From Fimbriimonas ginsengisoli Gsoil 348 (GTDB taxonomy: Bacteria; Armatimonadota; Fimbriimonadia; Fimbriimonadales; Fimbriimonadaceae), in NCBI RefSeq assembly GCF_000724625.1, contig NZ_CP007139.1:2294001-2358000 (forward strand): DNA of 64,000 bases. Reading direction: 5' to 3'. Numbering within the stretch: the first letter of the stretch is position 1; each line of letters begins with the position of its first letter. Shown piece by piece: positions 1 through 64,000 of the stretch. The translations under genes and the position numbers were made by a program. Under the pieces are notes generated by a model that did no database searches, was not told the origin of the DNA, and saw nothing but the letters and a program-made list of their open reading frames with translations.

Positions 1-2
1 AG

Positions 3-242
3 GCGATGTTCCGGTTTACCCAGCTCCTCGATTCGAGCGAAGAGCGAGAGGCTTCCCTTCGATCCTTGGCGGGCGAGTGTTTGCGTCGGGGAAAAGAGCC
101 GTACGCAAACGCGGTGATCGGAGCGCTGGGCGATCCGATCACCGGTCCGGTGCACGAGGGTTGGCGGAGCCTTCTCTCGTCCGATTCTAACCGTACCGTC
201 TGCACCCTGGCCGTGGCCTTGGCGCAGGAAGCGTTCGGTTAG
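3..242 (+). CDS. 3' end of a hypothetical protein (partial)
   Basis: The frame is open from the first complete codon to the TAG at 240-242. An ATG lies at 6, but the frame continues upstream to the window edge, so this is probably the C-terminal part of a longer protein. The visible residues are a mix of helices rich in Leu, Arg and Ala, with no motif I recognise. Its stop overlaps the stop of the convergent heparinase-like gene by a few bases. Function unknown. Confidence 0.45.
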   Translation, partial: AMFRFTQLLDSSEEREASLRSLAGECLRRGKEPYANAVIGALGDPITGPVHEGWRSLLSSDSNRTVCTLAVALAQEAFG

Positions 243-3200
243 ATGGTGGCTTTGATCACCCCCGCCGCATCCGCGGTCGATCCGGCGACGCCGGGAGTAA
301 GAGTGACCGTTACGCCACCCGCCGTAGCCGTCGTCGTGATTCCGTACGCTGCTCCGGGTGTTAATCCGGTCACTACGAAGGTGTGGACGCCGGCCGGAAC
401 CACGAAGGTGCTGGTGGCGATGACGGCTCCCTTGTTCACCGGGAAGTAAACGGCGTACTTGCCGAATACCGCGCCGTCGAACGCCGTGCCGTTCGCATTG
501 GCGACCTTGGTGGCCGCCGCCATCGCCGTACCGGCGTCGGCTCCTTGGAGCACGTGCAGGAAGCGAGTGTTCTGGGGCATGGCCGGGTCCTGAATCGACA
601 GGATCTGCGTCATTGGCTCCAACTCAGCGATCGGATTAAGGTCGCTCGCCGCGTAGACCGACTTGATGGCGGCGTTCTGCGGGAGCAACGTCTGGACGAA
701 CAGCTTTTGACCGCTCGGCATCGTTTCCGTCGTCACGTTCCCTACGATGGTCGGCGCGGTGGCCAGGCTCAGGTTGAACGTTTTGAACAGACCGGTGTGA
801 ACCGACGTGGCCCGATCGTAGACGACGATATAGTCGCCGTCAAGCCAGAGGACGGAGCGAGTGGCTTGCGTAATGTCCACCGCGGCATCGTTCGGTGAGT
901 AAACGTTGGGGCGGTTGTAGAGCTTGGTGAGATCGCTTGCGGCGTACACGTAGCCGGTGCCGCTGCTGTTCACCGTCGTCGGATCGCCGGCGCTTTGAGC
1001 GAGTATCCATTGGCTGCCGTTGGCCCACTCTCCAGCCTCGAACCATGAGATATTCGGTGTGCCGTTGGCGCACCAGTTCTTCAGCCCGAGGGAGTTGTGG
1101 TACTTGGTCGTCATTCCGACCGTGTTGTTGTCGTAGTTGCTCATCTCCTTGGTGAGCCAGTCTCCCTTGCGGAAGAACTCGAACTGGCCGGCGTCGCCGA
1201 GCTGGTGGTTGATCGAATTCCAGCTTGCGCGGTAGTCGAACATCGTTCCATTCGCTGTCCAGTCGGTTTTTGCGATGATGCGCGCGGCCGGAGCGTCCAC
1301 GTAATTGAGCGGCATCGCCGGCCGGGGATCGAATCCGCCGCTCGTGCTGTTGCCGAGAAGCATGAAGTAGAGGATCGACTGGGTCGAGCTCCAACTCCAA
1401 GGGTTGGTGATATTCGTCATCAGTCCAGCGGCTCCGCCGGGAACCGCATTAACCGAGAACCATCGTGCGACGGCGGCGTGAGTCGCCTGGCCCTGCTGCC
1501 CTTCGAGGAGCGATAGCAGCGCAAACGGCTGCATGACGTCCGGAGTGACGTATAGCCGAAGCAGGTCGCCGAAGCTGGCGTACTGATAGATCGGACCCAG
1601 CCAAGGCTCGGTCGCCGCGACCTGCGCGGTCGGGGTCATCGAGGCGAGATACCCCTGAACGAATCGATCCCATACAGGAGCGCCGATCAGCTTGATCTGT
1701 GGTCCCGAGTAGGCCGGGTTATTGAAACCTGCGGTCTGCAGGGCCAGGAGCTGACCGAGGATGTAGGCGAACGAGTGCCCGTACAGCATTCCCTCCGGAG
1801 GAAGCCCGCCGCTGGCGAGGCCGAACCCGGCGCCGTTTCCGGCGATTCCGTAGTCGGCGGCGACCGTTGCCGGCTCGCCCATCATCGCGTACATCTGGTA
1901 GAGCCAAGCGCCGTTGGCGTTCAGGATGTAGCTGCGGAGCGTGTTGCCCATCGCCGAAGGGGCAAGGCTCGCATTGATCACCGGGTCGTCGGCCGGGTCG
2001 AAGCTCAGCGCCATCATCGTGAGGAGGCGGGCGTGTCCCAAGTAGTAGTTGTTCGACGCCATTCGGTACGGCGCGTTGCCGGGAAGGAGCTGCGCGCTGT
2101 TCGTCGCACCGATAGGCACTGGGTGGTCGCCGTAGGCGGTGGAGGCGTTGAGACACGCGGTGGACCAGAGGAGGAACACCTTACGGATCGTCGCCTTGTC
2201 GGCGACGGTCAGGATAGGGTTGTTGCTGGCATCGGTCGCGCTATAGATCCAGTCGACGATCAGCGGCCACTGCTCGCCGCTTCCATTCGCGCGGTTGTAG
2301 GTGGCGAATAGGGGATCGCGGAAGGGCGCGCCCGCAAGCGTCCCGAGGGCAGCCTGATTCATCGCATGCATCAGGAGGTTTCGGGCGTACTGGGCATATT
2401 TGATCCGGTTGGCCGGATCCGGGTCGATGAGAGAGTTAAAGGCAAGGACGAGGCCGTACTGCTCGGTCAGATATCCCTGGTATCCCTGCGTGTCGCCGGG
2501 ATCCGGATAGTTGGGGTTGGCTACTCCGCCGGGGAAGAACTGCGTGTTGTAGATATTCACCGCCTGGCTAAGCAGGGGCGCCATCCCTTGGGCATAGAGC
2601 GGGTTGGACGCGACCGCCCAGCCACGAAGTTTGGGTAGGTCCGCCTGCGTAATCCAGAGGCGAGGGTGGGTCGTTACCGGGAACGGAATCTGCGCGGCGG
2701 TCGCGTAGTTAGCCGTCACGGTTGCGGCGGCCGCGGGCATCGTGAGGGTGGTGGAAGGGGACGTGGCACTCTGGACGGTGGCGCCGGTCCACTTGGAGAA
2801 CGTCATTCCGGCCGGCGGCGAATTCGCGGTAATGGCGACGGTCGTTCCGGCGGCGTAGGAGCCGCTTCCGGTCCCGCTGACGACGGTGAGCTGGTACTTG
2901 GTCCCGTTCGAGTAGTTGGCCGTAACCGTGGTGTTGGCAGCCGGCATCACTAGCGTGGTCGAAGAGGCCGTTGGGTTCTGGACGGTAGCTCCGGTCCAGT
3001 TGGTGAATGTGCTCCCCTGGGGAGGAGCGTTGGCCTGGATACTTACGGTCGTCCCCGCGGTGTAGCTGCCGCTGCCGGTACCGTTAACGACGTTAAGGGT
3101 GTAGGCGGTTGCGCCGCCGGCCACGGGAACGGTGATCGCATTGCTTACTCCCGAACCGGGATTACGAACCGTAAACGTGGCATTGGGCGCGGATGGCTGA

Positions 3201-3733
3201 TATCCGGTCGCCTTAATGGTGGTGGAGGTTACCGAGGTCGTGGATAGCTGAACCGGCGAGCCGTTCGATGTGTCGACGACCGTGGCTCCCTGGACGAATC
3301 CTTTTCCGGTCAAGGTGACGTTGATCGTTCCGGTGTTCAACGGATTCGGAGAGACCGAGTCGAGGATAGGTCCCTTCGACAGGATGATCACGTAGGTCGA
3401 GTCCTTGATTCGGTTGTCGGTAACGCTGGAAGCGGTGATTTGAACCGGGTTTTGGCCCGGAAGAGTTACCGGAGCCTTGTAAAGTCCGGTTGTAGAGATC
3501 GTTCCGGCGGCGGCGGATCCGCCCTTGATGCCACCAGCGGACCAAATCACGGCTTGGCTGGATAGGCCGGTTACGGTGGCGGAAAACTGGAGCGATTCTC
3601 CGACGACGACGCTGGGCGATTTGGGCGCGATGGTCACGCTTTGAGCCCAGATGACGCCGATCGGCATCATAAGCAGGGTCAAGACCAACCGAATTAACAC
3701 TCGGCTCGCCAGACCACGTAGTGGTGTGCGCAT
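239..3733 (-). CDS. Secreted multi-domain heparinase II/III-like protein
   Basis: About 1164 aa, exported. The start chosen is the ATG at 3733, because AAAGGAG lies 7 nt upstream (3741-3749); an in-frame TTG at 3763 would add ten residues that include this RBS. Order: signal peptide (about 1-31, ending near WAQS), an Ig-like domain, an IPT/TIG domain (about 120-205), two tandem InlB-type 'bacterial repeat' domains of about 67 aa, then an alpha/alpha-toroid region starting near THPRLWIT, and a C-terminal beta-sandwich. The stretch HQLGDAGQFEFFRKGDW is typical of heparinase II/III C-terminal domains. The likely role is cleavage or binding of uronic-acid polysaccharide outside the cytoplasm. The exact substrate cannot be read from sequence. 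Confidence 0.8.
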   Translation of the reverse strand: MRTPLRGLASRVLIRLVLTLLMMPIGVIWAQSVTIAPKSPSVVVGESLQFSATVTGLSSQAVIWSAGGIKGGSAAAGTISTTGLYKAPVTLPGQNPVQITASSVTDNRIKDSTYVIILSKGPILDSVSPNPLNTGTINVTLTGKGFVQGATVVDTSNGSPVQLSTTSVTSTTIKATGYQPSAPNATFTVRNPGSGVSNAITVPVAGGATAYTLNVVNGTGSGSYTAGTTVSIQANAPPQGSTFTNWTGATVQNPTASSTTLVMPAANTTVTANYSNGTKYQLTVVSGTGSGSYAAGTTVAITANSPPAGMTFSKWTGATVQSATSPSTTLTMPAAAATVTANYATAAQIPFPVTTHPRLWITQADLPKLRGWAVASNPLYAQGMAPLLSQAVNIYNTQFFPGGVANPNYPDPGDTQGYQGYLTEQYGLVLAFNSLIDPDPANRIKYAQYARNLLMHAMNQAALGTLAGAPFRDPLFATYNRANGSGEQWPLIVDWIYSATDASNNPILTVADKATIRKVFLLWSTACLNASTAYGDHPVPIGATNSAQLLPGNAPYRMASNNYYLGHARLLTMMALSFDPADDPVINASLAPSAMGNTLRSYILNANGAWLYQMYAMMGEPATVAADYGIAGNGAGFGLASGGLPPEGMLYGHSFAYILGQLLALQTAGFNNPAYSGPQIKLIGAPVWDRFVQGYLASMTPTAQVAATEPWLGPIYQYASFGDLLRLYVTPDVMQPFALLSLLEGQQGQATHAAVARWFSVNAVPGGAAGLMTNITNPWSWSSTQSILYFMLLGNSTSGGFDPRPAMPLNYVDAPAARIIAKTDWTANGTMFDYRASWNSINHQLGDAGQFEFFRKGDWLTKEMSNYDNNTVGMTTKYHNSLGLKNWCANGTPNISWFEAGEWANGSQWILAQSAGDPTTVNSSGTGYVYAASDLTKLYNRPNVYSPNDAAVDITQATRSVLWLDGDYIVVYDRATSVHTGLFKTFNLSLATAPTIVGNVTTETMPSGQKLFVQTLLPQNAAIKSVYAASDLNPIAELEPMTQILSIQDPAMPQNTRFLHVLQGADAGTAMAAATKVANANGTAFDGAVFGKYAVYFPVNKGAVIATSTFVVPAGVHTFVVTGLTPGAAYGITTTATAGGVTVTLTPGVAGSTADAAGVIKATI

Positions 3734-4224
3734 ATACAGACTCTCCTTTGAGGCCCGCACCAATCATGCGGAGACCTAACGGCAGAGTGATATCCAACCT
3801 CAGTGACCAAACCGTGACAACATCGTGACAAATGAAATCTGGGTCGATAGGCCCAGACGTGGAACTGGTCGGCGGCAGTGGATGAGCCGGAGACATGCAT
3901 TGTCGTGCTCTCGCCGCGTCTGGTGTTCTTTGAATCCTTGTGCCCAAGATCGGGCAGCTCACCTTGTCGCCGGCAAACCTGGATGAAGGTTTTTTCGTTG
4001 TCATCAAGCCCGGAAACTAGTAAGAGGATGGAATGATCGACGTCTCCAACTTTACGGCCCTGTAAGGAGCCGCCCGGGCAATTGACCAACTCGACGGCCA
4101 CGGGCAGCGCCAGGCGCTTGCTTTCGTGGAAGAACGCTGCCGGCTGGAACCACCAGCCGGCAGCGAAGAAAATCACTCCGACACCCAACCCAAACAACCG
4201 TCGCAATTTGTCGCCGGGGAGCAA
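3694..4224 (-). CDS. Possible membrane-anchored hypothetical protein
   Basis: A 176-codon frame with a TTG start. The N-terminus has a basic patch followed by a hydrophobic helix (about residues 9-26, LFGLGVGVIFFAAGWWF), then a mixed soluble region that looks protein-like to about residue 120. The last 50 residues (many Cys, His, Trp) look less natural and run into the promoter and first codons of the heparinase-like gene. The real gene may therefore end in a frameshift or be decaying. No clear RBS and no recognised family. Confidence 0.35.
   Translation of the reverse strand: MLPGDKLRRLFGLGVGVIFFAAGWWFQPAAFFHESKRLALPVAVELVNCPGGSLQGRKVGDVDHSILLLVSGLDDNEKTFIQVCRRQGELPDLGHKDSKNTRRGESTTMHVSGSSTAADQFHVWAYRPRFHLSRCCHGLVTEVGYHSAVRSPHDWCGPQRRVCICAHHYVVWRAEC
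3803..3829 (-). promoter_or_regulatory. Three direct repeats with 11-bp period (PHO-box-like)
   Basis: On the minus strand the pentamer GTCAC occurs three times with exactly 11-bp spacing (3829, 3818, 3807), the first two as TTGTCAC. This period is that of PhoB/OmpR-family half-sites. It lies 70-96 bp upstream of the heparinase-like start. Regulation by such a factor is inference. The caveat is that it also falls inside a possible reading frame (3694-4224). Confidence 0.3.
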
Positions 4225-4377
4225 CTCGCCGATCTACTGGACGGAACGAGTTCCTGAAAGCAGCGCCAGACGATGGCGTTGTTTGCCGCCCGCTGGGGCG
4301 CGAAAGTTGCCGCTTCCTACAAGCGGCCCAGCCGTGGCTTTTGCGTCGTGCCGGAAAAATAGCAGCTAGGCAAGGCC

Positions 4378-4400
4378 GAGGGGGCTTGCGCCCCCTCTTT
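4378..4400 (+). terminator. GC-rich hairpin followed by short T run
   Basis: A perfect 8-bp stem (GAGGGGGC/GCCCCCTC) closes a TTGC tetraloop and is followed by TTT. It could end a transcript coming from the left, although I see no plus-strand gene just upstream. Confidence 0.4.
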
Positions 4401-4414
4401 GACGTGCTTGAGAC

Positions 4415-4431
4415 ACGCCGTGGCGTGAGAC
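4415..4431 (+). repeat. 17-bp direct repeat, copy 1 (copy 2 at 4683-4699)
   Basis: The sequence ACGCCGTGGCGTGAGAC is present exactly at 4415-4431 and again at 4683-4699, inside the tRNA-like element. In copy 1 it is followed directly by GTTCCA; in copy 2 GTTCCA comes 12 bp later. This suggests a short duplication with an insertion or deletion. Confidence 0.6.
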
Positions 4432-4490
4432 GTTCCATGGTAACACGTCTGGCGCTTGAACTGCGATCCCGCAAGTAGAGTTACACCCCC

Positions 4491-4545
4491 CTCTAAATTT
4501 TCTTAGAGATGGGTATAATCCTCCTTACCGGAGGGCTATAAGGAG
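4491..4545 (+). promoter_or_regulatory. Promoter-like TATAAT between two inverted repeats
   Basis: A perfect TATAAT lies at 4514-4519. Upstream is an inverted repeat (CTCTAA 4491-4496 / TTAGAG 4503-4508). Just downstream is a second one (CTCCTTA 4521-4527 / TAAGGAG 4539-4545), whose right arm contains an RBS-like AAGGAG. There is no good -35. It could drive a transcript through the tRNA-like element into the HTH gene. Confidence 0.35.
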
Positions 4546-4660
4546 ACGCTCACCGAAAGAGACGACATCCTAAGGAGATCGCAATAACCGTCGCTATGCT
4601 CCTCATAGCCATTACGTGGAGAAGCAGGCCGCCCGTACGCGAGTGAGTCAGGATTCTCCC

Positions 4661-4747
4661 GGAGGCTGAAGCGTAAAGGGTTACGCCGTGGCGTGAGACA
4701 CCATCGAGCGCGTTCCAAGTGCAGGGGTTCGAGTCCCCCGGCCTCCG
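4661..4747 (+). other. tRNA-Ser-like element (degenerate tRNA or att site)
   Basis: The ends pair as an acceptor stem (GGAGGCT 4661-4667 with GGCCTCC 4740-4746, discriminator G4747). The T arm is recognisable (GGGG-TTCGAGT-CCCC, 4724-4738). A D-like arm (GCG/CGC with a GGG loop) is possible at 4671-4686. The total of 87 nt suits a Ser/Leu-type tRNA. However, no 5-bp anticodon stem with a 7-nt loop can be drawn, and CCA is not encoded. It is therefore probably a tRNA pseudogene or a tRNA-derived attachment site, next to an AT-rich region with an HTH gene. Confidence 0.35.
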
Positions 4748-4766
4748 CTGAAAAGGACGACAAGCG

Positions 4767-5195
4767 ATGAAACTACCCATAGGACCTCCATCGAAAAAAC
4801 GTGATCCCGCTTCACGGTGGACAACCAAACTCGTCAAGAACGGCTGGACGCCGATCGCGGATGATTTTCTCGCCCACTATACCGATCTCGTGCCGCAAAT
4901 AACCTCCATGGAAGCTATGCTGATCGTGCATCTCATGCAACATAAGTGGGACGCCAAGGCTCCCTATCCGGGATTTGAAACGCTGGCCAAGCGAATGGGG
5001 ATGACGTCGACGGCGGTTCGAAACCACGCCCGCAGTCTGGAGAAGAAGGGGTATCTAAAGCGCGAACCGCGTGTATCCCAAACCAACCGCTTTCACCTCG
5101 ATGGTTTGTTTCGAAAGCTTGAGGCTTATATCGAAGCTCATCCGCCGAAGCAGAAACGCTCTGAATTTAAACTGGATTTGAGCGCCTTCGAGTAA
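4767..5195 (+). CDS. Winged-helix (HTH_36-like) DNA-binding protein
   Basis: 142 aa. The central part (about 50-100) reads as a winged helix: an N-terminal scaffold helix, then FETLAKRMGMTSTAVRNHARSL as the HTH, then a wing (KGYLKREP). The arrangement resembles HTH_36 proteins found in replication initiation and phage or plasmid regulation. The N-terminus is basic, consistent with nucleic-acid contact. It stands alone 19 bp after the tRNA-like element and is followed by about 570 bp without a gene, so it may be the remaining gene of an integrated element. Its target is unknown. Confidence 0.7.
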   Translation: MKLPIGPPSKKRDPASRWTTKLVKNGWTPIADDFLAHYTDLVPQITSMEAMLIVHLMQHKWDAKAPYPGFETLAKRMGMTSTAVRNHARSLEKKGYLKREPRVSQTNRFHLDGLFRKLEAYIEAHPPKQKRSEFKLDLSAFE

Positions 5196-5712
5196 TTAGT
5201 GTGGGTTAGGGCCATCTGCATTAGGGAAAGGCACTCTGAAAAGACCGCGAAAAATCTCCGGTAAGTTTACCGAGGGCATCCGAATTGCACCCTGTGTTCA
5301 TCTTCTAGAAGGTCAAAAACGGACAGGATATTCTAGCGAGCCTTGGCTCTTCAAAATAAGAAATCTTTTTAAGCATGTGGTAACAACATAAAACTGTCCT
5401 GATTTCAGAGTCGAAATTCAGAGCGCCGCAATGGTCAAATCTCGCGTCCCGATTTGCGACCCAGAGGTAACGAATTCCGGTCACAGATGAAGACTACAAT
5501 CCACAGCAGGGTGAAGGCTTCAAAAACCGCTGGAAGATGAGTGACGAACTGTGGTGTTACGAACATGATTTGTCCTCTGTAGCTGAGCCAGTGTTAGAGC
5601 ATTGGATAGCTTTATTCTTAATACACCTTTGCACTTTGCATCGGGGATTTTTACGTCTGTACTGTCAATCGAGCCCCGTCTAAGAAGCCGCTGCCGCTTT
5701 AATTATTGACAA
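5196..5712. other. AT-richer intergenic stretch without a recognisable gene
   Basis: About 520 bp in which all frames are broken by stops and base composition is clearly more AT-rich than neighbouring genes. I see no RNA gene, IS end or strong hairpin until 5713. It is compatible with degraded acquired DNA. Confidence 0.5.
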
Positions 5713-5742
5713 GGTGAAGGGAAAGATATTTTCCCCTTCACC
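5713..5742 (-). terminator. Long hairpin downstream of the 34-aa peptide gene
   Basis: GGTGAAGGG (5713-5721) pairs perfectly with CCCTTCACC (5734-5742), and AAA/TTT extend it past a single bulged C. On the minus strand it lies 20 nt after the peptide stop and is followed by TTGTC, fitting a terminator. The plus strand also shows a TTGACA (5706-5711) with TATTTT at 5727, a possible opposing promoter. Confidence 0.5.
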
Positions 5743-5762
5743 GGTTGACGAGTTGGACGAGC

Positions 5763-5867
5763 TTAACGCCGGCCTTGCTTTTTCCGCGCTGAGATCGCGA
5801 GTTGAATATTAGCGAACGCTACTAAAATCAACGCAATCAACGTTAGGATTTGACTTATTTCAATCAT
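5763..5867 (-). CDS. 34-aa single-pass membrane peptide
   Basis: A short gene with a strong RBS (GGAGGG at 5875-5880, 7 nt before ATG 5867). It encodes a polar start, one hydrophobic helix (about residues 7-27, rich in Leu, Ile and Ala) and a basic tail ending KKQGRR. The architecture matches small holin-like or type I toxin peptides as well as harmless small membrane proteins. A hairpin terminator follows, and a possible promoter on the opposite strand points at its 3' end, as in antisense-controlled type I toxins. The toxin idea is inference; the gene itself is well supported by its RBS. Confidence 0.6.
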   Translation of the reverse strand: MIEISQILTLIALILVAFANIQLAISARKKQGRR

Positions 5868-6411
5868 ATTAATTCCCTCCTGCTTATATTATTGCCGTTA
5901 TAATCGAGTTTTGAAGAAATATTCTGTCCGAGTTGTAAATCACGTAACGCTACTACCTAGTGGATTATTACACAGTAAGGGTACGGGCTACTCCAACACT
6001 TCTGGAGAGGCTTTTTGGTTTCCACCTGTTGCAACTCTGCGATCCAGTCGTCGACCTGCTCCGGCATTCGTTCGTAGTCGGGTTCGATTATCGCCAAGCG
6101 CATTCCCCGCAGCCCGATAAGGGCCGCCAACCTCACGCGCAGCGAATTTGAGTTTTCGCTAGGTGGGGCGTTTCCCATCTTCCACGTTGTCGCAGGCACG
6201 CGAGGAAGGCAAGAAATTTCATAATCAGCGTGGTTAGCGTGGCACGGGCAGGCCGCCCGAGAACGAAACCTCTTGCCCTCCTCGTCTAAACCATATTGGG
6301 CCTCGAATTCGTCGCAGGCTGGGCCAACGGGCCGCGGAGATGGAGTGTGGACTCGATCTGAATTAGACGACGTGGATGGTGCGAGTGGACGGCCGACTAT
6401 ACGTTCAACTG

Positions 6412-7365
6412 ATGCATCATGTTCTTGTGAACCGATTCCGACTTGCTTCCTCTGCCGCCTTCGTCGCCCTTGCCGCCACGGCGGGAGCCGATACGTGGAC
6501 CTTCGTTGTGGCGGGAGATGGGCGAACGAACGATAAAACGCCTGACTTTTCGGGGATCAATCTTCCCATCCTCAACAAGATGGTCACCGCAATCAAGGCG
6601 GAGCATCCCCGCTTCATGCTTTTTACCGGCGACCTTGTCCACGGTGTCTACGGTCTGGTTAAGGCGCCCGTAGATGAGCAACTCGACCGTTGGAAGAAAG
6701 CGGTCGCGCCGCTCTACGGGGTGGCGATCTACCCGGTTCGCGGAAACCATGAGACGTACGGCGACAAAGATGGGAAGATCTGGATGAGCAAGATCAAGCC
6801 GATCATCGACGCTGGAAACGTTAGCTACTTCAAAGGCGAAGAGGGGTACAGCTACAGCTTTGCCACCCGGGATAAGTCGAAGACCGTGGTCATCGCCGTC
6901 GATCAGTTCATCCACGAGCATCGGGTCAACCTCGATGAGCTTAAGCAAACGCTCGAGAAGGCGAGGAAAGCGCGCGCGAAGAACATCTTCGTCTTCGCTC
7001 ACGAAATGGCGTTCACCTGTACCGCTCACGGCGACGACGAGAATATGTCGAAGTTCAAGGAGGATCGCGATAAATTTCTCGATCTTCTGCAGCGTTACAG
7101 CGTCCGATACTTCTTCGCCGGGCATGACCACGCGTACGATTGGATGGAAATCAGGACCCCCCGGTGGCCGTCTAACTACACGCTCAATCAGATCGTCGCC
7201 GGTACCGCGGGAGCGCCGTTCTATACCGATAAAGGTTACTTCGGCGACCACGGCGCCTATGAGCTCAAGCGAAAGGAGCACAAGGACAGCACCTACGGAT
7301 ATCTGCTCGTGACGGTCGACGATAAGAAGGGCGTCACCGTCACCTTCAAAGAAATCCCGCAATAG
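6412..7365 (+). CDS. Secreted calcineurin-like metallophosphoesterase
   Basis: About 317 aa from ATG 6412; an in-frame ATG at 6376 and GTG at 6427 are alternatives and none has a clear RBS. A short signal peptide (ending near TAGA-DTW) precedes the phosphoesterase fold. Metal-binding blocks appear in order: GDG, GDLVHG, GNHE, a His in FAHEMAF, and GHDHAYD. These are the five motifs of binuclear metallophosphoesterases. The substrate (phosphomonoester, diester or nucleotide) is not evident. The protein probably acts in the periplasm. It is a stand-alone gene. Confidence 0.85.
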   Translation: MHHVLVNRFRLASSAAFVALAATAGADTWTFVVAGDGRTNDKTPDFSGINLPILNKMVTAIKAEHPRFMLFTGDLVHGVYGLVKAPVDEQLDRWKKAVAPLYGVAIYPVRGNHETYGDKDGKIWMSKIKPIIDAGNVSYFKGEEGYSYSFATRDKSKTVVIAVDQFIHEHRVNLDELKQTLEKARKARAKNIFVFAHEMAFTCTAHGDDENMSKFKEDRDKFLDLLQRYSVRYFFAGHDHAYDWMEIRTPRWPSNYTLNQIVAGTAGAPFYTDKGYFGDHGAYELKRKEHKDSTYGYLLVTVDDKKGVTVTFKEIPQ

Positions 7366-7437
7366 AGCTCAGGCGGACTTACGCCGCCGATAGACGTCGG
7401 GTTCATTGCGCGGCTTAAATGCGAGTAACCTTTTGGC

Positions 7438-7875
7438 ATGGGTCAGATCAGGAGACTTCTCCGCATCGCCAGAGCAAGGAGACGCCGGTCGGCGATGTTC
7501 TTGCTGGTGGCGTTGCTGGCGTGGTGCTCGGCGGCCCAGTTCTTGGTGAGGACCCCGGCCGGGGTTCAGTGTCCGACTGCTTCCGTCCAATTGCTTTCCG
7601 TGCCGATCTTGTCCCCTTGCGGACACGTGATCGGCAAGGAAGTGAGGCCGCCAAAGCCGGGGGAAAAGGGATTCCTCCAGTGCCGATGCGCAGAAAAACG
7701 CTCGGGGCCGGCCACCACACTCGATAGTTCGCCGCCCCCGCCAATGGTTGCGGCGTCGCCGTTCACTCTCGTCATCCCGGACCCTCTTCCTGAGAACTCC
7801 GCCCCGCGCACGTTGATTGCCAGGCTTGTCGCCGTGGCCCTTCCGCCCCCCGTACGACCTCCGCTTGCGGCATAG
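7438..7875 (+). CDS. Hypothetical secreted Cys- and Pro-containing protein
   Basis: 145 aa with a strongly basic N-terminus (IRRLLRIARARRRR), then a hydrophobic signal or anchor segment (FLLVALLAWCSAAQF, about 20-34). The remainder has six Cys or so, including a CRC motif, then a Pro-rich linker and a Pro-rich C-terminus. It sits 67 bp upstream of a pseudopilin gene in the same direction and may be co-transcribed with it. No family recognised. Confidence 0.55.
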   Translation: MGQIRRLLRIARARRRRSAMFLLVALLAWCSAAQFLVRTPAGVQCPTASVQLLSVPILSPCGHVIGKEVRPPKPGEKGFLQCRCAEKRSGPATTLDSSPPPPMVAASPFTLVIPDPLPENSAPRTLIARLVAVALPPPVRPPLAA

Positions 7876-7942
7876 CCAGCGTTCTGCTCGCTTTTCGTCG
7901 CGCCCTCGCGCGCCAACCGCCGGTCCTTAGGAGGGATTTCAC

Positions 7943-8653
7943 TTGCGCAAACTCGCCTTCACGCTCATCGAGCTTCTCGTCGTCATTGCCATCATCGCGA
8001 TCCTCGCCGCCATCCTTTTCCCCGTGTTCGCGCAGGCAAAGGAAGCGGCCAAGTCCACCGCGTGCCTCAGCAACTCTAAGCAGCTCGCCCTTGGGCTCAC
8101 TCTTTACGCCAACGACGAGGAAGACCGGCTTCCGGCCGCAACCGAGCACGGCGGCGGCGACGGTACCGGAGAGCTCACCGGTCAGACCTGGCTCGACACG
8201 GTACAGCCCTACATCAAAGCGCGCCTCCTGTACCGCTGTCCGACCGACGCGTCTCCTCTCTGGAATCGGAGCGAGGATCCTCGCCTGACAAGCTACGGGA
8301 TCAACGCGTACGTCACCTACAACCACGAGCCTTATTTCGGCCCAGCTCTGTCGTCGTTCACGCATCCGGCGGAGACGGTACTGGGGGCGGAGCTCGCCGA
8401 CAGTGTGGATGAGGACCACTTCATGCCGATGTACTGGGGGAATCCTCCCCGGCTCGTCGACTCCGATAAGCAGGACGAACAGTGGGATGCCGAGTCGCGA
8501 CTTCCCAAGGCGCTCGCGATCAAGCGACACCACAACGGGGCCAATTATCCGCTTTCCGACGGACATGCCCGGTGGATGCGGTTCGAGCAAACTTGGCGGC
8601 AAGATGCCGGACAGCCCCCGGCGGTGGATTTCTACGACCCGCTCCGCCCCTGA
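7943..8653 (+). CDS. Type II pseudopilin (prepilin N-terminal methylation domain)
   Basis: 236 aa. The start is TTG 7943, supported by AGGAGGG at 7929-7935 with 7-nt spacing. The N-terminus ([32 protein letters not shown]) is a class III signal: cleavage before F, Glu at +5 and the hydrophobic assembly helix. The continuation [18 protein letters not shown] and the late H-x-G-x-N-Y-x-x-x-D-G-H motif are typical of the DUF1559-like pseudopilins abundant in Planctomycetes and Armatimonadota. It is expected to be processed by a prepilin peptidase and used in a type II secretion or pseudopilus-like machine. No assembly genes are nearby. Confidence 0.85.
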
Positions 8654-8819
8654 TCCTCCGTACGTAGTCGATCGATCGAAAAGGCTGGGCCCTGTTGTGT
8701 CCCGTTAATCTCTAGGTTGGATGCCTCCAGCGTTGGAACAACGCGTCGTCTGGAGGCTAACCTCCTCCTCATCCATATCGCATCGAAAGCGACCTGATGC
8801 GTACCGCCGGTCAATCTAT

Positions 8820-8855
8820 TCAGGAGACCCAGACATTCACGTCAAAGCAAATCAA
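8820..8855 (-). pseudogene. Remnant of a PIN-domain (VapC-like) toxin
   Basis: A TTG overlapping the antitoxin stop opens a frame of only 11 codons, ICFDVNVWVS, before TGA. The D-x-N-V-W pattern is how many VapC toxins begin (first catalytic Asp). No continuation of a PIN domain can be found in any frame after it. This indicates a toxin lost by deletion or decay. The match is short, so it is tentative. Confidence 0.35.
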
Positions 8856-9103
8856 CTCCGCGGCCCATCTGCCTCTCGGTCGAGGCATTCAAAGATTTCC
8901 GCGTTTGTCATCGCCGGCATCTGGCGTCCGGAGAATGGAACGGCCACCGGTATGGGCTCGCTACGACCATAGGTTTCATTTTGATCTCGGAGCCCCTTCT
9001 CAATGAGATTCGCGAGGAGATCATTGAGCTCGACTCCTTTGAGTGCCGCAGCGGCCTTCGCGCGCCTTAGCAACTCGTTGGGAAGTTCGATCACCGTTCT
9101 CAC
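8852..9103 (-). CDS. Orphan VapB-like antitoxin (ribbon-helix-helix)
   Basis: 83 aa. The N-terminus, RTVIELPNELLRRAKAAAALKGVELNDLLANLIEKGL, is a beta strand plus two helices typical of RHH antitoxins, which bind DNA as dimers and neutralise a VapC toxin with the C-terminal tail. No intact toxin follows; only an 11-codon VapC-like start overlaps its stop. It may act as a solitary regulator or be on its way to loss. Confidence 0.65.
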   Translation of the reverse strand: MRTVIELPNELLRRAKAAAALKGVELNDLLANLIEKGLRDQNETYGRSEPIPVAVPFSGRQMPAMTNAEIFECLDREADGPRS

Positions 9104-9156
9104 GACTCTAGTCTTACTCCCGAATGGGCATCAAAGCATAAGGCGCTTATCAGACC

Positions 9157-10104
9157 CTACACGCTCGCGAGGAGTACGATCCAGACGTGGGTTCCGTTCT
9201 TGAGGCCGTGAGCGAGGCCGACCATGTTGCCGGGGGCGGGATCCTGCTTGGCCCAGGCGGCGTTGAAGCCGTCGGGATCGGTCGTCGTGAGGCAGACCGC
9301 TTTTAGCGTTTTCATTTGGAACTGACCGGCGGCGAGGCGGCGCGAGGCCTTCGACTGAATCTCTTTTGCGGCGAACTTGCCCGCGAGGTAGTCGGTCATC
9401 AGAGCATCAGCGGCGTTACCCAGGGTTCCATTCTCCGCAACCCCCGCTGGGTCCACTTTCAACTGGGCTTCGTGAACCACATAGAACATCGTGTCCAGGT
9501 AGCGGACCGGAGGGGTGTACTCCACGGGAGCGGCCGGCGGAAGCGGATCGGAGGTCGCTTGGCCGGGCTTCATGTAGGCAGGGAGAGTGTCGCCGAACGC
9601 CTTCAGAGCGGAGTAGTACGCCAGAACTGCCGGTACATATCTGCGGGTTTCCGGGATTCTTTGCCAGGAGCCGTCCGCCACGTGGCGAGGACCGGCGTTG
9701 TAGGCGGCGAGCACCTTGCGCAGGTCGCCGTTATATCGGATGGAGTGGCGCGAGAGTAGGGAAGCGCCGCCCCGGATGTTCTGATCCGGATCGAACGGCT
9801 GCATCACGCCGTAGTCGGAGCAGGTCGCGGGCATCAACTGCATCAAGCCCATGGCGCCGGATCGAGAGACCGCGTTCGGGTCGCCCATGCTCTCGACCGC
9901 GATCACAGAAACGATCAACGCGGGGTCGACGGCGAACTCGTCGGCATGCTCTTTGATGGCGTCGGCAAAAGGCCGGGTTGCGGCCTCCGCGCGGGCCCGC
10001 AGATCGGCCTGGCGGCTCGTGGGTATGGCTTGGGACAATGCCGAAGCGACGACGCCGAGGTGAATGAGGGTGATAACGCCGGCGACTGCGGACCGCTTCT
10101 GCAT
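9157..10104 (-). CDS. Lytic transglycosylase (SLT domain)
   Basis: 315 aa with a signal peptide (about 1-25). The SLT domain spans about 50-170: catalytic Glu71 in VIAVESMGDP, then GAMGLMQLMP and AYNAGP, the standard family blocks. It should cleave the MurNAc-GlcNAc bond of peptidoglycan with 1,6-anhydro product formation, in the periplasm. After a Pro-rich linker (about 190-205) the C-terminal 110 residues form a separate domain of unknown identity, ending in THVWIVLLASV, somewhat like a CAP-type core. The lipoprotein gene at 10182-10604 lies upstream in the same direction. Confidence 0.85.
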   Translation of the reverse strand: MQKRSAVAGVITLIHLGVVASALSQAIPTSRQADLRARAEAATRPFADAIKEHADEFAVDPALIVSVIAVESMGDPNAVSRSGAMGLMQLMPATCSDYGVMQPFDPDQNIRGGASLLSRHSIRYNGDLRKVLAAYNAGPRHVADGSWQRIPETRRYVPAVLAYYSALKAFGDTLPAYMKPGQATSDPLPPAAPVEYTPPVRYLDTMFYVVHEAQLKVDPAGVAENGTLGNAADALMTDYLAGKFAAKEIQSKASRRLAAGQFQMKTLKAVCLTTTDPDGFNAAWAKQDPAPGNMVGLAHGLKNGTHVWIVLLASV

Positions 10105-10181
10105 GGTTGCTTCCTACGGCCCTCGAGCGCTTCCGCGCTCCCGGCCAACAGCTATCGTACCCAAGGTTGCGCGCTCTTCCG

Positions 10182-10604
10182 CTACGACAACTGCCAACCC
10201 GTACCCACGCCAAGCTTGTCCGGCTGCAGCGCTAAGACCGCGTCCCGGTTGGCGATGAACCAGTCGTGGAACGCGTCGAGCTTGGTCTGGCCGTCCGAAA
10301 TTTTCGCTTTATCGTTCTTGGGCATCCCCTCGATGAGCTCGGCCAGCCCTTGTTGAAGTTCGGTGACTGCGGCTCCCGACCCGGGTAAAGCCTGCTCGAA
10401 CTTTTGGGCGTCGAGCTGACTGGCGTCGCTCTTCATGCGGTAGCAGAGATTCAAGAACTCGGTCGAGGTTTTGGAGCGGGGCATCTCCTCGAACTCCGCC
10501 GAACATATCTCCATCCGCAACACCGGCTCCGGCGGCCGAAGCGCCGTGCCTCCGCACCCCGAGACCGAAACCCCAGCTATCAGTAGGGGCACCGTCACCT
10601 CCAT
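10182..10604 (-). CDS. Small hypothetical lipoprotein
   Basis: 140 aa from ATG 10604, chosen because it places a lipoprotein signal at the N-terminus (hydrophobic segment then VSVSGC, Cys about residue 17). The frame is open further upstream, but those residues look non-coding. The mature protein is helical with no catalytic motif and may be a four-helix bundle of the periplasm. It lies 77 bp upstream of the transglycosylase gene in the same direction. Confidence 0.6.
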   Translation of the reverse strand: MEVTVPLLIAGVSVSGCGGTALRPPEPVLRMEICSAEFEEMPRSKTSTEFLNLCYRMKSDASQLDAQKFEQALPGSGAAVTELQQGLAELIEGMPKNDKAKISDGQTKLDAFHDWFIANRDAVLALQPDKLGVGTGWQLS

Positions 10605-10781
10605 AGCGATTCGCTTAATTAAACGGATTGCCGAAAAAGCCCAACCCCTTCCCGCCGCGGGAGGGGTCGGTGAGTCCCGAGGCACGAGGGCGAACCGGGG
10701 GAGAGGGATTAACCGATCACGGAAGAGTCCTCCAGTGACGGTCTTAGACCACGAAGACACGAGAGAATTGTCGGCGAATCA

Positions 10782-12572
10782 TCACGGCTTCTCCATTTCG
10801 AAAACCGGGCAATGAGGGACGAAGGGGAGGCGAGCTCCGATCGGGACGACGATCGCGTGGTCCCGGCGGGAGCGGAAGCGGTCGCATTCCGCGTCGGTAA
10901 TGATAAGGATCGGGCCGTCTTTGGGAAAATCCGCGGCTCTTTCCAGGAGGTCGATTCCGGGCTGGAGAACCGTCCCGCCCCGTCCCCGCACGCGCACCCG
11001 TCCGGCGATCGCCTCGGGCGGAAGATATCCCTCGTCGTAGGTTGCGGCGTCGCAGAAGATGAGCCTTACGAACGGGACTTGCCGCGACATCGCATAGCTG
11101 CTGACCGTTCCCAAGGCCTGAGCAAGCATGCTCGCACTCATCGAACCCGAGGTGTCCAACACGACGCCAAACGTTCGCTCTAGAGCCGATTCGGGAATTT
11201 CAACGACGCGGGGACGCGGAATATCCGGCGTGGCAGACTGACGCCGGCTTGCCCGACTATAAGTTCGGCGGCTTTCTAATGGGCCAAAGTAGCCGTCGAA
11301 CCATTGGGCGAGCCTGACGTCCCAGGGGATCGGCGGCACGGAGAGCGCTTCGATCTCTTCAACCAGCCCTGCCGGCAACAACCCGCGCGGTTTTTGTTGG
11401 TGTAGCGACAGCCCTTGCGCCAACGCCCTTCGATAGAAGTCGTCGAGATCGACACTTGCCCCTCGGAGGCCGTCGGCCGGACCGAGGATGTCGCAAAGAC
11501 CGACTCCCCGGACGGTCGCGAGCTTTCGGTAGGTCCGGATATCCCGCACGATCCGGTCGTAGATCGCCTCCGCGTTCAGCCCCTTCAACTCGGGGTCGTG
11601 CAGCCCGCCGAACGAGGGGATGGCTCCAACCCCCATTTCCAGCAGCCATCCGTTGATCACGAAGTCGCAGGCGACATTCCATAGGAACGGGTCGCGCCCG
11701 GCACACCGCTCTTGATGCCGCAGTCCAACGTGCAGGATCTCGTGGGCGATTACGAACCGGCACTCGAGCTCGTCCATGGCCGCCGCGGGATTCATAAAAA
11801 TCTCGCGGGCGGCGGCGTCCACGGCCGCCACCGCGATATTAAGGCGCTGACAGATCTTGGGGTCTTCGACGAGGGTAAAGGCGGCGGCCATCGCACCGAG
11901 GAGGGGGAAACTGGAGAGGAACCACTTCTGGGCTCTCTGAGCGGTGGTTACGGTCTTCTTCGTGGCGGTCCTATATCCGGCGGCGATCTCCACCGCGTCT
12001 TCCACCGCTTGCACGAGCCCTCGAGCGAGAATTGTCGGGTAATGGGTCGCGCCGTAGTACCAACTCGACCGGGGAGGTCCATCGAAGATCATGTCCGGTC
12101 CCTCACCCCCCATCCCACGCTCGAAGATCTCGGGCGGAACTCCGTTTTGCTTGAAGTTCCGATAGATCGCTTCCTCCGAGCCTCCCGGCAATCCAATCGG
12201 AAGAAACGGCGAGGCGCCCGCCTTGAGGTCGTTGAGGAACCGTTCGATCACGACGTCGCAGGCGGCTTGCCAGGTGCGGTCGCCCTCGCGATCGATCGCG
12301 AAGTGGTCGAAGCCTAGATGTAAGACGCAGTGCGCGAGAACGTACGCCCACTCTTTCGGCTCGCCGCGGCGACTTGGATGAACGTCGATTCGCCCACTCT
12401 GATATACGATCGCCCATCCGTCGCGCGGGCATTGGCTCCGCTTATCCCGGATGATTTCGACTCGCGAAAGAAGCGCGTTGCAAATCGGAAGTCGCTTTGC
12501 AATTTCCAGTCCCGCAAAGTAGGCCGCGGCAGCCGGGTCCATCTTGGGAGGACCGCTCTTCTGCTTAGCCAT
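10782..12572 (-). CDS. VWA protein with duplicated putative metallopeptidase domain (DUF2201-like)
   Basis: 596 aa. Family: putative metallopeptidase region followed by a VWA-like domain. The first part holds two related modules. Module 1 has AHCVLHLGFDH (80-90) followed by WQAACDVVIERFL. Module 2 has AHEILHVGLRHQ (276-287) followed by WNVACDFVINGWL. Only module 2 keeps the zincin HExxH (His277, Glu278, His281); module 1 has Cys in place of Glu. The C-terminal VWA domain has a MIDAS DTSGSM (473-478) and TDAE. It overlaps the upstream MoxR-type ATPase gene by 8 bp, a classic MoxR-VWA pair thought to work as a metal-dependent chaperone or maturation system. Client unknown. Confidence 0.8.
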   Translation of the reverse strand: MAKQKSGPPKMDPAAAAYFAGLEIAKRLPICNALLSRVEIIRDKRSQCPRDGWAIVYQSGRIDVHPSRRGEPKEWAYVLAHCVLHLGFDHFAIDREGDRTWQAACDVVIERFLNDLKAGASPFLPIGLPGGSEEAIYRNFKQNGVPPEIFERGMGGEGPDMIFDGPPRSSWYYGATHYPTILARGLVQAVEDAVEIAAGYRTATKKTVTTAQRAQKWFLSSFPLLGAMAAAFTLVEDPKICQRLNIAVAAVDAAAREIFMNPAAAMDELECRFVIAHEILHVGLRHQERCAGRDPFLWNVACDFVINGWLLEMGVGAIPSFGGLHDPELKGLNAEAIYDRIVRDIRTYRKLATVRGVGLCDILGPADGLRGASVDLDDFYRRALAQGLSLHQQKPRGLLPAGLVEEIEALSVPPIPWDVRLAQWFDGYFGPLESRRTYSRASRRQSATPDIPRPRVVEIPESALERTFGVVLDTSGSMSASMLAQALGTVSSYAMSRQVPFVRLIFCDAATYDEGYLPPEAIAGRVRVRGRGGTVLQPGIDLLERAADFPKDGPILIITDAECDRFRSRRDHAIVVPIGARLPFVPHCPVFEMEKP

Positions 12573-13623
12573 CGCGCTTGGCCGCCAATCGCGGAAGATC
12601 GCGGATCAGCTCGACCACGAACCAACCCGGCAACGCGCCGCCGTCTCCCTCGGAGACCACCATCTGCGCCAGTTCCATGGAGATGCCCGCCAGATCGGTG
12701 ATCAGCCCCTTTCCTCGGATCGCGAGGTCCTGGGTTGTCGCGGTAAGCCGTCCCTTCTCTGGCGGAAGCTCTTTCACGAGCCGGCCTCGTAAGCTCTGGG
12801 CCAGGAAGTAGAGAACGTCACGGTCTTCCGGCTTGTCCGGCCAGCGCATCTCTCCTCTTAGGATCGCCGTAAGGCGATAGCCGGAGTTGTTCTGCTTGAC
12901 GAACGCCTTGAACTGCCCGGCGTGGTGCGGGGTGAGGCAGCCGAAGGCGAGAACCTCGACCTGATCTTCCGAGACGTCCTCTCCGTATTCCCGAAGCGCA
13001 TCGCTCAGCATGTGCCAGGAGCGTGGGGTGGAGAAAGGCTCCTCGTGTTTGGGCGGCTGGCTCCAGAGGTGGTCGGGGCGCGTCTGAATGTATTCGAGCA
13101 CCCATGGGTGAATCTGGTTAAGTCCCGCCCACTCCAACCATTCGCGGTGCGAAACCCTTAGGTGGACATGCACCATGCGGTTGAGCAGCGCCGATGGCAT
13201 CGGCTTGACGATGGCGCTGTCTTGCGATCGGTTTCCCGCGCCGATGACGACCGAGCCAGCGGGCATCACGTACTCGGCGATCCTTCTCTCGTGCACCAGC
13301 GAGTAGAACGCCTTCATCACCTCGTGCGAGCAGGCGTTCAGTTCGTCGAGGAACAGGCAGTAAGGTTCCGTCCGGGCAATCTGCCGCGGCGGTCGGAAGA
13401 CGCTGCACCCATTCTCGATCTGAGGAACTCCGATCAGGTCCTCGGGCGCGAGCTGACTCCCGAGCAAGGAGACGCACGGCAGCCCGACCTCGGCCGCGAA
13501 GGCCTGGACGAGGGAAGATTTGCCAATCCCCGGCGGTCCCCACACGAACACCGGTCGAGAAACCGCCACGTGCAGCAAGAACTCGGGCAACTGGCCCTGA
13601 GTTAAGGTAACCGCTGCATTCAT
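12565..13623 (-). CDS. MoxR-type AAA+ ATPase
   Basis: 352 aa from ATG 13623; the frame extends upstream, but those 55 residues are compositionally non-coding. Walker A GPPGIGKSS, Walker B CLFLDELNA, sensor 1 GAGNRSQD and an arginine-rich lid identify a MoxR/AAA_5 ATPase. The protein translates directly into the VWA-metallopeptidase gene (8-bp overlap), so the two should form one complex that remodels or activates a target protein in the cytoplasm. Confidence 0.85.
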   Translation of the reverse strand: MNAAVTLTQGQLPEFLLHVAVSRPVFVWGPPGIGKSSLVQAFAAEVGLPCVSLLGSQLAPEDLIGVPQIENGCSVFRPPRQIARTEPYCLFLDELNACSHEVMKAFYSLVHERRIAEYVMPAGSVVIGAGNRSQDSAIVKPMPSALLNRMVHVHLRVSHREWLEWAGLNQIHPWVLEYIQTRPDHLWSQPPKHEEPFSTPRSWHMLSDALREYGEDVSEDQVEVLAFGCLTPHHAGQFKAFVKQNNSGYRLTAILRGEMRWPDKPEDRDVLYFLAQSLRGRLVKELPPEKGRLTATTQDLAIRGKGLITDLAGISMELAQMVVSEGDGGALPGWFVVELIRDLPRLAAKRDG

Positions 13624-13709
13624 TACGATAGGTCCACTATTGTACTTCGACCATCCGTCCGAGATCCTTGACGGCCCGGAGCGCGGTCGTCCCGACCGCA
13701 CCTCGGACC

Positions 13710-13726
13710 ACGGGCGTCTCGCCCGT
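13710..13726. repeat. Family A hairpin (ACGGGCG-TCT-CGCCCGT)
   Basis: A perfect 7-bp stem with a TCT loop between divergent genes. Same stem as copies at 40095 and 55336 but a different loop. Confidence 0.6.
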
Positions 13727-13824
13727 CGCGGAGCATTGGAAGGATACAGCGCTCGCGGGCTCGCTGATGGAAAGCGGTGACAGGCCACCGCAGTCTAAAC
13801 GGATACTAGTAACATCGAGTCACG

Positions 13825-14688
13825 ATGAGTCGCCTTCTACTTTCGATCTTCGCCCTCCTCGCTCTTGCCGCGGCCGCGTCCGCGCAGACGCTTGGGCCAG
13901 CGAAGGGGAATTTGGTGATCGTTGGGGGCGGGGCGATGGGGCTCGAGATTTGGGCGAGATTTATCGAGTTGGCGGGCGGCGTCGATAAGGCGGAGGTGGT
14001 GGTTATTCCCACGGCGGGAATGAGTGTTCCGGACGATGGGAAAACGCCGGAGACGAGAACGCCGGATGTATTGAAGCGACTTGGAGTGACGCACGTCACG
14101 GTGCTCCACACCACCGACCGCAAGGTCGCCGACTCCGAAGAGTTCGTGGCGCCGCTTAAGACGGCGACGGCGGTTTGGTTCGATGGCGGAAGGCAGTGGC
14201 ACCTCGCCGACTCCTACCTCGGCACCCGGACTCAGAAGGAGTTCGACGCCCTGCTGGAACGCGGCGGCGTGGTGGGCGGCTCGTCGGCGGGGGCCACCAT
14301 CCAGGGCGAATACCTTTGGCGCGGCGACACTTCGGGGCCGGAGAAGGGAGAGGGGGACCACACTGTCGGCTTCGCGTTCCTGAAAGGTTCGGCGATCGAC
14401 CAGCACATCCTGGCCCGGAACCGGCAGTTCGATCTGATCCCTTTCATCGAGAAGCATCCGAACTACCTCGGCATCGGCATCAACGAGGGGACGGCGATCG
14501 TGGTGCATGGAGACCAATTCGAGGTGATCGGGGCGAGCTACGTGGCGATTACGGATGCGAGGCAGTGGCAACCCGACGCAAAGTCGCCGAACGATGCCGC
14601 GCACAAGGGGAAAATCTACTTCCTCGGTAAAGGGCAGAAGTTCGATCTGGCCAGCCGGAGAATCGTCGCTCCGCGCCGCCAGGGATGA
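13825..14688 (+). CDS. Secreted cyanophycinase-like serine peptidase (family S51)
   Basis: 287 aa with a signal peptide (about 1-20, ASA-QTL). The class I glutamine amidotransferase-like fold shows VIVGGGAMG, FDGGRQ and the nucleophile elbow GGSSAGA (Ser154), the S51 signature. Later INEGTAIVV matches the family's conserved DE/NE-x-T block. Family members release beta-Asp-Arg dipeptides from cyanophycin or cleave other isoaspartyl or N-terminal Asp peptides. An exported member may serve peptide scavenging. No cyanophycin synthetase is present in the window. Confidence 0.85.
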   Translation: MSRLLLSIFALLALAAAASAQTLGPAKGNLVIVGGGAMGLEIWARFIELAGGVDKAEVVVIPTAGMSVPDDGKTPETRTPDVLKRLGVTHVTVLHTTDRKVADSEEFVAPLKTATAVWFDGGRQWHLADSYLGTRTQKEFDALLERGGVVGGSSAGATIQGEYLWRGDTSGPEKGEGDHTVGFAFLKGSAIDQHILARNRQFDLIPFIEKHPNYLGIGINEGTAIVVHGDQFEVIGASYVAITDARQWQPDAKSPNDAAHKGKIYFLGKGQKFDLASRRIVAPRRQG

Positions 14689-14787
14689 TGCGCTTGGCCT
14701 AACTTACTAAAGTGCAGGGGGCACTCTTCCTAAGGAAGAAAACGGGATCGTCGCTGTGGCGGAGATCAACAGCTACACTTCTTAACT

Positions 14788-16590
14788 GTGCGTTTTACCG
14801 AGGCCCTAAAGCGGGACTTTCTGATCGGGGACGGGGCCAACGGCACCTGTCTGGCCGAACGTGGATTTCATCGGCAGCCGTACGATTTAGCCAACCTTCA
14901 GGCGCCCGATCTTGTCCGCGAAGTGCATCTCGAGTATTTCGACGCCGGCGCGGACTTCGTTGAAACGAACACGTTCCAGGCAAACCGGATCCGTTTGGTC
15001 GACCTGACCGTCGATGTCCGCGAGCTGAACCTCGCCGGCGCCCGTTTGGCCCGCGAGGCGGCGGGCGATCGCTTGGTGCTGGGCGCGATTGGACCTTGCG
15101 GCAAGCCGATGGAGCCGATCGGGCACATCACCGAGGCCGAGGTCGGCGAAGCGGTCCGCGAGCAGGCGCAGGCGTTGGCGGACGGTGGAGTCGACGGCTT
15201 CATCCTTGAAACCTACACCGATATCTGCGAGCTAAAGGTGGCCGTCGAGGCAGTTCAGCAGGTCTCCTCTCTGCCGATCATTGTCAGCAAGGCGTACATC
15301 GAAGATGGCGAGATGCTCGCGGAAGGGCTGCCGGTTCGGTGCACGAAGGCGATGGGGGAGTTGGGCGTCGCCGCGGTGGGCGCCAATTGCATCGTCGGAC
15401 CGCAGAGGATGCTCGACTTGGTGAGGCAGATCGCCGAGTCGACCGAGCTCCCGATCATCGCCTTCCCCACGCCCGGTCTGCCTCAGCTCGTCAAGGGACA
15501 GATCGTTTACGACACCTCGCCGGAGTACTTCGCCAAGGCGGCCTCGCGCCTGGTGGAGGAGGGGGCCAAGATCGTCGGGGGGTGCTGCGGCACCACGCCC
15601 GCGCACATTCGGGCGTTGCGCCGGGTGCTGGAGTCGGGCCGGATCAAGCCGAAGCCGCGGACGACGGTGGCGGCGGTAACGAAGGAACGCGCCCCGCTGG
15701 CGACGACGGAGCCGAGTGAGCTGGCGCAAAAGCTGGGCCGGAAGTTCGTCGTCGCGGTGGAGATGGACGTTCCGCGGGGACTCAATTTGAACCGGCTCCT
15801 CGCCGGCGCCCGCTCGCTAAAGATCTCGGGCGCGGACGTGATCAACATCTCGGACGGAGCGCGGGCGCGCCTTCGGATGAACCCGGCGGCGGTTTCGCAA
15901 ATCATCCAAAGCCAGGTGGGGATCGAGGTCACGATGCATTTCTCGTGCCGGGACCGGAACCTGCTCGCGATACAGAGCGACTTGCTGGGTTGGCACGCGC
16001 TCGGTCTGCGAAATATCCTCGCGGTAACCGGCGACCCGGCCAACATCGGCGACTACCCCAGCGCGACGAGCGTGTTCGACATCGATTCGATCGGCCTCTG
16101 CCGGATTCTCAATCGCTTTAACGAGGGGATCGACTTGGCCGGCTACTCGGTCGGCGTCAAGTGCGGCTTCACGATCGCATGCGCGTTCAACCCGCGCTCC
16201 CTCGATCCGGTGCTCGAGCTCGACCGATTGAAGCGAAAAGTCGACGCGGGAGCGAGCGTGGTGTACACGCAGCCGGTCTTCGACGACGAGAGCGCCGATA
16301 TCGCGGCCAAAGCGTGCGACGAGCTTGGGGTTCCGTGTTTGGTCGGACTGCTTCCGTTGCGTTCGGGCCGGCATACCGAGTTCATGCACAACGAGGTCCC
16401 CGGAATCCGAATCCCGGAGTGGCTTCGGCAACGAATGGCGGACGCCGAGAACGACGTGGACGCGGTCGAGATAGGCCTCGAAGAGGCGCAGCGGCTGGCG
16501 GTCCACATCAAATCGGTCGCCAAAGGGATCTATCTGATGCCGCCCTTCGGCAGCCACGCCATCGCCGAACGAGTCATGGCCGCCCTATGA
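14788..16590 (+). CDS. Bifunctional homocysteine S-methyltransferase / 5,10-methylenetetrahydrofolate reductase
   Basis: 600 aa with a GTG start. Residues 1-290 are a homocysteine methyltransferase TIM barrel with zinc ligands Cys201 (GANCIVGP) and Cys266-Cys267 (GGCCGTTPAHI). Residues about 315-600 are an MTHFR barrel (MDVPRG, HFSCRDRN, LAVTGDP, QPVFD), with a FAD/NADH site. Fusions of this kind, like Bacillus YitJ, supply 5-methyl-THF and methylate homocysteine to methionine. No SAM-responsive riboswitch was recognised in the 99 bp upstream, which contain only two small hairpins. Confidence 0.9.
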   Translation: MRFTEALKRDFLIGDGANGTCLAERGFHRQPYDLANLQAPDLVREVHLEYFDAGADFVETNTFQANRIRLVDLTVDVRELNLAGARLAREAAGDRLVLGAIGPCGKPMEPIGHITEAEVGEAVREQAQALADGGVDGFILETYTDICELKVAVEAVQQVSSLPIIVSKAYIEDGEMLAEGLPVRCTKAMGELGVAAVGANCIVGPQRMLDLVRQIAESTELPIIAFPTPGLPQLVKGQIVYDTSPEYFAKAASRLVEEGAKIVGGCCGTTPAHIRALRRVLESGRIKPKPRTTVAAVTKERAPLATTEPSELAQKLGRKFVVAVEMDVPRGLNLNRLLAGARSLKISGADVINISDGARARLRMNPAAVSQIIQSQVGIEVTMHFSCRDRNLLAIQSDLLGWHALGLRNILAVTGDPANIGDYPSATSVFDIDSIGLCRILNRFNEGIDLAGYSVGVKCGFTIACAFNPRSLDPVLELDRLKRKVDAGASVVYTQPVFDDESADIAAKACDELGVPCLVGLLPLRSGRHTEFMHNEVPGIRIPEWLRQRMADAENDVDAVEIGLEEAQRLAVHIKSVAKGIYLMPPFGSHAIAERVMAAL

Positions 16591-16606
16591 CGCCACCGAA
16601 CCATCG

Positions 16607-16625
16607 CATCGGCTCTCAGCCGATG
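16607..16625. repeat. Family B hairpin (CATCGGCT-N3-AGCCGATG)
   Basis: A perfect 8-bp stem with a CTC loop. The same element occurs at 17629-17647 (loop GGG) and 28542-28560 (loop CCC), always just outside a gene. Confidence 0.7.
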
Positions 16626-16732
16626 TCCTAGCCCTTGGCTTGATACCGTTTAGTTAAGGTGACACGGGCTGGAACCGCCCGCGCCACCGTTGGTGACCGC
16701 TTTTGAACAATCGGAATGCGCCCCTGCCATAA

Positions 16733-17390
16733 ACTGCAGCCCGGAACGGGCGACCTCCAAAAGCGAAGGGCGCAGCCCTGGTAACGGAAACACCGACAAT
16801 GAAGAGCTGAAGGGGCGATCTAATCCCAGACGTACTTCTCGTCGAACTCGATGCCGCTCTCAGCGAAGAACTTTCTCATCTCCTCTTGAAAGGACAGCGT
16901 TCGGTGGTGCGCCTCCTGGTTCTGGATGTACGACACGACACCCCCGCAATGGACCGGATCGACAGAGAACGCCGCGTATCCGCTTTGCCAAGCGAAGTCT
17001 CTGAGGTACGGCCTTTTCGTCTTAAGCCAACTCGACGAGCTCGTCTTGACATTGCCGATCGTCGAGGCGAGGGTTTTCGTTCGGGAAAGCTGAAATAGGA
17101 CGTGGATGTGGTCGAGATATCCTCCCACCTGGATGGAAGGCGAACCATCGTTTCGGAGCACGGCGATAAGGTAAGGAAAGAGCTCTTCTTGGACGTCGCT
17201 GGTCAGAACCGGCCGACGGTCCTTTGTGCTGAACACGGCGTGGACGAGCACGTTGGCGAGACTCTGTGGCATTTCGCCGATTATATCGACGTCTGGGATT
17301 AGACCGCCCTTTCAGGGCTCGGGTTCGCGCGCAACTGTAACCAGGGCTGCGCCCTTTGCTTTAGGAGGTCGCCCGTTCCGGGCTGCAAGT
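16733..17390. mobile_element. REP-associated transposase unit with long inverted ends
   Basis: Two inverted arms of about 100 bp (16733-16832 and 17289-17390) enclose a Y1 transposase gene. Their 51-bp core (16735-16785 versus 17337-17387) matches at 48 positions when one is inverted. Each core folds into GCCCG-GAA-CGGGC and AGGGC-GC-GCCCT hairpins. The inner part of the right arm also repeats the last codons of the transposase (GTCTGGGATTAG). This is the architecture of a RAYT with its own REP pair. Confidence 0.75.
16820..17272 (-). CDS. REP-associated tyrosine transposase (Y1/IS200-like)
   Basis: 150 aa. The Y1 transposase fold is indicated by the HUH-type motif HIH at 55-57 (GGYLDHIHVLF), an N-terminal start typical of the family (HAVFSTKDRRP) and a Tyr at 115 in VVSYIQNQ, the expected nucleophile helix. 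It cuts and joins single-stranded REP hairpin DNA. It is surrounded by inverted REP arms that it probably recognises. The gene looks intact. It is closer to single-copy domesticated RAYTs than to IS200 because it has no flanking accessory ORF. Confidence 0.85.
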   Translation of the reverse strand: MPQSLANVLVHAVFSTKDRRPVLTSDVQEELFPYLIAVLRNDGSPSIQVGGYLDHIHVLFQLSRTKTLASTIGNVKTSSSSWLKTKRPYLRDFAWQSGYAAFSVDPVHCGGVVSYIQNQEAHHRTLSFQEEMRKFFAESGIEFDEKYVWD

Positions 17391-17432
17391 CATTGGCATC
17401 GACCAATTGGGTTTACATCCACCATGTTTGGT

Positions 17433-17607
17433 GGTCCCGTAGCCCGGGGATAATGGTCACTGACAAATTAGGTTTACGTTTCCCTTATCTGGTTTCGCCC
17501 GTAGCCCGTGGCTTTAGCCGCGGTTCAAGGTTCTACCGGGGATAAATCCCTGGGCTACGGGTGAACCTTTGTTGTCAACTTATTTGGTTGATGACCGTTA
17601 TCGCCGG
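17433..17607. repeat. Family C repeat: 64-bp element plus tail, with a partial second copy
   Basis: The core at 17498-17561 is bounded by 10-bp inverted ends CCCGTAGCCC/GGGCTACGGG. It matches 46566-46629 in the opposite orientation at 61 of 64 positions, and a weaker match continues about 46 bp beyond it. A partial copy of the tail lies at 17433-17478. It may be a miniature element mobilised in trans by the neighbouring transposase (inference). Confidence 0.75.
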
Positions 17608-17628
17608 GTTGCGAGAACTTGTAGTGTT

Positions 17629-17647
17629 CATCGGCTGGGAGCCGATG
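17629..17647. repeat. Family B hairpin
   Basis: CATCGGCT-GGG-AGCCGATG, just downstream of the MFS gene stop. Together with the copy at 16607 it brackets the RAYT region. Confidence 0.7.
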
Positions 17648-17657
17648 CTACGTGAGG

Positions 17658-18959
17658 CTAGATGAGGGTGGCCATTGGTGCTTCTTCGCGGGTGGGCACG
17701 AACTTTTCGGGCGTTGCGGTCTCGGGCATTTCGATGTTGCGGAAGCGGCGGTCGAGGAGGCCGAGGAGGCAGGAGAGGGACATGCCTGAGCCCATCAGCA
17801 TGAACGCGATTTCGACTCCGGTTCGGGCTACGATCAGGCCCGCCAAACCCATGCTGATCGGCATGACGCCCACTGAGATCATCTCGCGTACCGCATTGAC
17901 TCGTCCCCGATAGGCGTCGGGAACGGAGAGCTGGACGTAGGTCGTGATCGGGACGTCGGCGATCGGGATGGCCAGCCCGGCGATTACGTTCCACAGGATG
18001 AACAGTGAAACGTAGGGGCTGAACCCCATCAACCCGACGGTGACTCCCACGAGCGCCAAACCGATGCAGAATCCGCGGGCCGGGTACCGGGGTTTGAGCC
18101 GGCCGGCGTAGCTTCCCGACGCGACCATACCGGCGACGAACGCGAACTCGAACCAGGCGATCGTCTGCGGCTTACCGCCGAACCACTTATCGTTCGCCGC
18201 CAAGTAGACCACAAAGAACGGGGCGACCGACAGCCGGAAGACCGCGAGCAGGATGGTCAACACTACCAAGTCGTGCCGCGAGCGCAGGTATCCGACTCCG
18301 TTCTTAAGGTCCTGCCAAACATGCGTTTCATGCGCGTCCTTTCGATTGGGCATCACTCTCGGTAGGCGTCCGATGAAGTAGGCGGAGACGAAGAACGAGA
18401 CGGAGTTCAGACCGACCGTCGTGAGATAGAACAAGCTGGGCGAGAGCGCGAAGAGGAGGCTCAGCACCCCGGCGGTGAGGCCGAGACTGATGAGCTGCAT
18501 CAGGTTCTGCGTGGTCATGCTCAGGGCGTTCGCGCTCGTCAATTGGGCGGCCGGTACCAGCGACGGAATTGCGGCGCTCTTGGCCGGCATGAAGAAAACC
18601 CGGAACGACGACAGGAAGAACGGGACCATCAACAAAGTCGGGACCGCCGGTTTACCGAGCACTGCGATGGAGGCGCTAAAGAGGACCAGCGCGCCGCCGC
18701 TTACGACGTCTGAGACCAGCATGATCTTCCGCCGGTCGATCCGGTCGGCGAGCACGCCGGCGTAGGGGCCGAACAGCAGAAACGGCAACGTCTCGAGCGC
18801 GCCCACCGCGCCGACCATCGCGTCGGACCCGGTGACCTTCTTCACCATGAACATGAAGGCCACGAAATAGAACGCGTCGCCCATCTGCGAGATCGCCTGG
18901 CCAAGCCAGAGATCGCGGAAGGCGCGAACGCGCAAAACATCGGGATACGGAATACGCAC
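17658..18959 (-). CDS. MFS transporter (MFS_3, EntS-like exporter)
   Basis: 433 aa, about 12 hydrophobic helices. The start is GTG 18959, supported by AAGGAG about 10 nt upstream. The loop between helices 2 and 3 reads YAGVLADRIDRRKIM, the MFS motif A, and the N-terminus (FRDLWLGQAISQMGDAFYFVA) is typical of the MFS_3 group that includes enterobactin exporter EntS and macrolide efflux proteins. Likely a proton-driven exporter in the inner membrane; substrate unknown. Confidence 0.85.
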   Translation of the reverse strand: MRIPYPDVLRVRAFRDLWLGQAISQMGDAFYFVAFMFMVKKVTGSDAMVGAVGALETLPFLLFGPYAGVLADRIDRRKIMLVSDVVSGGALVLFSASIAVLGKPAVPTLLMVPFFLSSFRVFFMPAKSAAIPSLVPAAQLTSANALSMTTQNLMQLISLGLTAGVLSLLFALSPSLFYLTTVGLNSVSFFVSAYFIGRLPRVMPNRKDAHETHVWQDLKNGVGYLRSRHDLVVLTILLAVFRLSVAPFFVVYLAANDKWFGGKPQTIAWFEFAFVAGMVASGSYAGRLKPRYPARGFCIGLALVGVTVGLMGFSPYVSLFILWNVIAGLAIPIADVPITTYVQLSVPDAYRGRVNAVREMISVGVMPISMGLAGLIVARTGVEIAFMLMGSGMSLSCLLGLLDRRFRNIEMPETATPEKFVPTREEAPMATLI

Positions 18960-19151
18960 GGTTAAAAAACTCCTTCAGAGGTCGGGACGGGTGGCGAGTC
19001 GTGGCCACCAGAGTCTCAACGAGCGGCGGTGGCGGCCGCTAAAGAAGGAGCGCGTGCTTCATGAAGTACAAAGTATGACACAAAAAAGCCCCTGCCACCG
19101 GGAGGGGTCCGGGGAGGGGCGGGTTTAGGGTTGAGGGTCGGTTGTCTTTGC

Positions 19152-19343
19152 CTAGGCCGTCTTAGCCATGGCGCGCTGGAGATCTTCCAGGGCGCGGGCG
19201 GCGACTACGCTTCCGGCGGTTCGCTGGTCCATTAACCAGCGGAGGGCAACCTCATCTCCGAGCCGGGCCTTGGCCACGGCGCGGGTGATAGCCGCGCAGT
19301 TCACTGCGCTATTCGGCATCGGTCGCTCCATTAAGGTATTCAT
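19152..19343 (-). CDS. Small hypothetical protein
   Basis: 63 aa, preceded by AAGGAG and AGAG close to the ATG. Mainly helical and Ala-rich (ITRAVAKARLGDEVALRWLMDQ). It follows another small gene (19403-19606) 59 bp away in the same direction, so the two may form a small operon. No family recognised. Confidence 0.5.
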   Translation of the reverse strand: MNTLMERPMPNSAVNCAAITRAVAKARLGDEVALRWLMDQRTAGSVVAARALEDLQRAMAKTA

Positions 19344-19402
19344 TTCTCTTCAGTCTCCTTCTCTCGTATCGAACGGGTTATTCCGTTTTGGGTCGTGTTC
19401 GT

Positions 19403-19606
19403 CTAGGCGGCGATCGGTTCGGCGAGGGCGACGGTGATCTCGCGCTCGAGCCGGTGGCCGACGAATTCGCTGAGGTGGACGCGCTGAACGCTCGGTCGGC
19501 TGCTGAGCCGCATCAGATACGCGCCCAGTTCCGCCGCCTCATCGGCGGTTAGGAAAACGCCGATATCGTTCAGGCTTCGGTTGGTCTCGTAGTCCATGAT
19601 TCGCAT
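19403..19606 (-). CDS. Small hypothetical protein
   Basis: 67 aa with a predicted helix (TADEAAELGAYLMRLSSRPS) followed by a strand-helix-strand C-terminus (VHLSEFVGHRLEREITVAL). A purine-rich GAGAGAGAAAAG precedes the ATG. It is the first gene of the apparent two-gene unit with 19152-19343. No family recognised. Confidence 0.5.
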   Translation of the reverse strand: MRIMDYETNRSLNDIGVFLTADEAAELGAYLMRLSSRPSVQRVHLSEFVGHRLEREITVALAEPIAA

Positions 19607-19702
19607 TGCTTTTCTCTCTCTGCGATAACGTGTACCGTATTCAGATGTTCTGAGGTTCCACTAAATTTTATTTTTAGGTCCACCGGCTCAAAATAAATAA
19701 AT

Positions 19703-19737
19703 CAAGGGCTGGCTACATAAAATGTAGCCAGCCCTTG
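19703..19737 (-). terminator. Perfect 15-bp hairpin
   Basis: Fifteen base pairs without mismatch (19703-19717 with 19723-19737) around TAAAA. Read on the minus strand it is followed by ATTTATTTATTTT, so it can end transcription of the glycosyltransferase operon to its right. Confidence 0.7.
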
Positions 19738-19835
19738 GTCCCGCACCGTAGAGTTCAGCGCCGGATTTGTGCTAAGACACTGTTGAAACGGCTAGCTTTT
19801 GCCGCCGTTTCTCCCGTTTTCCTTTTTCGCAAAAC

Positions 19836-19852
19836 GGAACCGGTTTGGTTCC
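19836..19852 (-). terminator. Short hairpin with T run
   Basis: On the minus strand GGAACC-AAACC-GGTTCC is followed by GTTTTGCG, 66 nt past the glycosyltransferase stop. A first, weaker terminator before the long one at 19703. Confidence 0.4.
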
Positions 19853-19917
19853 ATCTTCCGCATTCGTGCGCCAGAACGCCGCGTCCCGTCAAAAGTTCAG
19901 TGGGCTCTATGACGCCG

Positions 19918-20814
19918 CTATCGAATCCGCCAGACCGTCTTTAGCCAGCGCCGCTGGATCGAGCGACTCTGTTTGTGCCAGAAGCTCATGTAGCCGAACG
20001 GGTGCCGGTCGGCGTATCGGTCGAACTTCTCCAGGTAGGCAAGCTGCCGCCAGTAGACGAGGAACTTGGAGTAGAGGTGAGCGTGGAAGATGTACGGCTC
20101 GACGTACTGAAGGTCGTAGCGGCGGCAGAGGTAGCGGCATTCGGCGCGGCGGACGTCCATTCGAAGGCGGCCGACGAGGCCGACGGCGGAGTTGTGGAAG
20201 TTCTCGGTGTCCGGCGCCACTCGACCGATGCCGGTTTTGGCGATGGCAAGCCCGATGCACGGCTCGTCGGCGATGACCCCTTTGCTGTGGCGGTTCGCGT
20301 TCCGACGCCACCCGATCTCGTCGTAACGTTCGCCGATGGCGCGGGCCTCTTGAATGAGGCGGGCGGTTTCGGGAGTCCGCTCGTAGTAGAGAAGGCCGCC
20401 GTTGAACTTGGGAAGCGAGGAAACATGCTCCGCCGCGAGGACCTCGCGCACATCCTTGTCGTACCACTCCCCATCCGTAGCCTGGATTCCCTGCACCCCA
20501 AAGGAAGCTCCCTCGAATGCATCGAAAATCGGATCGAGCCGCTTGAAGACGAGCGAATCGCCGTCGATGAACAGGATTTTCTGGGCGTCGGTCACTTCGA
20601 GGGCATAAAGCTTCGCCCAAAAGGTTTCCTCGCGCGCCACCGATTTGTGGATGACTAGGTCGAAGTGGCGTCCCCAGTCGAAGCCGTCGATATCCGTCAG
20701 GATCGCTCTCGGCGTGGTGTCACCGATCAGCGATAGGGATCGCCCAAGCCCCATCGCCATCTCGCCAAACCGGCGAGCCCCAAAGGCCAGGGTAAAGACG
20801 AGCCGATCGGACAC
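19918..20814 (-). CDS. Nucleotide-sugar glycosyltransferase (GT8-like)
   Basis: 298 aa. The start taken is GTG 20814, 6 nt after the stop of the YjbR gene; the frame is open further up, but that part overlaps the YjbR gene. The N-terminal strand-helix (RLVFTLAFGARRFGEMAMGLGRSL), the DxD-type motif LFIDGDSLVF and KFNGGLLYYE match GT-A fold transferases related to GT8. It probably transfers a sugar in surface polysaccharide synthesis; donor and acceptor are unknown. Translation is likely coupled to the upstream gene. Confidence 0.7.
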   Translation of the reverse strand: MSDRLVFTLAFGARRFGEMAMGLGRSLSLIGDTTPRAILTDIDGFDWGRHFDLVIHKSVAREETFWAKLYALEVTDAQKILFIDGDSLVFKRLDPIFDAFEGASFGVQGIQATDGEWYDKDVREVLAAEHVSSLPKFNGGLLYYERTPETARLIQEARAIGERYDEIGWRRNANRHSKGVIADEPCIGLAIAKTGIGRVAPDTENFHNSAVGLVGRLRMDVRRAECRYLCRRYDLQYVEPYIFHAHLYSKFLVYWRQLAYLEKFDRYADRHPFGYMSFWHKQSRSIQRRWLKTVWRIR

Positions 20815-20819
20815 GAAAG

Positions 20820-21167
20820 CTAGGTTACTTGGTCGGCCAGCTTCTTCGGAGCGATCAAGAGGTACGCCTGACGCACGATGTCGCCGACCTCGTCCCAGTC
20901 GACCGGCACGTCCAGGTAGACGCCTAGCCATCCTCGCACTCCGACGTAGGGTGGCTTGAAGAACTTCGCGGGCTCCGCCGCGATCATCGCCTGCTGCATC
21001 TCCGGCGTACACGCGCACCAGAAGGCCAGCCGGTCGTCGTGGTGATGGTCGGCGAACATGACGAAGCTCTTCTTGACGAACCAGGTCGGCTCGCCGTGGC
21101 TCAGCTTCTCGGTCACCCCCGGCAGCGCCAAGCAAAGCGCCCGGATTCTTTCGACTTCGTTGGGCAT
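20820..21167 (-). CDS. MmcQ/YjbR family protein
   Basis: 115 aa. Signature segments: LCLALPGVTEKLSHGEPTWFV near the start and PPYVGVRGWLGVYLD with DWDEVGDIVRQAYLLIAPKKL at the end, the double-wing fold of YjbR. The family is thought to bind DNA on structural grounds only. First gene of a two-gene unit with the glycosyltransferase. Confidence 0.85.
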   Translation of the reverse strand: MPNEVERIRALCLALPGVTEKLSHGEPTWFVKKSFVMFADHHHDDRLAFWCACTPEMQQAMIAAEPAKFFKPPYVGVRGWLGVYLDVPVDWDEVGDIVRQAYLLIAPKKLADQVT

Positions 21168-21190
21168 GCGTGATCTTATCGTAATTAATC

Positions 21191-21255
21191 CGGAGCCCCC
21201 TCTCCCTCCTCCAGATGTTTGTGCTGGACGAGGGAGAGGGGGTTGGGGGTGAGGG
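21191..21255. repeat. Family E hairpin (CCCCCTCTCCCTC / GAGGGAGAGGGGG)
   Basis: A 13-bp perfect stem with flanks CGGAG and GTTGGGGGTGAGGG. The same element in reverse orientation is at 36829-36896. Confidence 0.7.
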
Positions 21256-21269
21256 AGAGTCTGGCGTAC

Positions 21270-21328
21270 CTTCGGTACACCAGGTCACATGGGCGGGCCG
21301 CCATGATACACACGGGCAGGCTGCCCGT
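21270..21328. repeat. Family A cluster of three hairpins
   Basis: In series: CTGGCGTACC-TTC-GGTACACCAG (one mismatch), an imperfect one around GGGCGGGCCGCC, and ACGGGCA-GGC-TGCCCGT (21312-21328, perfect). Located between the end of the rhamnosidase gene and the family E repeat. Confidence 0.6.
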
Positions 21329-21333
21329 GCCAC

Positions 21334-23955
21334 TTAGGGGGCGTCGGCGGTGAAGACGTAGCGGCCGGCTGGGACGTGGTAGACGCCTTCGGCGACGGAT
21401 GTTGCCCAGGCGGAGCCGGTGACGACGCGGACGCTTTTGGCGTCGCTCGACGGCACGTAGATATCGGCGGTGCAGTTGGGCGGGACAAGCACCTCGTACG
21501 TGATCTGCTTACCTCGAACCTTCCAGTGACTCTCGATCATCCCGCGGACGGAGGCGAAGGTGGCATCCACCCACTTGATGTCGCCGACGACGGCGGGATG
21601 GAAGACGATGTGCCGGAACCCGGGGCCGACTTCCGAAGGGGCGATGCCGGCGAGGTCGTGATAGAACCACTCGTTAATCTGGCCGAGCATAAAGTGGTTC
21701 TGCGAGGAGCTCCGCCCGGCATCCCACGCCTCAGTGAGACTGGTGGCCCCCATCTTGAGCTGGTAGCCGTAGCCGGGGTGCTCGTCTCCCTTGTTCATGT
21801 CGAACACGACGTCCGAACGATCGCCGTCGGCCAGGGCGCGGAGCAGGTAGCGGTATCCCACGTCTCCCGCCGTGAGGGCGTCGCCGTGGTCGCGCACGTC
21901 GGCCACTATTTTGCCGAGGACGGAGCTTCGGTTTTCTCGTTCCGCTAGACCCATGACCAGCGGAATCGCATTGGCAGTTTGGGAACCGGTCGCGTAGTAA
22001 CCCTTCGTCGGATCGTAGAACTCACGGTTAAAGGCGCTTCGAATCTCCGCGGCTTGCCGCTCTAATCGGACTGCGTCGTCGGCGAGCTCGAGGCGGCGAG
22101 CCACTTGGGCGAGGATTACGGTGTCTTGATAGAAAAAGGCGGTGGCGGTCAATGGAATCGGCGTGAGCTGGGCGTACCCGGGAGCGCCGGGGCCGAGGTC
22201 GTACCAATCCCCGAGACCGTGGGAGACGATGCCGTTCTTCGATTTGCCTTGCAGATACGCCACGTACCGTTTCATCCCGTCGTAGTGGCGTCGAAGCAAT
22301 CCAATGTCACCGGTCCAAAGGTATTGCTGCCAGGGCACGAGCACGTACGCGCTCCCCCATTCCGGAGAGTCGCGGAAACCGCCTTGGAACACCGTGTACT
22401 CGGGAGCGATGTCCGGGATGAGGCCGCTCGCGAGCTGGCTGTCTGCCATGTCCGACATTCCCTTCTCGAAGAGGCGGGCGAGGTCGAATTCGTAGCGAAG
22501 CGCGGGGCCGTTTAGGTGGTACTGCTCCAGCCAGCCGAGCCGCTCCCGATGGGGGCAGTCGGTGAGAACGCTCACCATATTGCTCCGCTGCGCCCACCGC
22601 ACCAGCGTGTGGATCCGGTTGAAGAGCTGGTTCGAGCAGTCGAAGGTGCCAACTGCGGGCGAGGCGGAATGGACGACGACCGCTTCGACGGTTTGGACCG
22701 TAGGAAGATCTCCGTTGTCCGCGGCGATTCGCTCCACCTGCAGGTACCGGCAACCGTGGTAGAAGAAGTGAGGGAAGTAGCTTTCCTTGCCCTTCCCGGC
22801 GAGGGTGTATTGCCAGTAAGCCTGTCCTCCGCCGACCGAGCTTCGGTCGACGGTTCCGTCTTCTTTCACAAGCTCCGCGGGGGTGATCCGGACGATGCTC
22901 CCCGCCGGTCCGGAGGCGACCAGAAACGGCATGAGTGAGGCATTCTGCCCCATGTCGTATACGTCGGTCGTCGAGGAAATCTCTTTCGAGCTCTTCGGCT
23001 TGAGGAGATCGAACGCATTGATCGGCGGGGCGGCCCGGTTGGAGCCGTGCAACTCTCCGCCCGGTCCTTTGATGATTCGGACCGGCTCCCAGTCACCGAC
23101 GCCGACGCGTCGGCCATCGTAATCTTCGCCGCCATAGACGCTGGAAAATGTGATGGGACCAGGTCGGCATTGCCAAGTCTCGTCGGTTCCGACGAGGTCG
23201 GTGGTTCCGTCCGCATATTCCAGGCGGATCTGTCCAATCGCGCAGAGCGGACCGAACGAGCCGGTGAATTTTGTGTATCTTCCACCGTGTACCCGGTACA
23301 TACCGTTACCCAGGAGGAGGTTGGCGATGTTGTCACCACGCCGAAGTTGGCGGGTGATATCGCGGGTGTCGTACAAACAGGTCTTTCGGTAGTTGGTCCA
23401 GCCCGGCGAGAAAGCCTCTTCGCCTACTTTGTCGCCATTGATCGCAAGCTCGTATTGGCCGAGGCCGCAGACATGGGCGAGGGCTCGGCGCAGGCCGGGA
23501 CGAACTTTGAAAACCTTCTGCAGCTCCAGGGTCTCCTTTTCCGCGCCGGCGGCGGCAATCCATTTTGCCTCCCAATCGGCGGGCGAGAGCACGCCCATCG
23601 TCCATGTGGCGGGCGGGCTCCAAGGAGACGCTTTGCCGTGTTCGTCCCAAACGCGAACGCTCCAAGAGACGCGCTCCGAGGAGGACAGGGCCCTTCCGCC
23701 GTATTCCAGATTTATGGTCTCACCGGACGTCACCTGAAGGCTGTCCCAGAGGTCCGGCTTGGAAAGTTTTAGCGGCGTCGTTGCCACACGCACTTGATAT
23801 GCCGTCTGCTTCGCCCCGTACCCGGCGGCTTCCAACTCCCAACTCAACCGCGGCCGCGTAGCGTCGATTCCCAGCGGATCGATCTGGTATTCGCACTTCA
23901 GGTGGATTGGAGTTATGGCAACGGCTCCCAGTGCAAGGAGCGAAAGCAAAGTCAC
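21334..23955 (-). CDS. Secreted alpha-L-rhamnosidase (GH78)
   Basis: 873 aa, the usual length for GH78. Signal peptide about 1-14. Order: N-terminal Fn3-like domain (LKCEYQIDPLGIDATRPRLSWEL), Bac_rhamnosid_N (VCGLGQYELAINGDKVGEEAFSPGWTNY), concanavalin-like domain, then the (alpha/alpha)6 catalytic domain with TDCPHRERLGWLEQ, in which the conserved Asp and Glu belong to the catalytic site, and the C-terminal beta sandwich. It should hydrolyse terminal alpha-L-rhamnose from plant or microbial glycosides outside the cytoplasm. It fits with the heparinase-like protein as part of a polysaccharide-using lifestyle. Confidence 0.92.
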   Translation of the reverse strand: MTLLSLLALGAVAITPIHLKCEYQIDPLGIDATRPRLSWELEAAGYGAKQTAYQVRVATTPLKLSKPDLWDSLQVTSGETINLEYGGRALSSSERVSWSVRVWDEHGKASPWSPPATWTMGVLSPADWEAKWIAAAGAEKETLELQKVFKVRPGLRRALAHVCGLGQYELAINGDKVGEEAFSPGWTNYRKTCLYDTRDITRQLRRGDNIANLLLGNGMYRVHGGRYTKFTGSFGPLCAIGQIRLEYADGTTDLVGTDETWQCRPGPITFSSVYGGEDYDGRRVGVGDWEPVRIIKGPGGELHGSNRAAPPINAFDLLKPKSSKEISSTTDVYDMGQNASLMPFLVASGPAGSIVRITPAELVKEDGTVDRSSVGGGQAYWQYTLAGKGKESYFPHFFYHGCRYLQVERIAADNGDLPTVQTVEAVVVHSASPAVGTFDCSNQLFNRIHTLVRWAQRSNMVSVLTDCPHRERLGWLEQYHLNGPALRYEFDLARLFEKGMSDMADSQLASGLIPDIAPEYTVFQGGFRDSPEWGSAYVLVPWQQYLWTGDIGLLRRHYDGMKRYVAYLQGKSKNGIVSHGLGDWYDLGPGAPGYAQLTPIPLTATAFFYQDTVILAQVARRLELADDAVRLERQAAEIRSAFNREFYDPTKGYYATGSQTANAIPLVMGLAERENRSSVLGKIVADVRDHGDALTAGDVGYRYLLRALADGDRSDVVFDMNKGDEHPGYGYQLKMGATSLTEAWDAGRSSSQNHFMLGQINEWFYHDLAGIAPSEVGPGFRHIVFHPAVVGDIKWVDATFASVRGMIESHWKVRGKQITYEVLVPPNCTADIYVPSSDAKSVRVVTGSAWATSVAEGVYHVPAGRYVFTADAP

Positions 23956-24039
23956 GCCTAAAACTATGGCTCAAACGTAGCAAAGGCTCCCAGCCTGTGA
24001 ACCTTGGAACCGCGATCAACCCATGTCCGGACAGACGTG

Positions 24040-25095
24040 CTACGTTGACAGGCCGTCGAAGACGAGGCCAAGCTTTTTCACCAGGCTCGCCGCTTCTTTC
24101 GCCAACCGGCCCGACTCACGGGGTTTGAGGGGGCGGATCGGGTCGATGGCGATCGAAGCTTTTTTCCCCTTGCGAATGAGTCGCCAGGTGGCGCAGGCGA
24201 TTCCGTCGGAGAGGACGACGGCTTCCACTTGGCCGGCGATACGGAACACGTGCCGGTGGTGCTTCTCCGGGAGAAACAGAGTTTTGTCGCGGTGCGCCAG
24301 GATGAGCGGGTCGAACTTTGCGAGGAGCTTCACCCCCAGCGAGCCTTCCGGGATCGCGTCGAGCTGGCCGGGAAGGGCGAGGCGCTCTCCCTTCATTCCC
24401 TCGACCGTCAGCCGTTCGAGATCGCCCGCCTCGTTCAGCGCCAGCTTCGATTCGGCGGCGGAGAGTCCGGACCAGCGGTAGAAATCGGACAAGGTTGCCG
24501 GACCGAACGCCTCGAGGTATCGGCGCAGGAGGCCGCCCAGGTTTCGCGGCGCCTCGCCCGGTTCGAGCAAGGCGAAACATTGCTCGCTCCCCCGGCCGAC
24601 GATGCAGACGCGGCGTTTGAGGGCCAGCCCCATCACGTCCAAGCCCCAGCCGATGCCGGGCAGACCGCGAAAGATGGGGACGTGGTCGTGGAGCTGCTCG
24701 CGCGAAAGAGGACCGTTGCTCAACGCGGCGATCATTTCGGCCTCCAGACGATCGACTTCGAGGCCATGGTAGTCGCGCGCCCACTTGAGGTAGCGACGGT
24801 AAGCATGGTCGCCCATCGTGCCAAGGATCAAGCGGTGATCCTCCGGAAGGTGAGCGTGCAAGGTGTTCCGCACGCTCCAGCTCTTTACGAGGCTTCCGCC
24901 AACCGAGAGCGCATCGTCTTCCCACCCCGGCCGCCCCTTTCGCAGCCGGGCCGCGACCGCGACCGGAAGGGAAGCGGCGTACTGCGTCTGCACCGCGACC
25001 ATGGCCCGAACCGCTTCCAGAGGCTGGGCGAACGCAACGATCAGCCCTTGTTGCCCCAGGATCAGGCGCCGCGCTTGGTCTTGGGTGATGATCAT
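24040..25095 (-). CDS. Winged-helix HTH_42 (YcaQ/AlkZ-like) protein
   Basis: 351 aa. The first residues ITQDQARRLILGQQGL and the segment VQTQYAASLPVAVAARLR...VGGSLVKSWSVRNTLHAHLPED are the hallmark of DUF1006/HTH_42, with the QxQ-type motif. Relatives include AlkZ and YcaQ, DNA glycosylases that unhook interstrand crosslinks. Many HTH_42 members are uncharacterised, so a DNA-repair role is only probable. It stands alone. Confidence 0.75.
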   Translation of the reverse strand: MIITQDQARRLILGQQGLIVAFAQPLEAVRAMVAVQTQYAASLPVAVAARLRKGRPGWEDDALSVGGSLVKSWSVRNTLHAHLPEDHRLILGTMGDHAYRRYLKWARDYHGLEVDRLEAEMIAALSNGPLSREQLHDHVPIFRGLPGIGWGLDVMGLALKRRVCIVGRGSEQCFALLEPGEAPRNLGGLLRRYLEAFGPATLSDFYRWSGLSAAESKLALNEAGDLERLTVEGMKGERLALPGQLDAIPEGSLGVKLLAKFDPLILAHRDKTLFLPEKHHRHVFRIAGQVEAVVLSDGIACATWRLIRKGKKASIAIDPIRPLKPRESGRLAKEAASLVKKLGLVFDGLST

Positions 25096-25185
25096 GTTGA
25101 TTCACGCGTAGACTTCGATCCGAGGGGTCTGCTATCTCTAGCGAGTCTGCAATAGTCGTTGCTGACCAAGTCTTACCGTTGCCAA

Positions 25186-25479
25186 CTAACGATTGCCACG
25201 ACGAAACCCCTCGATGATCGCGGGTCCTATGAAGTATGCGAGGGCGATGAACCCGATGAGCATGACCAGCGCGCCTCCGTAGACCAGGTTAGCGGCACGG
25301 GGATCGCAATCCGGGTCGAACTTCGAGTCAAGAAACACCCGCTTTAGTCTCTTCTTGACGTCCGAGCCGCTTAAAGCCTGTTTCATGGCGAGGGTGTACC
25401 CAGCAACCATCATAAGTAATCCAAGCAAAGTCGGTACCCCGACCGTTGCCAGGAAGATGGCGTCTGCAGTGGACTTCAC
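25186..25479 (-). CDS. Two-TM hypothetical membrane protein
   Basis: 97 aa. Two hydrophobic helices (about 8-31, FLATVGVPTLLGLLMMVAGYTL; about 66-90, VYGGALVMLIGFIALAYFIGPAII) enclose a basic and acidic cytoplasmic loop (VKKRLKRVFLDSKFDPDCDP). No family recognised. It lies 90 bp downstream of rnc in the same direction. Confidence 0.6.
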   Translation of the reverse strand: MKSTADAIFLATVGVPTLLGLLMMVAGYTLAMKQALSGSDVKKRLKRVFLDSKFDPDCDPRAANLVYGGALVMLIGFIALAYFIGPAIIEGFRRGNR

Positions 25480-25569
25480 GATCAGCTTGAAAGGTACCTG
25501 CAGTCGATGATCGTGATGGCTGACAAAAAGGCGTGGAAGCCACCGCTTTCTACATGGGCCGCCGGTTCG

Positions 25570-26286
25570 CTACAGGTACGGGTCTTCCTTAGCTTCGCGG
25601 CCTCGCTCGCGGTCTCGGCGGTAACGATCGATCACCGCGAGCGCGTCGCGGGCGGCATCCTGCTCGGCTTCCTTCTTACTTCGCCCCGAGCCCTCGCCGA
25701 TCACTTCCTCGTCGAAGATCACCTGCACGTGGAAGCGGCGCTCGTGGGCGAAGCCGCTCTCTTTGGCGACACGGTACGAGGGGGATTTGCGCCAGATCGC
25801 CTGGGCGACTTCCTGCAGCTTAGATTTGAAGTCGTCCGGCGAGACGTCGCCGCCGCTGATCCGCATGATGTACGGGTGAAGCTGCTCCAAGACGAACCAG
25901 CGGGCGACTTCGAGACCGGACTCCAGATAGATCCCGCCGATGATTGCCTCGACGGTGTCGGCGAGGATTGACGGGCGCATTCGACCCCCGGTCGCTTCCT
26001 CGCTCGGGCTGAGCTCGATGAATTCTTGGAGACCGAGTTTGAGGGCGACGTCGGCGAGCGGCTCCTCTTTGACCACGCTCGACTTTGCCTTCGAAAGCAT
26101 TCCCTGGTCCCAGGTCGGGTGGTGCTCGTAGAGATACTGCGCCACCACCAGCCCCAACACGGAGTCGCCAAAAAACTCGAGGCGCTCGTAGCTGTCCGCC
26201 ACCGGATTAGTCGGGGCGGCGCTTCGATGGCGCATCGCGAGCTTGAAGATCTCTTCGTTGCGGAGGGGGATCTGCTTTGGAATCAT
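25570..26286 (-). CDS. rnc: Ribonuclease III
   Basis: 238 aa. The signature ERLEFFGDSVLG (about 34-45) with the metal-binding acidic residues, then ADTVEAIIGGIYLESG, completes the RIII domain. A double-stranded RNA-binding domain follows (about 158-225, DFKSKLQEVAQ...AEQDAARDAL). It processes rRNA precursors and structured RNAs, which here include many hairpin-rich transcripts. It overlaps the stop of the upstream aminotransferase by 4 nt, so the two are translationally coupled. Confidence 0.95.
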   Translation of the reverse strand: MIPKQIPLRNEEIFKLAMRHRSAAPTNPVADSYERLEFFGDSVLGLVVAQYLYEHHPTWDQGMLSKAKSSVVKEEPLADVALKLGLQEFIELSPSEEATGGRMRPSILADTVEAIIGGIYLESGLEVARWFVLEQLHPYIMRISGGDVSPDDFKSKLQEVAQAIWRKSPSYRVAKESGFAHERRFHVQVIFDEEVIGEGSGRSKKEAEQDAARDALAVIDRYRRDRERGREAKEDPYL

Positions 26287-27473
26287 GCGGTGCGGCGACC
26301 GAGGGCCTCCGCAATACGCGCGACACCTCGCTCGATATCTTTTCGGCTTGTCGCGTAGCTCAATCGGATGTGCCCGTTCCCCTCAAACACGGATCCTGGA
26401 ACAACGGCGACCTTTGCCTCTGTGAGCAAGTACGAAGCAAGGTCGTCATCCGTCGCAAGATCGTTGCCCAAGTATGCGGAAACGTCCGGGAAAACGTAAA
26501 AGGCGCCCTGCGGCTCCGGCACCTTGATGCCGGGAATCTGCCGGAGAAGCCCGACGATGAGATCACGGCGCGATTCGAATTCGGCGCGCATCCCCTCCAC
26601 CGCTTCGTTCGGCAAGTTGTAAGCCTCAATTGCCCCTTTCTGGGCGAAAGTGGTCGGACCGCTTGTGACCTGGTCCTGGAGATTGCTCATCGCTTTCGCG
26701 ACCGGAAGCGGCGCCGCGGCGTACCCGATACGCCAACCGGTCATCGAATAGGTCTTGCTGCAGCCGTTGATGGTGATCGTCTGCTCGAATACGTCGTTGC
26801 CAAGTGAGCCGATCGAGGGAGCGGTTGCCCCACCGTAGACCAAGCGCTCGTAAATCTCGTCGGCGACGATCCAGAGACCGTGCCGCAACGCCAAGGTAGC
26901 GATCTCCTTGAGGGTTTGCCGAGGGAGAACCGCGCCGCTTGGGTTGCTGGGCGAGTTCACAACGATCGCTTTGGTTCGAGGCGTAACGGCGGCCTTTAGC
27001 TGATCGTAAGTCGGAACGAAATTCGCGTCGCCGGTGGTGTGAATGACTACCGGAACCCCACCGGCGAGTCGGATTTGGTCGGCGTAAGTCATCCAGTACG
27101 GAGCGATGAGAATGACCTCGTCCCCCGCGTCCAGCAACACCTGCATGGTGTTGTACACCGAGTGCTTGGCACCGCAACTTGTCACGATCTGATCCGGCGT
27201 GTAGCTAAGGCCGTTCTCTCGCAGCAACTTGGCGGCGATCGCCTCCCGAAGCTCTTTGATGCCGGCGCTGGGGGTGTATTTAGTGAATCCCTTTTCGAGC
27301 GCGTCGATCGCCGCTCGGACGATCGGTTCTGGGGTCGGGAAATCGGGCTCGCCGGCGCCGAATCCGATGACATCGATCCCCTCCGCTTTCATCGCGTTGG
27401 CCTTGGCCGTGATGCCGAGAGTAGGGGAGGGCTTGAGGAGCCCCGCGCGCGAAGAGAGGCTGAGGGTGTTCAC
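26283..27473 (-). CDS. Class I/II aminotransferase (aspartate aminotransferase type)
   Basis: 396 aa from GTG 27473; an upstream extension would run into the divergent permease start. Fold-type I PLP enzyme: LGITAKANAMKAEGIDVIGFGAGEPDFPTPEPI is the classical N-terminus, NSPSNPSGAVL the cofactor region, GCSKTYSMTGWRIGYAA contains the Schiff-base Lys, and an Arg near the C-terminus (IRLSYA) binds the substrate carboxylate. Most like bacterial aspartate/prephenate aminotransferases. Divergent from the FecCD permease with only about 40 bp between starts. Confidence 0.9.
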   Translation of the reverse strand: MNTLSLSSRAGLLKPSPTLGITAKANAMKAEGIDVIGFGAGEPDFPTPEPIVRAAIDALEKGFTKYTPSAGIKELREAIAAKLLRENGLSYTPDQIVTSCGAKHSVYNTMQVLLDAGDEVILIAPYWMTYADQIRLAGGVPVVIHTTGDANFVPTYDQLKAAVTPRTKAIVVNSPSNPSGAVLPRQTLKEIATLALRHGLWIVADEIYERLVYGGATAPSIGSLGNDVFEQTITINGCSKTYSMTGWRIGYAAAPLPVAKAMSNLQDQVTSGPTTFAQKGAIEAYNLPNEAVEGMRAEFESRRDLIVGLLRQIPGIKVPEPQGAFYVFPDVSAYLGNDLATDDDLASYLLTEAKVAVVPGSVFEGNGHIRLSYATSRKDIERGVARIAEALGRRTA

Positions 27474-27512
27474 CAGGTAAACGAGTCTACCCGTGGGCGG
27501 TACATTGACCCG

Positions 27513-28541
27513 GTGACCCCGCAGAATGGAGCGCGACACCGCCCCGGCCGGACCCTGATCGTCCTGGCCTGCGTCGTCGTGCTGCTATTCCTCGTGCACG
27601 TTGGGATCGGAACGCACGAGTGGTACACGCCTTGGAAAATCCTGGGCGAAATCTTCCGTGGCCCGGGGGGCGAGGAAGCCAGTGTGGTGGTGTGGCAGAA
27701 CCGCCTTCCGCGAGCCTGTATGTGCTTCTTCGTTGGCGCGATTTTGGGTGTGGTTGGGTCCGCCTTTCAGGCACAGTTTCGTAATCCTTTGGCCGATCCG
27801 TTCATCGTCGGTGTCTCTTCAGGATCGGCGATCGGGGGAGTGGTCGCCCTTCTGGTGGGAATTGGCGCTTGGATGGGCGGATTGGGTACCGCGCTGTTCG
27901 GGTTCGTCGGAGGAATGCTCTCCTTGGCGCTCGTATTGGCGTTGGCGCGCCGACGGGGAGTGATCGACGTGACAAGCCTCCTTCTCGCCGGCGTGGTGCT
28001 GGGATCGTTCTTGTCCTCGGTGCTGACCCTTACGCTATTGCTCGCGGGAAAGGATACGAATCGGGTGCTCACCTGGCTGTCGGGGAGCTTGAGCGAATCG
28101 TTTTGGAGCAAGGTCTATCTGTTGGCCGCCGCGTTTGCGGCGGGCACCGTGATCCTGGTTCGTCAGAGCCGTTTGCTGAACGCGCTTGCGCTGGGAGAAG
28201 AAGAAGCCGCTCGCCTGGGCGTCGACCCGGTTCGTCTCCGGAACATCGTGCTGACGACCGGCACCGCGATGACGGCGGCCGCTGTGGGATCGGTCGGGAT
28301 TATCGGATTCGTGGGTCTGGTATCCGCCCACATTTCCCGCCGATTGATCGGCGTCGACTGGCGGTGGTCCCTCACCGGCGCCGGATTAGTAGGGGCGGGA
28401 CTCCTTCTGGCTTCGGACCTGATCGCGCAACGGGCCCTGAGCGTACTCACCCAAACAATCGGCTTCGACGTCCCCGTCGGCATCGTCACCGCCATCCTAG
28501 GCGCCCCGGTGCTGCTGGTCTTACTGCGGCGGAAGCCGTAG
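27513..28541 (+). CDS. FecCD-type ABC permease (iron-siderophore / cobalamin)
   Basis: 342 aa from GTG 27513, in frame with a spurious upstream extension that lies on the opposite strand of the aminotransferase gene. About ten membrane helices. Family blocks are present: RLPRACMCFFVGAILGVVGSAFQAQFRNPLADPFIVGVSSGSAIGGVVAL, then LGVDPVRLRN and GSVGIIGFVGLVSAHISRRLIG, the coupling-helix region. It forms a homodimeric channel for a siderophore, heme or B12 complex. No binding protein or ATPase adjoins it; a matching FecE-like ATPase is at 36905. Confidence 0.9.
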   Translation: MTPQNGARHRPGRTLIVLACVVVLLFLVHVGIGTHEWYTPWKILGEIFRGPGGEEASVVVWQNRLPRACMCFFVGAILGVVGSAFQAQFRNPLADPFIVGVSSGSAIGGVVALLVGIGAWMGGLGTALFGFVGGMLSLALVLALARRRGVIDVTSLLLAGVVLGSFLSSVLTLTLLLAGKDTNRVLTWLSGSLSESFWSKVYLLAAAFAAGTVILVRQSRLLNALALGEEEAARLGVDPVRLRNIVLTTGTAMTAAAVGSVGIIGFVGLVSAHISRRLIGVDWRWSLTGAGLVGAGLLLASDLIAQRALSVLTQTIGFDVPVGIVTAILGAPVLLVLLRRKP

Positions 28542-28560
28542 CATCGGCTCCCAGCCGATG
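28542..28560. repeat. Family B hairpin
   Basis: CATCGGCT-CCC-AGCCGATG begins right after the permease stop codon and could act as its transcript end. Confidence 0.7.
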
Positions 28561-28585
28561 ACCGTTCCCTCGCATTCCATGCGGG

Positions 28586-28879
28586 CTACTTCGGACCGCG
28601 GATCGTTCGCCAATACTCTTCCCGCACGTCCTCGTCGATCTCGACGGCGGTTCCTCCGTACAGGCGGTTTTGGCCGTTCTTCTTCGGCCCCGAAATCCAA
28701 TACCTCTCCCCCGACTCCACGTCGTAATAGTTCGCCTTGTAACCGCCTTTCAGGCTCTTAAACTCCTTGCCCCGGTAGTAGATCGTCTTCCCGGTCTTCG
28801 AATACGTAACCCGGCCGATCCGCCCGAAGTTGTTCAACGCCTCCGACTTGTTCTCGATGTACATGATTCGGGGTTTCAT
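28586..28879 (-). CDS. Conserved hypothetical protein
   Basis: 97 aa. The sequence MKPRIMYIENK...RIGRVTYSKTGKTIYYRGKEF...YKANYYDVESGERYWISGPKKNGQNRLY is a widespread small bacterial family of unknown function, often wrongly labelled as a DXP synthase fragment. It is beta-rich with conserved Tyr, Gly and Lys. Its start immediately follows a VapC-like remnant that shares its frame. Confidence 0.7.
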   Translation of the reverse strand: MKPRIMYIENKSEALNNFGRIGRVTYSKTGKTIYYRGKEFKSLKGGYKANYYDVESGERYWISGPKKNGQNRLYGGTAVEIDEDVREEYWRTIRGPK

Positions 28880-28930
28880 TTGACTGAGCTTGTAGAGGGG
28901 AACGATAACGGACGAACGCCAAAGCCTCAG
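28880..28930 (-). pseudogene. Remnant of a second PIN-domain (VapC-like) toxin
   Basis: Directly after the Phd/VapB antitoxin stop an open stretch of 17 codons reads LRLWRSSVIVPLYKLSQ and runs in frame into the next gene. VapC toxins often begin with DSSVIVPLY or DTSVLVPLY; here the catalytic Asp is Arg, and nothing else of a PIN domain remains. Short match, tentative. Confidence 0.35.
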
Positions 28931-29217
28931 CAGCGATCTTCTCGATCCTCGATAAGAGCTTCGACCAAGTTGAGGTTTTGTCCAGATTTGAGTTCGATGG
29001 GTCGCATCGAGTCGGGATCGAAGGGCTGCAATGGTAGTCGCAAAAGACCTTGGCGGGCCATTTCCTGGATTCGCAGTTCTAAGTAGGACTTCTCAACTGG
29101 CAGGATTCGGGCGATCGTTTGCTCAGACTCCGTGACTTCGACTGTCTCCCCGGACCGGACGCTGGCCAATAATTCCTGCGTTCGGTCGTGCAGCTCTTTG
29201 GCGCTGACCCGGATCAC
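28927..29217 (-). CDS. Orphan Phd/YefM-type antitoxin
   Basis: 96 aa with a GTG start. The N-terminus IRVSAKELHDRTQELLASVRSGETVEVTESEQTIARILP is the Phd/YefM DNA-binding fold. The C-terminal tail, which would bind the toxin, is present. The usual toxin gene is missing; only a short VapC-like remnant follows. It may persist as an autoregulator. gyrB starts divergently 184 bp away. Confidence 0.75.
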   Translation of the reverse strand: MIRVSAKELHDRTQELLASVRSGETVEVTESEQTIARILPVEKSYLELRIQEMARQGLLRLPLQPFDPDSMRPIELKSGQNLNLVEALIEDREDRC

Positions 29218-29299
29218 ATTTCCATTATGGAACCGGCCGGAGAAGAAGGGCTGTGAACTTCGAGTTCGTAGACACCGAGGGAAGGCCAGGGAGAAGCGT

Positions 29300-29328
29300 T
29301 TGCCCCCAGGAGAACGTATGTATATAAG
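29300..29328 (+). promoter_or_regulatory. Sigma70-type promoter upstream of gyrB
   Basis: TTGCCC (29300-29305), a 17-bp spacer and TATAAG (29323-29328), 73 bp before the gyrB ATG. A second -10-like TATACT follows at 29330-29335. Confidence 0.45.
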
Positions 29329-29400
29329 GTATACTCCAGGTTCAAATCGGTGCCTCCGGACCCTTCCGGCTGAGCCGCCCGGAGCCTAGCGCCCACTCCT

Positions 29401-31521
29401 ATGTCTGACAATAACACCCCTCCGCAAGACGACCAGCTCCAGCACATCGAGGCCATCACGAGCAAGGTCGAGGGCGATTATAACGCCTCACAGATCCAGG
29501 TTTTGGAAGGTCTCGAAGCCGTTCGAAAACGCCCCGGCATGTACGTGGGCGACAACGGCAAGCGAGGTCTGCACCAGCTTTTCAAAGAAGTCCTCGACAA
29601 CTCGGTCGACGAAGCGCTCGCTGGATACTGCGACCAGATCACCGTCACGCGCCATGCCGACAACTCGCTGAGCGTTCAAGACAACGGCCGGGGAATCCCC
29701 GTCGACAAGCACGAGAAGATGGGCGTCTCGGCCCTCCAGGTCGTCATGACCGTGCTCCACGCCGGCGGTAAGTTCGGCGGTGAGAGCAGCGGCTATAAGA
29801 CGGCGGGCGGCCTCCACGGCGTCGGGGTCTCGTGTACCAACGCCCTGTCGACCTGGATGGAGACGACGGTCAAGCGAAACGGCAAGGTTTACCGCCAGCG
29901 ATTCGAGAAAGGTATCCCGCAAGGCGACGTAAAAGAGCTTGGCAAGGCGGCGGACGACAAGACCGGCACCACCCAGCACTGGCTCGCCGACCCGACGATT
30001 CTCACCGAGATCGAGTACGACGTCCACATTCTCAAGACCCGAATGAAAGAGCTGGCGTACCTGAACGCCAAGGTTCGGTTCGAGTTTATCGACGAGCAGA
30101 ATCCCGAGAATAACGAAGTCTTCCACTACCAGCGCGGCATCCCGCAGCTCGTCGAGGACCTGAACGACGGTAAGGACACCCTTCACCCGGTCATCTTCTT
30201 CCGCCGCGTCAAAGAGAACACCGAGATCGAAGTCGCGCTGCAGTATCACGACGGTTACAACCAGACGCTGCTCGCCTTCTCGAACAACATCCACAATCCC
30301 GACGGCGGCACCCACGTCTCCGGCTTCAACGCGGCGTTGACCCGCGTCGTCAACGCCTACGCCCGTAAGATGGGATTCCTGAAGGAGAAGGACAGCAACC
30401 TGACCTCGGACGACATCACGTCCGGTCTAACCGCCGTCATCTCGCTTCGACTGGAGAATCCGTCCTACAACTCGCAAGACAAGGTCAAGTTGGTAACCCC
30501 CGAAGTTCAGGGGCAGACCAACTCGCTCGTCGGCGACGGCCTAACGACGTTCTTCGAGGAAACTCCCAACGTCGCCAAGCGAATCGTCGATAAGGCGATC
30601 CAGGAGCAACGCGCCCGTGAAGCCGCTCGCAAAGCGGCGGAGAGCATCCGGCGCGGCAATGCGATGGACTCGTTCGGTCTCCCCGGCAAGCTGAGCGACT
30701 GCATCAGTAAGAACCGGGAGGAGTGCGAACTGTTCCTCGTTGAGGGCGACTCGGCCGGTGGCTCCGCCAAGGGCGCCCGTGACCGGCAAACACAGGCGGT
30801 GCTCCCGCTCCGAGGAAAGATCCTCAACGTCGAACGGGCTCGACTCGATAAAGCACTGGACAACGAGGAAATCAAGTCGCTCATCGCCGCCCTGGGCGTC
30901 GGCATCGACCTCACGATGGGCCGGAATTCCTCGCCGGAAGTGTTGGAAACGGACGGGGACTTTGAGATGGTCGTCGGCGATCCCTCCGAGTCCAACGGCA
31001 ACGGTAAAAAGAAAGATAAGAAAGACCGGGCCGACGAGATCACCTTCGACGCCAACAAGCTGCGCTACAGCAAGATCATCATCATGACCGACGCCGACGT
31101 CGACGGCGAGCATATCCGCACGCTGCTCCTCACGTTCTTCTACCGGTACATGAAACCGCTGATGCTGAACGGAAACATCTACTTGGCGCAGCCTCCGCTC
31201 TACGTGGTCAAGGTCGGCAACAATGAGCGGTACTACGCGGGTACCGAGAAGGAGCGCGACGACATCATCAAGGGACTCAAGAAGAAGCGCGATCCGCTGG
31301 TGACCCGGTTTAAGGGTCTCGGCGAGATGAACGCCGAGCAGCTTGAAGAGACGACCATGAACCCAGCGAACCGCCGCTTGGTGCAGGTCAAGCTCGACAA
31401 GCAATTCGAGATGGAGATCGAGCAGATGTTTTCCCGTCTCATGGGTGAGAAAGTCGAACCCCGACGCGAGTTCATCGAGAAGCACGCCAAGCAGGCGCAC
31501 AACGTCGACTGGCACTATTGA
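29401..31521 (+). CDS. gyrB: DNA gyrase subunit B
   Basis: 706 aa, about 60 longer than usual. The GHKL ATPase domain has the catalytic Glu63 and Asn67 (FKEVLDNSVDEA), the DNGRGIP loop (94-100), and the ATP lid ending GGLHGVG. The TOPRIM domain has EGDSAGG (448-454) and TDADVDGEHI (563-572). Between these a Lys/Asp/Gly-rich stretch (about 503-548) is inserted where most GyrB have a few residues. With GyrA, encoded elsewhere, it introduces negative supercoils. It stands as a single gene with its own promoter and hairpins at the end. Confidence 0.95.
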   Translation: MSDNNTPPQDDQLQHIEAITSKVEGDYNASQIQVLEGLEAVRKRPGMYVGDNGKRGLHQLFKEVLDNSVDEALAGYCDQITVTRHADNSLSVQDNGRGIPVDKHEKMGVSALQVVMTVLHAGGKFGGESSGYKTAGGLHGVGVSCTNALSTWMETTVKRNGKVYRQRFEKGIPQGDVKELGKAADDKTGTTQHWLADPTILTEIEYDVHILKTRMKELAYLNAKVRFEFIDEQNPENNEVFHYQRGIPQLVEDLNDGKDTLHPVIFFRRVKENTEIEVALQYHDGYNQTLLAFSNNIHNPDGGTHVSGFNAALTRVVNAYARKMGFLKEKDSNLTSDDITSGLTAVISLRLENPSYNSQDKVKLVTPEVQGQTNSLVGDGLTTFFEETPNVAKRIVDKAIQEQRAREAARKAAESIRRGNAMDSFGLPGKLSDCISKNREECELFLVEGDSAGGSAKGARDRQTQAVLPLRGKILNVERARLDKALDNEEIKSLIAALGVGIDLTMGRNSSPEVLETDGDFEMVVGDPSESNGNGKKKDKKDRADEITFDANKLRYSKIIIMTDADVDGEHIRTLLLTFFYRYMKPLMLNGNIYLAQPPLYVVKVGNNERYYAGTEKERDDIIKGLKKKRDPLVTRFKGLGEMNAEQLEETTMNPANRRLVQVKLDKQFEMEIEQMFSRLMGEKVEPRREFIEKHAKQAHNVDWHY

Positions 31522-31523
31522 TA

Positions 31524-31611
31524 CGCTAGCGTCAGATCCCCGCCGGGATCTGATGTAGCGAGATTCGAAATGACCGATTGGGTGAGACTCTCTGAGTAGC
31601 CACTCACCCAA
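31524..31611 (+). terminator. Two hairpins after gyrB
   Basis: The first (31524-31560) has an outer CGCTA/TAGCG and inner CAGATCCC/GGGATCTG stem. The second (31578-31611) pairs TTGGGTGAG with CTCACCCAA. Neither has a T run. They separate gyrB from the convergent ATPase gene and may stop transcription from both sides. Confidence 0.4.
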
Positions 31612-31626
31612 AGGCTAGCAATAGGT

Positions 31627-32859
31627 CTACAAGCCCCATAACGCGTCGATCGGCAGCGCGATCATGTCTTTACCGAACGGTTGTACTTCGCGGCCGGTAT
31701 ACAGGACGATGCCGCGACGGAAGCGGTCGCCGGCTAGCTCCTTTAAGAACTTGAGCCCATCGGCATCTTCGGGGCGGATGCTCGGCGAGGCCTTAACTTC
31801 GATCCCGACCACGTCGCCGCCGCGGGCTTCTAAGACGAAGTCGACCTCCAACTGCTTTACGGTCCGTAGGTGGTGCAGCTCCACGCGTGCCCCAGACGTC
31901 TTCGCCAGCTTGATTAGCTCCATCGCCACGAAGTTTTCGGCCACAAGGTCGAGTTCGTCGCGGTTGGACGCCAGCGATTTGATGGAAACGTTGTCGAGGT
32001 AAGCGAGGAGGCCGGTATCCACAAGGTACGCCTTCGGCGAACGGGTTAGGCGCGTGCCGCGATCGTCCGACCAGGCGGGGACGAAGTGGAGAAGAAAGAC
32101 CCCCTTCAACAGATCCAGGTAGCGGTGGAGCGACGTGTTCGGAATTCCGGTGTCGCGGGCCAGACTAAGCACGTTGATCGTTTGGCCCGCCCGGGCGGCG
32201 AGCAGGCGCAACACGCGCGGCATTTGCACGAGCCCCTCGATGTTGGCGAGATCGCGGACGTCCCGTTCGAGCAACGTCCGGGAATAATCCTCGAACCAGG
32301 CGTCCCTTCTTTGGGAGCTCGCTCGAGCCCGAGCTTCGGGAAACCCGCCCCGAACGATCCGTTCGGCTAGATCGGGAACCCCGCTTCCCTCGAACTCGAT
32401 CGGCTCGCCATCGAAGAGGCGGTCCAAGAAGGTGGGTTCTGAGTGACCTTCCACTTCGCCTTGAGAGAGGGGGAGGAGATCGATGATCGCCATACGCCCG
32501 GCGAGAGAGTCCGCAAGCTTTGGCAGAGCAAGGATGTTCGAGGAGCCGGTGAGGAGAAATCGGCCGGGTCTACGATCTCGGTCGACACTCGACTTGATCG
32601 GAAGGAAGATTCCCGGCGCTCGCTGCACCTCGTCGATCAGCGCCGGGCCGGCAAGCGTCTCGATGAAGTCGGTCGGGTCTTCCACGGCGCGAGCGCGTGG
32701 AAGCGCGTCGTCAAGGTTAAGGCGTCGAAACCCGCCCAGTTCGTCGGCGACCGCCTGAGCTAAGGTGCTCTTTCCGGCTTGCCTTGGGCCGTGTACGAGC
32801 ACGACGGGCGTATCCGCCAACGCTTCCCGAACAATCCGCGCCGCGGAGCGATGAATCAC
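31627..32859 (-). CDS. AAA_14/DUF4143 ATPase
   Basis: 410 aa. Walker A GPRQAGKST (near residue 24), Walker B ALIDEVQ, sensor GSSNI, and the C-terminal DUF4143 part with a PD-(D/E)XK-like core (VDFVLEARGGDVVGIEVKAS). The family is very common and strain-variable, and its function is unknown; a nuclease-linked or mobile-element role has been suggested for relatives. It stands alone. Confidence 0.85.
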   Translation of the reverse strand: MIHRSAARIVREALADTPVVLVHGPRQAGKSTLAQAVADELGGFRRLNLDDALPRARAVEDPTDFIETLAGPALIDEVQRAPGIFLPIKSSVDRDRRPGRFLLTGSSNILALPKLADSLAGRMAIIDLLPLSQGEVEGHSEPTFLDRLFDGEPIEFEGSGVPDLAERIVRGGFPEARARASSQRRDAWFEDYSRTLLERDVRDLANIEGLVQMPRVLRLLAARAGQTINVLSLARDTGIPNTSLHRYLDLLKGVFLLHFVPAWSDDRGTRLTRSPKAYLVDTGLLAYLDNVSIKSLASNRDELDLVAENFVAMELIKLAKTSGARVELHHLRTVKQLEVDFVLEARGGDVVGIEVKASPSIRPEDADGLKFLKELAGDRFRRGIVLYTGREVQPFGKDMIALPIDALWGL

Positions 32860-32912
32860 GCAGGAAGGTTAGCAGAGTGACCGCGCTGTGGGAAATATTT
32901 TTCCGAACGTGG

Positions 32913-33009
32913 CACTGGCATCTTGCCAGTGGGTTCCAAGGGCATCTTGCCCTTGGCCCAACTCACAAGACCAGGATGGTCGTGATACGCATGGGCTGGA
33001 AGTCCATGC
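32913..33009. repeat. Family A cluster of three hairpins with different stems
   Basis: CACTGGCA-TCT-TGCCAGTG (32913-32931), CCAAGGGCA-TCT-TGCCCTTGG (32936-32956) and GCATGG...CCATGC (32989-33009). The first two share the GGCA-TCT-TGCC core, but their outer stems differ and remain complementary. Confidence 0.6.
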
Positions 33010-33016
33010 CACGGGG

Positions 33017-33757
33017 TTATCGCCTTGCGGCGACGAGGATCCGGAGCCATTTCTGCGAGCCGAGGTAGTCGGTGGAGACGCCGTGCTTACCGCTGGAGGA
33101 GTGGACGAAATTTCCGTTGCCGAGATAGATGCCGGTGTGGCCGATCTTGGCGCGGTTCTTGTCCCAGAAGTAAAGGCGGTCTCCCTTGCGGAGATTCTCC
33201 AGTCGATAGATCGGTTCGCCGACCATGGCTTGCTCGGCGGCGGTGCGGGGGAGCTCCTTGCCGATCGCGCCGTACATCTTTTTAACGAATCCAGAGCAGT
33301 CGATGCCGCGATAGACGTCGTTGCCGCCCCATACGTAGGGCGTGCCCATGAACTGAGTGGCGTAGTCGGCGACGTTCGATGCCCCTGCCTCTCCGGCAAG
33401 CGGAGTGCGGCTGCCCCTCGAGGCAAGATAGCCGCGAGTGCTCCTTGCCGGCGCCTTGCCCGTAACCTCGTACGGCAACTGAGTCACTAGCTTCGACTCG
33501 ACGTAACCGTAGGCGCCGTTATTCATGTAGACCTGCATCCAAGCGGCGCTGCGGAAGCTGCGGACGATCAGGTAGGCGTCTGGTTTGACTTTGTAATAGA
33601 CCGACGACCGCGAGTTTGGCCGCGTATGAATGGAGGCGGCGCTGTTTGCCTTACCCACGTTGCCGAGCACGATTCGATCGCCGCTAGCCGCGGGTGCGAC
33701 AGCGGATAGGATGCAAAACGCGGAGACGATGGTTAACGTAGATCCGGGAGTTCTCAT
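33017..33757 (-). CDS. Secreted NlpC/P60 cell-wall hydrolase with SH3-like domain
   Basis: 246 aa. Signal peptide (about 1-25), a bacterial SH3-like domain (about 30-95) and a C-terminal NlpC/P60 domain: catalytic Cys in GIDCSGFV, His in IGHTGIYLG and a third polar residue in NFVHSSSG. It should cut D-gamma-Glu-diaminopimelate or similar peptide bonds in peptidoglycan. The family A hairpins follow its stop. Confidence 0.9.
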   Translation of the reverse strand: MRTPGSTLTIVSAFCILSAVAPAASGDRIVLGNVGKANSAASIHTRPNSRSSVYYKVKPDAYLIVRSFRSAAWMQVYMNNGAYGYVESKLVTQLPYEVTGKAPARSTRGYLASRGSRTPLAGEAGASNVADYATQFMGTPYVWGGNDVYRGIDCSGFVKKMYGAIGKELPRTAAEQAMVGEPIYRLENLRKGDRLYFWDKNRAKIGHTGIYLGNGNFVHSSSGKHGVSTDYLGSQKWLRILVAARR

Positions 33758-33794
33758 CGGGCGAGATATTGATTATAGGCTCTTTCCTGAAAAC

Positions 33795-34484
33795 CTACAG
33801 CGATGCCATGACGCGAGCCAAGCCGCGAAGGATCAGTAATCCGTCGGTTGAACCGAGAAGTTCGCGCGTTGCCCGCTCCGGATGAGGCATCAGACCCAGC
33901 ACGTTCCCTCGTTCATTTAGTACGCCGGCAATGGCGTCAACCGATCCATTCGCGTTATATTCGTCGACGCGATTTCCGGAAGGGTCGACATAACGGAACG
34001 CCACGCGTCCTTCGCCTTCGATTGTTCGGAGCGTTTCCGCGTCGACCACGTAACGCCCCTCGCCGTGGGCGATCGGGATTCGCAGGATCCTGTCAACCCC
34101 TTCGGTCCAAATGGATGTGCGGTTCTCGGCCTTAAGATAGACGTCCTTGCAGATGAACTTCTGCCGTTCGTTGAGGAGCAGCGCTCCCGGCAGAAGGCCG
34201 GCCTCGCAGAGGATCTGGAATCCGTTGCATGCGCCGATGATTGGGCGGCCTTCGGACGCGAAACGGCGGACCTCATCCATGATCGGTGCGCGCGAAGCCA
34301 TCGCCCCGCAACGCAAGTAGTCGCCGTACGAGAATCCGCCCGGAACGAAGACGGCGTCGAACCCAGAGAGGGACGTATCTTCGTGCCACACATACTCGGC
34401 GCCCACGCCGAGATCGTCCCGAAGGGCGTGAAATGCGTCTTGATCGCAGTTCGAACCAGGGAATTTAAGGACGGCGACCTTCAT
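33795..34484 (-). CDS. purQ: Phosphoribosylformylglycinamidine synthase subunit PurQ
   Basis: 229 aa glutaminase subunit. N-terminus MKVAVLKFPGSNCDQD, PGGFSYGDYLRCGA, nucleophile Cys86 in GACNGFQ, and MPHPERA with the catalytic His and Glu. It delivers ammonia to PurL for FGAM synthesis in purine biosynthesis. The usual partners purS and purL are not adjacent, so the pur genes are dispersed here. Confidence 0.95.
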   Translation of the reverse strand: MKVAVLKFPGSNCDQDAFHALRDDLGVGAEYVWHEDTSLSGFDAVFVPGGFSYGDYLRCGAMASRAPIMDEVRRFASEGRPIIGACNGFQILCEAGLLPGALLLNERQKFICKDVYLKAENRTSIWTEGVDRILRIPIAHGEGRYVVDAETLRTIEGEGRVAFRYVDPSGNRVDEYNANGSVDAIAGVLNERGNVLGLMPHPERATRELLGSTDGLLILRGLARVMASL

Positions 34485-34771
34485 GTCCTATTTTAGATTG
34501 CCGAGCGGATGGATTGCTGGATCTGATGTTTGGCCCCACAATTCTGAGGCGGATAGCGCCCGCGCCGTCTTGCAGGTCCGCCCGCACATTCCTCCCGCCT
34601 CATCGGCGTAGACGGGCGAGGGAGCGGAGAGTTTTCCGAACCAAGCTCGGGAAGTTTCACACCCGTGAGTAGAGGGCGCAATTAGATAAGACCTGGCCGA
34701 ACGATTCCACACTGCTCCGGTATCCTCGCTAGCGGGATTGTGAAGATGACCCTCCGTAACCGAGCGCGCGC

Positions 34772-36775
34772 GTGAAGAAGATCAAGCTGATTCCGAAGTT
34801 TGATCAGCGCTTGACCGCCGATCTTAAGCAGCAGCGCTCCTCCATCGTCAAGGGGCTCTTGTGTGTGCTCGCCACGTCGCTGCTGACGACGGCGACGATT
34901 CCGTTAATTTCCTGGAGCGTCACCGCCATTCAGGAAGCGGCGCCGCTTCGGCTTACCCAGGCGGAAGCGGCGAGGCAGGCCGACGAACGGCTCAAGACGC
35001 GCGCCCACGAGCTTGCGCCCAGGCTGGGGGTACCGGAGCCGTCGGTGTTGTCGGCGCTCCGGGAAGTTCTTCCGGCCACCGAGGACCGGGCGGCCACCGC
35101 GGAAGAGGGGCTACTCGTAGACCGATTCCACCTCGAGCGCACCAAGGTGCACAACGCGGTGCGAGGGCTCACCAATAACGCGGCGGGCGACCTGTCGGCG
35201 GTTCGGCGGCTCGGCTGGATTTCGCTCTTCGTGATCTTGGTGTATGCCTGCAAGTATTGGTTTACGCGCGGTCAGACCTACTATCTCAGCCGGGCCGCCG
35301 CCCGTCTCGCCAGCGATTTGAGGATACGGCTATTCCGAAAATTGCAGCGCCTCCCGGTCAGCTATTTCCACCAAAAGCGGGCGGGCGCCATTCAAAGCGT
35401 TTTAACGAACGACGTCAACGTCTACCAGAATGCGGTTTCCGTGGTCCGGGACAGTATCGACGCCCCGGTCAAGGCGCTCGCCAGTTTTGGCGCGATCATG
35501 TTCATCCAGCCGGTACTGGCGATCGTCGCCATGCTTTTCATCCCAGTCATGGCCGCCGCGATCAGCCGCAACAGTCGGAAAATGCGGGCCGCTCAGGCCA
35601 AGGTGCAGGACGACCTCTCCGATTTGAACGCCATGAGCACCGAGTCGCTGATGGGAATCCGAGTCGTGAAAGCGTTCGCCGCCGAGGAGCGGGTGGCGAC
35701 CGGCTACGAAGGATTGGTCGATAAGACCTACGGCAGCCAGATGGACGCCACCAAGCGCCAGGCGTCGCTCCGGCCCCTCGTCGAGCTGCTGGGCGCGGCC
35801 GCACTGGCTACCATCCTCTACATCTGTGGATGGCTCTCCTATATGGACATGCTCCGCCTCGGCGATGTCGCGGCCCTGTTGTACGCCCTCGACGTGATTA
35901 ACCAAGGTTTCCGAAGTTGGGGCAACGTCAACAACACCTACAGCCAAGTCCAAGCGGCATCGCAGAGGATCTATCGGGAGGTTTTGGACGAACCAGAACC
36001 GATCGACCAGAGCGTGGGGCGCACCATCGAGAATCCACGCGGACGCATCGAGTTCGAGAACGTAACGTTTCGGTACGAAGACGGCACGGAGGCGCTGAGG
36101 AACGTGAACTTCACGTTGGCGCCCGGCACCTCCCTGGCGCTCGTCGGCCCGAGCGGTGCGGGGAAGAGCACGATCGCGGACCTCGTCCTCCGATTTTACG
36201 AGCCCACGGAAGGCCGTATCCTGTTCGACGGCGTGGACCTAAGGGAACTGAAGACGTCGTGGCTTCGCGAACAGATCGGAGTCGTACCCCAGCAGACGTT
36301 TCTCTTTGCCGGAACGATCGCGGATAACCTGCGGCTCGGCGCGCCGGACGCCACTCAGGAAGACATCGAAGAAGCCTCGCGCATGTCGCACACCGACGAG
36401 TTCGTACACAACCTCCCCGCTCGGTTCGAAACCAAGATCGGGGAAGGGGGCTCGGGTCTCAGCGGTGGCCAGCGTCAACGTCTCGCCATTGGCCGGGCGC
36501 TCGCTAGAAAGCCGACGCTGTTGCTTCTCGACGAAGCGACTTCCGCGCTGGACGCGACGAGCGAAAAGGCGGTAACGGAGGCGTTGGACGAGGTGATGAG
36601 GCAACGCACGACGCTTTTCATCGCCCACCGTCTGACAACCGCGGCCCGTGCGGACCGAATTCTCGTCCTGAGCAAGGGCGAGGTGGTCGAGGAGGGGAGT
36701 CACATGGACCTCATGGAAGCAAATGGCGCATACGCGGGCCTGTTTCGCGCGTTCTCCGGAGGAATCCTCGATTAG
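34772..36775 (+). CDS. ABC exporter, fused permease-ATPase (MsbA-like)
   Basis: 667 aa with a GTG start. Six membrane helices followed by an ATPase: Walker A GPSGAGKST (459-467), LSGGQ (563-567), Walker B LLLLDEAT, switch His in IAHRLTT. Unusually, TM1 (27-48) and TM2 (about 148-165) are separated by some 95 residues (Ala-, Arg- and Glu-rich, probably helical and extracytoplasmic), whereas typical exporters have a short loop there. It works as a homodimer; the substrate (lipid, peptide or drug) is unknown. Confidence 0.9.
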   Translation: MKKIKLIPKFDQRLTADLKQQRSSIVKGLLCVLATSLLTTATIPLISWSVTAIQEAAPLRLTQAEAARQADERLKTRAHELAPRLGVPEPSVLSALREVLPATEDRAATAEEGLLVDRFHLERTKVHNAVRGLTNNAAGDLSAVRRLGWISLFVILVYACKYWFTRGQTYYLSRAAARLASDLRIRLFRKLQRLPVSYFHQKRAGAIQSVLTNDVNVYQNAVSVVRDSIDAPVKALASFGAIMFIQPVLAIVAMLFIPVMAAAISRNSRKMRAAQAKVQDDLSDLNAMSTESLMGIRVVKAFAAEERVATGYEGLVDKTYGSQMDATKRQASLRPLVELLGAAALATILYICGWLSYMDMLRLGDVAALLYALDVINQGFRSWGNVNNTYSQVQAASQRIYREVLDEPEPIDQSVGRTIENPRGRIEFENVTFRYEDGTEALRNVNFTLAPGTSLALVGPSGAGKSTIADLVLRFYEPTEGRILFDGVDLRELKTSWLREQIGVVPQQTFLFAGTIADNLRLGAPDATQEDIEEASRMSHTDEFVHNLPARFETKIGEGGSGLSGGQRQRLAIGRALARKPTLLLLDEATSALDATSEKAVTEALDEVMRQRTTLFIAHRLTTAARADRILVLSKGEVVEEGSHMDLMEANGAYAGLFRAFSGGILD

Positions 36776-36828
36776 AGGTCCAATCATGAACCCCCCGCCG
36801 CTTGCAGCGTTCCTACGCCGACCGGACT

Positions 36829-36896
36829 CCCTCACCCCCAACCCCCTCTCCCTCCTCGGGCACATACATCCCGAGGAGGGAGAGGGGGCTCCGGAG
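36829..36896. repeat. Family E long hairpin at a ribosome-binding site
   Basis: A stem of up to 19 bp (CCCCCTCTCCCTCCTCGGG with its complement) around CACATACAT. Inverted copy at 21191-21255. Its right flank CCGGAG continues into the GGAGGG (36893-36898) that serves as RBS for the ABC ATPase starting at 36905. Confidence 0.7.
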
Positions 36897-36904
36897 GGTA
36901 TGGG

Positions 36905-37660
36905 ATGAAGATCGCGGAGGCTCTTGGCTTAGAGGCCGGGTATGGGTCTAAGCGGGTGCTTCATGGGATCGATTTGGCGATCGCTCCCGGCGAGCGAGTA
37001 GCGTTGCTCGGACCTAACGGGAGCGGCAAGTCGACGCTGCTTCGGACGTTGGCGGGGCTAATCAAGCCACAGGCGGGCGAGGTGCGGTTAGGAGGGGAAT
37101 CGGTCGCGAATCTGAGCGTTCGAGAAGTAGCCCGGCGCGTCGCGTCGGTGCCGCAGGAAGAGATCCCGCGGTTCGAGTTCACGGTTCGCGAGATGGTTAC
37201 TATGGGTTGTCTCGCTCGGTCGAATGGACTTCTGGATACTCCCGAGGACCGCGTGGCGGCCACGGAGGCGATGGAACAAGCCGACTGCCTACACCTAGAA
37301 GGGCGGCCGGTGACGGAGCTAAGTGGAGGCGAGCGTCAACGGGTCCTCATCGCCCGGGCGCTAGCGCAGCGGACAGAGCTGGTATTGCTCGACGAGCCGA
37401 TCGCGCATTTGGACCCGGCCCACCAACTGGCGGTGTCCCGCCTCGTGCAGTCGATGGCTTCTCGCGGGATCGCCACAGTGGCCGCGATCCACGACCTGAA
37501 CTTTGCCGCGCGGATGGCGGATCGGGCGATTCTCTTAGAAGCGGGAAGGATCGCCATAAACGACACGGTCGAGGCGGTGCTGGCTAGCCCCGTCCTCGAC
37601 CGCGTTTACCAGGTCGCTTTTCAGCGTTTTCCAGGCGGGTCCATCGGCTTCGTGCCTTGA
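36905..37660 (+). CDS. FecE/HmuV-type ABC ATPase
   Basis: 251 aa. Walker A GPNGSGKST, signature LSGGERQRV, Walker B LVLLDEPIAHLD and His in AAIHDLN; the spacing matches ATPases of siderophore, heme and B12 importers. RBS GGAGGG lies 6 nt upstream. It probably powers a FecCD permease such as the one at 27513, but it stands alone here. The last 40 bp overlap the 3' end of the convergent gene 37621-38049. Confidence 0.85.
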   Translation: MKIAEALGLEAGYGSKRVLHGIDLAIAPGERVALLGPNGSGKSTLLRTLAGLIKPQAGEVRLGGESVANLSVREVARRVASVPQEEIPRFEFTVREMVTMGCLARSNGLLDTPEDRVAATEAMEQADCLHLEGRPVTELSGGERQRVLIARALAQRTELVLLDEPIAHLDPAHQLAVSRLVQSMASRGIATVAAIHDLNFAARMADRAILLEAGRIAINDTVEAVLASPVLDRVYQVAFQRFPGGSIGFVP

Positions 37661-38049
37661 ATGTTCATCGTCGGAGGCGCGGAAACGGTGGGCGCCTTGG
37701 GGATTTCCTTTGGCGTTTCCTTTGAGTACCACTGAGTCGACGTAGAGCTTTCACTCGGCATCGGCTTATTCGTGCTCGGCTTGCGCTTCAAGACGGCGGG
37801 CGGCATCTCCATCTCCTCGCCGTCAGGACCCCGCGGTCCTCCCATCATCCCCTTCTTTGGGGTCGTGATTAGGTCCTTCTTAACGTCTTTTGCGAGGTCA
37901 GCCTTGTCCTCAACCTTGACATCTTCACCCGTCTTAGGGGTGTCGTCCGGGTTGGGCGTATGGGCGGGAGGGGCATTCATGATCGCCACCGCGCCGCCCG
38001 CGACGAGCAACATTGCGATCAATACATAGGGCTTTTGACGTTTCTTCAT
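37621..38049 (-). CDS. Membrane-anchored Pro-rich hypothetical protein
   Basis: 142 aa from ATG 38049 with GGGGGTG 5 nt upstream. A basic start (KKRQKPY), one membrane helix (about 8-25, VLIAMLLVAGGAVAIM), then a low-complexity Pro-, Lys- and Asp-rich tail outside the cytoplasm (EDKADLAKDVKKDL, GGPRGPDGEEMEMPPA). No domain recognised. It converges with, and overlaps, the ABC ATPase gene. Confidence 0.55.
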   Translation of the reverse strand: MKKRQKPYVLIAMLLVAGGAVAIMNAPPAHTPNPDDTPKTGEDVKVEDKADLAKDVKKDLITTPKKGMMGGPRGPDGEEMEMPPAVLKRKPSTNKPMPSESSTSTQWYSKETPKEIPKAPTVSAPPTMNIQGTKPMDPPGKR

Positions 38050-38354
38050 GGCAACACCCCCGAGAGGGGAACAATGTCTATCTCTATTGTGAACGACGTT
38101 TTCCGTCATTCCGTGCCCAATAAAGCAATCCTTGCGCAAGATGCGAGAGGTCGGGAGGGTTGGGAGCCTCGACGGCGTCGCCTATTTGAATCGGGCCGTT
38201 CACTTCTCAAACGCCGCGCGAGCGCAAAACATCCCCATCTCCCGTCTTTTTTAGGCGCGGGGGCCGGAACCTGATGCGGGTACGCTCCTACCGCGGCGTT
38301 GGACCGGGAAGCGACGGATTGCTGCACCCTCGATGCCTGCCGCAAGGCCGCCAA

Positions 38355-38549
38355 GTGATCGATCCCGACTTGCTTAAAATTCTCGCCAACCCGCTCGAGC
38401 CCGATCGGCCCCCGCTCCGGGAAGAAGGTGATTATTTGGTGTGCACGAAGACCGGAGTCGGCTTTCCGGTGGTAGGGGGGATCCCACACCTGTTGCCCGA
38501 GGATGCGATTCCGGTGGAGAAGATGAAGGAGATTTTGAGTGCCCGATAG
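38355..38549 (+). CDS. Trm112/YcaR-like small protein
   Basis: 64 aa from GTG 38355; the frame is open upstream but those residues look random. [52 protein letters not shown] is the Trm112/UPF0434 pattern, with some zinc Cys of the fold absent. Relatives stabilise methyltransferases. Its end overlaps the SD-supported start of aroQ, so the three genes to 40070 form an operon. Confidence 0.7.
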
Positions 38550-38994
38550 TCCGATGAAGGTGCTGGTCCTGCATGGGCCGAACCTCAACCTCACCGGGTT
38601 TCGCGAACCGGACGTGTACGGTAAGAAGCCGATCGAGCAGATCGACGCCGACATCCGGTCGGCGGCGGCGAAACTAAACGTGGAGGTTCGGATCCTTCAA
38701 TCGAACCATGAGGGGATTTTGATCGACACGGTGCAGGAGCACCGGCGATGGGCCGATGCCATCGTCATCAACCCCGGTGGGCTCACCCACTACTCCATCG
38801 CGTTAAGGGACGCGCTGATGTCGGTTCGGTTGCCCGTAGTCGAGGTGCACCTGAGTAACGTGCACTCGCGTGAAGATTTTCGCCGTCATTCCGTCATCGC
38901 CCCGATTACGATCGGACAGGTGGTCGGCTTTGGAGGCTATGGATATGTTTTGGCGCTTACTGCGCTGCTTAATTTAGAGAGAGAGGTCGTTTGA
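38539..38994 (+). CDS. aroQ: 3-dehydroquinate dehydratase, type II
   Basis: 151 aa. The GTG at 38539 is chosen because AAGGAG (38526-38531) lies 7 nt upstream; ATG 38554 would give the more usual [13 protein letters not shown] start. Family blocks: GPNLNL, catalytic Tyr and Arg regions in [28 protein letters not shown], and [17 protein letters not shown]. It removes water from 3-dehydroquinate in the shikimate pathway. The stop overlaps the next start (TGATG). Confidence 0.93.
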
Positions 38995-40070
38995 TGACAG
39001 TAATGGACAAGTTACGCGCCGAGCTGGCGCGCGAAGGCGTGGAGGCGATGCTCGTCTCCGATCCCACGAACGTGGGCTGGCTTACCGGATTCACCGGCAC
39101 TTTCGGACGGACCATCGTGACGCCGAAGGATGCGCTGTTCGTGACCGACAGCCGCTACACGATTCAAGCCCAGGAGGAGGTGAAGGGAATGAGCATGGTC
39201 TCGTTCGCCAACCCGATCGACGGCGACGAATTCACGGCTCAGCAAGCGCGCAGCCTCGGGATCACGCGGCTCGGCTTCGAAACCGCAACGACCACTTACA
39301 GCCAATGGCAGCGCCTGACCGACAAGTTCGATGGGATCGAGCTCGTACCGGTCCGGGACGTACTCTCCGAGATGCGGCAAGTCAAGGGTCAGGACGAAGT
39401 GGACAAGATCCGCCGTGCGTGCGGCGTTTCGGACGCGGCGTTCGACCACGTTCGCCGCTTGATCCAGCCGGGGGTGACCGAGCTTGATATCGCCCTCGAT
39501 CTGGAGTTCTTTATGCGCCGTCAAGGCGCCGAGGTGGCGTTCCCGAGCATCGTCGTCAGCGGCGAGCGGTCGGCGCGGCCTCACGGAAAGCCGAGCGAGA
39601 AAAAGCTGGAAATCGGAGACTTCGTCACGATGGACTTCGGCGCCCGCGTGGAGGGTTACAACTCGGATATCACCCGAACCGTCGTCGTCGGCGAGGCGAC
39701 CGATCGCCATCGAGAAGTTTACGGGGCGGTTCTCGAAGCGCAATTGAAATCGCTCGACGCGATCAAACCGGGGGCCAAGGCGCGAGATATCGACCGCCTT
39801 TCCCGCGACGTGCTGGCGACCCACGGACTGGATAAATATTTCGGCCACGGTCTCGGCCATGGCTTGGGCCGGATCGTTCACGACACCGGCCGGCTGAGTC
39901 CTTCCAGCGAAGACACGATCCGAGTCGGCCAGGTCTGGACCGTCGAGCCTGGGGTCTACATTCCCGGGTTCGGCGGCGTCCGAATCGAAGACGACGTATT
40001 GGTAACCGAAACCGGAATCGAGATATTCAACCACTCCACAAAAGAGCTGTTGGTCCTCCCCGAGAAATGA
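38994..40070 (+). CDS. Xaa-Pro aminopeptidase (M24 family)
   Basis: 358 aa. N-terminal creatinase-like domain (about 1-125) and a pita-bread catalytic domain with the five metal ligands: Asp in MDFGARVEGYNSD and ITRT, His in GHGLGHGLG, Glu in VEPGVYIPG and Glu in VRIEDDV. ATG 38994 overlaps the aroQ stop and has GAGAGG about 7 nt upstream. It releases N-terminal residues before proline. The pairing with aroQ recalls the common aroQ-pepQ-efp arrangement, but efp does not follow. Confidence 0.9.
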   Translation: MTVMDKLRAELAREGVEAMLVSDPTNVGWLTGFTGTFGRTIVTPKDALFVTDSRYTIQAQEEVKGMSMVSFANPIDGDEFTAQQARSLGITRLGFETATTTYSQWQRLTDKFDGIELVPVRDVLSEMRQVKGQDEVDKIRRACGVSDAAFDHVRRLIQPGVTELDIALDLEFFMRRQGAEVAFPSIVVSGERSARPHGKPSEKKLEIGDFVTMDFGARVEGYNSDITRTVVVGEATDRHREVYGAVLEAQLKSLDAIKPGAKARDIDRLSRDVLATHGLDKYFGHGLGHGLGRIVHDTGRLSPSSEDTIRVGQVWTVEPGVYIPGFGGVRIEDDVLVTETGIEIFNHSTKELLVLPEK

Positions 40071-40094
40071 GGACCGGCGTCGCTCTCGCGTGGC

Positions 40095-40136
40095 ACGGGC
40101 GGCTCGCCCGTGGGTATCTCGGGCGGCCCGCCCGAG
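40095..40136. repeat. Family A two-hairpin unit
   Basis: GTGGCACGGGCGGCTCGCCC begins the unit: ACGGGCG-GCT-CGCCCGT (40095-40111), a GGGTAT spacer, then CTCGGGCG-GCC-CGCCCGAG (40118-40136). The same layout appears at 55336. Confidence 0.7.
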
Positions 40137-40170
40137 TTAAAAGCCTCTCGCCCACCGCCCCGCCCCGCCT

Positions 40171-40992
40171 ATGAGCGAACTCCTCGGCCTCGAGCACTTT
40201 GCCATTCGTCCCGACGGGCCGACGCTGACGCTTAGCGTCTCCGCCGGTCAGTCCATGGCCGTTGTCGGTCCCGCCGGGGCGGGCAAATCTCAGTTGCTCC
40301 GAACGCTCGCCGGACGGGAGCGGCCGGCGCAGGGGACGATCCAACTCCGTGCCAAAGTCGCCATCGCCGGCGAAACCTCGTACTCGCGTCGGGCAAAAGT
40401 GCAATCGCTCGCTCGTCGTCCGGGCGTCTCCATGCAGGAGGCGACGGAGATTCTCTCGGCAACCCGCCTTTGGGATGTCCGACACCTTTCGATGGGAGAT
40501 CTGTCCCCTTCTCAGCTTGCGGCGACGGAGTTGGTGGAAGCTCTGCTGACCGAGGCGCCGATTGCAATGATCGATGGGCAGCTCGACGGTTTAGACCCCT
40601 GGGCGCTCCCCGCCGTTTTGGAGATGCTTCGCGGGCAGCGGGCGAAGGGGCGTACCTTGATCGTGGCGACCCACCGCCCCGACCTGATTCGAGAACAGGA
40701 TGCGCTGATCGTTCTTTACGATGGGCAGGTTCGCTTCGCCGGGTCGATCGACGATCTGCTCCGCGCCGGTCCGCCCCACTCTCTGGAAGTGGGAACGGAG
40801 AACCAGCCCGGGGTCCGGTCGCTGGTCGCCCCTTTCCGGGTTTCCATTCGCCCCTCCGAATCGGGCATGCGCCTCGAAGCCCCGGAGGGGCAGGAGCTTG
40901 CGGCGCGATTGCTTCTGGAAGGGTACGGCGACGTAAAGTTTGTAATCGTTCGTCCACCTACGATCGAAGAGGCGCTACGAGCGGTGGTTTAG
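40171..40992 (+). CDS. Degenerate ABC-type ATPase
   Basis: 273 aa. Walker A GPAGAGKSQ is intact, and VATHRPD keeps the switch His. The signature is LSPSQ instead of LSGGQ, and the Walker B end reads MIDGQLDGLD, with Gly where the catalytic Glu should be. ATP hydrolysis is therefore likely impaired. An additional C-terminal region (about 205-273) has no recognised domain. No permease adjoins. The last 4 bp overlap the convergent photolyase gene. Confidence 0.75.
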   Translation: MSELLGLEHFAIRPDGPTLTLSVSAGQSMAVVGPAGAGKSQLLRTLAGRERPAQGTIQLRAKVAIAGETSYSRRAKVQSLARRPGVSMQEATEILSATRLWDVRHLSMGDLSPSQLAATELVEALLTEAPIAMIDGQLDGLDPWALPAVLEMLRGQRAKGRTLIVATHRPDLIREQDALIVLYDGQVRFAGSIDDLLRAGPPHSLEVGTENQPGVRSLVAPFRVSIRPSESGMRLEAPEGQELAARLLLEGYGDVKFVIVRPPTIEEALRAVV

Positions 40993-42416
40993 ACCGCTTC
41001 CTTGAAAAGCCCGATCGCCCTCTGTCGCTGGCGGGCATGGTCTACGATGGGCCGAGGGTAGGTTTCACCTAAATCGATGCCGGAAGCCATCAGCTCCATC
41101 TCGGAGGCGGCGCACGGAAAGTGAATCGCCGAAGCGGACAGCGCGGCGAGCTCCGGAACCCACCGCCGAATAAAGTCTCCGTTCGGGTCGAACCGTTCGC
41201 TCTGCGTCACCGGATTCATGACGCGAAACGACGGCTGCGAGTCCGCCCCCACGGAGGCAACCCATTGCCAGTTACCGTTATTGGCGGCGAGGTCGAAGTC
41301 GAGCAACTTGCGCGCGAAGTACCGTTCTCCAAGCCGGTAGTCCAGCAGGAGATCCTTGCAAAGGAAGGAGGCGGCCACCATTCTGAGGCGATTCGGCATC
41401 CAACCGGTGGCATTCAGGCATCGCATGGCGGCGTCGACGATCGGATAGCCGGTCTTGCCCACCTGCCAAGGAGAGAAGTGGATCGGATCGCCCGGATAGC
41501 GAAGCGATTCGAAACGCTTATCGAAAGGCGACTCCGCCACCCGCGGAAAATTGCCCAGGACATCTTGGTAGTGTTCCCGCCACAGGAGCTCCGCGAGCCA
41601 CTTCCGCCCCGATGCTGCCGCTTCGAGGGCGAGCCGAAAACACTCCCTCACCGAGATCGTTCCGAACCGAAGGTGGACCGAAAGCGCGCTCGTCCCATCG
41701 TGGGACGGAAAGTTCCCATCCTCTTCATACCGGTCGATCTTCGACCGGAACGCCGCCGCTTGCGCATTGGCGGCGGCTTCGCCGGCCGGAAGCCATAACT
41801 CAGTCTCTGTAAATCCGATCGCCGCCAAAGGGTAGTTGGGAAGGAAATTTGCCTTGGGTAGGTTCTCCCTGCGCGCGAGCCGCTCCAGTCGAGGAAGGTG
41901 CTCGATTAAATCTTGCTTCGGAACAAAAGCCGAGTGCCAGGCTCGTGCATAGTGCGCGTAGGCGCGGTAAGGGGCGCCTGAATGCGATAGCGTTTCCCCG
42001 GCTTCACGGACCACCGTATCTTTGACCAACCTCAGCTCGGCGCCTTGCCCGGCGAGTCGTCTGCCGACTTCGGCGTCGCGTTCTACCGCGTAAGGTTCGT
42101 AGTCTCGAGCCGCGAACACTGCCTCCGCTCCGAATTCACGCGCGAGCGCCGGCATCTCGGCTTTGGGATCGCCGAAACGTACGAGCAGCGCGGCGCCTTG
42201 GGCACGTAACCGGTCGTCGAGCTCCTGTAGCGACCGGTAAATGAACGTCACCCGTCGATCGTCTCGATCTTCGAGGCGGCCCAGAATCGCCGTATCGAAG
42301 ACGAATACGACCGCGACGTAGGCGCTGGCTTCGGTGGCGGCGGCCAGCGCGGCATGATCGGAAAGCCGTAAATCGCGCCGAAGCCAGCAGAGCGATCGAT
42401 GAAGCGGTTGGGGCAT
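40989..42416 (-). CDS. phrB: Deoxyribodipyrimidine photolyase
   Basis: 475 aa. Antenna domain (LCWLRRDLRLSDHAAL) and C-terminal FAD domain with DGTSALSVHLRFGTISVRE, WREHYQDVL, RYPGDPIHFSPWQVGKTGYPIVDAAMRCLNATGWMPNRLRM and DFDLAANNGNWQWVAS. This matches class I CPD photolyases, with the Trp-rich electron path present. It repairs UV pyrimidine dimers using blue light. A carotenoid-type enzyme gene lies 50 bp downstream, consistent with light protection. Confidence 0.93.
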   Translation of the reverse strand: MPQPLHRSLCWLRRDLRLSDHAALAAATEASAYVAVVFVFDTAILGRLEDRDDRRVTFIYRSLQELDDRLRAQGAALLVRFGDPKAEMPALAREFGAEAVFAARDYEPYAVERDAEVGRRLAGQGAELRLVKDTVVREAGETLSHSGAPYRAYAHYARAWHSAFVPKQDLIEHLPRLERLARRENLPKANFLPNYPLAAIGFTETELWLPAGEAAANAQAAAFRSKIDRYEEDGNFPSHDGTSALSVHLRFGTISVRECFRLALEAAASGRKWLAELLWREHYQDVLGNFPRVAESPFDKRFESLRYPGDPIHFSPWQVGKTGYPIVDAAMRCLNATGWMPNRLRMVAASFLCKDLLLDYRLGERYFARKLLDFDLAANNGNWQWVASVGADSQPSFRVMNPVTQSERFDPNGDFIRRWVPELAALSASAIHFPCAASEMELMASGIDLGETYPRPIVDHARQRQRAIGLFKEAV

Positions 42417-42466
42417 ACACGCCCTTCTACGAAGCGAAGTGGCGTAGGCCGGATGTGTAATATTCG

Positions 42467-43921
42467 CTACTTCCCCAAATCCCGGAGGATTCTTTCCTCC
42501 GCAAGCTCCGCCGAGATGAGCACCATCGGGAGACCGTTTCCGGGAACGGTGCTAGCGCCGACGAAGTAGACGTTCGGATTCCGGCGGCTGCGGTTGCCGG
42601 GGCGGAAGAAGGCGCTTTGGTTGAAGTGGTGGCTAAGGCCGAAGGCGGCTCCGCGGTCGAGGTTGAGCTCTCCTGCCCAATCGGAAGGGGAGTAGTCGCG
42701 CATCGCCGCGATCCGCGACCGGTCGAATCCAACCTCATATTGCAGCCGCGCGAACGCTCGCTCCCGGAGGGCAGCGGCATCGGCGTCGCTCCAAGGCCGG
42801 TCCAGGTTGGGGCACGGGATGAGCAGGTACAGGTTCTCGTGGCCATCCGGGGCTCGCTCTCGGTCCGAGCGGGCAGAGACGCATGCGTAGAAGGCGGGAT
42901 CGTCTGGGAGCTCGTGGCGGTTGAAGATCGCTTCGAGGTTTCCCTCGAAATCATTGCCAAAGAAGACGTTGTGGTGGAGCAGTTGCGGCAGTTCGCCCTT
43001 GTAGTCGATGTAGACCATGTATGCCGAGCAAGAGTAGCGACGTCGTCCCGCTCGTTTCGGCGAGCCTCCCAACAGCTCACGTTCGGCGTACGGCAGGTCG
43101 GCATTGCAGATCACGGCGTCGCCTTCCACCGTCTCTCCATTCTCAAGCTCCACCCGCCTCCCCTCGATCCGCTTGACCGGCGAGTTGAGGCGGATCTCCG
43201 TTCCGCGGGTTTCGGCGAGCCGCCCGACGGCTCGACAAAGCTCGACCACGCCTCCTTTCGGATACCAAATCCCCTCCCCGTATTCCATGTAAGTGAGCAC
43301 CGCGTACACCCATGGCGCCTCGTAGGGCGAGAGCCCGAGGTACATCGTCTGGAACGAAAAAAGCATCCGGAGCCTCGGGTCGTCCATGTAGCGGGCGATC
43401 CCTTGCGCGAGGTTTCCGAGCATGCGATGCCGCCCCACCAGGCCCAGCGACCGGACGCCGAAGAAGTCCTGCGGACGGTAGAAGTTCTTCCGGACGAAGT
43501 TTGGAATCGAGGCCTCGTAGAGCGCGGCAAGATCGCCGAGCATCCTTGGATAGGCGAGTGCATCTTTCCGGCCGGACATACGCTCGATCTGGTCGATCAT
43601 CCTGGCAACGTTCGGTGTGCCTTCGATCCGGCAGCCGTCGCGATAGAAGACGCGATAGCTGGGGTCGCATAGAGAGATGTCGAGGTGGTCTTCCATCCGC
43701 TCCCCCACATCGGCGAACAGTTTTCGAAACGCGTCGAGCATCATCAGCAGCGTGGGGCCGCCATCGAAGAAGGAGCCTCCCACCTGAACTTCCCGGTTGC
43801 GTCCTCCGATCTGGCCGGTTTTCTCCAGAACGGTAACCTTGTGGCCGAGGTGGGAGAGGCGCAGAGCCGTCGCCAAGCCTCCCAAACCTGCCCCCACCAC
43901 GACGAATCGCTTGCGCGTCAC
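42467..43921 (-). CDS. Phytoene desaturase / CrtI-like FAD oxidoreductase
   Basis: 484 aa from GTG 43921, which places the dinucleotide-binding motif VVVGAGLGGLATALRLSHLGHKVTVLEK at the N-terminus. FFDGGPTLL, WYPKGG and the C-terminal YFVGASTVPGNGLPMVLISAE are CrtI-family blocks. It should desaturate or isomerise a carotenoid or related polyene at the membrane. No phytoene synthase is in the window. Located downstream of and in the same direction as neither partner except the photolyase, so joint photoprotection is only plausible. Confidence 0.85.
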   Translation of the reverse strand: MTRKRFVVVGAGLGGLATALRLSHLGHKVTVLEKTGQIGGRNREVQVGGSFFDGGPTLLMMLDAFRKLFADVGERMEDHLDISLCDPSYRVFYRDGCRIEGTPNVARMIDQIERMSGRKDALAYPRMLGDLAALYEASIPNFVRKNFYRPQDFFGVRSLGLVGRHRMLGNLAQGIARYMDDPRLRMLFSFQTMYLGLSPYEAPWVYAVLTYMEYGEGIWYPKGGVVELCRAVGRLAETRGTEIRLNSPVKRIEGRRVELENGETVEGDAVICNADLPYAERELLGGSPKRAGRRRYSCSAYMVYIDYKGELPQLLHHNVFFGNDFEGNLEAIFNRHELPDDPAFYACVSARSDRERAPDGHENLYLLIPCPNLDRPWSDADAAALRERAFARLQYEVGFDRSRIAAMRDYSPSDWAGELNLDRGAAFGLSHHFNQSAFFRPGNRSRRNPNVYFVGASTVPGNGLPMVLISAELAEERILRDLGK

Positions 43922-44068
43922 GGTGCACTCTACGGGGTTCCTTGACCGCGCATTGCATCGCGCGCTATCCGACCGGGGTACACGTTCGCCATCGTTGCGC
44001 TGATGGCGGCAAGAAAACACGGGCAAGGTTGCGCACATCGGAAGGCCGTTGTAGCCTAGTAGCCGGTC

Positions 44069-44266
44069 ATGAAAGAGAACGAAGTGAGTACGAACGGAAT
44101 TTTCGCGGCAACCTTTGTGGCGCTGGCGGGAACGATCGGCCACTATCTGACTCATGGCCGCCTTTCGAGCTCGCTCGAATGGGTGTGGCTCGGCGTTTTC
44201 GCCGCGGCCCTAATCATCCTGTCCGGAGCCGTCGTAAACTTCGACCCGCGCCGGATCATCAAGTAA
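44069..44266 (+). CDS. Small two-TM membrane protein
   Basis: 65 aa. Two hydrophobic segments (about 10-25, GIFAATFVALAGTIGHY; about 38-56, WVWLGVFAAALIILSGAVV) with a short polar turn. A strong intrinsic terminator follows 20 nt after the stop, supporting an independent small gene. No family recognised. Confidence 0.6.
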   Translation: MKENEVSTNGIFAATFVALAGTIGHYLTHGRLSSSLEWVWLGVFAAALIILSGAVVNFDPRRIIK

Positions 44267-44286
44267 TCCTAACCAGGCACCCCGCC

Positions 44287-44316
44287 AAGCCCCGGCCCGA
44301 AGCCGGGGCTTTTTTT
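44287..44316 (+). terminator. Intrinsic terminator
   Basis: A perfect 10-bp stem AAGCCCCGGC/GCCGGGGCTT with a CCGAA loop and a run of seven T (44310-44316), ending the small membrane protein transcript. Confidence 0.9.
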
Positions 44317-44329
44317 GCGCGGCCTTGCC

Positions 44330-44429
44330 GCGGTTAGCAGTTGGCGGTTCGCGGTTAGCGGTCCGGAAGAGGAGCGGTGCTGGATTTCTCGCTCCCCCAC
44401 CGCCAACCGCCAACTGCTAACCGCCAACC
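44330..44429. repeat. Family D large inverted repeat
   Basis: About 27 bp on the left (GGTTAGCAGTTGGCGGTT core) pairs with CCGCCAACTGCTAACC on the right around a 35-bp centre that holds a second stem GGAGCG/CGCTCC. A single arm recurs at 53339-53366. It lies just upstream of rpsF, possibly in its 5' leader. Confidence 0.65.
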
Positions 44430-44520
44430 AGACCGACGAGGTATTCTGTACGTACCACGGCTCTCTGCTTCGCGCCGGCTTGTCCGCTTGCGAAGTCGCC
44501 TAGCCCAAAGAGACCAAAAA

Positions 44521-44829
44521 ATGGCAAACCGAAAGTACGAACTGTTTTATATTGTGAAGCCGGATTTCTCCGACGCCGACGTTCAGAAGGTCGCCGACCG
44601 GTTCAAGGGAATCGTCGAGACCCACGGCGGCACCGTCGAGAAGGCGGGCAAGTGGGACAAGCGGAAGCTCGCCTACGAGATCAACGGGTTCAAAGAAGGA
44701 AACTACGTCCTCATGAACTTTGAGGCGGAGGCCAAAGTGCCCGCCGAGCTTAGCCGACTTTTGGGAATTTCCGACGACGTAATCCGTCACCGCATCTACA
44801 AGATGGACGACAAACCGGCTAAGGTATAG
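44521..44829 (+). CDS. rpsF: 30S ribosomal protein S6
   Basis: 102 aa. MANRKYELFYIVKPDFSDADVQKVADRFKGIVETHGGTVEKAGKWDKRKLAYEINGFKEGNYVLM is the standard S6 fold that pairs with S18 on the small subunit. It is followed 4 nt later by ssb, the usual rpsF-ssb order, but rpsR is not next. Confidence 0.95.
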   Translation: MANRKYELFYIVKPDFSDADVQKVADRFKGIVETHGGTVEKAGKWDKRKLAYEINGFKEGNYVLMNFEAEAKVPAELSRLLGISDDVIRHRIYKMDDKPAKV

Positions 44830-44833
44830 CCCT

Positions 44834-45277
44834 ATGTCCTCGCTGAATCGCGTCATCCTGATCGGCCGGCTCGTGCGCGACCCTGAGTTGCGCACGACGA
44901 ACACCGGCAAGAGCGTCGTTGAGTTCTCGATCGCCGTCGACAAGCGATTCAAACCGCAGGACCCAAGCCAGCCGACGGCGGATTTCTTCCGCTGCAAGGC
45001 ATGGGATAAGACGGCGGAGTTTGTAAGCAACTACCTCTCCAAAGGCCGGTTGGCCGCGGTCGAGGGGCGCATCGAGACGCGGAAGTTCGTCGACAAAGAG
45101 GGAAACAACCGCGAGATTTTCGAGATCGTCGCCGACAGCGTCCAAGGCCTCGACCGGCCGCGCGACGACGCTCCGGGCAATGCCGGCGGCGGGCAGAGCT
45201 ACGGCGGTGGCGGCGGCCGACCCGCCGGTGGCGCCGCCCCGAGCCCCGATGAGTACGATCCGTTCGCTGACGAGTAA
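44834..45277 (+). CDS. ssb: Single-stranded DNA-binding protein
   Basis: 147 aa. OB fold (LNRVILIGRLVRDPELRTTNTGKSVVEFSIAVD...), a Gly-rich linker (about 115-135) and an acidic tail ending DPFADE, which replaces the usual DDDIPF as the protein-binding tip. It coats ssDNA in replication and repair and recruits partners by the tail. Co-transcribed with rpsF. Confidence 0.95.
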   Translation: MSSLNRVILIGRLVRDPELRTTNTGKSVVEFSIAVDKRFKPQDPSQPTADFFRCKAWDKTAEFVSNYLSKGRLAAVEGRIETRKFVDKEGNNREIFEIVADSVQGLDRPRDDAPGNAGGGQSYGGGGGRPAGGAAPSPDEYDPFADE

Positions 45278-45300
45278 GTCGAGCGAAAAAATGAGAGCGT

Positions 45301-45344
45301 CAGGCGGCAAGTGGGATTCTTCCCACTTGCCGCCTGATGTTTTG
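45301..45344 (+). terminator. Intrinsic terminator after ssb
   Basis: A perfect 16-bp stem (45301-45316 with 45321-45336) and TTCT loop, followed by ATGTTTTG. Strong despite the modest T run. Confidence 0.85.
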
Positions 45345-45378
45345 TCGGTTCGGTGACGCTAAACTTAGGGAGAGAATT

Positions 45379-46431
45379 ATGAATCTGAACGATCGCGCCG
45401 TTGTGACTGAACTCGATCCCAAAGGGATCCTCGCGCTAACCGAAGGATTTCCGGCGCAATGCCGGGAAGCGTTCGAGATCGCGAGTCGCGTGGATGCGCC
45501 GAAGCTGGAAAATCGCCCCGGCGTGGTCGCGTTGGCGGGGATGGGCGGTTCGGGCGCGGGCGGCGACTTCGTCCGGGCGATTTTCGAGGCGCACGGAGGC
45601 GCGCCGTTCATCGTCGTCCGCGACTACGCCGTTCCAAGCTACATCGGCGTTGGCGACGTGGTCTTCTGCGCAAGCTACAGCGGCAACACGGAGGAGACTC
45701 TATCGGCCTACGCCTCCGCAAAGAAATCGGGCGCGCGAATCGTGGCGGTCACCAGCGGCGGAAAGCTTAAGGAGCAGGCGGAAGCCGATGGTTACACCGT
45801 CTACCTGGTGCCCGGCGGCCAGCCGCCCCGTACCGCGCTCGGGTACATGATGGTTCCGGTTTTGGTCGCTTGCCACCGTATGAAGTTGATCCCGGACCCG
45901 GAGATCGAGAAGGCGATCGCGCTGCTGGAGACATGCGGTGAAGATTGGGGGCCGGAGGCGAAAGATAACGATGCCAAGGCGCTCGCCGGAAAGATGCACG
46001 GCGCGTTGCCGATCATTTACGGTCTCGGAAGCTGGCAGGGCTACATCGCCAACCGATGGCGGTGCCAGATCAACGAAAATGCGAAGCATCTCGCTTTCGT
46101 GAACACCTATCCGGAGCTGAACCACAACGAGATCATGGGTTGGGTCGGCGCCACCGGCCAGAGCGTCGGCCGCTACGTCGGCGTCGTGTTGGAAGACGGG
46201 TCCGAGAGCGTTCGCATGAAGGCGCGAGCTCGCGTCACCGAAGGACTCATTGGGGAGACGTGCTCCTTCACCCACGTCCCGGCTTTGGGCGAAACCCTCC
46301 TGGAGAAGATGCTGACGCTCGCCCACTACGGCGACTACGTCTCGGTGTATCTGGCCCGCTTGAACGGCGTGGACCCCGAAGATATCGGCTCGATCAACCG
46401 CCTAAAGGACGAACTCGCCAAGGTCTCGTAG
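45379..46431 (+). CDS. Bifunctional phosphoglucose/phosphomannose isomerase
   Basis: 350 aa from ATG 45379 with GGGAGAG upstream. Two SIS halves: VALAGMGGSGAGGDFVRAIF and CASYSGNTEETLSAYASAK bind the sugar phosphate; a C-terminal half has IIYGLGSWQGYIANRWRCQINENAKHLAFVNTYPELNHNEIMGW with the Glu-His catalytic pair of the PGI/PMI type. It interconverts Fru6P with Glc6P and Man6P, linking glycolysis and surface sugar synthesis. Confidence 0.92.
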   Translation: MNLNDRAVVTELDPKGILALTEGFPAQCREAFEIASRVDAPKLENRPGVVALAGMGGSGAGGDFVRAIFEAHGGAPFIVVRDYAVPSYIGVGDVVFCASYSGNTEETLSAYASAKKSGARIVAVTSGGKLKEQAEADGYTVYLVPGGQPPRTALGYMMVPVLVACHRMKLIPDPEIEKAIALLETCGEDWGPEAKDNDAKALAGKMHGALPIIYGLGSWQGYIANRWRCQINENAKHLAFVNTYPELNHNEIMGWVGATGQSVGRYVGVVLEDGSESVRMKARARVTEGLIGETCSFTHVPALGETLLEKMLTLAHYGDYVSVYLARLNGVDPEDIGSINRLKDELAKVS

Positions 46432-46438
46432 GCCCTTC

Positions 46439-46552
46439 ATGACGCTCACCGAAGCGCAAAAGTGCGAGTTCGTCGAGCGCGGCTTCGTGAAGCTTTCGGG
46501 CCTCTTAGGTGCCCGTTGCCCGGGGATTATGGTCACCAACAAAATAGATTGA
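46439..46552 (+). pseudogene. 5' fragment of a phytanoyl-CoA dioxygenase-type gene
   Basis: Frame of 37 codons. The first 23 residues (TLTEAQKCEFVERGFVKLSGLL) match the N-terminus of PhyH-family 2-oxoglutarate oxygenases. The frame then enters the family C repeat tail (about 46511) and stops. The rest of the enzyme is absent, so the gene was probably cut by the insertion or deletion event that brought the repeat. Confidence 0.55.
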
Positions 46553-46629
46553 CAACACAGATTCACCCGTAGCCCGGGAATTTATCCCCGGTAGAACCTT
46601 GAACCGCGGCTCAAGCCACGGGCTACGGG
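46511..46629. repeat. Family C repeat, inverted relative to 17498
   Basis: The core at 46566-46629 (64 bp) has the same 10-bp inverted ends as 17498-17561 and matches it at 61 positions; the tail to 46511 matches more weakly. It marks the left border of the accessory block. Confidence 0.75.
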
Positions 46630-46642
46630 CATACCGATATTG

Positions 46643-46702
46643 TTCTTGATGACCAGTTTTCTCGGAGGCAGGTTCTTGATGACCAGTTTTCTCGGAGGCA
46701 GG
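46643..46702. repeat. 30-bp exact tandem duplication
   Basis: Positions 46643-46672 and 46673-46702 are identical. It lies between the family C repeat and the 3' end of the TIR gene. Unexplained; perhaps slippage. Confidence 0.8.
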
Positions 46703-46720
46703 TCTGGAGACCGGCGGTCC

Positions 46721-48169
46721 TTAGCGTACGTGCCTGGCCAGATACCGGGCGTACAGGTCGCACGCGAGGTCGACGCCTTGACCGGGAGTTTCTTTGAGGA
46801 CACCGGCGGCGATGAGGCGCTCGACTCCGTCGGCTTCTGCCGGCGGGAGCATCGCGAGCGACGAGCGGACGGCGGCCAGCACCGAGGGGACATGTGAGAC
46901 CGCGATCAGCATCCTTTTGAGATGATCGCCGAACGGTCCGTCGTCCTGGTCGGCGGTTTCCAGCAACGCGCCAAAGGTGAGCTTCTTGGAGGCCAGCACT
47001 TCAAGGGCACGCCGGGTCAAGAACGGCTGGCCGTCGAGCAGGAATTGGAGCGCCTCGATGTCGGAGCGGCGCTCGACCGGCTTGCCGTACTTTTCGTTGA
47101 GGTCCATCGTCTGCTCCACGGTGAAGTTCCGCAGAGAGATCTGTCGGCCGACGTTGAACGGTGATTGATTCAGGTCTCGAATGAAGAGCCGAGCCTCCGT
47201 TGCGTATCCGATTACCACCGTGAATCGCGACCACGGTCCCTTTGGATCGCGCGCCCGGGCGTTGTGCCAAGAGCGGACCAGTCCGAAAAAGTCGCCCGAG
47301 AACGGAGCGGAGAAGACCCGATCGGCTTCGTCCAAGAACCAGACGAACGGCTTCTCCGAGTCCTCCAATAAGGCTCGCAGGAAGTTATCCAGGTTTACCG
47401 AAGGGCCGAAAACTTCCAGCCACTCGCCGGCAAAGTCGTACTTAAACCCGGTCTGGCGAGCGAGCATCGCCGCAAGCAAGCGGGCGAACTGATCTTCGTA
47501 AAAGAACTGCGAAGCGCTCAGGGTCTGGAAATCGGTGGAGGCCTGACGCCATCCCAACTCCTCGACCAGCAAAGCCCCGCGGCCGATGAGGGAAGTCTTC
47601 CCAATCTGACGCGGTCCCTTGACCAAGACGATGCTTTCGTTGTTTCGCAACGCGGCGTCGAACTCTGCGTCCGTCTCTCGCCAGGTGTAAAACGGCGATG
47701 AAGCGGAGACGGCTCCGCCCGCGGGCTCGATCGGAACGACTTTCTTGGGGATGGGAGCCGAGTCTTCGAGGGCGGCCAAAACCTCGGCCACGATCGGTTC
47801 GTCATCCTCCGGACCCTTCCACACTGCGAATTGAAACTCTCCGACCTGGGCCGCCACCGCCCCCTCTAGCTTCGTGTCTGCGCCGATTAATATCGGAAGG
47901 ATTTTCGGTTTGCCGGTCTTACGGAACTGATCGGTTGCCGTCTCGATCTCGTACTCAAGCATTTCGCTCTTCCAAGCCGACTCGGAAAGGAGGACGACGA
48001 GGGCGTCCGCAGTTCGAATCGTCTGCTCGATCGCCTTCGCCCACTCGACGCCGATCTTGAGGTGGCGATCGACGAAAACCGGGTGGCCGGCATCCCGAAG
48101 CGATTGCTCTAAAAGCGCCAGCAGATGATCGTCTGGTTGCGCGTTGCGCTTGTACAGCAAAACTACCAT
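46721..48169 (-). CDS. TIR domain - AAA-like ATPase fusion
   Basis: 482 aa. Residues 1-135 are a TIR domain: VVLLYKRNAQPDDHLLALLEQSLRDAGHPVFVDR, ADALVVLLSESAW, and EMLEYEIETA, where Glu74 aligns with the NADase Glu. Residues about 155-480 are an AAA_35-like ATPase with P-loop GPRQIGKTS (185-193), Walker B PFVWFLDEAD (274-283) and RQISLRNFTVEQTM. The same module is in the gene 55 bp upstream, so both probably interact. Likely role: nucleotide-dependent TIR effector or scaffold; NAD cleavage is inference. No membrane segment seen. Confidence 0.8.
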   Translation of the reverse strand: MVVLLYKRNAQPDDHLLALLEQSLRDAGHPVFVDRHLKIGVEWAKAIEQTIRTADALVVLLSESAWKSEMLEYEIETATDQFRKTGKPKILPILIGADTKLEGAVAAQVGEFQFAVWKGPEDDEPIVAEVLAALEDSAPIPKKVVPIEPAGGAVSASSPFYTWRETDAEFDAALRNNESIVLVKGPRQIGKTSLIGRGALLVEELGWRQASTDFQTLSASQFFYEDQFARLLAAMLARQTGFKYDFAGEWLEVFGPSVNLDNFLRALLEDSEKPFVWFLDEADRVFSAPFSGDFFGLVRSWHNARARDPKGPWSRFTVVIGYATEARLFIRDLNQSPFNVGRQISLRNFTVEQTMDLNEKYGKPVERRSDIEALQFLLDGQPFLTRRALEVLASKKLTFGALLETADQDDGPFGDHLKRMLIAVSHVPSVLAAVRSSLAMLPPAEADGVERLIAAGVLKETPGQGVDLACDLYARYLARHVR

Positions 48170-48223
48170 GGGGTCGGGAGGATGCTAGCACGATTGCCGA
48201 TCTTCTGCAAATCTCCCCGGCGA

Positions 48224-51200
48224 CTACCGTCGTACGTCTTTCAGGCTAGAAGCGCTAACCGGGACGCGACAAGAGGGATCTCGCTCGCTGGATTCCCATG
48301 CCCGGATCTTGCCGTCTTCGCAAGCGGCCACCACTTTCTTCCCATCCGCGGTAAAGAGAATGGATCGAACGGACCCGTTCGAGGCCTTCATGTCGGCGAG
48401 CTGAACGCCCGTAACGGCATCCCATAGCTGCCAAGACCCGCCATCGTTGGCGGTCACCACACGTTTGCCGTCGGGAGATAGATCGGCGCCGCCGATCCGT
48501 TGGGCGACGTTCCCCTGGAACTCCATTTTTTCGGTGAGGGAGGCCATGTCCCAAAGCACCGCCCGCCCATCGGCGCCGCAGGTGAAGAAGCTCTTTCCGT
48601 CGGCGGAGAAGGTCAAATTGGTGATGCGGAGGTTGTGTCGCTCCAACCTGGCCCTGACCTTGCCGGTATGGGCGTCCAGAACGAGCAGAGCCGCCGCTCC
48701 CACGAAGGCAAAGACGGAGTCTCCCCTCGGCGAGACCCAGAGCCCGTTACGCCAGCCCTCGGCATGGTATTTCCAAAGCACTTCGCCGGTTTCACCCGAG
48801 ATGCCCAAGATATCGCTCGTTTGCGGCATCAAAATCGCGAACACGTCCCGAGCGATTCCGCCGGAAAAATTGATCGGAACCATCGGTAAACGAATCGGCT
48901 TTGCGTCGCTAAAGGGATCGGTAAAGATCGTCGCTTGGGCTGCGCCCTTCGTGTACTCCACTTGCCATCGGCCGTTGTACGTGTAGCCGCGAAAATGGGC
49001 CGGAGCGGGCGATAGTCGGCCTTGCACCAAGCCCGGGTCGGAGAATCGGAGGAGGCCACGGGGCGAGACCTGAAAGACGGCGAGGTTATTTTGGCCGTTG
49101 CGGCCGATTCGGTCTCCTTGGCCTAATATTCGAGGACCCACTGAGTTTCGGAGATCGAAGAGCCGTACCGACGCGGACGCCGCTACGATTTCTGAACTGG
49201 AAGCGGTCCCCGAAAGATTCCATATGTTGAGGATCGTCCCCAGTGGGTTGCCGGTTGGAAACTCTTCGACGATCGCCTTGCCCGTGCGGTCGAGGGTGAC
49301 GACCTTTTGTTCTCCGTCCGAGAAGCAGCCAGCGGTCCGGGTTTCGCCAGGGGACCAGAGGCGCCGGTAGATCGTTTCGTGGCGATCGACGTCACGACCT
49401 ATCGTCCCCGACTTGCCGTCCCCGTAAAGCAAGTATTTCCCTGAGTCGGACAGGTCGTAGAACGCGCCGCTGTCCTCGAGGGTGAAGCGATCCACCTCCC
49501 GGTGAGACGACGGCTCCATCACCACGACGTTGCGAAGGCCGGCTTTGCCGGCTCCGCGTCCGGGGGTGATCAGAACTCGGCTTCCATCTCGCGAGAAAGC
49601 CACTGGGAGTTCGATGGAAAGCCCCGGTCCCCCCCAACAAAAGGTTTGGTGACCGGTGGTCAGATTCCACAGATCGACCCTCCCGCCGGGAACTTTGTTA
49701 GGAAGCTCTTCCAGGGTGAGGACGATGTCCGAATTCGGGCGAGTCTCAAGGGTCGAGATCCTGCCGTCCGGATTTCCAATCCGCCTCAGTTCCTTGCGCG
49801 ATATCAGATCGACCACGGGCGCCGGAGTGACTTGCGTATCGACAGTTAGGAAGCCGGTCTTGGTGGCGACCACTTGCTGGGTCGGCGTTAAATTTCTCGT
49901 GCAAATCGTCCGCTTAGACGTCCGGTCGATGACCGTCGCCGTCATGGTCACGTCGTCGGTCAGGCAGATGAGTCGGCCGTCCCACGTGAGATAGCCGTTC
50001 TCCCGCTTGCCCGGGGCTCGGTAGTCGAGGGTGTACTCCTCCTTCGCATCGTGGAGGCGCTTCATCCAGAGTCCCCATTCGATGCTCCGGTAAGGGCTGT
50101 TTTTCGTACGTTCCAGGATCTGTGCGATCCGCGGGGTGTCTCCGTTTTCCTCGAAGAGGCGGAGATTATTCATGTCCGCGATGTACAGCTCTCGGTCGAG
50201 GGCGACGGTTGCGGCTTCGGCCCTGCGTTGCGAGGTCCAGGCGAAGATTCCGAACGCGGCCACGGTTGCCAGAACCGCGGCGTAGGCGGCGGTGGCGCGA
50301 ATGATTCCCCGGCGGAACGACTGTTGCAGCCGCAGCAACTCTTGCCCCGGCATGTTTTCTTGGATCCACTCCGCATCGAACACCCGCTGGTAGATCCGGT
50401 TTCTCGGGCGAAGCCGCATGCCGTCGGACCGGACCAAACCCGAGAGCTTGAGGAGGCTCGCCACCCGGTTTGCCTCGTCGTCGGTCACCGGTTTACCCTT
50501 GAGCGCGCGGGCGTACGCGGAAAGAAGGTCGGCTCGGAACCGTTCGGGGTCCGGCTCGGCAAAGCCGGCATTCAGAGCCCGATTCGCAACATCCGCCAGG
50601 TTGACGTTTCGATCGCGAGCCTTGGGCCCGAAGAGCTCCTTTTCGATCAAGTCGTCCACTTGCTTGGACGTTTGGATCGCGGGATCGGCCGCGATAGCGG
50701 CGCATAGGCTCTGGCTAAGGAACGGATGGCCTCCGGTCCAGTAGTGGACGCGCTCGATGAGCGTATCCCCGTTCGGGCCGAGCGCGCTTGCTAGCCTGCG
50801 CATCTCCTCGACCGTAAAATCCCGTAGGTAAACCCGCTCGCCGATGTTGAACGGCGTCGTCGTAGGGTTCCTAATCAGGTCGCTGGGCACCGCGACGCCG
50901 AGGATGCAGAAGGTCAGCCTTTGGAACGCGGGATCTTGCACGCGACGATTGAAACACTCCCGGATCCCGGCGAAGAATTCGTCGGTGTCGAAGGGAAGGT
51001 TGCGTGTGGCGTCGATCTCGTCGATGCAGAGAACGATCGGCTGTTCGACCTTTTCGAGGACCACCTCGCGGAGCGCGCCGAAAAAGCGTCGCATCGGCCC
51101 GAATTCGGACTTTGCCTTCCAATAGGCCAGGATCTCGGCTCTGAGTCCGAGAACCCGTCCAAGCTCCGCCGCCATGCCGATGTACCACTGGTCGGGCGTC

Positions 51201-51448
51201 ACGTTCCGTCCCCCCATCTGCGTGAGATCGATGGACACGGTGCACCATCCCATCTGCTCCAGCTTCGCGAGCGTGCGGATTGAAAGGGAGGATTTCCCCA
51301 TCTGGCGGGAGTTCAGGACGTAGCAGTATTGGGCGTTCCGCAGCGCCTCGAAGAGCTGCTGGTCGCAGTTACGCTCGACGTAGCTGGACGCATCCAGCGG
51401 CAACGTGCCGCCGGATACGAAGAAATTACTTTCACGACCCACCACCAT
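48224..51448 (-). CDS. Membrane-anchored AAA-like ATPase with C-terminal beta-propeller
   Basis: 1074 aa. Residues 15-370 are an AAA_35-type STAND ATPase: P-loop NSRQMGKSS (47-55), Walker B IVLCIDEID (138-146), and ERVYLRDFTVEEM. A membrane helix at 381-403 follows, then a short coiled stretch, then 450-1074 of WD40/quinoprotein-like repeats; the clearest are at the end (NLTFSADGKSFFTCGADGRAVLWD, ADLSPDGKRVVTANDGGSWQLWD, ILFTADGKKVVAACEDGKIRAWE). The propeller may sense a ligand outside and signal through the ATPase. It is the gene before the TIR-ATPase in an apparent operon. Confidence 0.8.
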   Translation of the reverse strand: MVVGRESNFFVSGGTLPLDASSYVERNCDQQLFEALRNAQYCYVLNSRQMGKSSLSIRTLAKLEQMGWCTVSIDLTQMGGRNVTPDQWYIGMAAELGRVLGLRAEILAYWKAKSEFGPMRRFFGALREVVLEKVEQPIVLCIDEIDATRNLPFDTDEFFAGIRECFNRRVQDPAFQRLTFCILGVAVPSDLIRNPTTTPFNIGERVYLRDFTVEEMRRLASALGPNGDTLIERVHYWTGGHPFLSQSLCAAIAADPAIQTSKQVDDLIEKELFGPKARDRNVNLADVANRALNAGFAEPDPERFRADLLSAYARALKGKPVTDDEANRVASLLKLSGLVRSDGMRLRPRNRIYQRVFDAEWIQENMPGQELLRLQQSFRRGIIRATAAYAAVLATVAAFGIFAWTSQRRAEAATVALDRELYIADMNNLRLFEENGDTPRIAQILERTKNSPYRSIEWGLWMKRLHDAKEEYTLDYRAPGKRENGYLTWDGRLICLTDDVTMTATVIDRTSKRTICTRNLTPTQQVVATKTGFLTVDTQVTPAPVVDLISRKELRRIGNPDGRISTLETRPNSDIVLTLEELPNKVPGGRVDLWNLTTGHQTFCWGGPGLSIELPVAFSRDGSRVLITPGRGAGKAGLRNVVVMEPSSHREVDRFTLEDSGAFYDLSDSGKYLLYGDGKSGTIGRDVDRHETIYRRLWSPGETRTAGCFSDGEQKVVTLDRTGKAIVEEFPTGNPLGTILNIWNLSGTASSSEIVAASASVRLFDLRNSVGPRILGQGDRIGRNGQNNLAVFQVSPRGLLRFSDPGLVQGRLSPAPAHFRGYTYNGRWQVEYTKGAAQATIFTDPFSDAKPIRLPMVPINFSGGIARDVFAILMPQTSDILGISGETGEVLWKYHAEGWRNGLWVSPRGDSVFAFVGAAALLVLDAHTGKVRARLERHNLRITNLTFSADGKSFFTCGADGRAVLWDMASLTEKMEFQGNVAQRIGGADLSPDGKRVVTANDGGSWQLWDAVTGVQLADMKASNGSVRSILFTADGKKVVAACEDGKIRAWESSERDPSCRVPVSASSLKDVRR

Positions 51449-51596
51449 CGGCGGTTCCGATACTACAACGATCCGGGAGGTTGTGGTGGAGGGTCGACAA
51501 GGATAAAAGAGGCTTGAGGCAGACCTGAATCCAACGCCGCTTGCACCCGGGGCGCGAGCGGAGCGATTTGTGAGCGTTTCTGCTTGTGGCGGAACG

Positions 51597-52622
51597 TCAG
51601 GACTTCGGCTTCAAACTGGCCAGGGCGTCGGCGAGGCGGGCTTTGTCGTCTTCGCTCTTTGCCTCCGCGAGCAACTTTTCGACGGCTATACGCTGGGCGG
51701 TGGCAAGCGCGTCTTCGGAGGCGACGTGAATGTCTGGGTCCACGCCGGTTCCTTCCCAGTTCGTCTTCGTATAAGGGTTGATCGCTCTGCCGACCGGTAT
51801 GAAGGCGCCGAAGTGGTCGTTTAGCCGAACGACGCCGCCGGGATTTGCGCCTCCCCAGGTGCTGGTCCCCACGATCGTGGCGCGGCGCAGGTTCTTCAGG
51901 TCGTACGAGAACTCCTCGGCGCCCGAACCGGTTCGCTTGGAGGTCAGGACGTAGACCGGCTTACCGACATAGCGGCGACCCGGAAGCTTCGAAAGAGTCC
52001 AGAACTGCTCAGTCCGGTTACCCTCGCGCATATAGATATCGTTCAGGTGCACGGGCTTTGGGTCGAAGAGATAGCTGCAGAGGAGACGGACGGTCGCCGG
52101 GTCTCCACCTCCGTTGTAGCGGACGTCAATGATCAGCGCGTCGGTGTCGCCGACAAAGTCCATCGCGGCCTGGATCGGACGGGCCGCAATCTCCGGATCG
52201 AAGAATCCGTCCACCCGGATATAGCCGACGTTGCCGAGAAGGCGCTCGACCTTTTCGAATCCGGCGTTTGCCTTATGAGTGAACCATCTGTCCTGATCGA
52301 TCTCTTTCTGCGACGGAGCGGCGCGTTGGGCTCGGACCGGAAGCGGCTTCTCGCTGTACCGGACGCGGAAGTGGGCATCTTTACAGATGGCGTTGATATC
52401 TTCCGTGAGCGCTTTGGCAAAGTCGGGACCCGCGCTCAACGTGTCGTAGCCTCCGGAGGCAAGCTTCGCTTTGAGCGCCTCGCCAGCTTTCTTTCCCAGG
52501 TCAGGGAATACGTACCGCTCCTGAATAGCGCTGACGAGCGAATCGATCGTGCTGCGACGGTCGTCGGCGGAGATGTCGGCGGCGACGAGGGAAAGGGAGA
52601 GGGCAAGCAGCGACGTGACCAT
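51597..52622 (-). CDS. S41 family peptidase (tail-specific/IRBP-like)
   Basis: 341 aa. Signal peptide about 1-15. An N-terminal helical part (STIDSLVSAIQERYVFPDLGKKAGEALKAKLASGGYD) precedes the S41 catalytic core: GYIRVDGFF, ALIIDVRYNGGGDPATV, and nucleophile Ser in TSKRTGSGAEEFSYDLK, with GTSTWGGANPGG. No PDZ domain is evident, as in IRBP-type members. It acts in the periplasm. It lies 148 bp upstream of the ATPase-propeller gene in the same direction, so a functional link is possible but not shown. Confidence 0.85.
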   Translation of the reverse strand: MVTSLLALSLSLVAADISADDRRSTIDSLVSAIQERYVFPDLGKKAGEALKAKLASGGYDTLSAGPDFAKALTEDINAICKDAHFRVRYSEKPLPVRAQRAAPSQKEIDQDRWFTHKANAGFEKVERLLGNVGYIRVDGFFDPEIAARPIQAAMDFVGDTDALIIDVRYNGGGDPATVRLLCSYLFDPKPVHLNDIYMREGNRTEQFWTLSKLPGRRYVGKPVYVLTSKRTGSGAEEFSYDLKNLRRATIVGTSTWGGANPGGVVRLNDHFGAFIPVGRAINPYTKTNWEGTGVDPDIHVASEDALATAQRIAVEKLLAEAKSEDDKARLADALASLKPKS

Positions 52623-52678
52623 GGGACGTTTTCAATACGGAATGCGACGGAGGATTGGTTTCAGCCGGCGATCTAATC

Positions 52679-53023
52679 TCACATGTCGAGCGTGCGCTTC
52701 AAAGCCTGCGAGACCTTTTCCGCCTCCTCCCGTGAAAGTTTCCCCTTCCGCTGGGTCAGGCGATTTTTTGGAACCGTTTGAATCTGTTCGCACTTGGCGA
52801 AGCTCTCCTCCGACAAACCATTGCCTTTACTGGGCAAGACCAGTGCATGAGAGGGGATGCGTTCGGAACCCTTTGTGCTAAACGGAACCACGATTGTGAG
52901 CTTGTAGCTCTCGACCCGGTTCAGATGATCGGTCTGGACAACCACACAGGGACGGACTCCGTTCTGCCGGCTATCGGGATGCTCGTTAAAGTCGCACATC
53001 CAGACCTGCCCGCGCTCAATCTG
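52679..53023 (-). CDS. PemK/MazF-type toxin
   Basis: 114 aa from TTG 53023, which overlaps the antitoxin stop by 8 nt. RGQVWMCDFNEHPDSRQNGVRPCVVVQTDHLN and LTIVVPFSTKG...VLPSKGNGLSEESFAKCEQIQTVPKNRL are the MazF/PemK endoribonuclease blocks (conserved Arg and Thr/Ser). It cleaves mRNA at short motifs unless bound by the antitoxin. Confidence 0.85.
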   Translation of the reverse strand, partial: QIERGQVWMCDFNEHPDSRQNGVRPCVVVQTDHLNRVESYKLTIVVPFSTKGSERIPSHALVLPSKGNGLSEESFAKCEQIQTVPKNRLTQRKGKLSREEAEKVSQALKRTLDM

Positions 53024-53255
53024 CAACGCGGTAAGCCTCCTGTTGGGCTCCAGTGGGGAAATCCATATCCTGCATTTCCGAGCTTCCCAAAAGGGCAAAC
53101 CCCTCCGCCAGCGCTTCTTGGTCGAGCTTCTGGAGGCCCAACTCGAGTAGCTGCTCGATGACCTGGGTCTGTGAGCGACCGCGATCCTTGGCGATCTTTT
53201 CGATCCGATCCGCAGTCTCGGTTTGAATCCTCACTCCAATATGAACTTTGGACAT
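53016..53255 (-). CDS. MazE-like ribbon-helix-helix antitoxin
   Basis: 79 aa from ATG 53255. VHIGVRIQTETADRIEKIAKDRGRSQTQVIEQLLELGLQKL is an RHH DNA-binding domain; the acidic C-terminal tail should block the toxin. It precedes and overlaps the toxin gene, the standard order. A TACAAT box lies just upstream of the start and is probably the autoregulated promoter. Confidence 0.8.
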   Translation of the reverse strand: MSKVHIGVRIQTETADRIEKIAKDRGRSQTQVIEQLLELGLQKLDQEALAEGFALLGSSEMQDMDFPTGAQQEAYRVAD

Positions 53256-53338
53256 AGACTCATTGTATTGCAAAACGTTGAACAATCTGTATTCATTTAT
53301 CCAATAGCTGTAGTCGATCCCCCCTTTTTCGGAATCCG

Positions 53339-53366
53339 CTAACCGCTAACTGCCAACCGCCAACAC
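53339..53366. repeat. Family D single arm
   Basis: GCTAACCGCTAACTGCCAAC resembles the right arm of the inverted repeat at 44399-44429; no partner arm is seen here. Confidence 0.5.
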
Positions 53367-53499
53367 CTCATCGGGTAAAAAGGAACAGACGAATGGACGA
53401 CGCGCCCCGAGCTTTCACAACTTTCAGAAAGTTCATGCAAGCCTTGCATTTTCGAAAGCAGCTTGCGCGGAGCCCTTCGGCGGCAGTTTCTGAGGTGTC

Positions 53500-55329
53500 G
53501 TGGTGAACGTGAGTCGGTTCGCCAAGTACGCTTGGCTCGTCCTCCTTTACAATCTAGCCGCGGTGGCTTGGGGCGTCTACGTTCGCGCCAGCAAGTCGGG
53601 CGACGGATGCGGTAGCCATTGGCCGCTGTGCGATGGCGATAGCACCCCGCTGATGGGACCGGGCGCGAAGCTCGTCGAGATGTCCCACCGGATCTCCACC
53701 GGCCTCATCCTGCCGATGGCGCTGGTGATGGTGGTTTGGGCCTGGATCGCCTATCCGAAGAAGCATCTCGTCCGAAAGGCTTCCGGAACGGTCCTAGGAT
53801 TTGTGATCATGGAGGCGCTGGTTGGCGCGGCGCTGGTTAAGTTCGGCCTCGTGACGACTAACGATTCGGCGGCAAGAGCCGGGGTTATGGCGTTCCATGT
53901 GGTCAGCACGTTCTTGCTGCTCGGCGCGATCTCGCTGGCCGCTCTTGGCGCAAGTGGATTGCCGACGCCGCGGCTGAAGGGCCAGAGCACAGTCGGCTGG
54001 ATCATCGGCATGGCTTGCTTCGGCGTCATCACGCTCGGTGTCAGTGGCGCGATCTCCGCGCTCGGGCATCAGCTCCACGAGACGCCGAACGTCCTTCAGG
54101 CGGCGATGAACCCGGCGACCCACTGGATGGTCCGCCTCCAGCCGCTCCACCCGTTCATTGCGGCCAGCATCGGCTTGTATCTGATGCTCGCGGCGGGACT
54201 GCTACAGCACCTGAGGCCGGACCCGCGCGTTAAGGCGGCCACTCGTTGGGTGGTCGGTTTATTCCTGGCGCAGCTTGCGCTTGGCTCGCTCAATATTTGG
54301 CTGAAGGCGCCGATCGAGATGCAGATGGCGCATCTGATGCTGGCCGACGTCAACTGGATCTCGCTCGTCGCGCTGGGGGCGTTCTGCCTCGCCGATGGGA
54401 TCGAGCGAGTCGAATCGCGTCCCGCGCCCGAAGAAGCGGGCGAGTTCGAGCCGCTTCGCGGGCGTGAGCTGATCAAGGCGTACATCGCTCTCACCAAACC
54501 CCGCGTCATCTCGCTTCTGCTCTTCACCACCCTGACCGCCATGGTCGCGGCGAAGGGGCAGTGGCCGGGCACATGGCTCTTCCTGGCGGTGGCGCTTGGC
54601 GGATATATGTCGGCGGGAGCCGCGAACGCGATCAATATGGTGATCGACCGCGACATCGACCTCGCGATGAAACGGACCGCGAAGCGTCCGACGGTGACCC
54701 AGTCGATCCCCTCGCGCGACGCGCTCCTATTCGCTTTCGCACTGGCCGCCTCTTCGTTCGCGCTCCTTTGGTTCGCCGGAACCTTGCTCAGCGCGGTGAT
54801 GGCGTTTAGCGGATTGGTGTTCTACGTCGTCGTCTACACGATGCTTCTCAAGCGTCGCACTTGGTCGAACATCGTCATCGGCGGCGCGGCCGGCGCGTTC
54901 CCGCCGCTGGTCGGCTGGGCGGCGGTGACGAACGATCTTCCGCCGCTATCGCTCTATCTGTTCGCGATCATCTTCGTTTGGACGCCGGTGCATTTCTGGG
55001 CGCTGGCGCTGCTTCTGAAGGACGATTACGCGGCGGCCGGGGTGCCGATGCTGCCGTGTGTGAAAGGCGACCGCCATACCGTGATTCAGATCGGTATTTA
55101 CGGGATCATCACGTTCATCGTGTCGCTGCTTCCGTTCCTGCTTCCCAAAGTCGGATGGATCTACGCGGGGGCGGCTTTCGTCCTTAACGCCATCTTGCTC
55201 TACCTGTGTGTCGAGCTTTATCGTCGCATCGACCGGCCGCGCGCAAGCCGCCTGTTCCATTATTCGATGCTCTACCTGGCCCTGCTTTTCCTCATGTTCG
55301 CGATCGATCGCGCGGTGGTGATGGCATGA
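53500..55329 (+). CDS. Heme A synthase - heme O synthase fusion (CtaA-CtaB)
   Basis: 609 aa with a GTG start. Residues 1-290 are COX15/CtaA: GVYVRASKSGDGCGSHWPLCDG, conserved heme His in MSHRISTG and in LHPFIAASIG. Residues about 320-609 are CtaB/UbiA farnesyltransferase: YIALTKPRVISLLLFTT, NMVIDRDIDLAMKRTAKRP, and WTPVHFWALALLLKDDYAAAGVPMLPCVKG. The fusion would farnesylate heme B and oxidise heme O to A in one protein. Fused forms occur in other deep-branching bacteria such as Thermus. It precedes the act operon and implies an aa3-type oxidase. Confidence 0.93.
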   Translation: MVNVSRFAKYAWLVLLYNLAAVAWGVYVRASKSGDGCGSHWPLCDGDSTPLMGPGAKLVEMSHRISTGLILPMALVMVVWAWIAYPKKHLVRKASGTVLGFVIMEALVGAALVKFGLVTTNDSAARAGVMAFHVVSTFLLLGAISLAALGASGLPTPRLKGQSTVGWIIGMACFGVITLGVSGAISALGHQLHETPNVLQAAMNPATHWMVRLQPLHPFIAASIGLYLMLAAGLLQHLRPDPRVKAATRWVVGLFLAQLALGSLNIWLKAPIEMQMAHLMLADVNWISLVALGAFCLADGIERVESRPAPEEAGEFEPLRGRELIKAYIALTKPRVISLLLFTTLTAMVAAKGQWPGTWLFLAVALGGYMSAGAANAINMVIDRDIDLAMKRTAKRPTVTQSIPSRDALLFAFALAASSFALLWFAGTLLSAVMAFSGLVFYVVVYTMLLKRRTWSNIVIGGAAGAFPPLVGWAAVTNDLPPLSLYLFAIIFVWTPVHFWALALLLKDDYAAAGVPMLPCVKGDRHTVIQIGIYGIITFIVSLLPFLLPKVGWIYAGAAFVLNAILLYLCVELYRRIDRPRASRLFHYSMLYLALLFLMFAIDRAVVMA

Positions 55330-55335
55330 AGTGGC

Positions 55336-55377
55336 ACGGGCGGCCCGCCCGTGGGTATCACGCGCAGCCTGCGCGTG
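55336..55377. repeat. Family A two-hairpin unit
   Basis: ACGGGCG-GCC-CGCCCGT (55336-55352), GGGTAT spacer, CACGCGCA-GCC-TGCGCGTG (55359-55377). The layout and the flanking GTGGC match the unit at 40095, but the second stem has a different, still complementary sequence. Confidence 0.7.
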
Positions 55378-55573
55378 AAGTCGTTTGCTTTGAGGCCGAG
55401 AACCGCCTTGGGCGAGCCGCCCGCGTTACGCGAGCAAGACTTTACGCTCACTCGGTAGAATTCGTTTCACTTCCGACGCCGGTTCGTCACGGACGACAAG
55501 CCGCCGTTATTGCTGCGCACCGGAGGGGCAGCGCAGCGCGGAATCGCCCCCTCACAGCTACGGAGCAATCTTA

Positions 55574-56335
55574 ATGTCTGCCCAAGTCTTTAAGCCGAGC
55601 GCCAACTCGATCGCCCAAGTCGCCATGTTGTCGATCGCGATCGGGGTGCCGACCGTATGGCTATCCATCGCGGGTCTCTCGCGATCGCCTGCCAACACCA
55701 AGGTCGACGTTCCGCTGAACCAGCCAGTGCCGTTCAGCCACCAGCACCATGCGTGGGAGCTTGGTATCGACTGCCGGTATTGCCACACCAGCGTGGAGAA
55801 GTCCTCCTATGCGGGCTTACCGTCGACCGAGACGTGCATGAGCTGCCACTCGCAGATCTGGACGAATTCGCCGCTCCTCGAGCCGGTACGCCGCAGCTAC
55901 GAGACCGGCACGCCGATCAAGTGGAACCTCGTGAACAAGGTGCCCCAGTTCGTGCACTTCAACCACTCGATCCACATCAACCGCGGCATCAACTGCGACG
56001 TGTGCCACGGCGCCGTGCAGTACATGCAGATCACCTTTAAGGGGAACAGCTTCCAGATGGCGTGGTGCCTTCAGTGCCACCGCGCGCCGGAGCGGTATGT
56101 GTACAAAGACGAGACCGCGCCCGCTACCGAAGCGCCGCGAAACCAGGTTTTCAACCTCTACTGGAAGTTCCAAGAGAAAGGAATGTCCAACTTGAGCGAT
56201 CGCGAGAAAGAGATCCTGCACGGAGATTACGGCGGATCGGACGACGCTCAGGATAAGACGAAGGGCAAGGAACTCGTGAGCAAGTACGGCATCCATGTGG
56301 CGCAATTGGCCGACTGTTCGGTTTGCCACTACTAG
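55574..56335 (+). CDS. actA: Alternative complex III pentaheme cytochrome c subunit
   Basis: 253 aa. One N-terminal membrane helix (about 12-35) and five CxxCH heme sites: CRYCH, CMSCH, CDVCH, CLQCH and CSVCH. Five hemes plus a single anchor define ActA, which passes electrons from the quinol-oxidising core towards the monoheme subunit. First gene of actABCDEF; 18-42 bp to actB. Confidence 0.93.
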   Translation: MSAQVFKPSANSIAQVAMLSIAIGVPTVWLSIAGLSRSPANTKVDVPLNQPVPFSHQHHAWELGIDCRYCHTSVEKSSYAGLPSTETCMSCHSQIWTNSPLLEPVRRSYETGTPIKWNLVNKVPQFVHFNHSIHINRGINCDVCHGAVQYMQITFKGNSFQMAWCLQCHRAPERYVYKDETAPATEAPRNQVFNLYWKFQEKGMSNLSDREKEILHGDYGGSDDAQDKTKGKELVSKYGIHVAQLADCSVCHY

Positions 56336-56377
56336 TCGCCGGATTGAAGATTTGTGACTGACGATTTGAGATTAACG

Positions 56378-59300
56378 ATGGATACGAACACGGAGCAGCG
56401 GTTTGACGTCGAGGCAGCGCGAGAGCAGCTCGCGGGCCAGGGCGGCAAGCGTTACTGGCGCACGCTCAGCGAGCTAGCGGACACGCCGGAATTTCAACTG
56501 TGGGTCGAGGACGAGTTCCCGAACCGCCGGTCGATCATGCAGATCAACCGGCGCGACCTGCTGAAGTTCATGGGCGCATCGATGGCGCTCGCGGGGCTTT
56601 CCGGTTGCCGCGGCGTCTTCCTTCCGGAAGACAAGGTCGTCCCGTACGTTCGCCAGCCGGAAGAGCTGGTTCCGGGCAAGTCGCTTTATTACGCCAGCGC
56701 GATTACGCTGGGCGGATACGCAACCGGCGTCCTCGTCGAGCAGCAAGAGGGGCGTCCGATCAAGATCGAAGGAAATCCGGAGCACCCGGCTTCCCTCGGC
56801 GCGCTCGACTCGATCAGCCAGGCGCAAGTCCTAGGATTCTACGATCCCGATCGCGCCGGATCGGTTTTGAACCGGGCCAACCTTGGTTTCGATGCGGATC
56901 TCTCCTCCTGGGAACTGTTCGAAGCGTCTATCAAGAAGCTGTTGGCCGACAAGCAGAAGACCGGCGGAGCCAGCATTCGCATCCTCACCGGCTCGGTCAC
57001 CTCGCCGACGTTCATCGGTCTGATGACGCGGTTCCTGGCGAAATACCCCGCGGTGAAGTGGCACGCCTATGAGCCGGTCGGCCGGGCGAATGCCCACGAG
57101 GGCTCCCGCCTCGCCCTTGGCGGCGCGTACGACACGATCTACGATTTCAGCAAGGCGAACGTGGTGTTCTCCCTCGACGGGGACTTCCTGAGTTCGGTCT
57201 CGAATCCGGCCGCCCTTGTCAATGCCCGACAATTCGCGGAGAAGCGGCGGGTGAAGGGTTACGAGGGGACGATGAATCGTCTCTACGCCATTCAAAGCAC
57301 GCCCACCCTCGCGGGGGCGATGGCCGACCACTGCTGGACGGTTCGCGGCTCCGAGGTTTACGCCCACGCCCTGGCGCTGGCGGCCGCTCTCGGCGTGCCT
57401 GGAGTCAGCGCGGCCGGAGGCTCTTCGATCAGCGCCGCGCATCTCGCGGCGGTCGCGAAGGATCTGACGGATAACGCAGGAGCGAGCATCGTCATCACCG
57501 GCGACCACCAGCCGCCGCAGGTGCACGCGCTTGTCCAGGCGATCAATAGCCACCTCCGAAACTTTGGCGCGACCGTCACCCACATTCCGGCGGTCGATGT
57601 CACCGCCAATCCGGCCGGTTCTCCGGTCGCGGTGGGTGATCTCGCTACGTTGGTTCAGGACCTGAACGGAAACGCGGTCGACACGCTGATCGTCATGGAG
57701 GCGAACCCGGTTTACGACGCCCCGGCCGACCTCAACTTCCGCGACGCGATGCTGAAGGCGCGGACCAAGATCCGCTTCGGCGCGTACGACGACGAGACGA
57801 GCCTTTGGTCGGAGTGGCACCTACCGCTCGCGCATGAGCTGGAAGCCTGGGGCGACGCCCGCGCGTTCGACGGAACGCTGAGCGTCATCCAACCGCTGAT
57901 CGCTCCGCTTTACGAAGGTCGCTCGGCGATCGAGTTCCTCGCCACGCTGCTCGACGAGCCAAAGGGTGGCTACGACCTGGTGCGCGATCACTGGCATCAG
58001 AGCGGAGTCTTCGGTTCGCCGGCTCCCGCGGGCAGCAAATTCGATAACGCATTCGAAAAGAATTGGCGGACGGTCGTCCACGACGGCCTGGTGAAGAATT
58101 CCGCGGTAGCCCCGGCAACGGTTACCGTCACGCTCGACGCGGCGTCCCTTCCTGCCCCGCAGAAGGTAGAGGGAATCGAAGTCAATTTCCGTCCCGACCC
58201 CTGCGTTTACGACGGCCGGTACACCAACAACGGCTGGCTTATGGAGCTGCCGCGCCCGCTGACGAAGCTCACGTGGGATAACGCCGCGATCATGGGGCCG
58301 AAGATGGCGAAGTCGCTCGGAGTAGCCGACGACGACGTCGTCCAGCTCACCCTGAACGGCAAGAACGTGAAGGCGCCAGTCTTTGTGCAGCCCGGACATC
58401 CGGATCAGGCGATCACCGTCCACCTCGGCTTCGGCCGAACGAGGGGCGGCGTCGTCGCATCGGTCGGTGACAACGGCGAGAAGATCGACACCGTCACTTC
58501 GTCCATCAACGACAAGATGGGTGGCGGCGGATTCGACGGCTACGCCCTGCGAACCCAAGCCGCGCCCTACTTCCAAGGCGGTCTCACCGTCACCGTTCTC
58601 TCGCGCAACAGCTACGACCTCGCGACCACCCAGGGACACCAGCCGCTGGATGGCAACCACATCCCGCAGTTCGAGGGAGACGAGCGAGAAGTCGTCGTCG
58701 AGCACAACCTCGCTACCTTCCTGGCCAAAGGGAAAGAGATCGAGGAGAAGCGGAAGGAAGAATATAAGGAGCTGAACGACCAGAATCTCTTCCCCGACCA
58801 GATCTTCCAATACGAGGGGCTGCAATGGGGCATGACGATCGACCTCAACACCTGCATCGGCTGTAACGCATGCGTTACAGCTTGCCAGGCGGAGAACAAC
58901 ATCCCGGTCGTCGGCAAAGAGCAGGTGGCGCGCCATCGCGAGATGCACTGGATCCGAATCGACCGCTACTACAGCGGCGGAGACGACGATCCCGCGGTTT
59001 CCTGGCAGCCGGTGATGTGCGTCCAGTGCGAGAAGGCCCCCTGCGAGCCGGTTTGTCCGGTCGCGGCGACGGTCCACTCTCACGAGGGGCTGAACCAGAT
59101 GACGTACAACCGTTGCGTCGGTACCCGATACTGCAGCAACAACTGCCCCTACAAGGTCCGCCGGTTCAACTATCTGAACTTCACGGACAACCAGAAGCAG
59201 TTCGACGTCCACCTCGACGAGAAACCGAGGATCCCGCTCCTTCGGATGCTGAACAACCCGAACGTCACCGTTCGCGGACGCGGCGTCATGGAGAAGTGCA

Positions 59301-59596
59301 CCTACTGCACGCAGCGGATCAACGAGGTTCGCATCGAAGCGAAGAAGCAGAACCGCGATCCGCTGGACGGCGAGATCGTAACGGCATGCCAGCAGGCGTG
59401 TCCGACCCAGACGATCGTGTTCGGCAACATCGCCGATCCGAAGGCGAAGGTTACCGAGCTTCGGCACGACCCCCGCGCCTACCTTCTTCTGGAAGAATTG
59501 CTTACCCGACCCCGCACTTCGCACCTCGCGAAGCTGCGCAACCCCAATCCCGAGATCCACGGCGCAGCGGCGGCCGGCGCGACGGAGGGAGCCTAA
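56378..59596 (+). CDS. actB: Alternative complex III iron-sulfur/molybdopterin-like subunit
   Basis: 1072 aa from ATG 56378; GTG 56354 is possible. It has a Tat-like motif RRDLLKF followed by a lipobox-like LSGC, so export and lipid anchoring are likely. Residues 80-760 resemble a molybdopterin oxidoreductase (ActB1) that in this complex is not known to carry cofactor. Residues about 810-1020 form the ferredoxin part (ActB2) with four clusters: CIGCNACVTAC, CVQCEKAPCEPVCP, CVGTRYCSNNC, CTYC...CQQACP. It links quinol oxidation to ActA hemes. Confidence 0.93.
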   Translation: MDTNTEQRFDVEAAREQLAGQGGKRYWRTLSELADTPEFQLWVEDEFPNRRSIMQINRRDLLKFMGASMALAGLSGCRGVFLPEDKVVPYVRQPEELVPGKSLYYASAITLGGYATGVLVEQQEGRPIKIEGNPEHPASLGALDSISQAQVLGFYDPDRAGSVLNRANLGFDADLSSWELFEASIKKLLADKQKTGGASIRILTGSVTSPTFIGLMTRFLAKYPAVKWHAYEPVGRANAHEGSRLALGGAYDTIYDFSKANVVFSLDGDFLSSVSNPAALVNARQFAEKRRVKGYEGTMNRLYAIQSTPTLAGAMADHCWTVRGSEVYAHALALAAALGVPGVSAAGGSSISAAHLAAVAKDLTDNAGASIVITGDHQPPQVHALVQAINSHLRNFGATVTHIPAVDVTANPAGSPVAVGDLATLVQDLNGNAVDTLIVMEANPVYDAPADLNFRDAMLKARTKIRFGAYDDETSLWSEWHLPLAHELEAWGDARAFDGTLSVIQPLIAPLYEGRSAIEFLATLLDEPKGGYDLVRDHWHQSGVFGSPAPAGSKFDNAFEKNWRTVVHDGLVKNSAVAPATVTVTLDAASLPAPQKVEGIEVNFRPDPCVYDGRYTNNGWLMELPRPLTKLTWDNAAIMGPKMAKSLGVADDDVVQLTLNGKNVKAPVFVQPGHPDQAITVHLGFGRTRGGVVASVGDNGEKIDTVTSSINDKMGGGGFDGYALRTQAAPYFQGGLTVTVLSRNSYDLATTQGHQPLDGNHIPQFEGDEREVVVEHNLATFLAKGKEIEEKRKEEYKELNDQNLFPDQIFQYEGLQWGMTIDLNTCIGCNACVTACQAENNIPVVGKEQVARHREMHWIRIDRYYSGGDDDPAVSWQPVMCVQCEKAPCEPVCPVAATVHSHEGLNQMTYNRCVGTRYCSNNCPYKVRRFNYLNFTDNQKQFDVHLDEKPRIPLLRMLNNPNVTVRGRGVMEKCTYCTQRINEVRIEAKKQNRDPLDGEIVTACQQACPTQTIVFGNIADPKAKVTELRHDPRAYLLLEELLTRPRTSHLAKLRNPNPEIHGAAAAGATEGA

Positions 59597-59599
59597 CCT

Positions 59600-61012
59600 A
59601 TGGCTATCCGAGAACCATTGAACGACCGGATGATCACCGGCCAGCAGACCTACGCGACGCTGGACGAGAGCATCGGGTCGCTCATTCTGAATCAGAAGCG
59701 TCACAAGAGGGCCTGGTGGATCTTCTTCGTGGTCGGCCTCTTGGGCACCGGCTTGCTTGCCACGTCGATCACCTGGCTCGTTTATAAGGGAATCGGCATC
59801 TGGGGCAACAATGTCCCGGTCGGCTGGGCGTTCGACATCGTCAACTTCGTCTGGTGGATCGGTATCGGCCACGCGGGAACGCTGATTTCGGCGATTCTGC
59901 TCTTGCTCCAACAGACTTGGCGTAACTCGATCAACCGCTTCGCGGAAGCGATGACGATCTTTGCGGTCATGTGCGCCGCCATGTTCCCATTGCTGCACAC
60001 CGGACGTCCATGGGTCGCCATCTACTGGCTCTTCCCGTACCCGAACATCATGGCGCTCTGGCCGCAGTTCCGGTCGGCGCTCATGTGGGACGTTTTCGCG
60101 GTCTCCACGTACTTCACGGTTTCGCTTCTCTTCTGGTACATCGGCCTCATCCCCGACTTCGCCACCCTTCGAGATAAGTCGAAGAAGAAGTGGATGAAGG
60201 TGCTGTTCGCGCTTCTCTGCTTTGGCTGGCGTGGCAGCAACCGTCACTGGCACCGATACGAGCAGGCGTACCTGATCCTCGCGGGTCTCTCGACGCCGCT
60301 GGTTCTGTCGGTCCACTCGATCGTGTCCTTCGACTTTGCGATCTCACAGGTGCCGGGATGGAACGTCACGATCTTCCCGCCGTACTTCGTCGCGGGCGCC
60401 GTCTTTGCCGGCTTTGCGATGGTTCTGACCTTCCTGATCCCGGTTCGTAAGGCTTACAAACTCGAGAATCTGGTGACGATGCGCCACATCGACTGGATGG
60501 CGAAGATCACCCTCGCCACCGGCCTCATCGTTTTCTACGGCTATATCCTGGAAGTCTTCTACGCCTGGTACAGCGGCAACCCGAACGAGTGGGACATGAC
60601 GTTCAACCGGCGCTTTACCGGTCCCTACTCCTGGGCCTACTTCTTGCTGATCTTCTGCAACGGAATCCTGCCGCAAGTTCTCTGGTTCCCGAAGCTTCGG
60701 ACCAATCTGAACTTCCTCTGGGTTGTCTGTCAGTTCGTCGGTCTCGGTATGTGGCTGGAGCGGTTCGTCATCATCCCGATGTCGCTCACGGCCGAATACC
60801 TGCCGTCGATGAACAAGATGTACTACCCAACCCCTTGGGACTTCGCCATGTTCGGCGGCACGATCGGGTTCTTCATCTTCTTGATGTTCCTCTTCATCCG
60901 CTTCATGCCGGTCATCAACATTTTCGAAATGAAGGTCTTGCTCTTCAATCTTCTCGGCCACAAGGACTCGCCTAACGGCGAGGTCGTCGCGGCGACGGAG
61001 GCTTCACACTAA
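59600..61012 (+). CDS. actC: Alternative complex III NrfD-like membrane subunit
   Basis: 470 aa, about ten membrane helices. NrfD/PsrC family blocks: VWWIGIGHAGTLISAILLL, FAEAMTIFAVMCAAMFPLLHTGRPW, LSTPLVLSVHSIVSFDFA, PGWNVTIFPPYFVAGAVFAGFAMV. One of two quinol-binding integral subunits. GGAGG lies 11 nt upstream of ATG, and the stop overlaps actD by 1 nt. Confidence 0.94.
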   Translation: MAIREPLNDRMITGQQTYATLDESIGSLILNQKRHKRAWWIFFVVGLLGTGLLATSITWLVYKGIGIWGNNVPVGWAFDIVNFVWWIGIGHAGTLISAILLLLQQTWRNSINRFAEAMTIFAVMCAAMFPLLHTGRPWVAIYWLFPYPNIMALWPQFRSALMWDVFAVSTYFTVSLLFWYIGLIPDFATLRDKSKKKWMKVLFALLCFGWRGSNRHWHRYEQAYLILAGLSTPLVLSVHSIVSFDFAISQVPGWNVTIFPPYFVAGAVFAGFAMVLTFLIPVRKAYKLENLVTMRHIDWMAKITLATGLIVFYGYILEVFYAWYSGNPNEWDMTFNRRFTGPYSWAYFLLIFCNGILPQVLWFPKLRTNLNFLWVVCQFVGLGMWLERFVIIPMSLTAEYLPSMNKMYYPTPWDFAMFGGTIGFFIFLMFLFIRFMPVINIFEMKVLLFNLLGHKDSPNGEVVAATEASH

Positions 61013-61566
61013 TGTCGCACGGACACGATCCCGTGGTCCCGCAGCCGTTTGGCTTGGTGGCCGAATTCGACTCCGCCGAGGCGTTGTTGGCGGCGGCGGA
61101 GAAGACGAAAGAAGCCGGATACCGGAAAACGGACGCTTACAGTCCGTTCCCGATCCACGGGCTGTCGGAGGCGATCGGGTTCCACGACGTCCGCCTCCCA
61201 TGGATCATCTTCATGGGCGGACTCATTGGATGTACCTTCGGCTACACCCTCCAGTGGTACACGGCGGTCATCGACCTACCGATGAACGTCGGCGGCAAGC
61301 CGTTGAACTCGATCCCGGCGTTCTTCCCGGTCACCTACGAAAGCACGATCCTGTTCTCGGCCCTCACGGCAGTCTTCGCCATGATGGCGCTCAACCGGCT
61401 GCCGAAGCCGTACCACTCGATTTTCAACACCCCCGGTTTCGAGCGGGCGACCCAAGATCGATTCTTCCTAGCGATCGAATCGCGGGATAAGCAGTACGAC
61501 GCCGAGGGAACCCGCCAATTTCTCCAGGGCCTTAACCCGCTCACGTTGAACGAGGTTATGGAATGA
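61012..61566 (+). CDS. actD: Alternative complex III subunit D (DUF3341)
   Basis: 184 aa. FGLVAEFDSAEALLAAAEKTKEAGYRKTDAYSPFPIHGLSEAIGF is the DUF3341 head, followed by two membrane helices (about 64-80 and 102-125). It is a structural membrane subunit. TAATG junction with actC and ATGA junction with actE indicate coupled translation. Confidence 0.93.
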   Translation: MSHGHDPVVPQPFGLVAEFDSAEALLAAAEKTKEAGYRKTDAYSPFPIHGLSEAIGFHDVRLPWIIFMGGLIGCTFGYTLQWYTAVIDLPMNVGGKPLNSIPAFFPVTYESTILFSALTAVFAMMALNRLPKPYHSIFNTPGFERATQDRFFLAIESRDKQYDAEGTRQFLQGLNPLTLNEVME

Positions 61567-62216
61567 AGGACCCACGAATGGCCAAGACCACAAGCCACAT
61601 CTCCCGCGCATTGGCCCTCGGCTCGCTGGCGATCTTCGTCGCCGGTTGCAACACCGACATGTGGCGACAGCCTCGGCATGAGCCGCTGGATGCGAGCGAA
61701 TTCTTCGCCGACGGCGCCGCAAACCGTCCGTTGGTACCGGGCTCGATCCCTCGCGGCCACCTCCGAGAGGACGCCCCGTTCTTCACGGGCATTCAAGACG
61801 GTCACTGGGTCGACAAGCTTCCGATGCCGGTAACCGCCGATTTGATCAAGCGGGGCCAGGATCGATTCCGGATCTACTGCACGCCGTGCCACGGACAGCT
61901 TGGCGACGGAAACGGCATGATTTCGAAGCGCGGGTTCGCCCTCCGGCGCCCGCCCGGCAACTACCACACGGATCGCCTGCGCAAGATGCCGGTGGGGCAC
62001 TTCTACGATGTGATCACGAACGGCTACGGCGCGATGTACAGCTATGCATCGCGTATCGAGCCGCAGGACCGCTGGGCCGTCGTCGCGTACATCCGCGCGC
62101 TGCAGCTTAGCCAAAACGCTACTCCGGCCGACGCCGACCCGGTCGAGCTCGAGAAGAGCACCCATCCCGCTCCCGCCGAAGCCGCTTCGGGCGAAGGAGC
62201 GAAGTCCGAGGGCTAA
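61563..62216 (+). CDS. actE: Alternative complex III monoheme cytochrome c lipoprotein
   Basis: 217 aa. A signal with lipobox (IFVAGC, Cys about residue 29), then the conserved MWRQPRHEPLDASEFF segment and one heme site CTPCHGQLGDGNG; a distal Met in the MPVGHF region can be the sixth ligand. It delivers electrons to the terminal oxidase. Start overlaps the actD stop; an internal ATG at 61578 is a less coupled alternative. Confidence 0.92.
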   Translation: MKDPRMAKTTSHISRALALGSLAIFVAGCNTDMWRQPRHEPLDASEFFADGAANRPLVPGSIPRGHLREDAPFFTGIQDGHWVDKLPMPVTADLIKRGQDRFRIYCTPCHGQLGDGNGMISKRGFALRRPPGNYHTDRLRKMPVGHFYDVITNGYGAMYSYASRIEPQDRWAVVAYIRALQLSQNATPADADPVELEKSTHPAPAEAASGEGAKSEG

Positions 62217-62237
62217 TCCGCTCGCGGAACGAACAAC

Positions 62238-63482
62238 ATGGCTATCACGACTCACGAAACCACGACCGGAACGGCGCCTCAACTGCGGATAAGCAGCCTG
62301 GGCCGGCCGATGCTGATTCTGGGGATTGTCCTCATCGCGATCACGGGAATAAAGCTTTTCGGGGCGGACAACCACGAAATGTACGCCTCGTACATGTTCG
62401 GGGTCATGTTCTGGATGAGCCTGACGCTTGGGCTGTTCGGAATGTCGATCCTGCACCACTGCGTGCGAGGTCGCTGGTCGGTCCCATTCGTAAGGCTGAT
62501 GGAGGCGGGCGGCGGTCCGGCGGCGCTTCTCACCATGGCCGTCCTGTTCCTGCCGTTCGTTTTGAATCCCGGCGTGCTGTACGATTGGGCCGACCCAGTG
62601 AAGCGAGCGGCGGATCACGTGATGAACCACCGAAGCGCCTACATGAATCCGATGGGCTTTACCATTCGGTACGTGGCGTTCTTCGCAATCTGGATCGCCT
62701 ACTCCTGGTTCATGCGAAGATCGGTTCTTCGCCAAGAGGCGGGTGGCGGATTCAAGCTCGAGATCAGTCGCACCGCTTGGGGGGCCGCGGGAATCGTGAT
62801 GTTCTTCCTCACGGTCACCTTTGCGCTTACCGACTGGCTTATGTCGATGGATAACCACTGGTTCTCCACCATGTACGGGACCTGGTTCATCATCATGTCG
62901 TGCGGCGCCGGCTTGGCGTTCTGCTTGATGATCTTCAACGCGAACTCGGATAAAGAGCCGTATCGAAGTGTGATTTCCCCGACCCTGACCCGCGACCAGG
63001 GCAACATGCAGTTCACCCTGACGATGCTTTGGGGCTACACCTCGCTTTCGCAGTTCCTCATCATCTGGAACGGCAACATCCCCGAGACCACGAGCTACTA
63101 CAAGAACCGAAGCTCCGACATGTTCCCGCCCGGAATGGCGAGCAACCACTGGGGAATCCTCGGCATGGCGCTCATGATCGGCCGGTTCTTCATCCCGTTC
63201 TTCGCGCTGCTGTCGCCGCGCATCAAGAAGTATCCAGAGAACCTTCGACTGGTCGGAGGCTGGATCCTTGTAATGCACTTTATCGAAATCTATCTCTTGG
63301 TGCAGCCGTCGATTCCTGGCCGCGCGATCCAAGGCCCGTTTGCCGCGCATTTCGTGTGGGACCTGCTGGCTTGGGCCGGAGTGGGCGCGATCTGGATCGC
63401 CGTATTTGCCCTGCAGACCGCGAAAGCGCCGCTGGTACCGACTTACGACCACCGATTGGAGGCGATGAAGCATGCACACTAA
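62238..63482 (+). CDS. actF: Alternative complex III second quinol-binding membrane subunit
   Basis: 414 aa, about ten membrane helices, related to ActC. Family blocks: HHCVRGRWSVPFVRLMEAGGG, DWLMSMDNHWFSTMYGTWF, RDQGNMQFTLTMLWGYTSLSQFLIIWNGNIPETTSYYKNRS and MHFIEIYLLVQPS. The 3' end overlaps the next start by 11 bp. Confidence 0.93.
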   Translation: MAITTHETTTGTAPQLRISSLGRPMLILGIVLIAITGIKLFGADNHEMYASYMFGVMFWMSLTLGLFGMSILHHCVRGRWSVPFVRLMEAGGGPAALLTMAVLFLPFVLNPGVLYDWADPVKRAADHVMNHRSAYMNPMGFTIRYVAFFAIWIAYSWFMRRSVLRQEAGGGFKLEISRTAWGAAGIVMFFLTVTFALTDWLMSMDNHWFSTMYGTWFIIMSCGAGLAFCLMIFNANSDKEPYRSVISPTLTRDQGNMQFTLTMLWGYTSLSQFLIIWNGNIPETTSYYKNRSSDMFPPGMASNHWGILGMALMIGRFFIPFFALLSPRIKKYPENLRLVGGWILVMHFIEIYLLVQPSIPGRAIQGPFAAHFVWDLLAWAGVGAIWIAVFALQTAKAPLVPTYDHRLEAMKHAH

Positions 63483-64000
63483 CGAGCCGCGAGAAGATCC
63501 GCTGGTCGAACTCGGTTACGAGATCCGCGACGTCGATTATCCGAAGACCCGGAAGGCAATCATTTACTTCTTGAGCTTCGGAGCGTTTTGCGCCGTCGTC
63601 GGATGGTTTATCTATGCCAACCGCTTTTGGATTTTCCGAGTCACCGACACGCGAGTTGGACCGCACGAAGCGCTTGCTCGCCGAATCCCGCAGGACCCGA
63701 ATCCGCTCCTTCAGGACAACGTGGGGTCGAAGGTCGACATCTCCGATTTCCGGAAGGAAGAGAGCGCCAAGCTCAATACCACCGGCTACATGGACAAGGC
63801 GCTGACTCGCGTTCATATCCCGATCGACCGCGCGATCGACCTGATCGCTCAGCGGGGAATCGTTCCCACTAACCGAACCGTCCCGGCCGTTTCGAAGGGG
63901 AACACGACCAACCAGAACCAGATGCCGACCGGGGTGCAGACGCAAACTCCGACCGAAAAACCTGGACAACCAGGTGTGCCCGGAATCGTTCAGCCGCCTG
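63472..64000 (+). CDS. Membrane-anchored hypothetical protein of the act cluster (partial)
   Basis: The frame opens at ATG 63472 inside the end of actF and stays open to the window edge (at least 176 aa). It has a short cytoplasmic N-terminus (TNEPREDPLVELGYEIRDVDYPK), one membrane helix (about 30-50), then a periplasmic part with LTRVHIPIDRAIDLIAQRGIVP, a motif I associate with small proteins next to ACIII and oxidase genes. A Gln-, Pro- and Thr-rich tail follows. Its exact role is unknown; cytochrome oxidase genes should follow. Confidence 0.75.
   Translation, partial: MHTNEPREDPLVELGYEIRDVDYPKTRKAIIYFLSFGAFCAVVGWFIYANRFWIFRVTDTRVGPHEALARRIPQDPNPLLQDNVGSKVDISDFRKEESAKLNTTGYMDKALTRVHIPIDRAIDLIAQRGIVPTNRTVPAVSKGNTTNQNQMPTGVQTQTPTEKPGQPGVPGIVQPP

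Follow-up and report, generated by a model that had tools for sequence, protein, structure and literature searches.

In bacteria, the ends of an ancestral IS200-like element are the presumed source of REPs and REPINs, and the known RAYT transposases are mostly single-copy genes with no sign of self-movement (PMC2817692, PMC3116915, PMC8266576). REPs lie immediately after rayt stop codons and four rayt 3' ends are built into BIMEs (PMC2817692), while REP termini supply TAG stops (PMC3733652); stop codons abutted or supplied by REPs and the capture of rayt 3' ends are thus already published (PMC2817692, PMC3733652). The biochemistry described for IS200/IS605 elements and REPs involves a guide tetranucleotide 5' of a hairpin and cleavage at a CT (PMC8266576). 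Another group of Y1 transposases, TnpA_Y1 subclass 1.2, consists of proteins of ~148 aa with the motifs DH[IV]H, WQ and Y---Q--HH (Quentin et al. 2018, PMC6006769).

Here we analysed a 64,000-nucleotide stretch of the Fimbriimonas ginsengisoli Gsoil 348 genome (the window), in which a first-pass annotation had placed a RAYT transposase between inverted REP arms. We interpret this locus, with a probability of about 0.7, as a small transposable element, autonomous now or recently, that combines an IS200/IS605-class Y1 transposase of the subclass 1.2 type with ~100-bp inverted arms of three hairpins each. The unit is present in two copies, its arms are dispersed alone, gene-less arm pairs occur in two related arm families (B and C), and the architecture is found in other phyla. 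The parts of the unit are as follows (window positions).

16736-17386, no strand: complete unit of arm, transposase gene and inverted arm, 651 bp; ends taken from comparison with the second copy
16820-17272, minus strand: Y1 HUH transposase gene, 150 aa, with DHIH, WQ and YIQNQEAHH, catalytic Tyr115 intact (PF01797 5.1e-21, alignment, AlphaFold/Foldseek)
16736-16833, minus strand: stop-side (downstream) arm, covering the last 14 nt of the gene (inverted match, genome search, second copy)
17289-17386, plus strand: start-side (upstream) arm, inverted copy (inverted match, genome search, second copy)
16820-16833, minus strand: gene end ACGTCTGGGATTAG, last codons and TAG stop (exact match to 17289-17302)
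17289-17302, plus strand: gene end repeated in inverted orientation within the upstream arm (sequence match)
16804-16816, minus strand: HP1 of the stop-side arm, broken, GG lost relative to copy 2 (comparison with copy 2)
17306-17318, plus strand: HP1 of the upstream arm, GCCCTTTCAGGGC (sequence, covariation analysis)
16767-16779, minus strand: HP2 of the stop-side arm, AGGGCTGCGCCCT (predicted fold)
17343-17355, plus strand: HP2 of the upstream arm (predicted fold)
16739-16751, minus strand: HP3 of the stop-side arm, GCCCGTTCCGGGC (predicted fold and compensatory changes among genomic copies)
17371-17383, plus strand: HP3 of the upstream arm (predicted fold, covariation)

The window protein scored 75.5 bits against PF01797 (cut-off 23), as an HUH Y1 transposase should, and among the aligned relatives H55 and H57 are invariant and Y115 nearly so. 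With its AlphaFold model (pLDDT 90.8), Foldseek found the ISDra2/IS608 TnpA at 3.5e-9, compared with 2e-5 for the TnpAREP 4er8. With a profile built from 36 relatives, IS200/IS605 transposases of known structure (ISDra2, IS608 and related TnpA) gave E-values of 5e-15 to 2e-11, and E. coli TnpAREP did not match at E<=10. The NCBIfam model transpos_IS200 was narrowly missed (51.2 bits, cut-off 55), and REP_Tyr_transpos was clearly failed (18 bits, cut-off 80). The class-2 RAYT motif Y---NP is absent, with YIQNQ in its place. By motif, profile and fold the protein is of the IS200 class; the YIQNQ motif, the 18 bits against 80 and the IS200-class profile and fold rule out a class-2 RAYT, and the initial identification as a RAYT is not supported. 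The length of 150 aa and the DHIH, WQ and YIQNQEAHH motifs fit subclass 1.2 as tabulated (Table 1, PMC6006769), a comparison made by description. Separately, another Y1-transposase-like domain (L038, G000:C1:2235782-2235943) shares a single 561-codon open frame with an alcohol-dehydrogenase-like N-terminus and is a possible fusion.

On either side of the transposase gene, the inverted cores at 16735-16785 and 17337-17387 are complementary at 48 of 51 nt (94%), the same count that the first-pass annotation had given. A second inverted block (16807-16833 against 17289-17315; 27 nt, 93%) takes in the end of the coding sequence. The annotation had also reported that the arm before the start codon contains the last codons and the stop, and this is correct: the plus-strand ACGTCTGGGATTAG at 17289-17302 is the exact reverse complement of 16820-16833 over 14 nt, a match in register with the arm that has a chance probability of ~4^-14. 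Each arm has three hairpins, HP1 nearest the gene, then HP2, and HP3 outermost. Two hairpins had been proposed for each 51-nt core, and two of 5 bp are indeed predicted; across 26 genomic copies, two-sided changes occur in 3 of the 5 predicted HP3 pairs, and this covariation supports the outer hairpin. However, the predicted hairpin energy of the cores is no better than that of shuffled sequence (z ~ -0.4), and the arm contains a third hairpin, HP1, that the proposal lacked. In the stop-side arm of the window unit HP1 is missing a GG at ~16806-16807 relative to the second copy.

That second complete unit lies at C1:18565-19217 and is identical to the window unit in 643 of 653 aligned columns (98.5%), whereas the flanks are unrelated; copying therefore involved the entire unit. 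The match breaks off exactly at GCAGCCC...GGGCTGC, which sets the limits of the element at 16736-17386. A segmental duplication of a larger region was rejected, since there is no similarity between the flanks of one unit and those of the other. In copy 2, Tyr115 is replaced by Cys, while all other aligned proteins have Tyr in that column; the window copy has kept Tyr115 and has a broken HP1. Because of these two lesions, neither copy may now be autonomous. Whole units are paralogous in two further genomes. Another genome of the genus (G003) has two 653-bp units that are 86.5% identical, and the two 732-bp units of Brevifollis (Verrucomicrobia, G038) share 88% identity; in both genomes the limits of homology fall at the arm ends. 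Paralogous whole units are therefore present in three genomes of two phyla, each time with unrelated sequence outside the arms. As with insertion sequences, these are highly similar whole copies with fixed ends at unrelated sites. Match scores in 27 further genomes yielded few candidate pairs of near-identical whole copies, which seem to be uncommon.

We used the stop-side arm as the query against the window's own genome, one 5.23-Mb contig. There were 44 matches at E<=10; not counting the two units with a gene, 16 matches reach E<=0.006 (family A). The genome encodes two further related genes, each with an arm family of its own (B, 48 matches; C, 38 matches); families A and B are related, and some weak matches are counted in both. 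Coverage by long open reading frames was 0.36 and 0.22 inside the units, compared with 0.90 and 0.91 in the flanks, and the arms of these families are dispersed, mostly intergenic repeats. Further genomic copies are what the first-pass annotation had predicted; the outcome that it had named as refuting, an absence of further copies together with a segmental duplication, is excluded by the many copies and by the unrelated flanks of the second unit. The arrangement is RAYT-like, the inverted repeats on both sides of the gene being scattered through intergenic DNA as well. Furthermore, gene-less head-to-head pairs, in which HP1 faces inwards and HP3 outwards, occur four times in family B and seven times in family C, in the same geometry as around the gene; a single tail-to-tail neighbour proved to be the junction of two head-to-head pairs. 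No head-to-head arm pairs of family A, the window family, were found in the genome. Inverted pairs that may be mobile units of the REPIN kind are thus present in families B and C and in the verrucomicrobial genome G032, and absent from family A. By eye, the strand distribution of solitary copies had no clear pattern. Inside the window, a 15-nt match at 48937 (L028) was discarded as a chance match.

Some of these repeats have further sequence in common. Many solitary copies of family B (L126-L150, ~1450-1700) share ~50 nt more upstream, GAGGGCTCCTGATATTGTTAGGC, and the motif TTGGACGCACCTTCGATCGTTAGGC downstream, which suggests that they belong to a longer composite repeat of ~200 nt. A sub-family (L003, L008, L016, L132, L137 and L152) has GGGACGG shortly before the hairpin foot, a motif absent from the gene-flanking arms. 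Other repeats lie close to the unit. GTAGCCC-tagged palindromes in inverted, REPIN-like arrangement adjoin it at 17436-17565, and a classical GTAG REP, GTAGCATCGGCTCCCAGCCGATG, lies ~240 bp away at 17629-17651 on the minus strand. The latter has 165 genome matches with <=2 mismatches, compared with 1 for the control, and therefore a separate GTAG REP system coexists with the arms. Near the class-2-like Y1 genes examined, we found no GTAG REP except one in L041.

Dispersed arms raise the alternative of a domesticated REPtron, in which the transposase is a fixed host gene that moves arms only and dispersed arms gave rise to the second unit through homologous recombination or gene conversion. Such arms exist in the genome, and if pre-existing arms had recombined, the homology would likewise stop at their outer ends. 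The relatives are mostly diverged single copies, and the known RAYTs are not self-mobile (PMC2817692, PMC3116915). Recombination into pre-existing arms stays a rival because no empty site was shown: the relatives do not keep the gene order around the window unit. The neighbouring homocysteine-methyltransferase/MTHFR-like gene (14788-16590) is present in 16 of 20 genomes of the genus, and in no relative is it adjoined by the flanking MFS gene, so the site is not comparable among relatives. Nevertheless, family A has no head-to-head arm pairs able to receive a gene, and the paralogous whole units of three genomes in two phyla, with unrelated sequence outside the arms, argue against this alternative, which we consider improbable.

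We compared the regions after the stop and before the start of relatives in public genomes of several phyla. Significant inverted matches (score >=40 and above all 60 shuffles) were present in 42 of the 78 testable relatives. The verrucomicrobial genome G032 has a dispersed arm family of its own, with 65 matches and similar gene-less pairs, while for a Chryseobacterium relative (L066) a search for the arms elsewhere in its genome did not reveal dispersal. These results bear on another explanation, that the unit is a standard IS200/IS605 insertion sequence whose hairpins are due to chance and which has undergone a local inverted duplication. The class and fold of the protein, the small size and the whole-unit copies would all fit. 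However, long inverted arms in so many relatives and arms dispersed alone in the genome would not, and known elements of this group lack terminal inverted repeats (PMC2817692), making this explanation very unlikely.

The 14-nt stretch of gene end repeated in the upstream arm had been taken as a direct view of how a REP originates from its transposase, with the end of the gene as part of the repeat unit. The second statement applies to the gene-flanking arm in the window, whereas dispersed copies start at the stop or ~4 nt before it. When 29 genes were aligned by their downstream sequence only, the codons before the stop matched the inverted upstream arm at about chance level; identity rose at the stop codon (58, 42 and 46% per position) and then reached ~70-90%. 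In solitary copies of family B the repeat opens with the stop trinucleotide, preceded by conserved sequence peculiar to these copies. The few full-length copies of family A have GGATTAG-like feet and thus reach ~4 nt further than the stop. In verrucomicrobial copies, the gene's TGA is mostly replaced by CGA or CGC. In the genome, a stop trinucleotide is at the hairpin foot in 19 of 22 solitary copies, which are related and not independent. The foot, TTAG, TGAG or TGAT, belongs to a three-hairpin unit of ~100 nt, outside the definition of a GTAG REP (GT[AG]G, 20-50 nt). Gapped alignments suggested codon capture in L062 and L070 as well, which inspection did not bear out. Judged from the sequences, coding codons are clearly copied only in the gene-flanking arm of the window family.

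An origin of the repeats from the 3' end of the gene, by which a coding end copied out would have founded a REP family, would be consistent with the exact 14-nt copy and with the GGATTAG-like feet of several full-length family-A copies. The chance-level match of codons across the 29 genes, the family-B copies that begin at the stop behind a conserved upstream sequence of their own and the CGA or CGC of the verrucomicrobial copies all contradict it, and we give it hardly any credence. Because dispersed units generally lack the gene's last codons and these match at chance level, the 14-nt copy is a local event and is no demonstration that REPs arose from coding sequence. It is best read as secondary: a stop-side arm was copied over the upstream arm and took the end of the gene along.

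For a self-mobile element, the steps beyond the copying of unit and arms can be proposed from analogy and sequence analysis. The transposase would act as an HUH nuclease on single-stranded DNA and bind the arm hairpins. The short foot 5' of HP1 (TTAG, TGAG or TGAT), which overlaps the stop codon, may be used in recognition or as a guide. Cleavage would occur near the outer end (...GGGCT) on a single strand, and the whole unit or, in trans, single arms and gene-less pairs would then be transferred. The overlap with the stop codon may be a matter of economy, the terminal repeat starting where the gene ends.

Among described systems, TnpA_Y1 subclass 1.2 shares with the window protein the size of ~150 aa, DH[IV]H, WQ, Y---Q--HH and the class-1 (IS200-like) core (PMC6006769). 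It was described as having no REPs, as generally lacking IS200 ends and as occurring mostly in Cyanobacteria and Bacteroidetes (PMC6006769); here, by contrast, we found three-hairpin inverted arms, dispersed families and duplicated units in Armatimonadota and other phyla. A match in the same order (G026, 61% identity) seems to correspond to locus L044 of an Armatimonadetes MAG. The published account of the subclass as one without REPs is thereby revised, as judged against the open-access literature; an earlier description elsewhere may exist. RAYT/REPtron and REPIN systems (Nunvar 2010 PMC2817692; Bertels and Rainey 2011 PMC3116915) likewise have a gene enclosed by inverted palindromic repeats that also occur scattered over the genome. 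In them, too, a REP lies at the stop codon, the 3' end of the gene can be captured, and there are inverted pairs that lack a gene, as in families B and C. They differ from the present unit, which has an IS200-class protein and ~100-bp three-hairpin arms rather than short GTAG REPs, and for which there is evidence of copying as a whole. TIRYT/TIRtron elements also pair a Y1 transposase with long terminal inverted repeats, some of them genome-repeated (Di Nocera 2013 PMC3733652). Those transposases are mainly of subclass 2.1, with a median of 238 aa, an HTH-like C-terminal domain and GGGGWSAS in many TIRs (PMC6006769), whereas the window protein has 150 aa and is of the IS200 class. IS200/IS605 elements (IS608, ISDra2) share the catalytic fold and class, the small size and the IS-like copies; known members have no terminal inverted repeats (PMC2817692), and the window unit ends in inverted repeats of ~100 bp.

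Since an IS200-class transposase with REP-like dispersed ends is here copied together with its whole unit, the step from element to REP family becomes testable in one system. Tentatively, and with somewhat less than even confidence, we propose that subclass-1.2 transposases form a widespread group of self-mobile elements whose long three-hairpin inverted ends release single REP-like units as well as inverted pairs without a gene. They would be a present-day counterpart, outside the class-2 RAYTs, of the postulated autonomous ancestor of REPINs. The unit looks like a still-living form of the element that is thought to have given rise to bacterial REP repeats.
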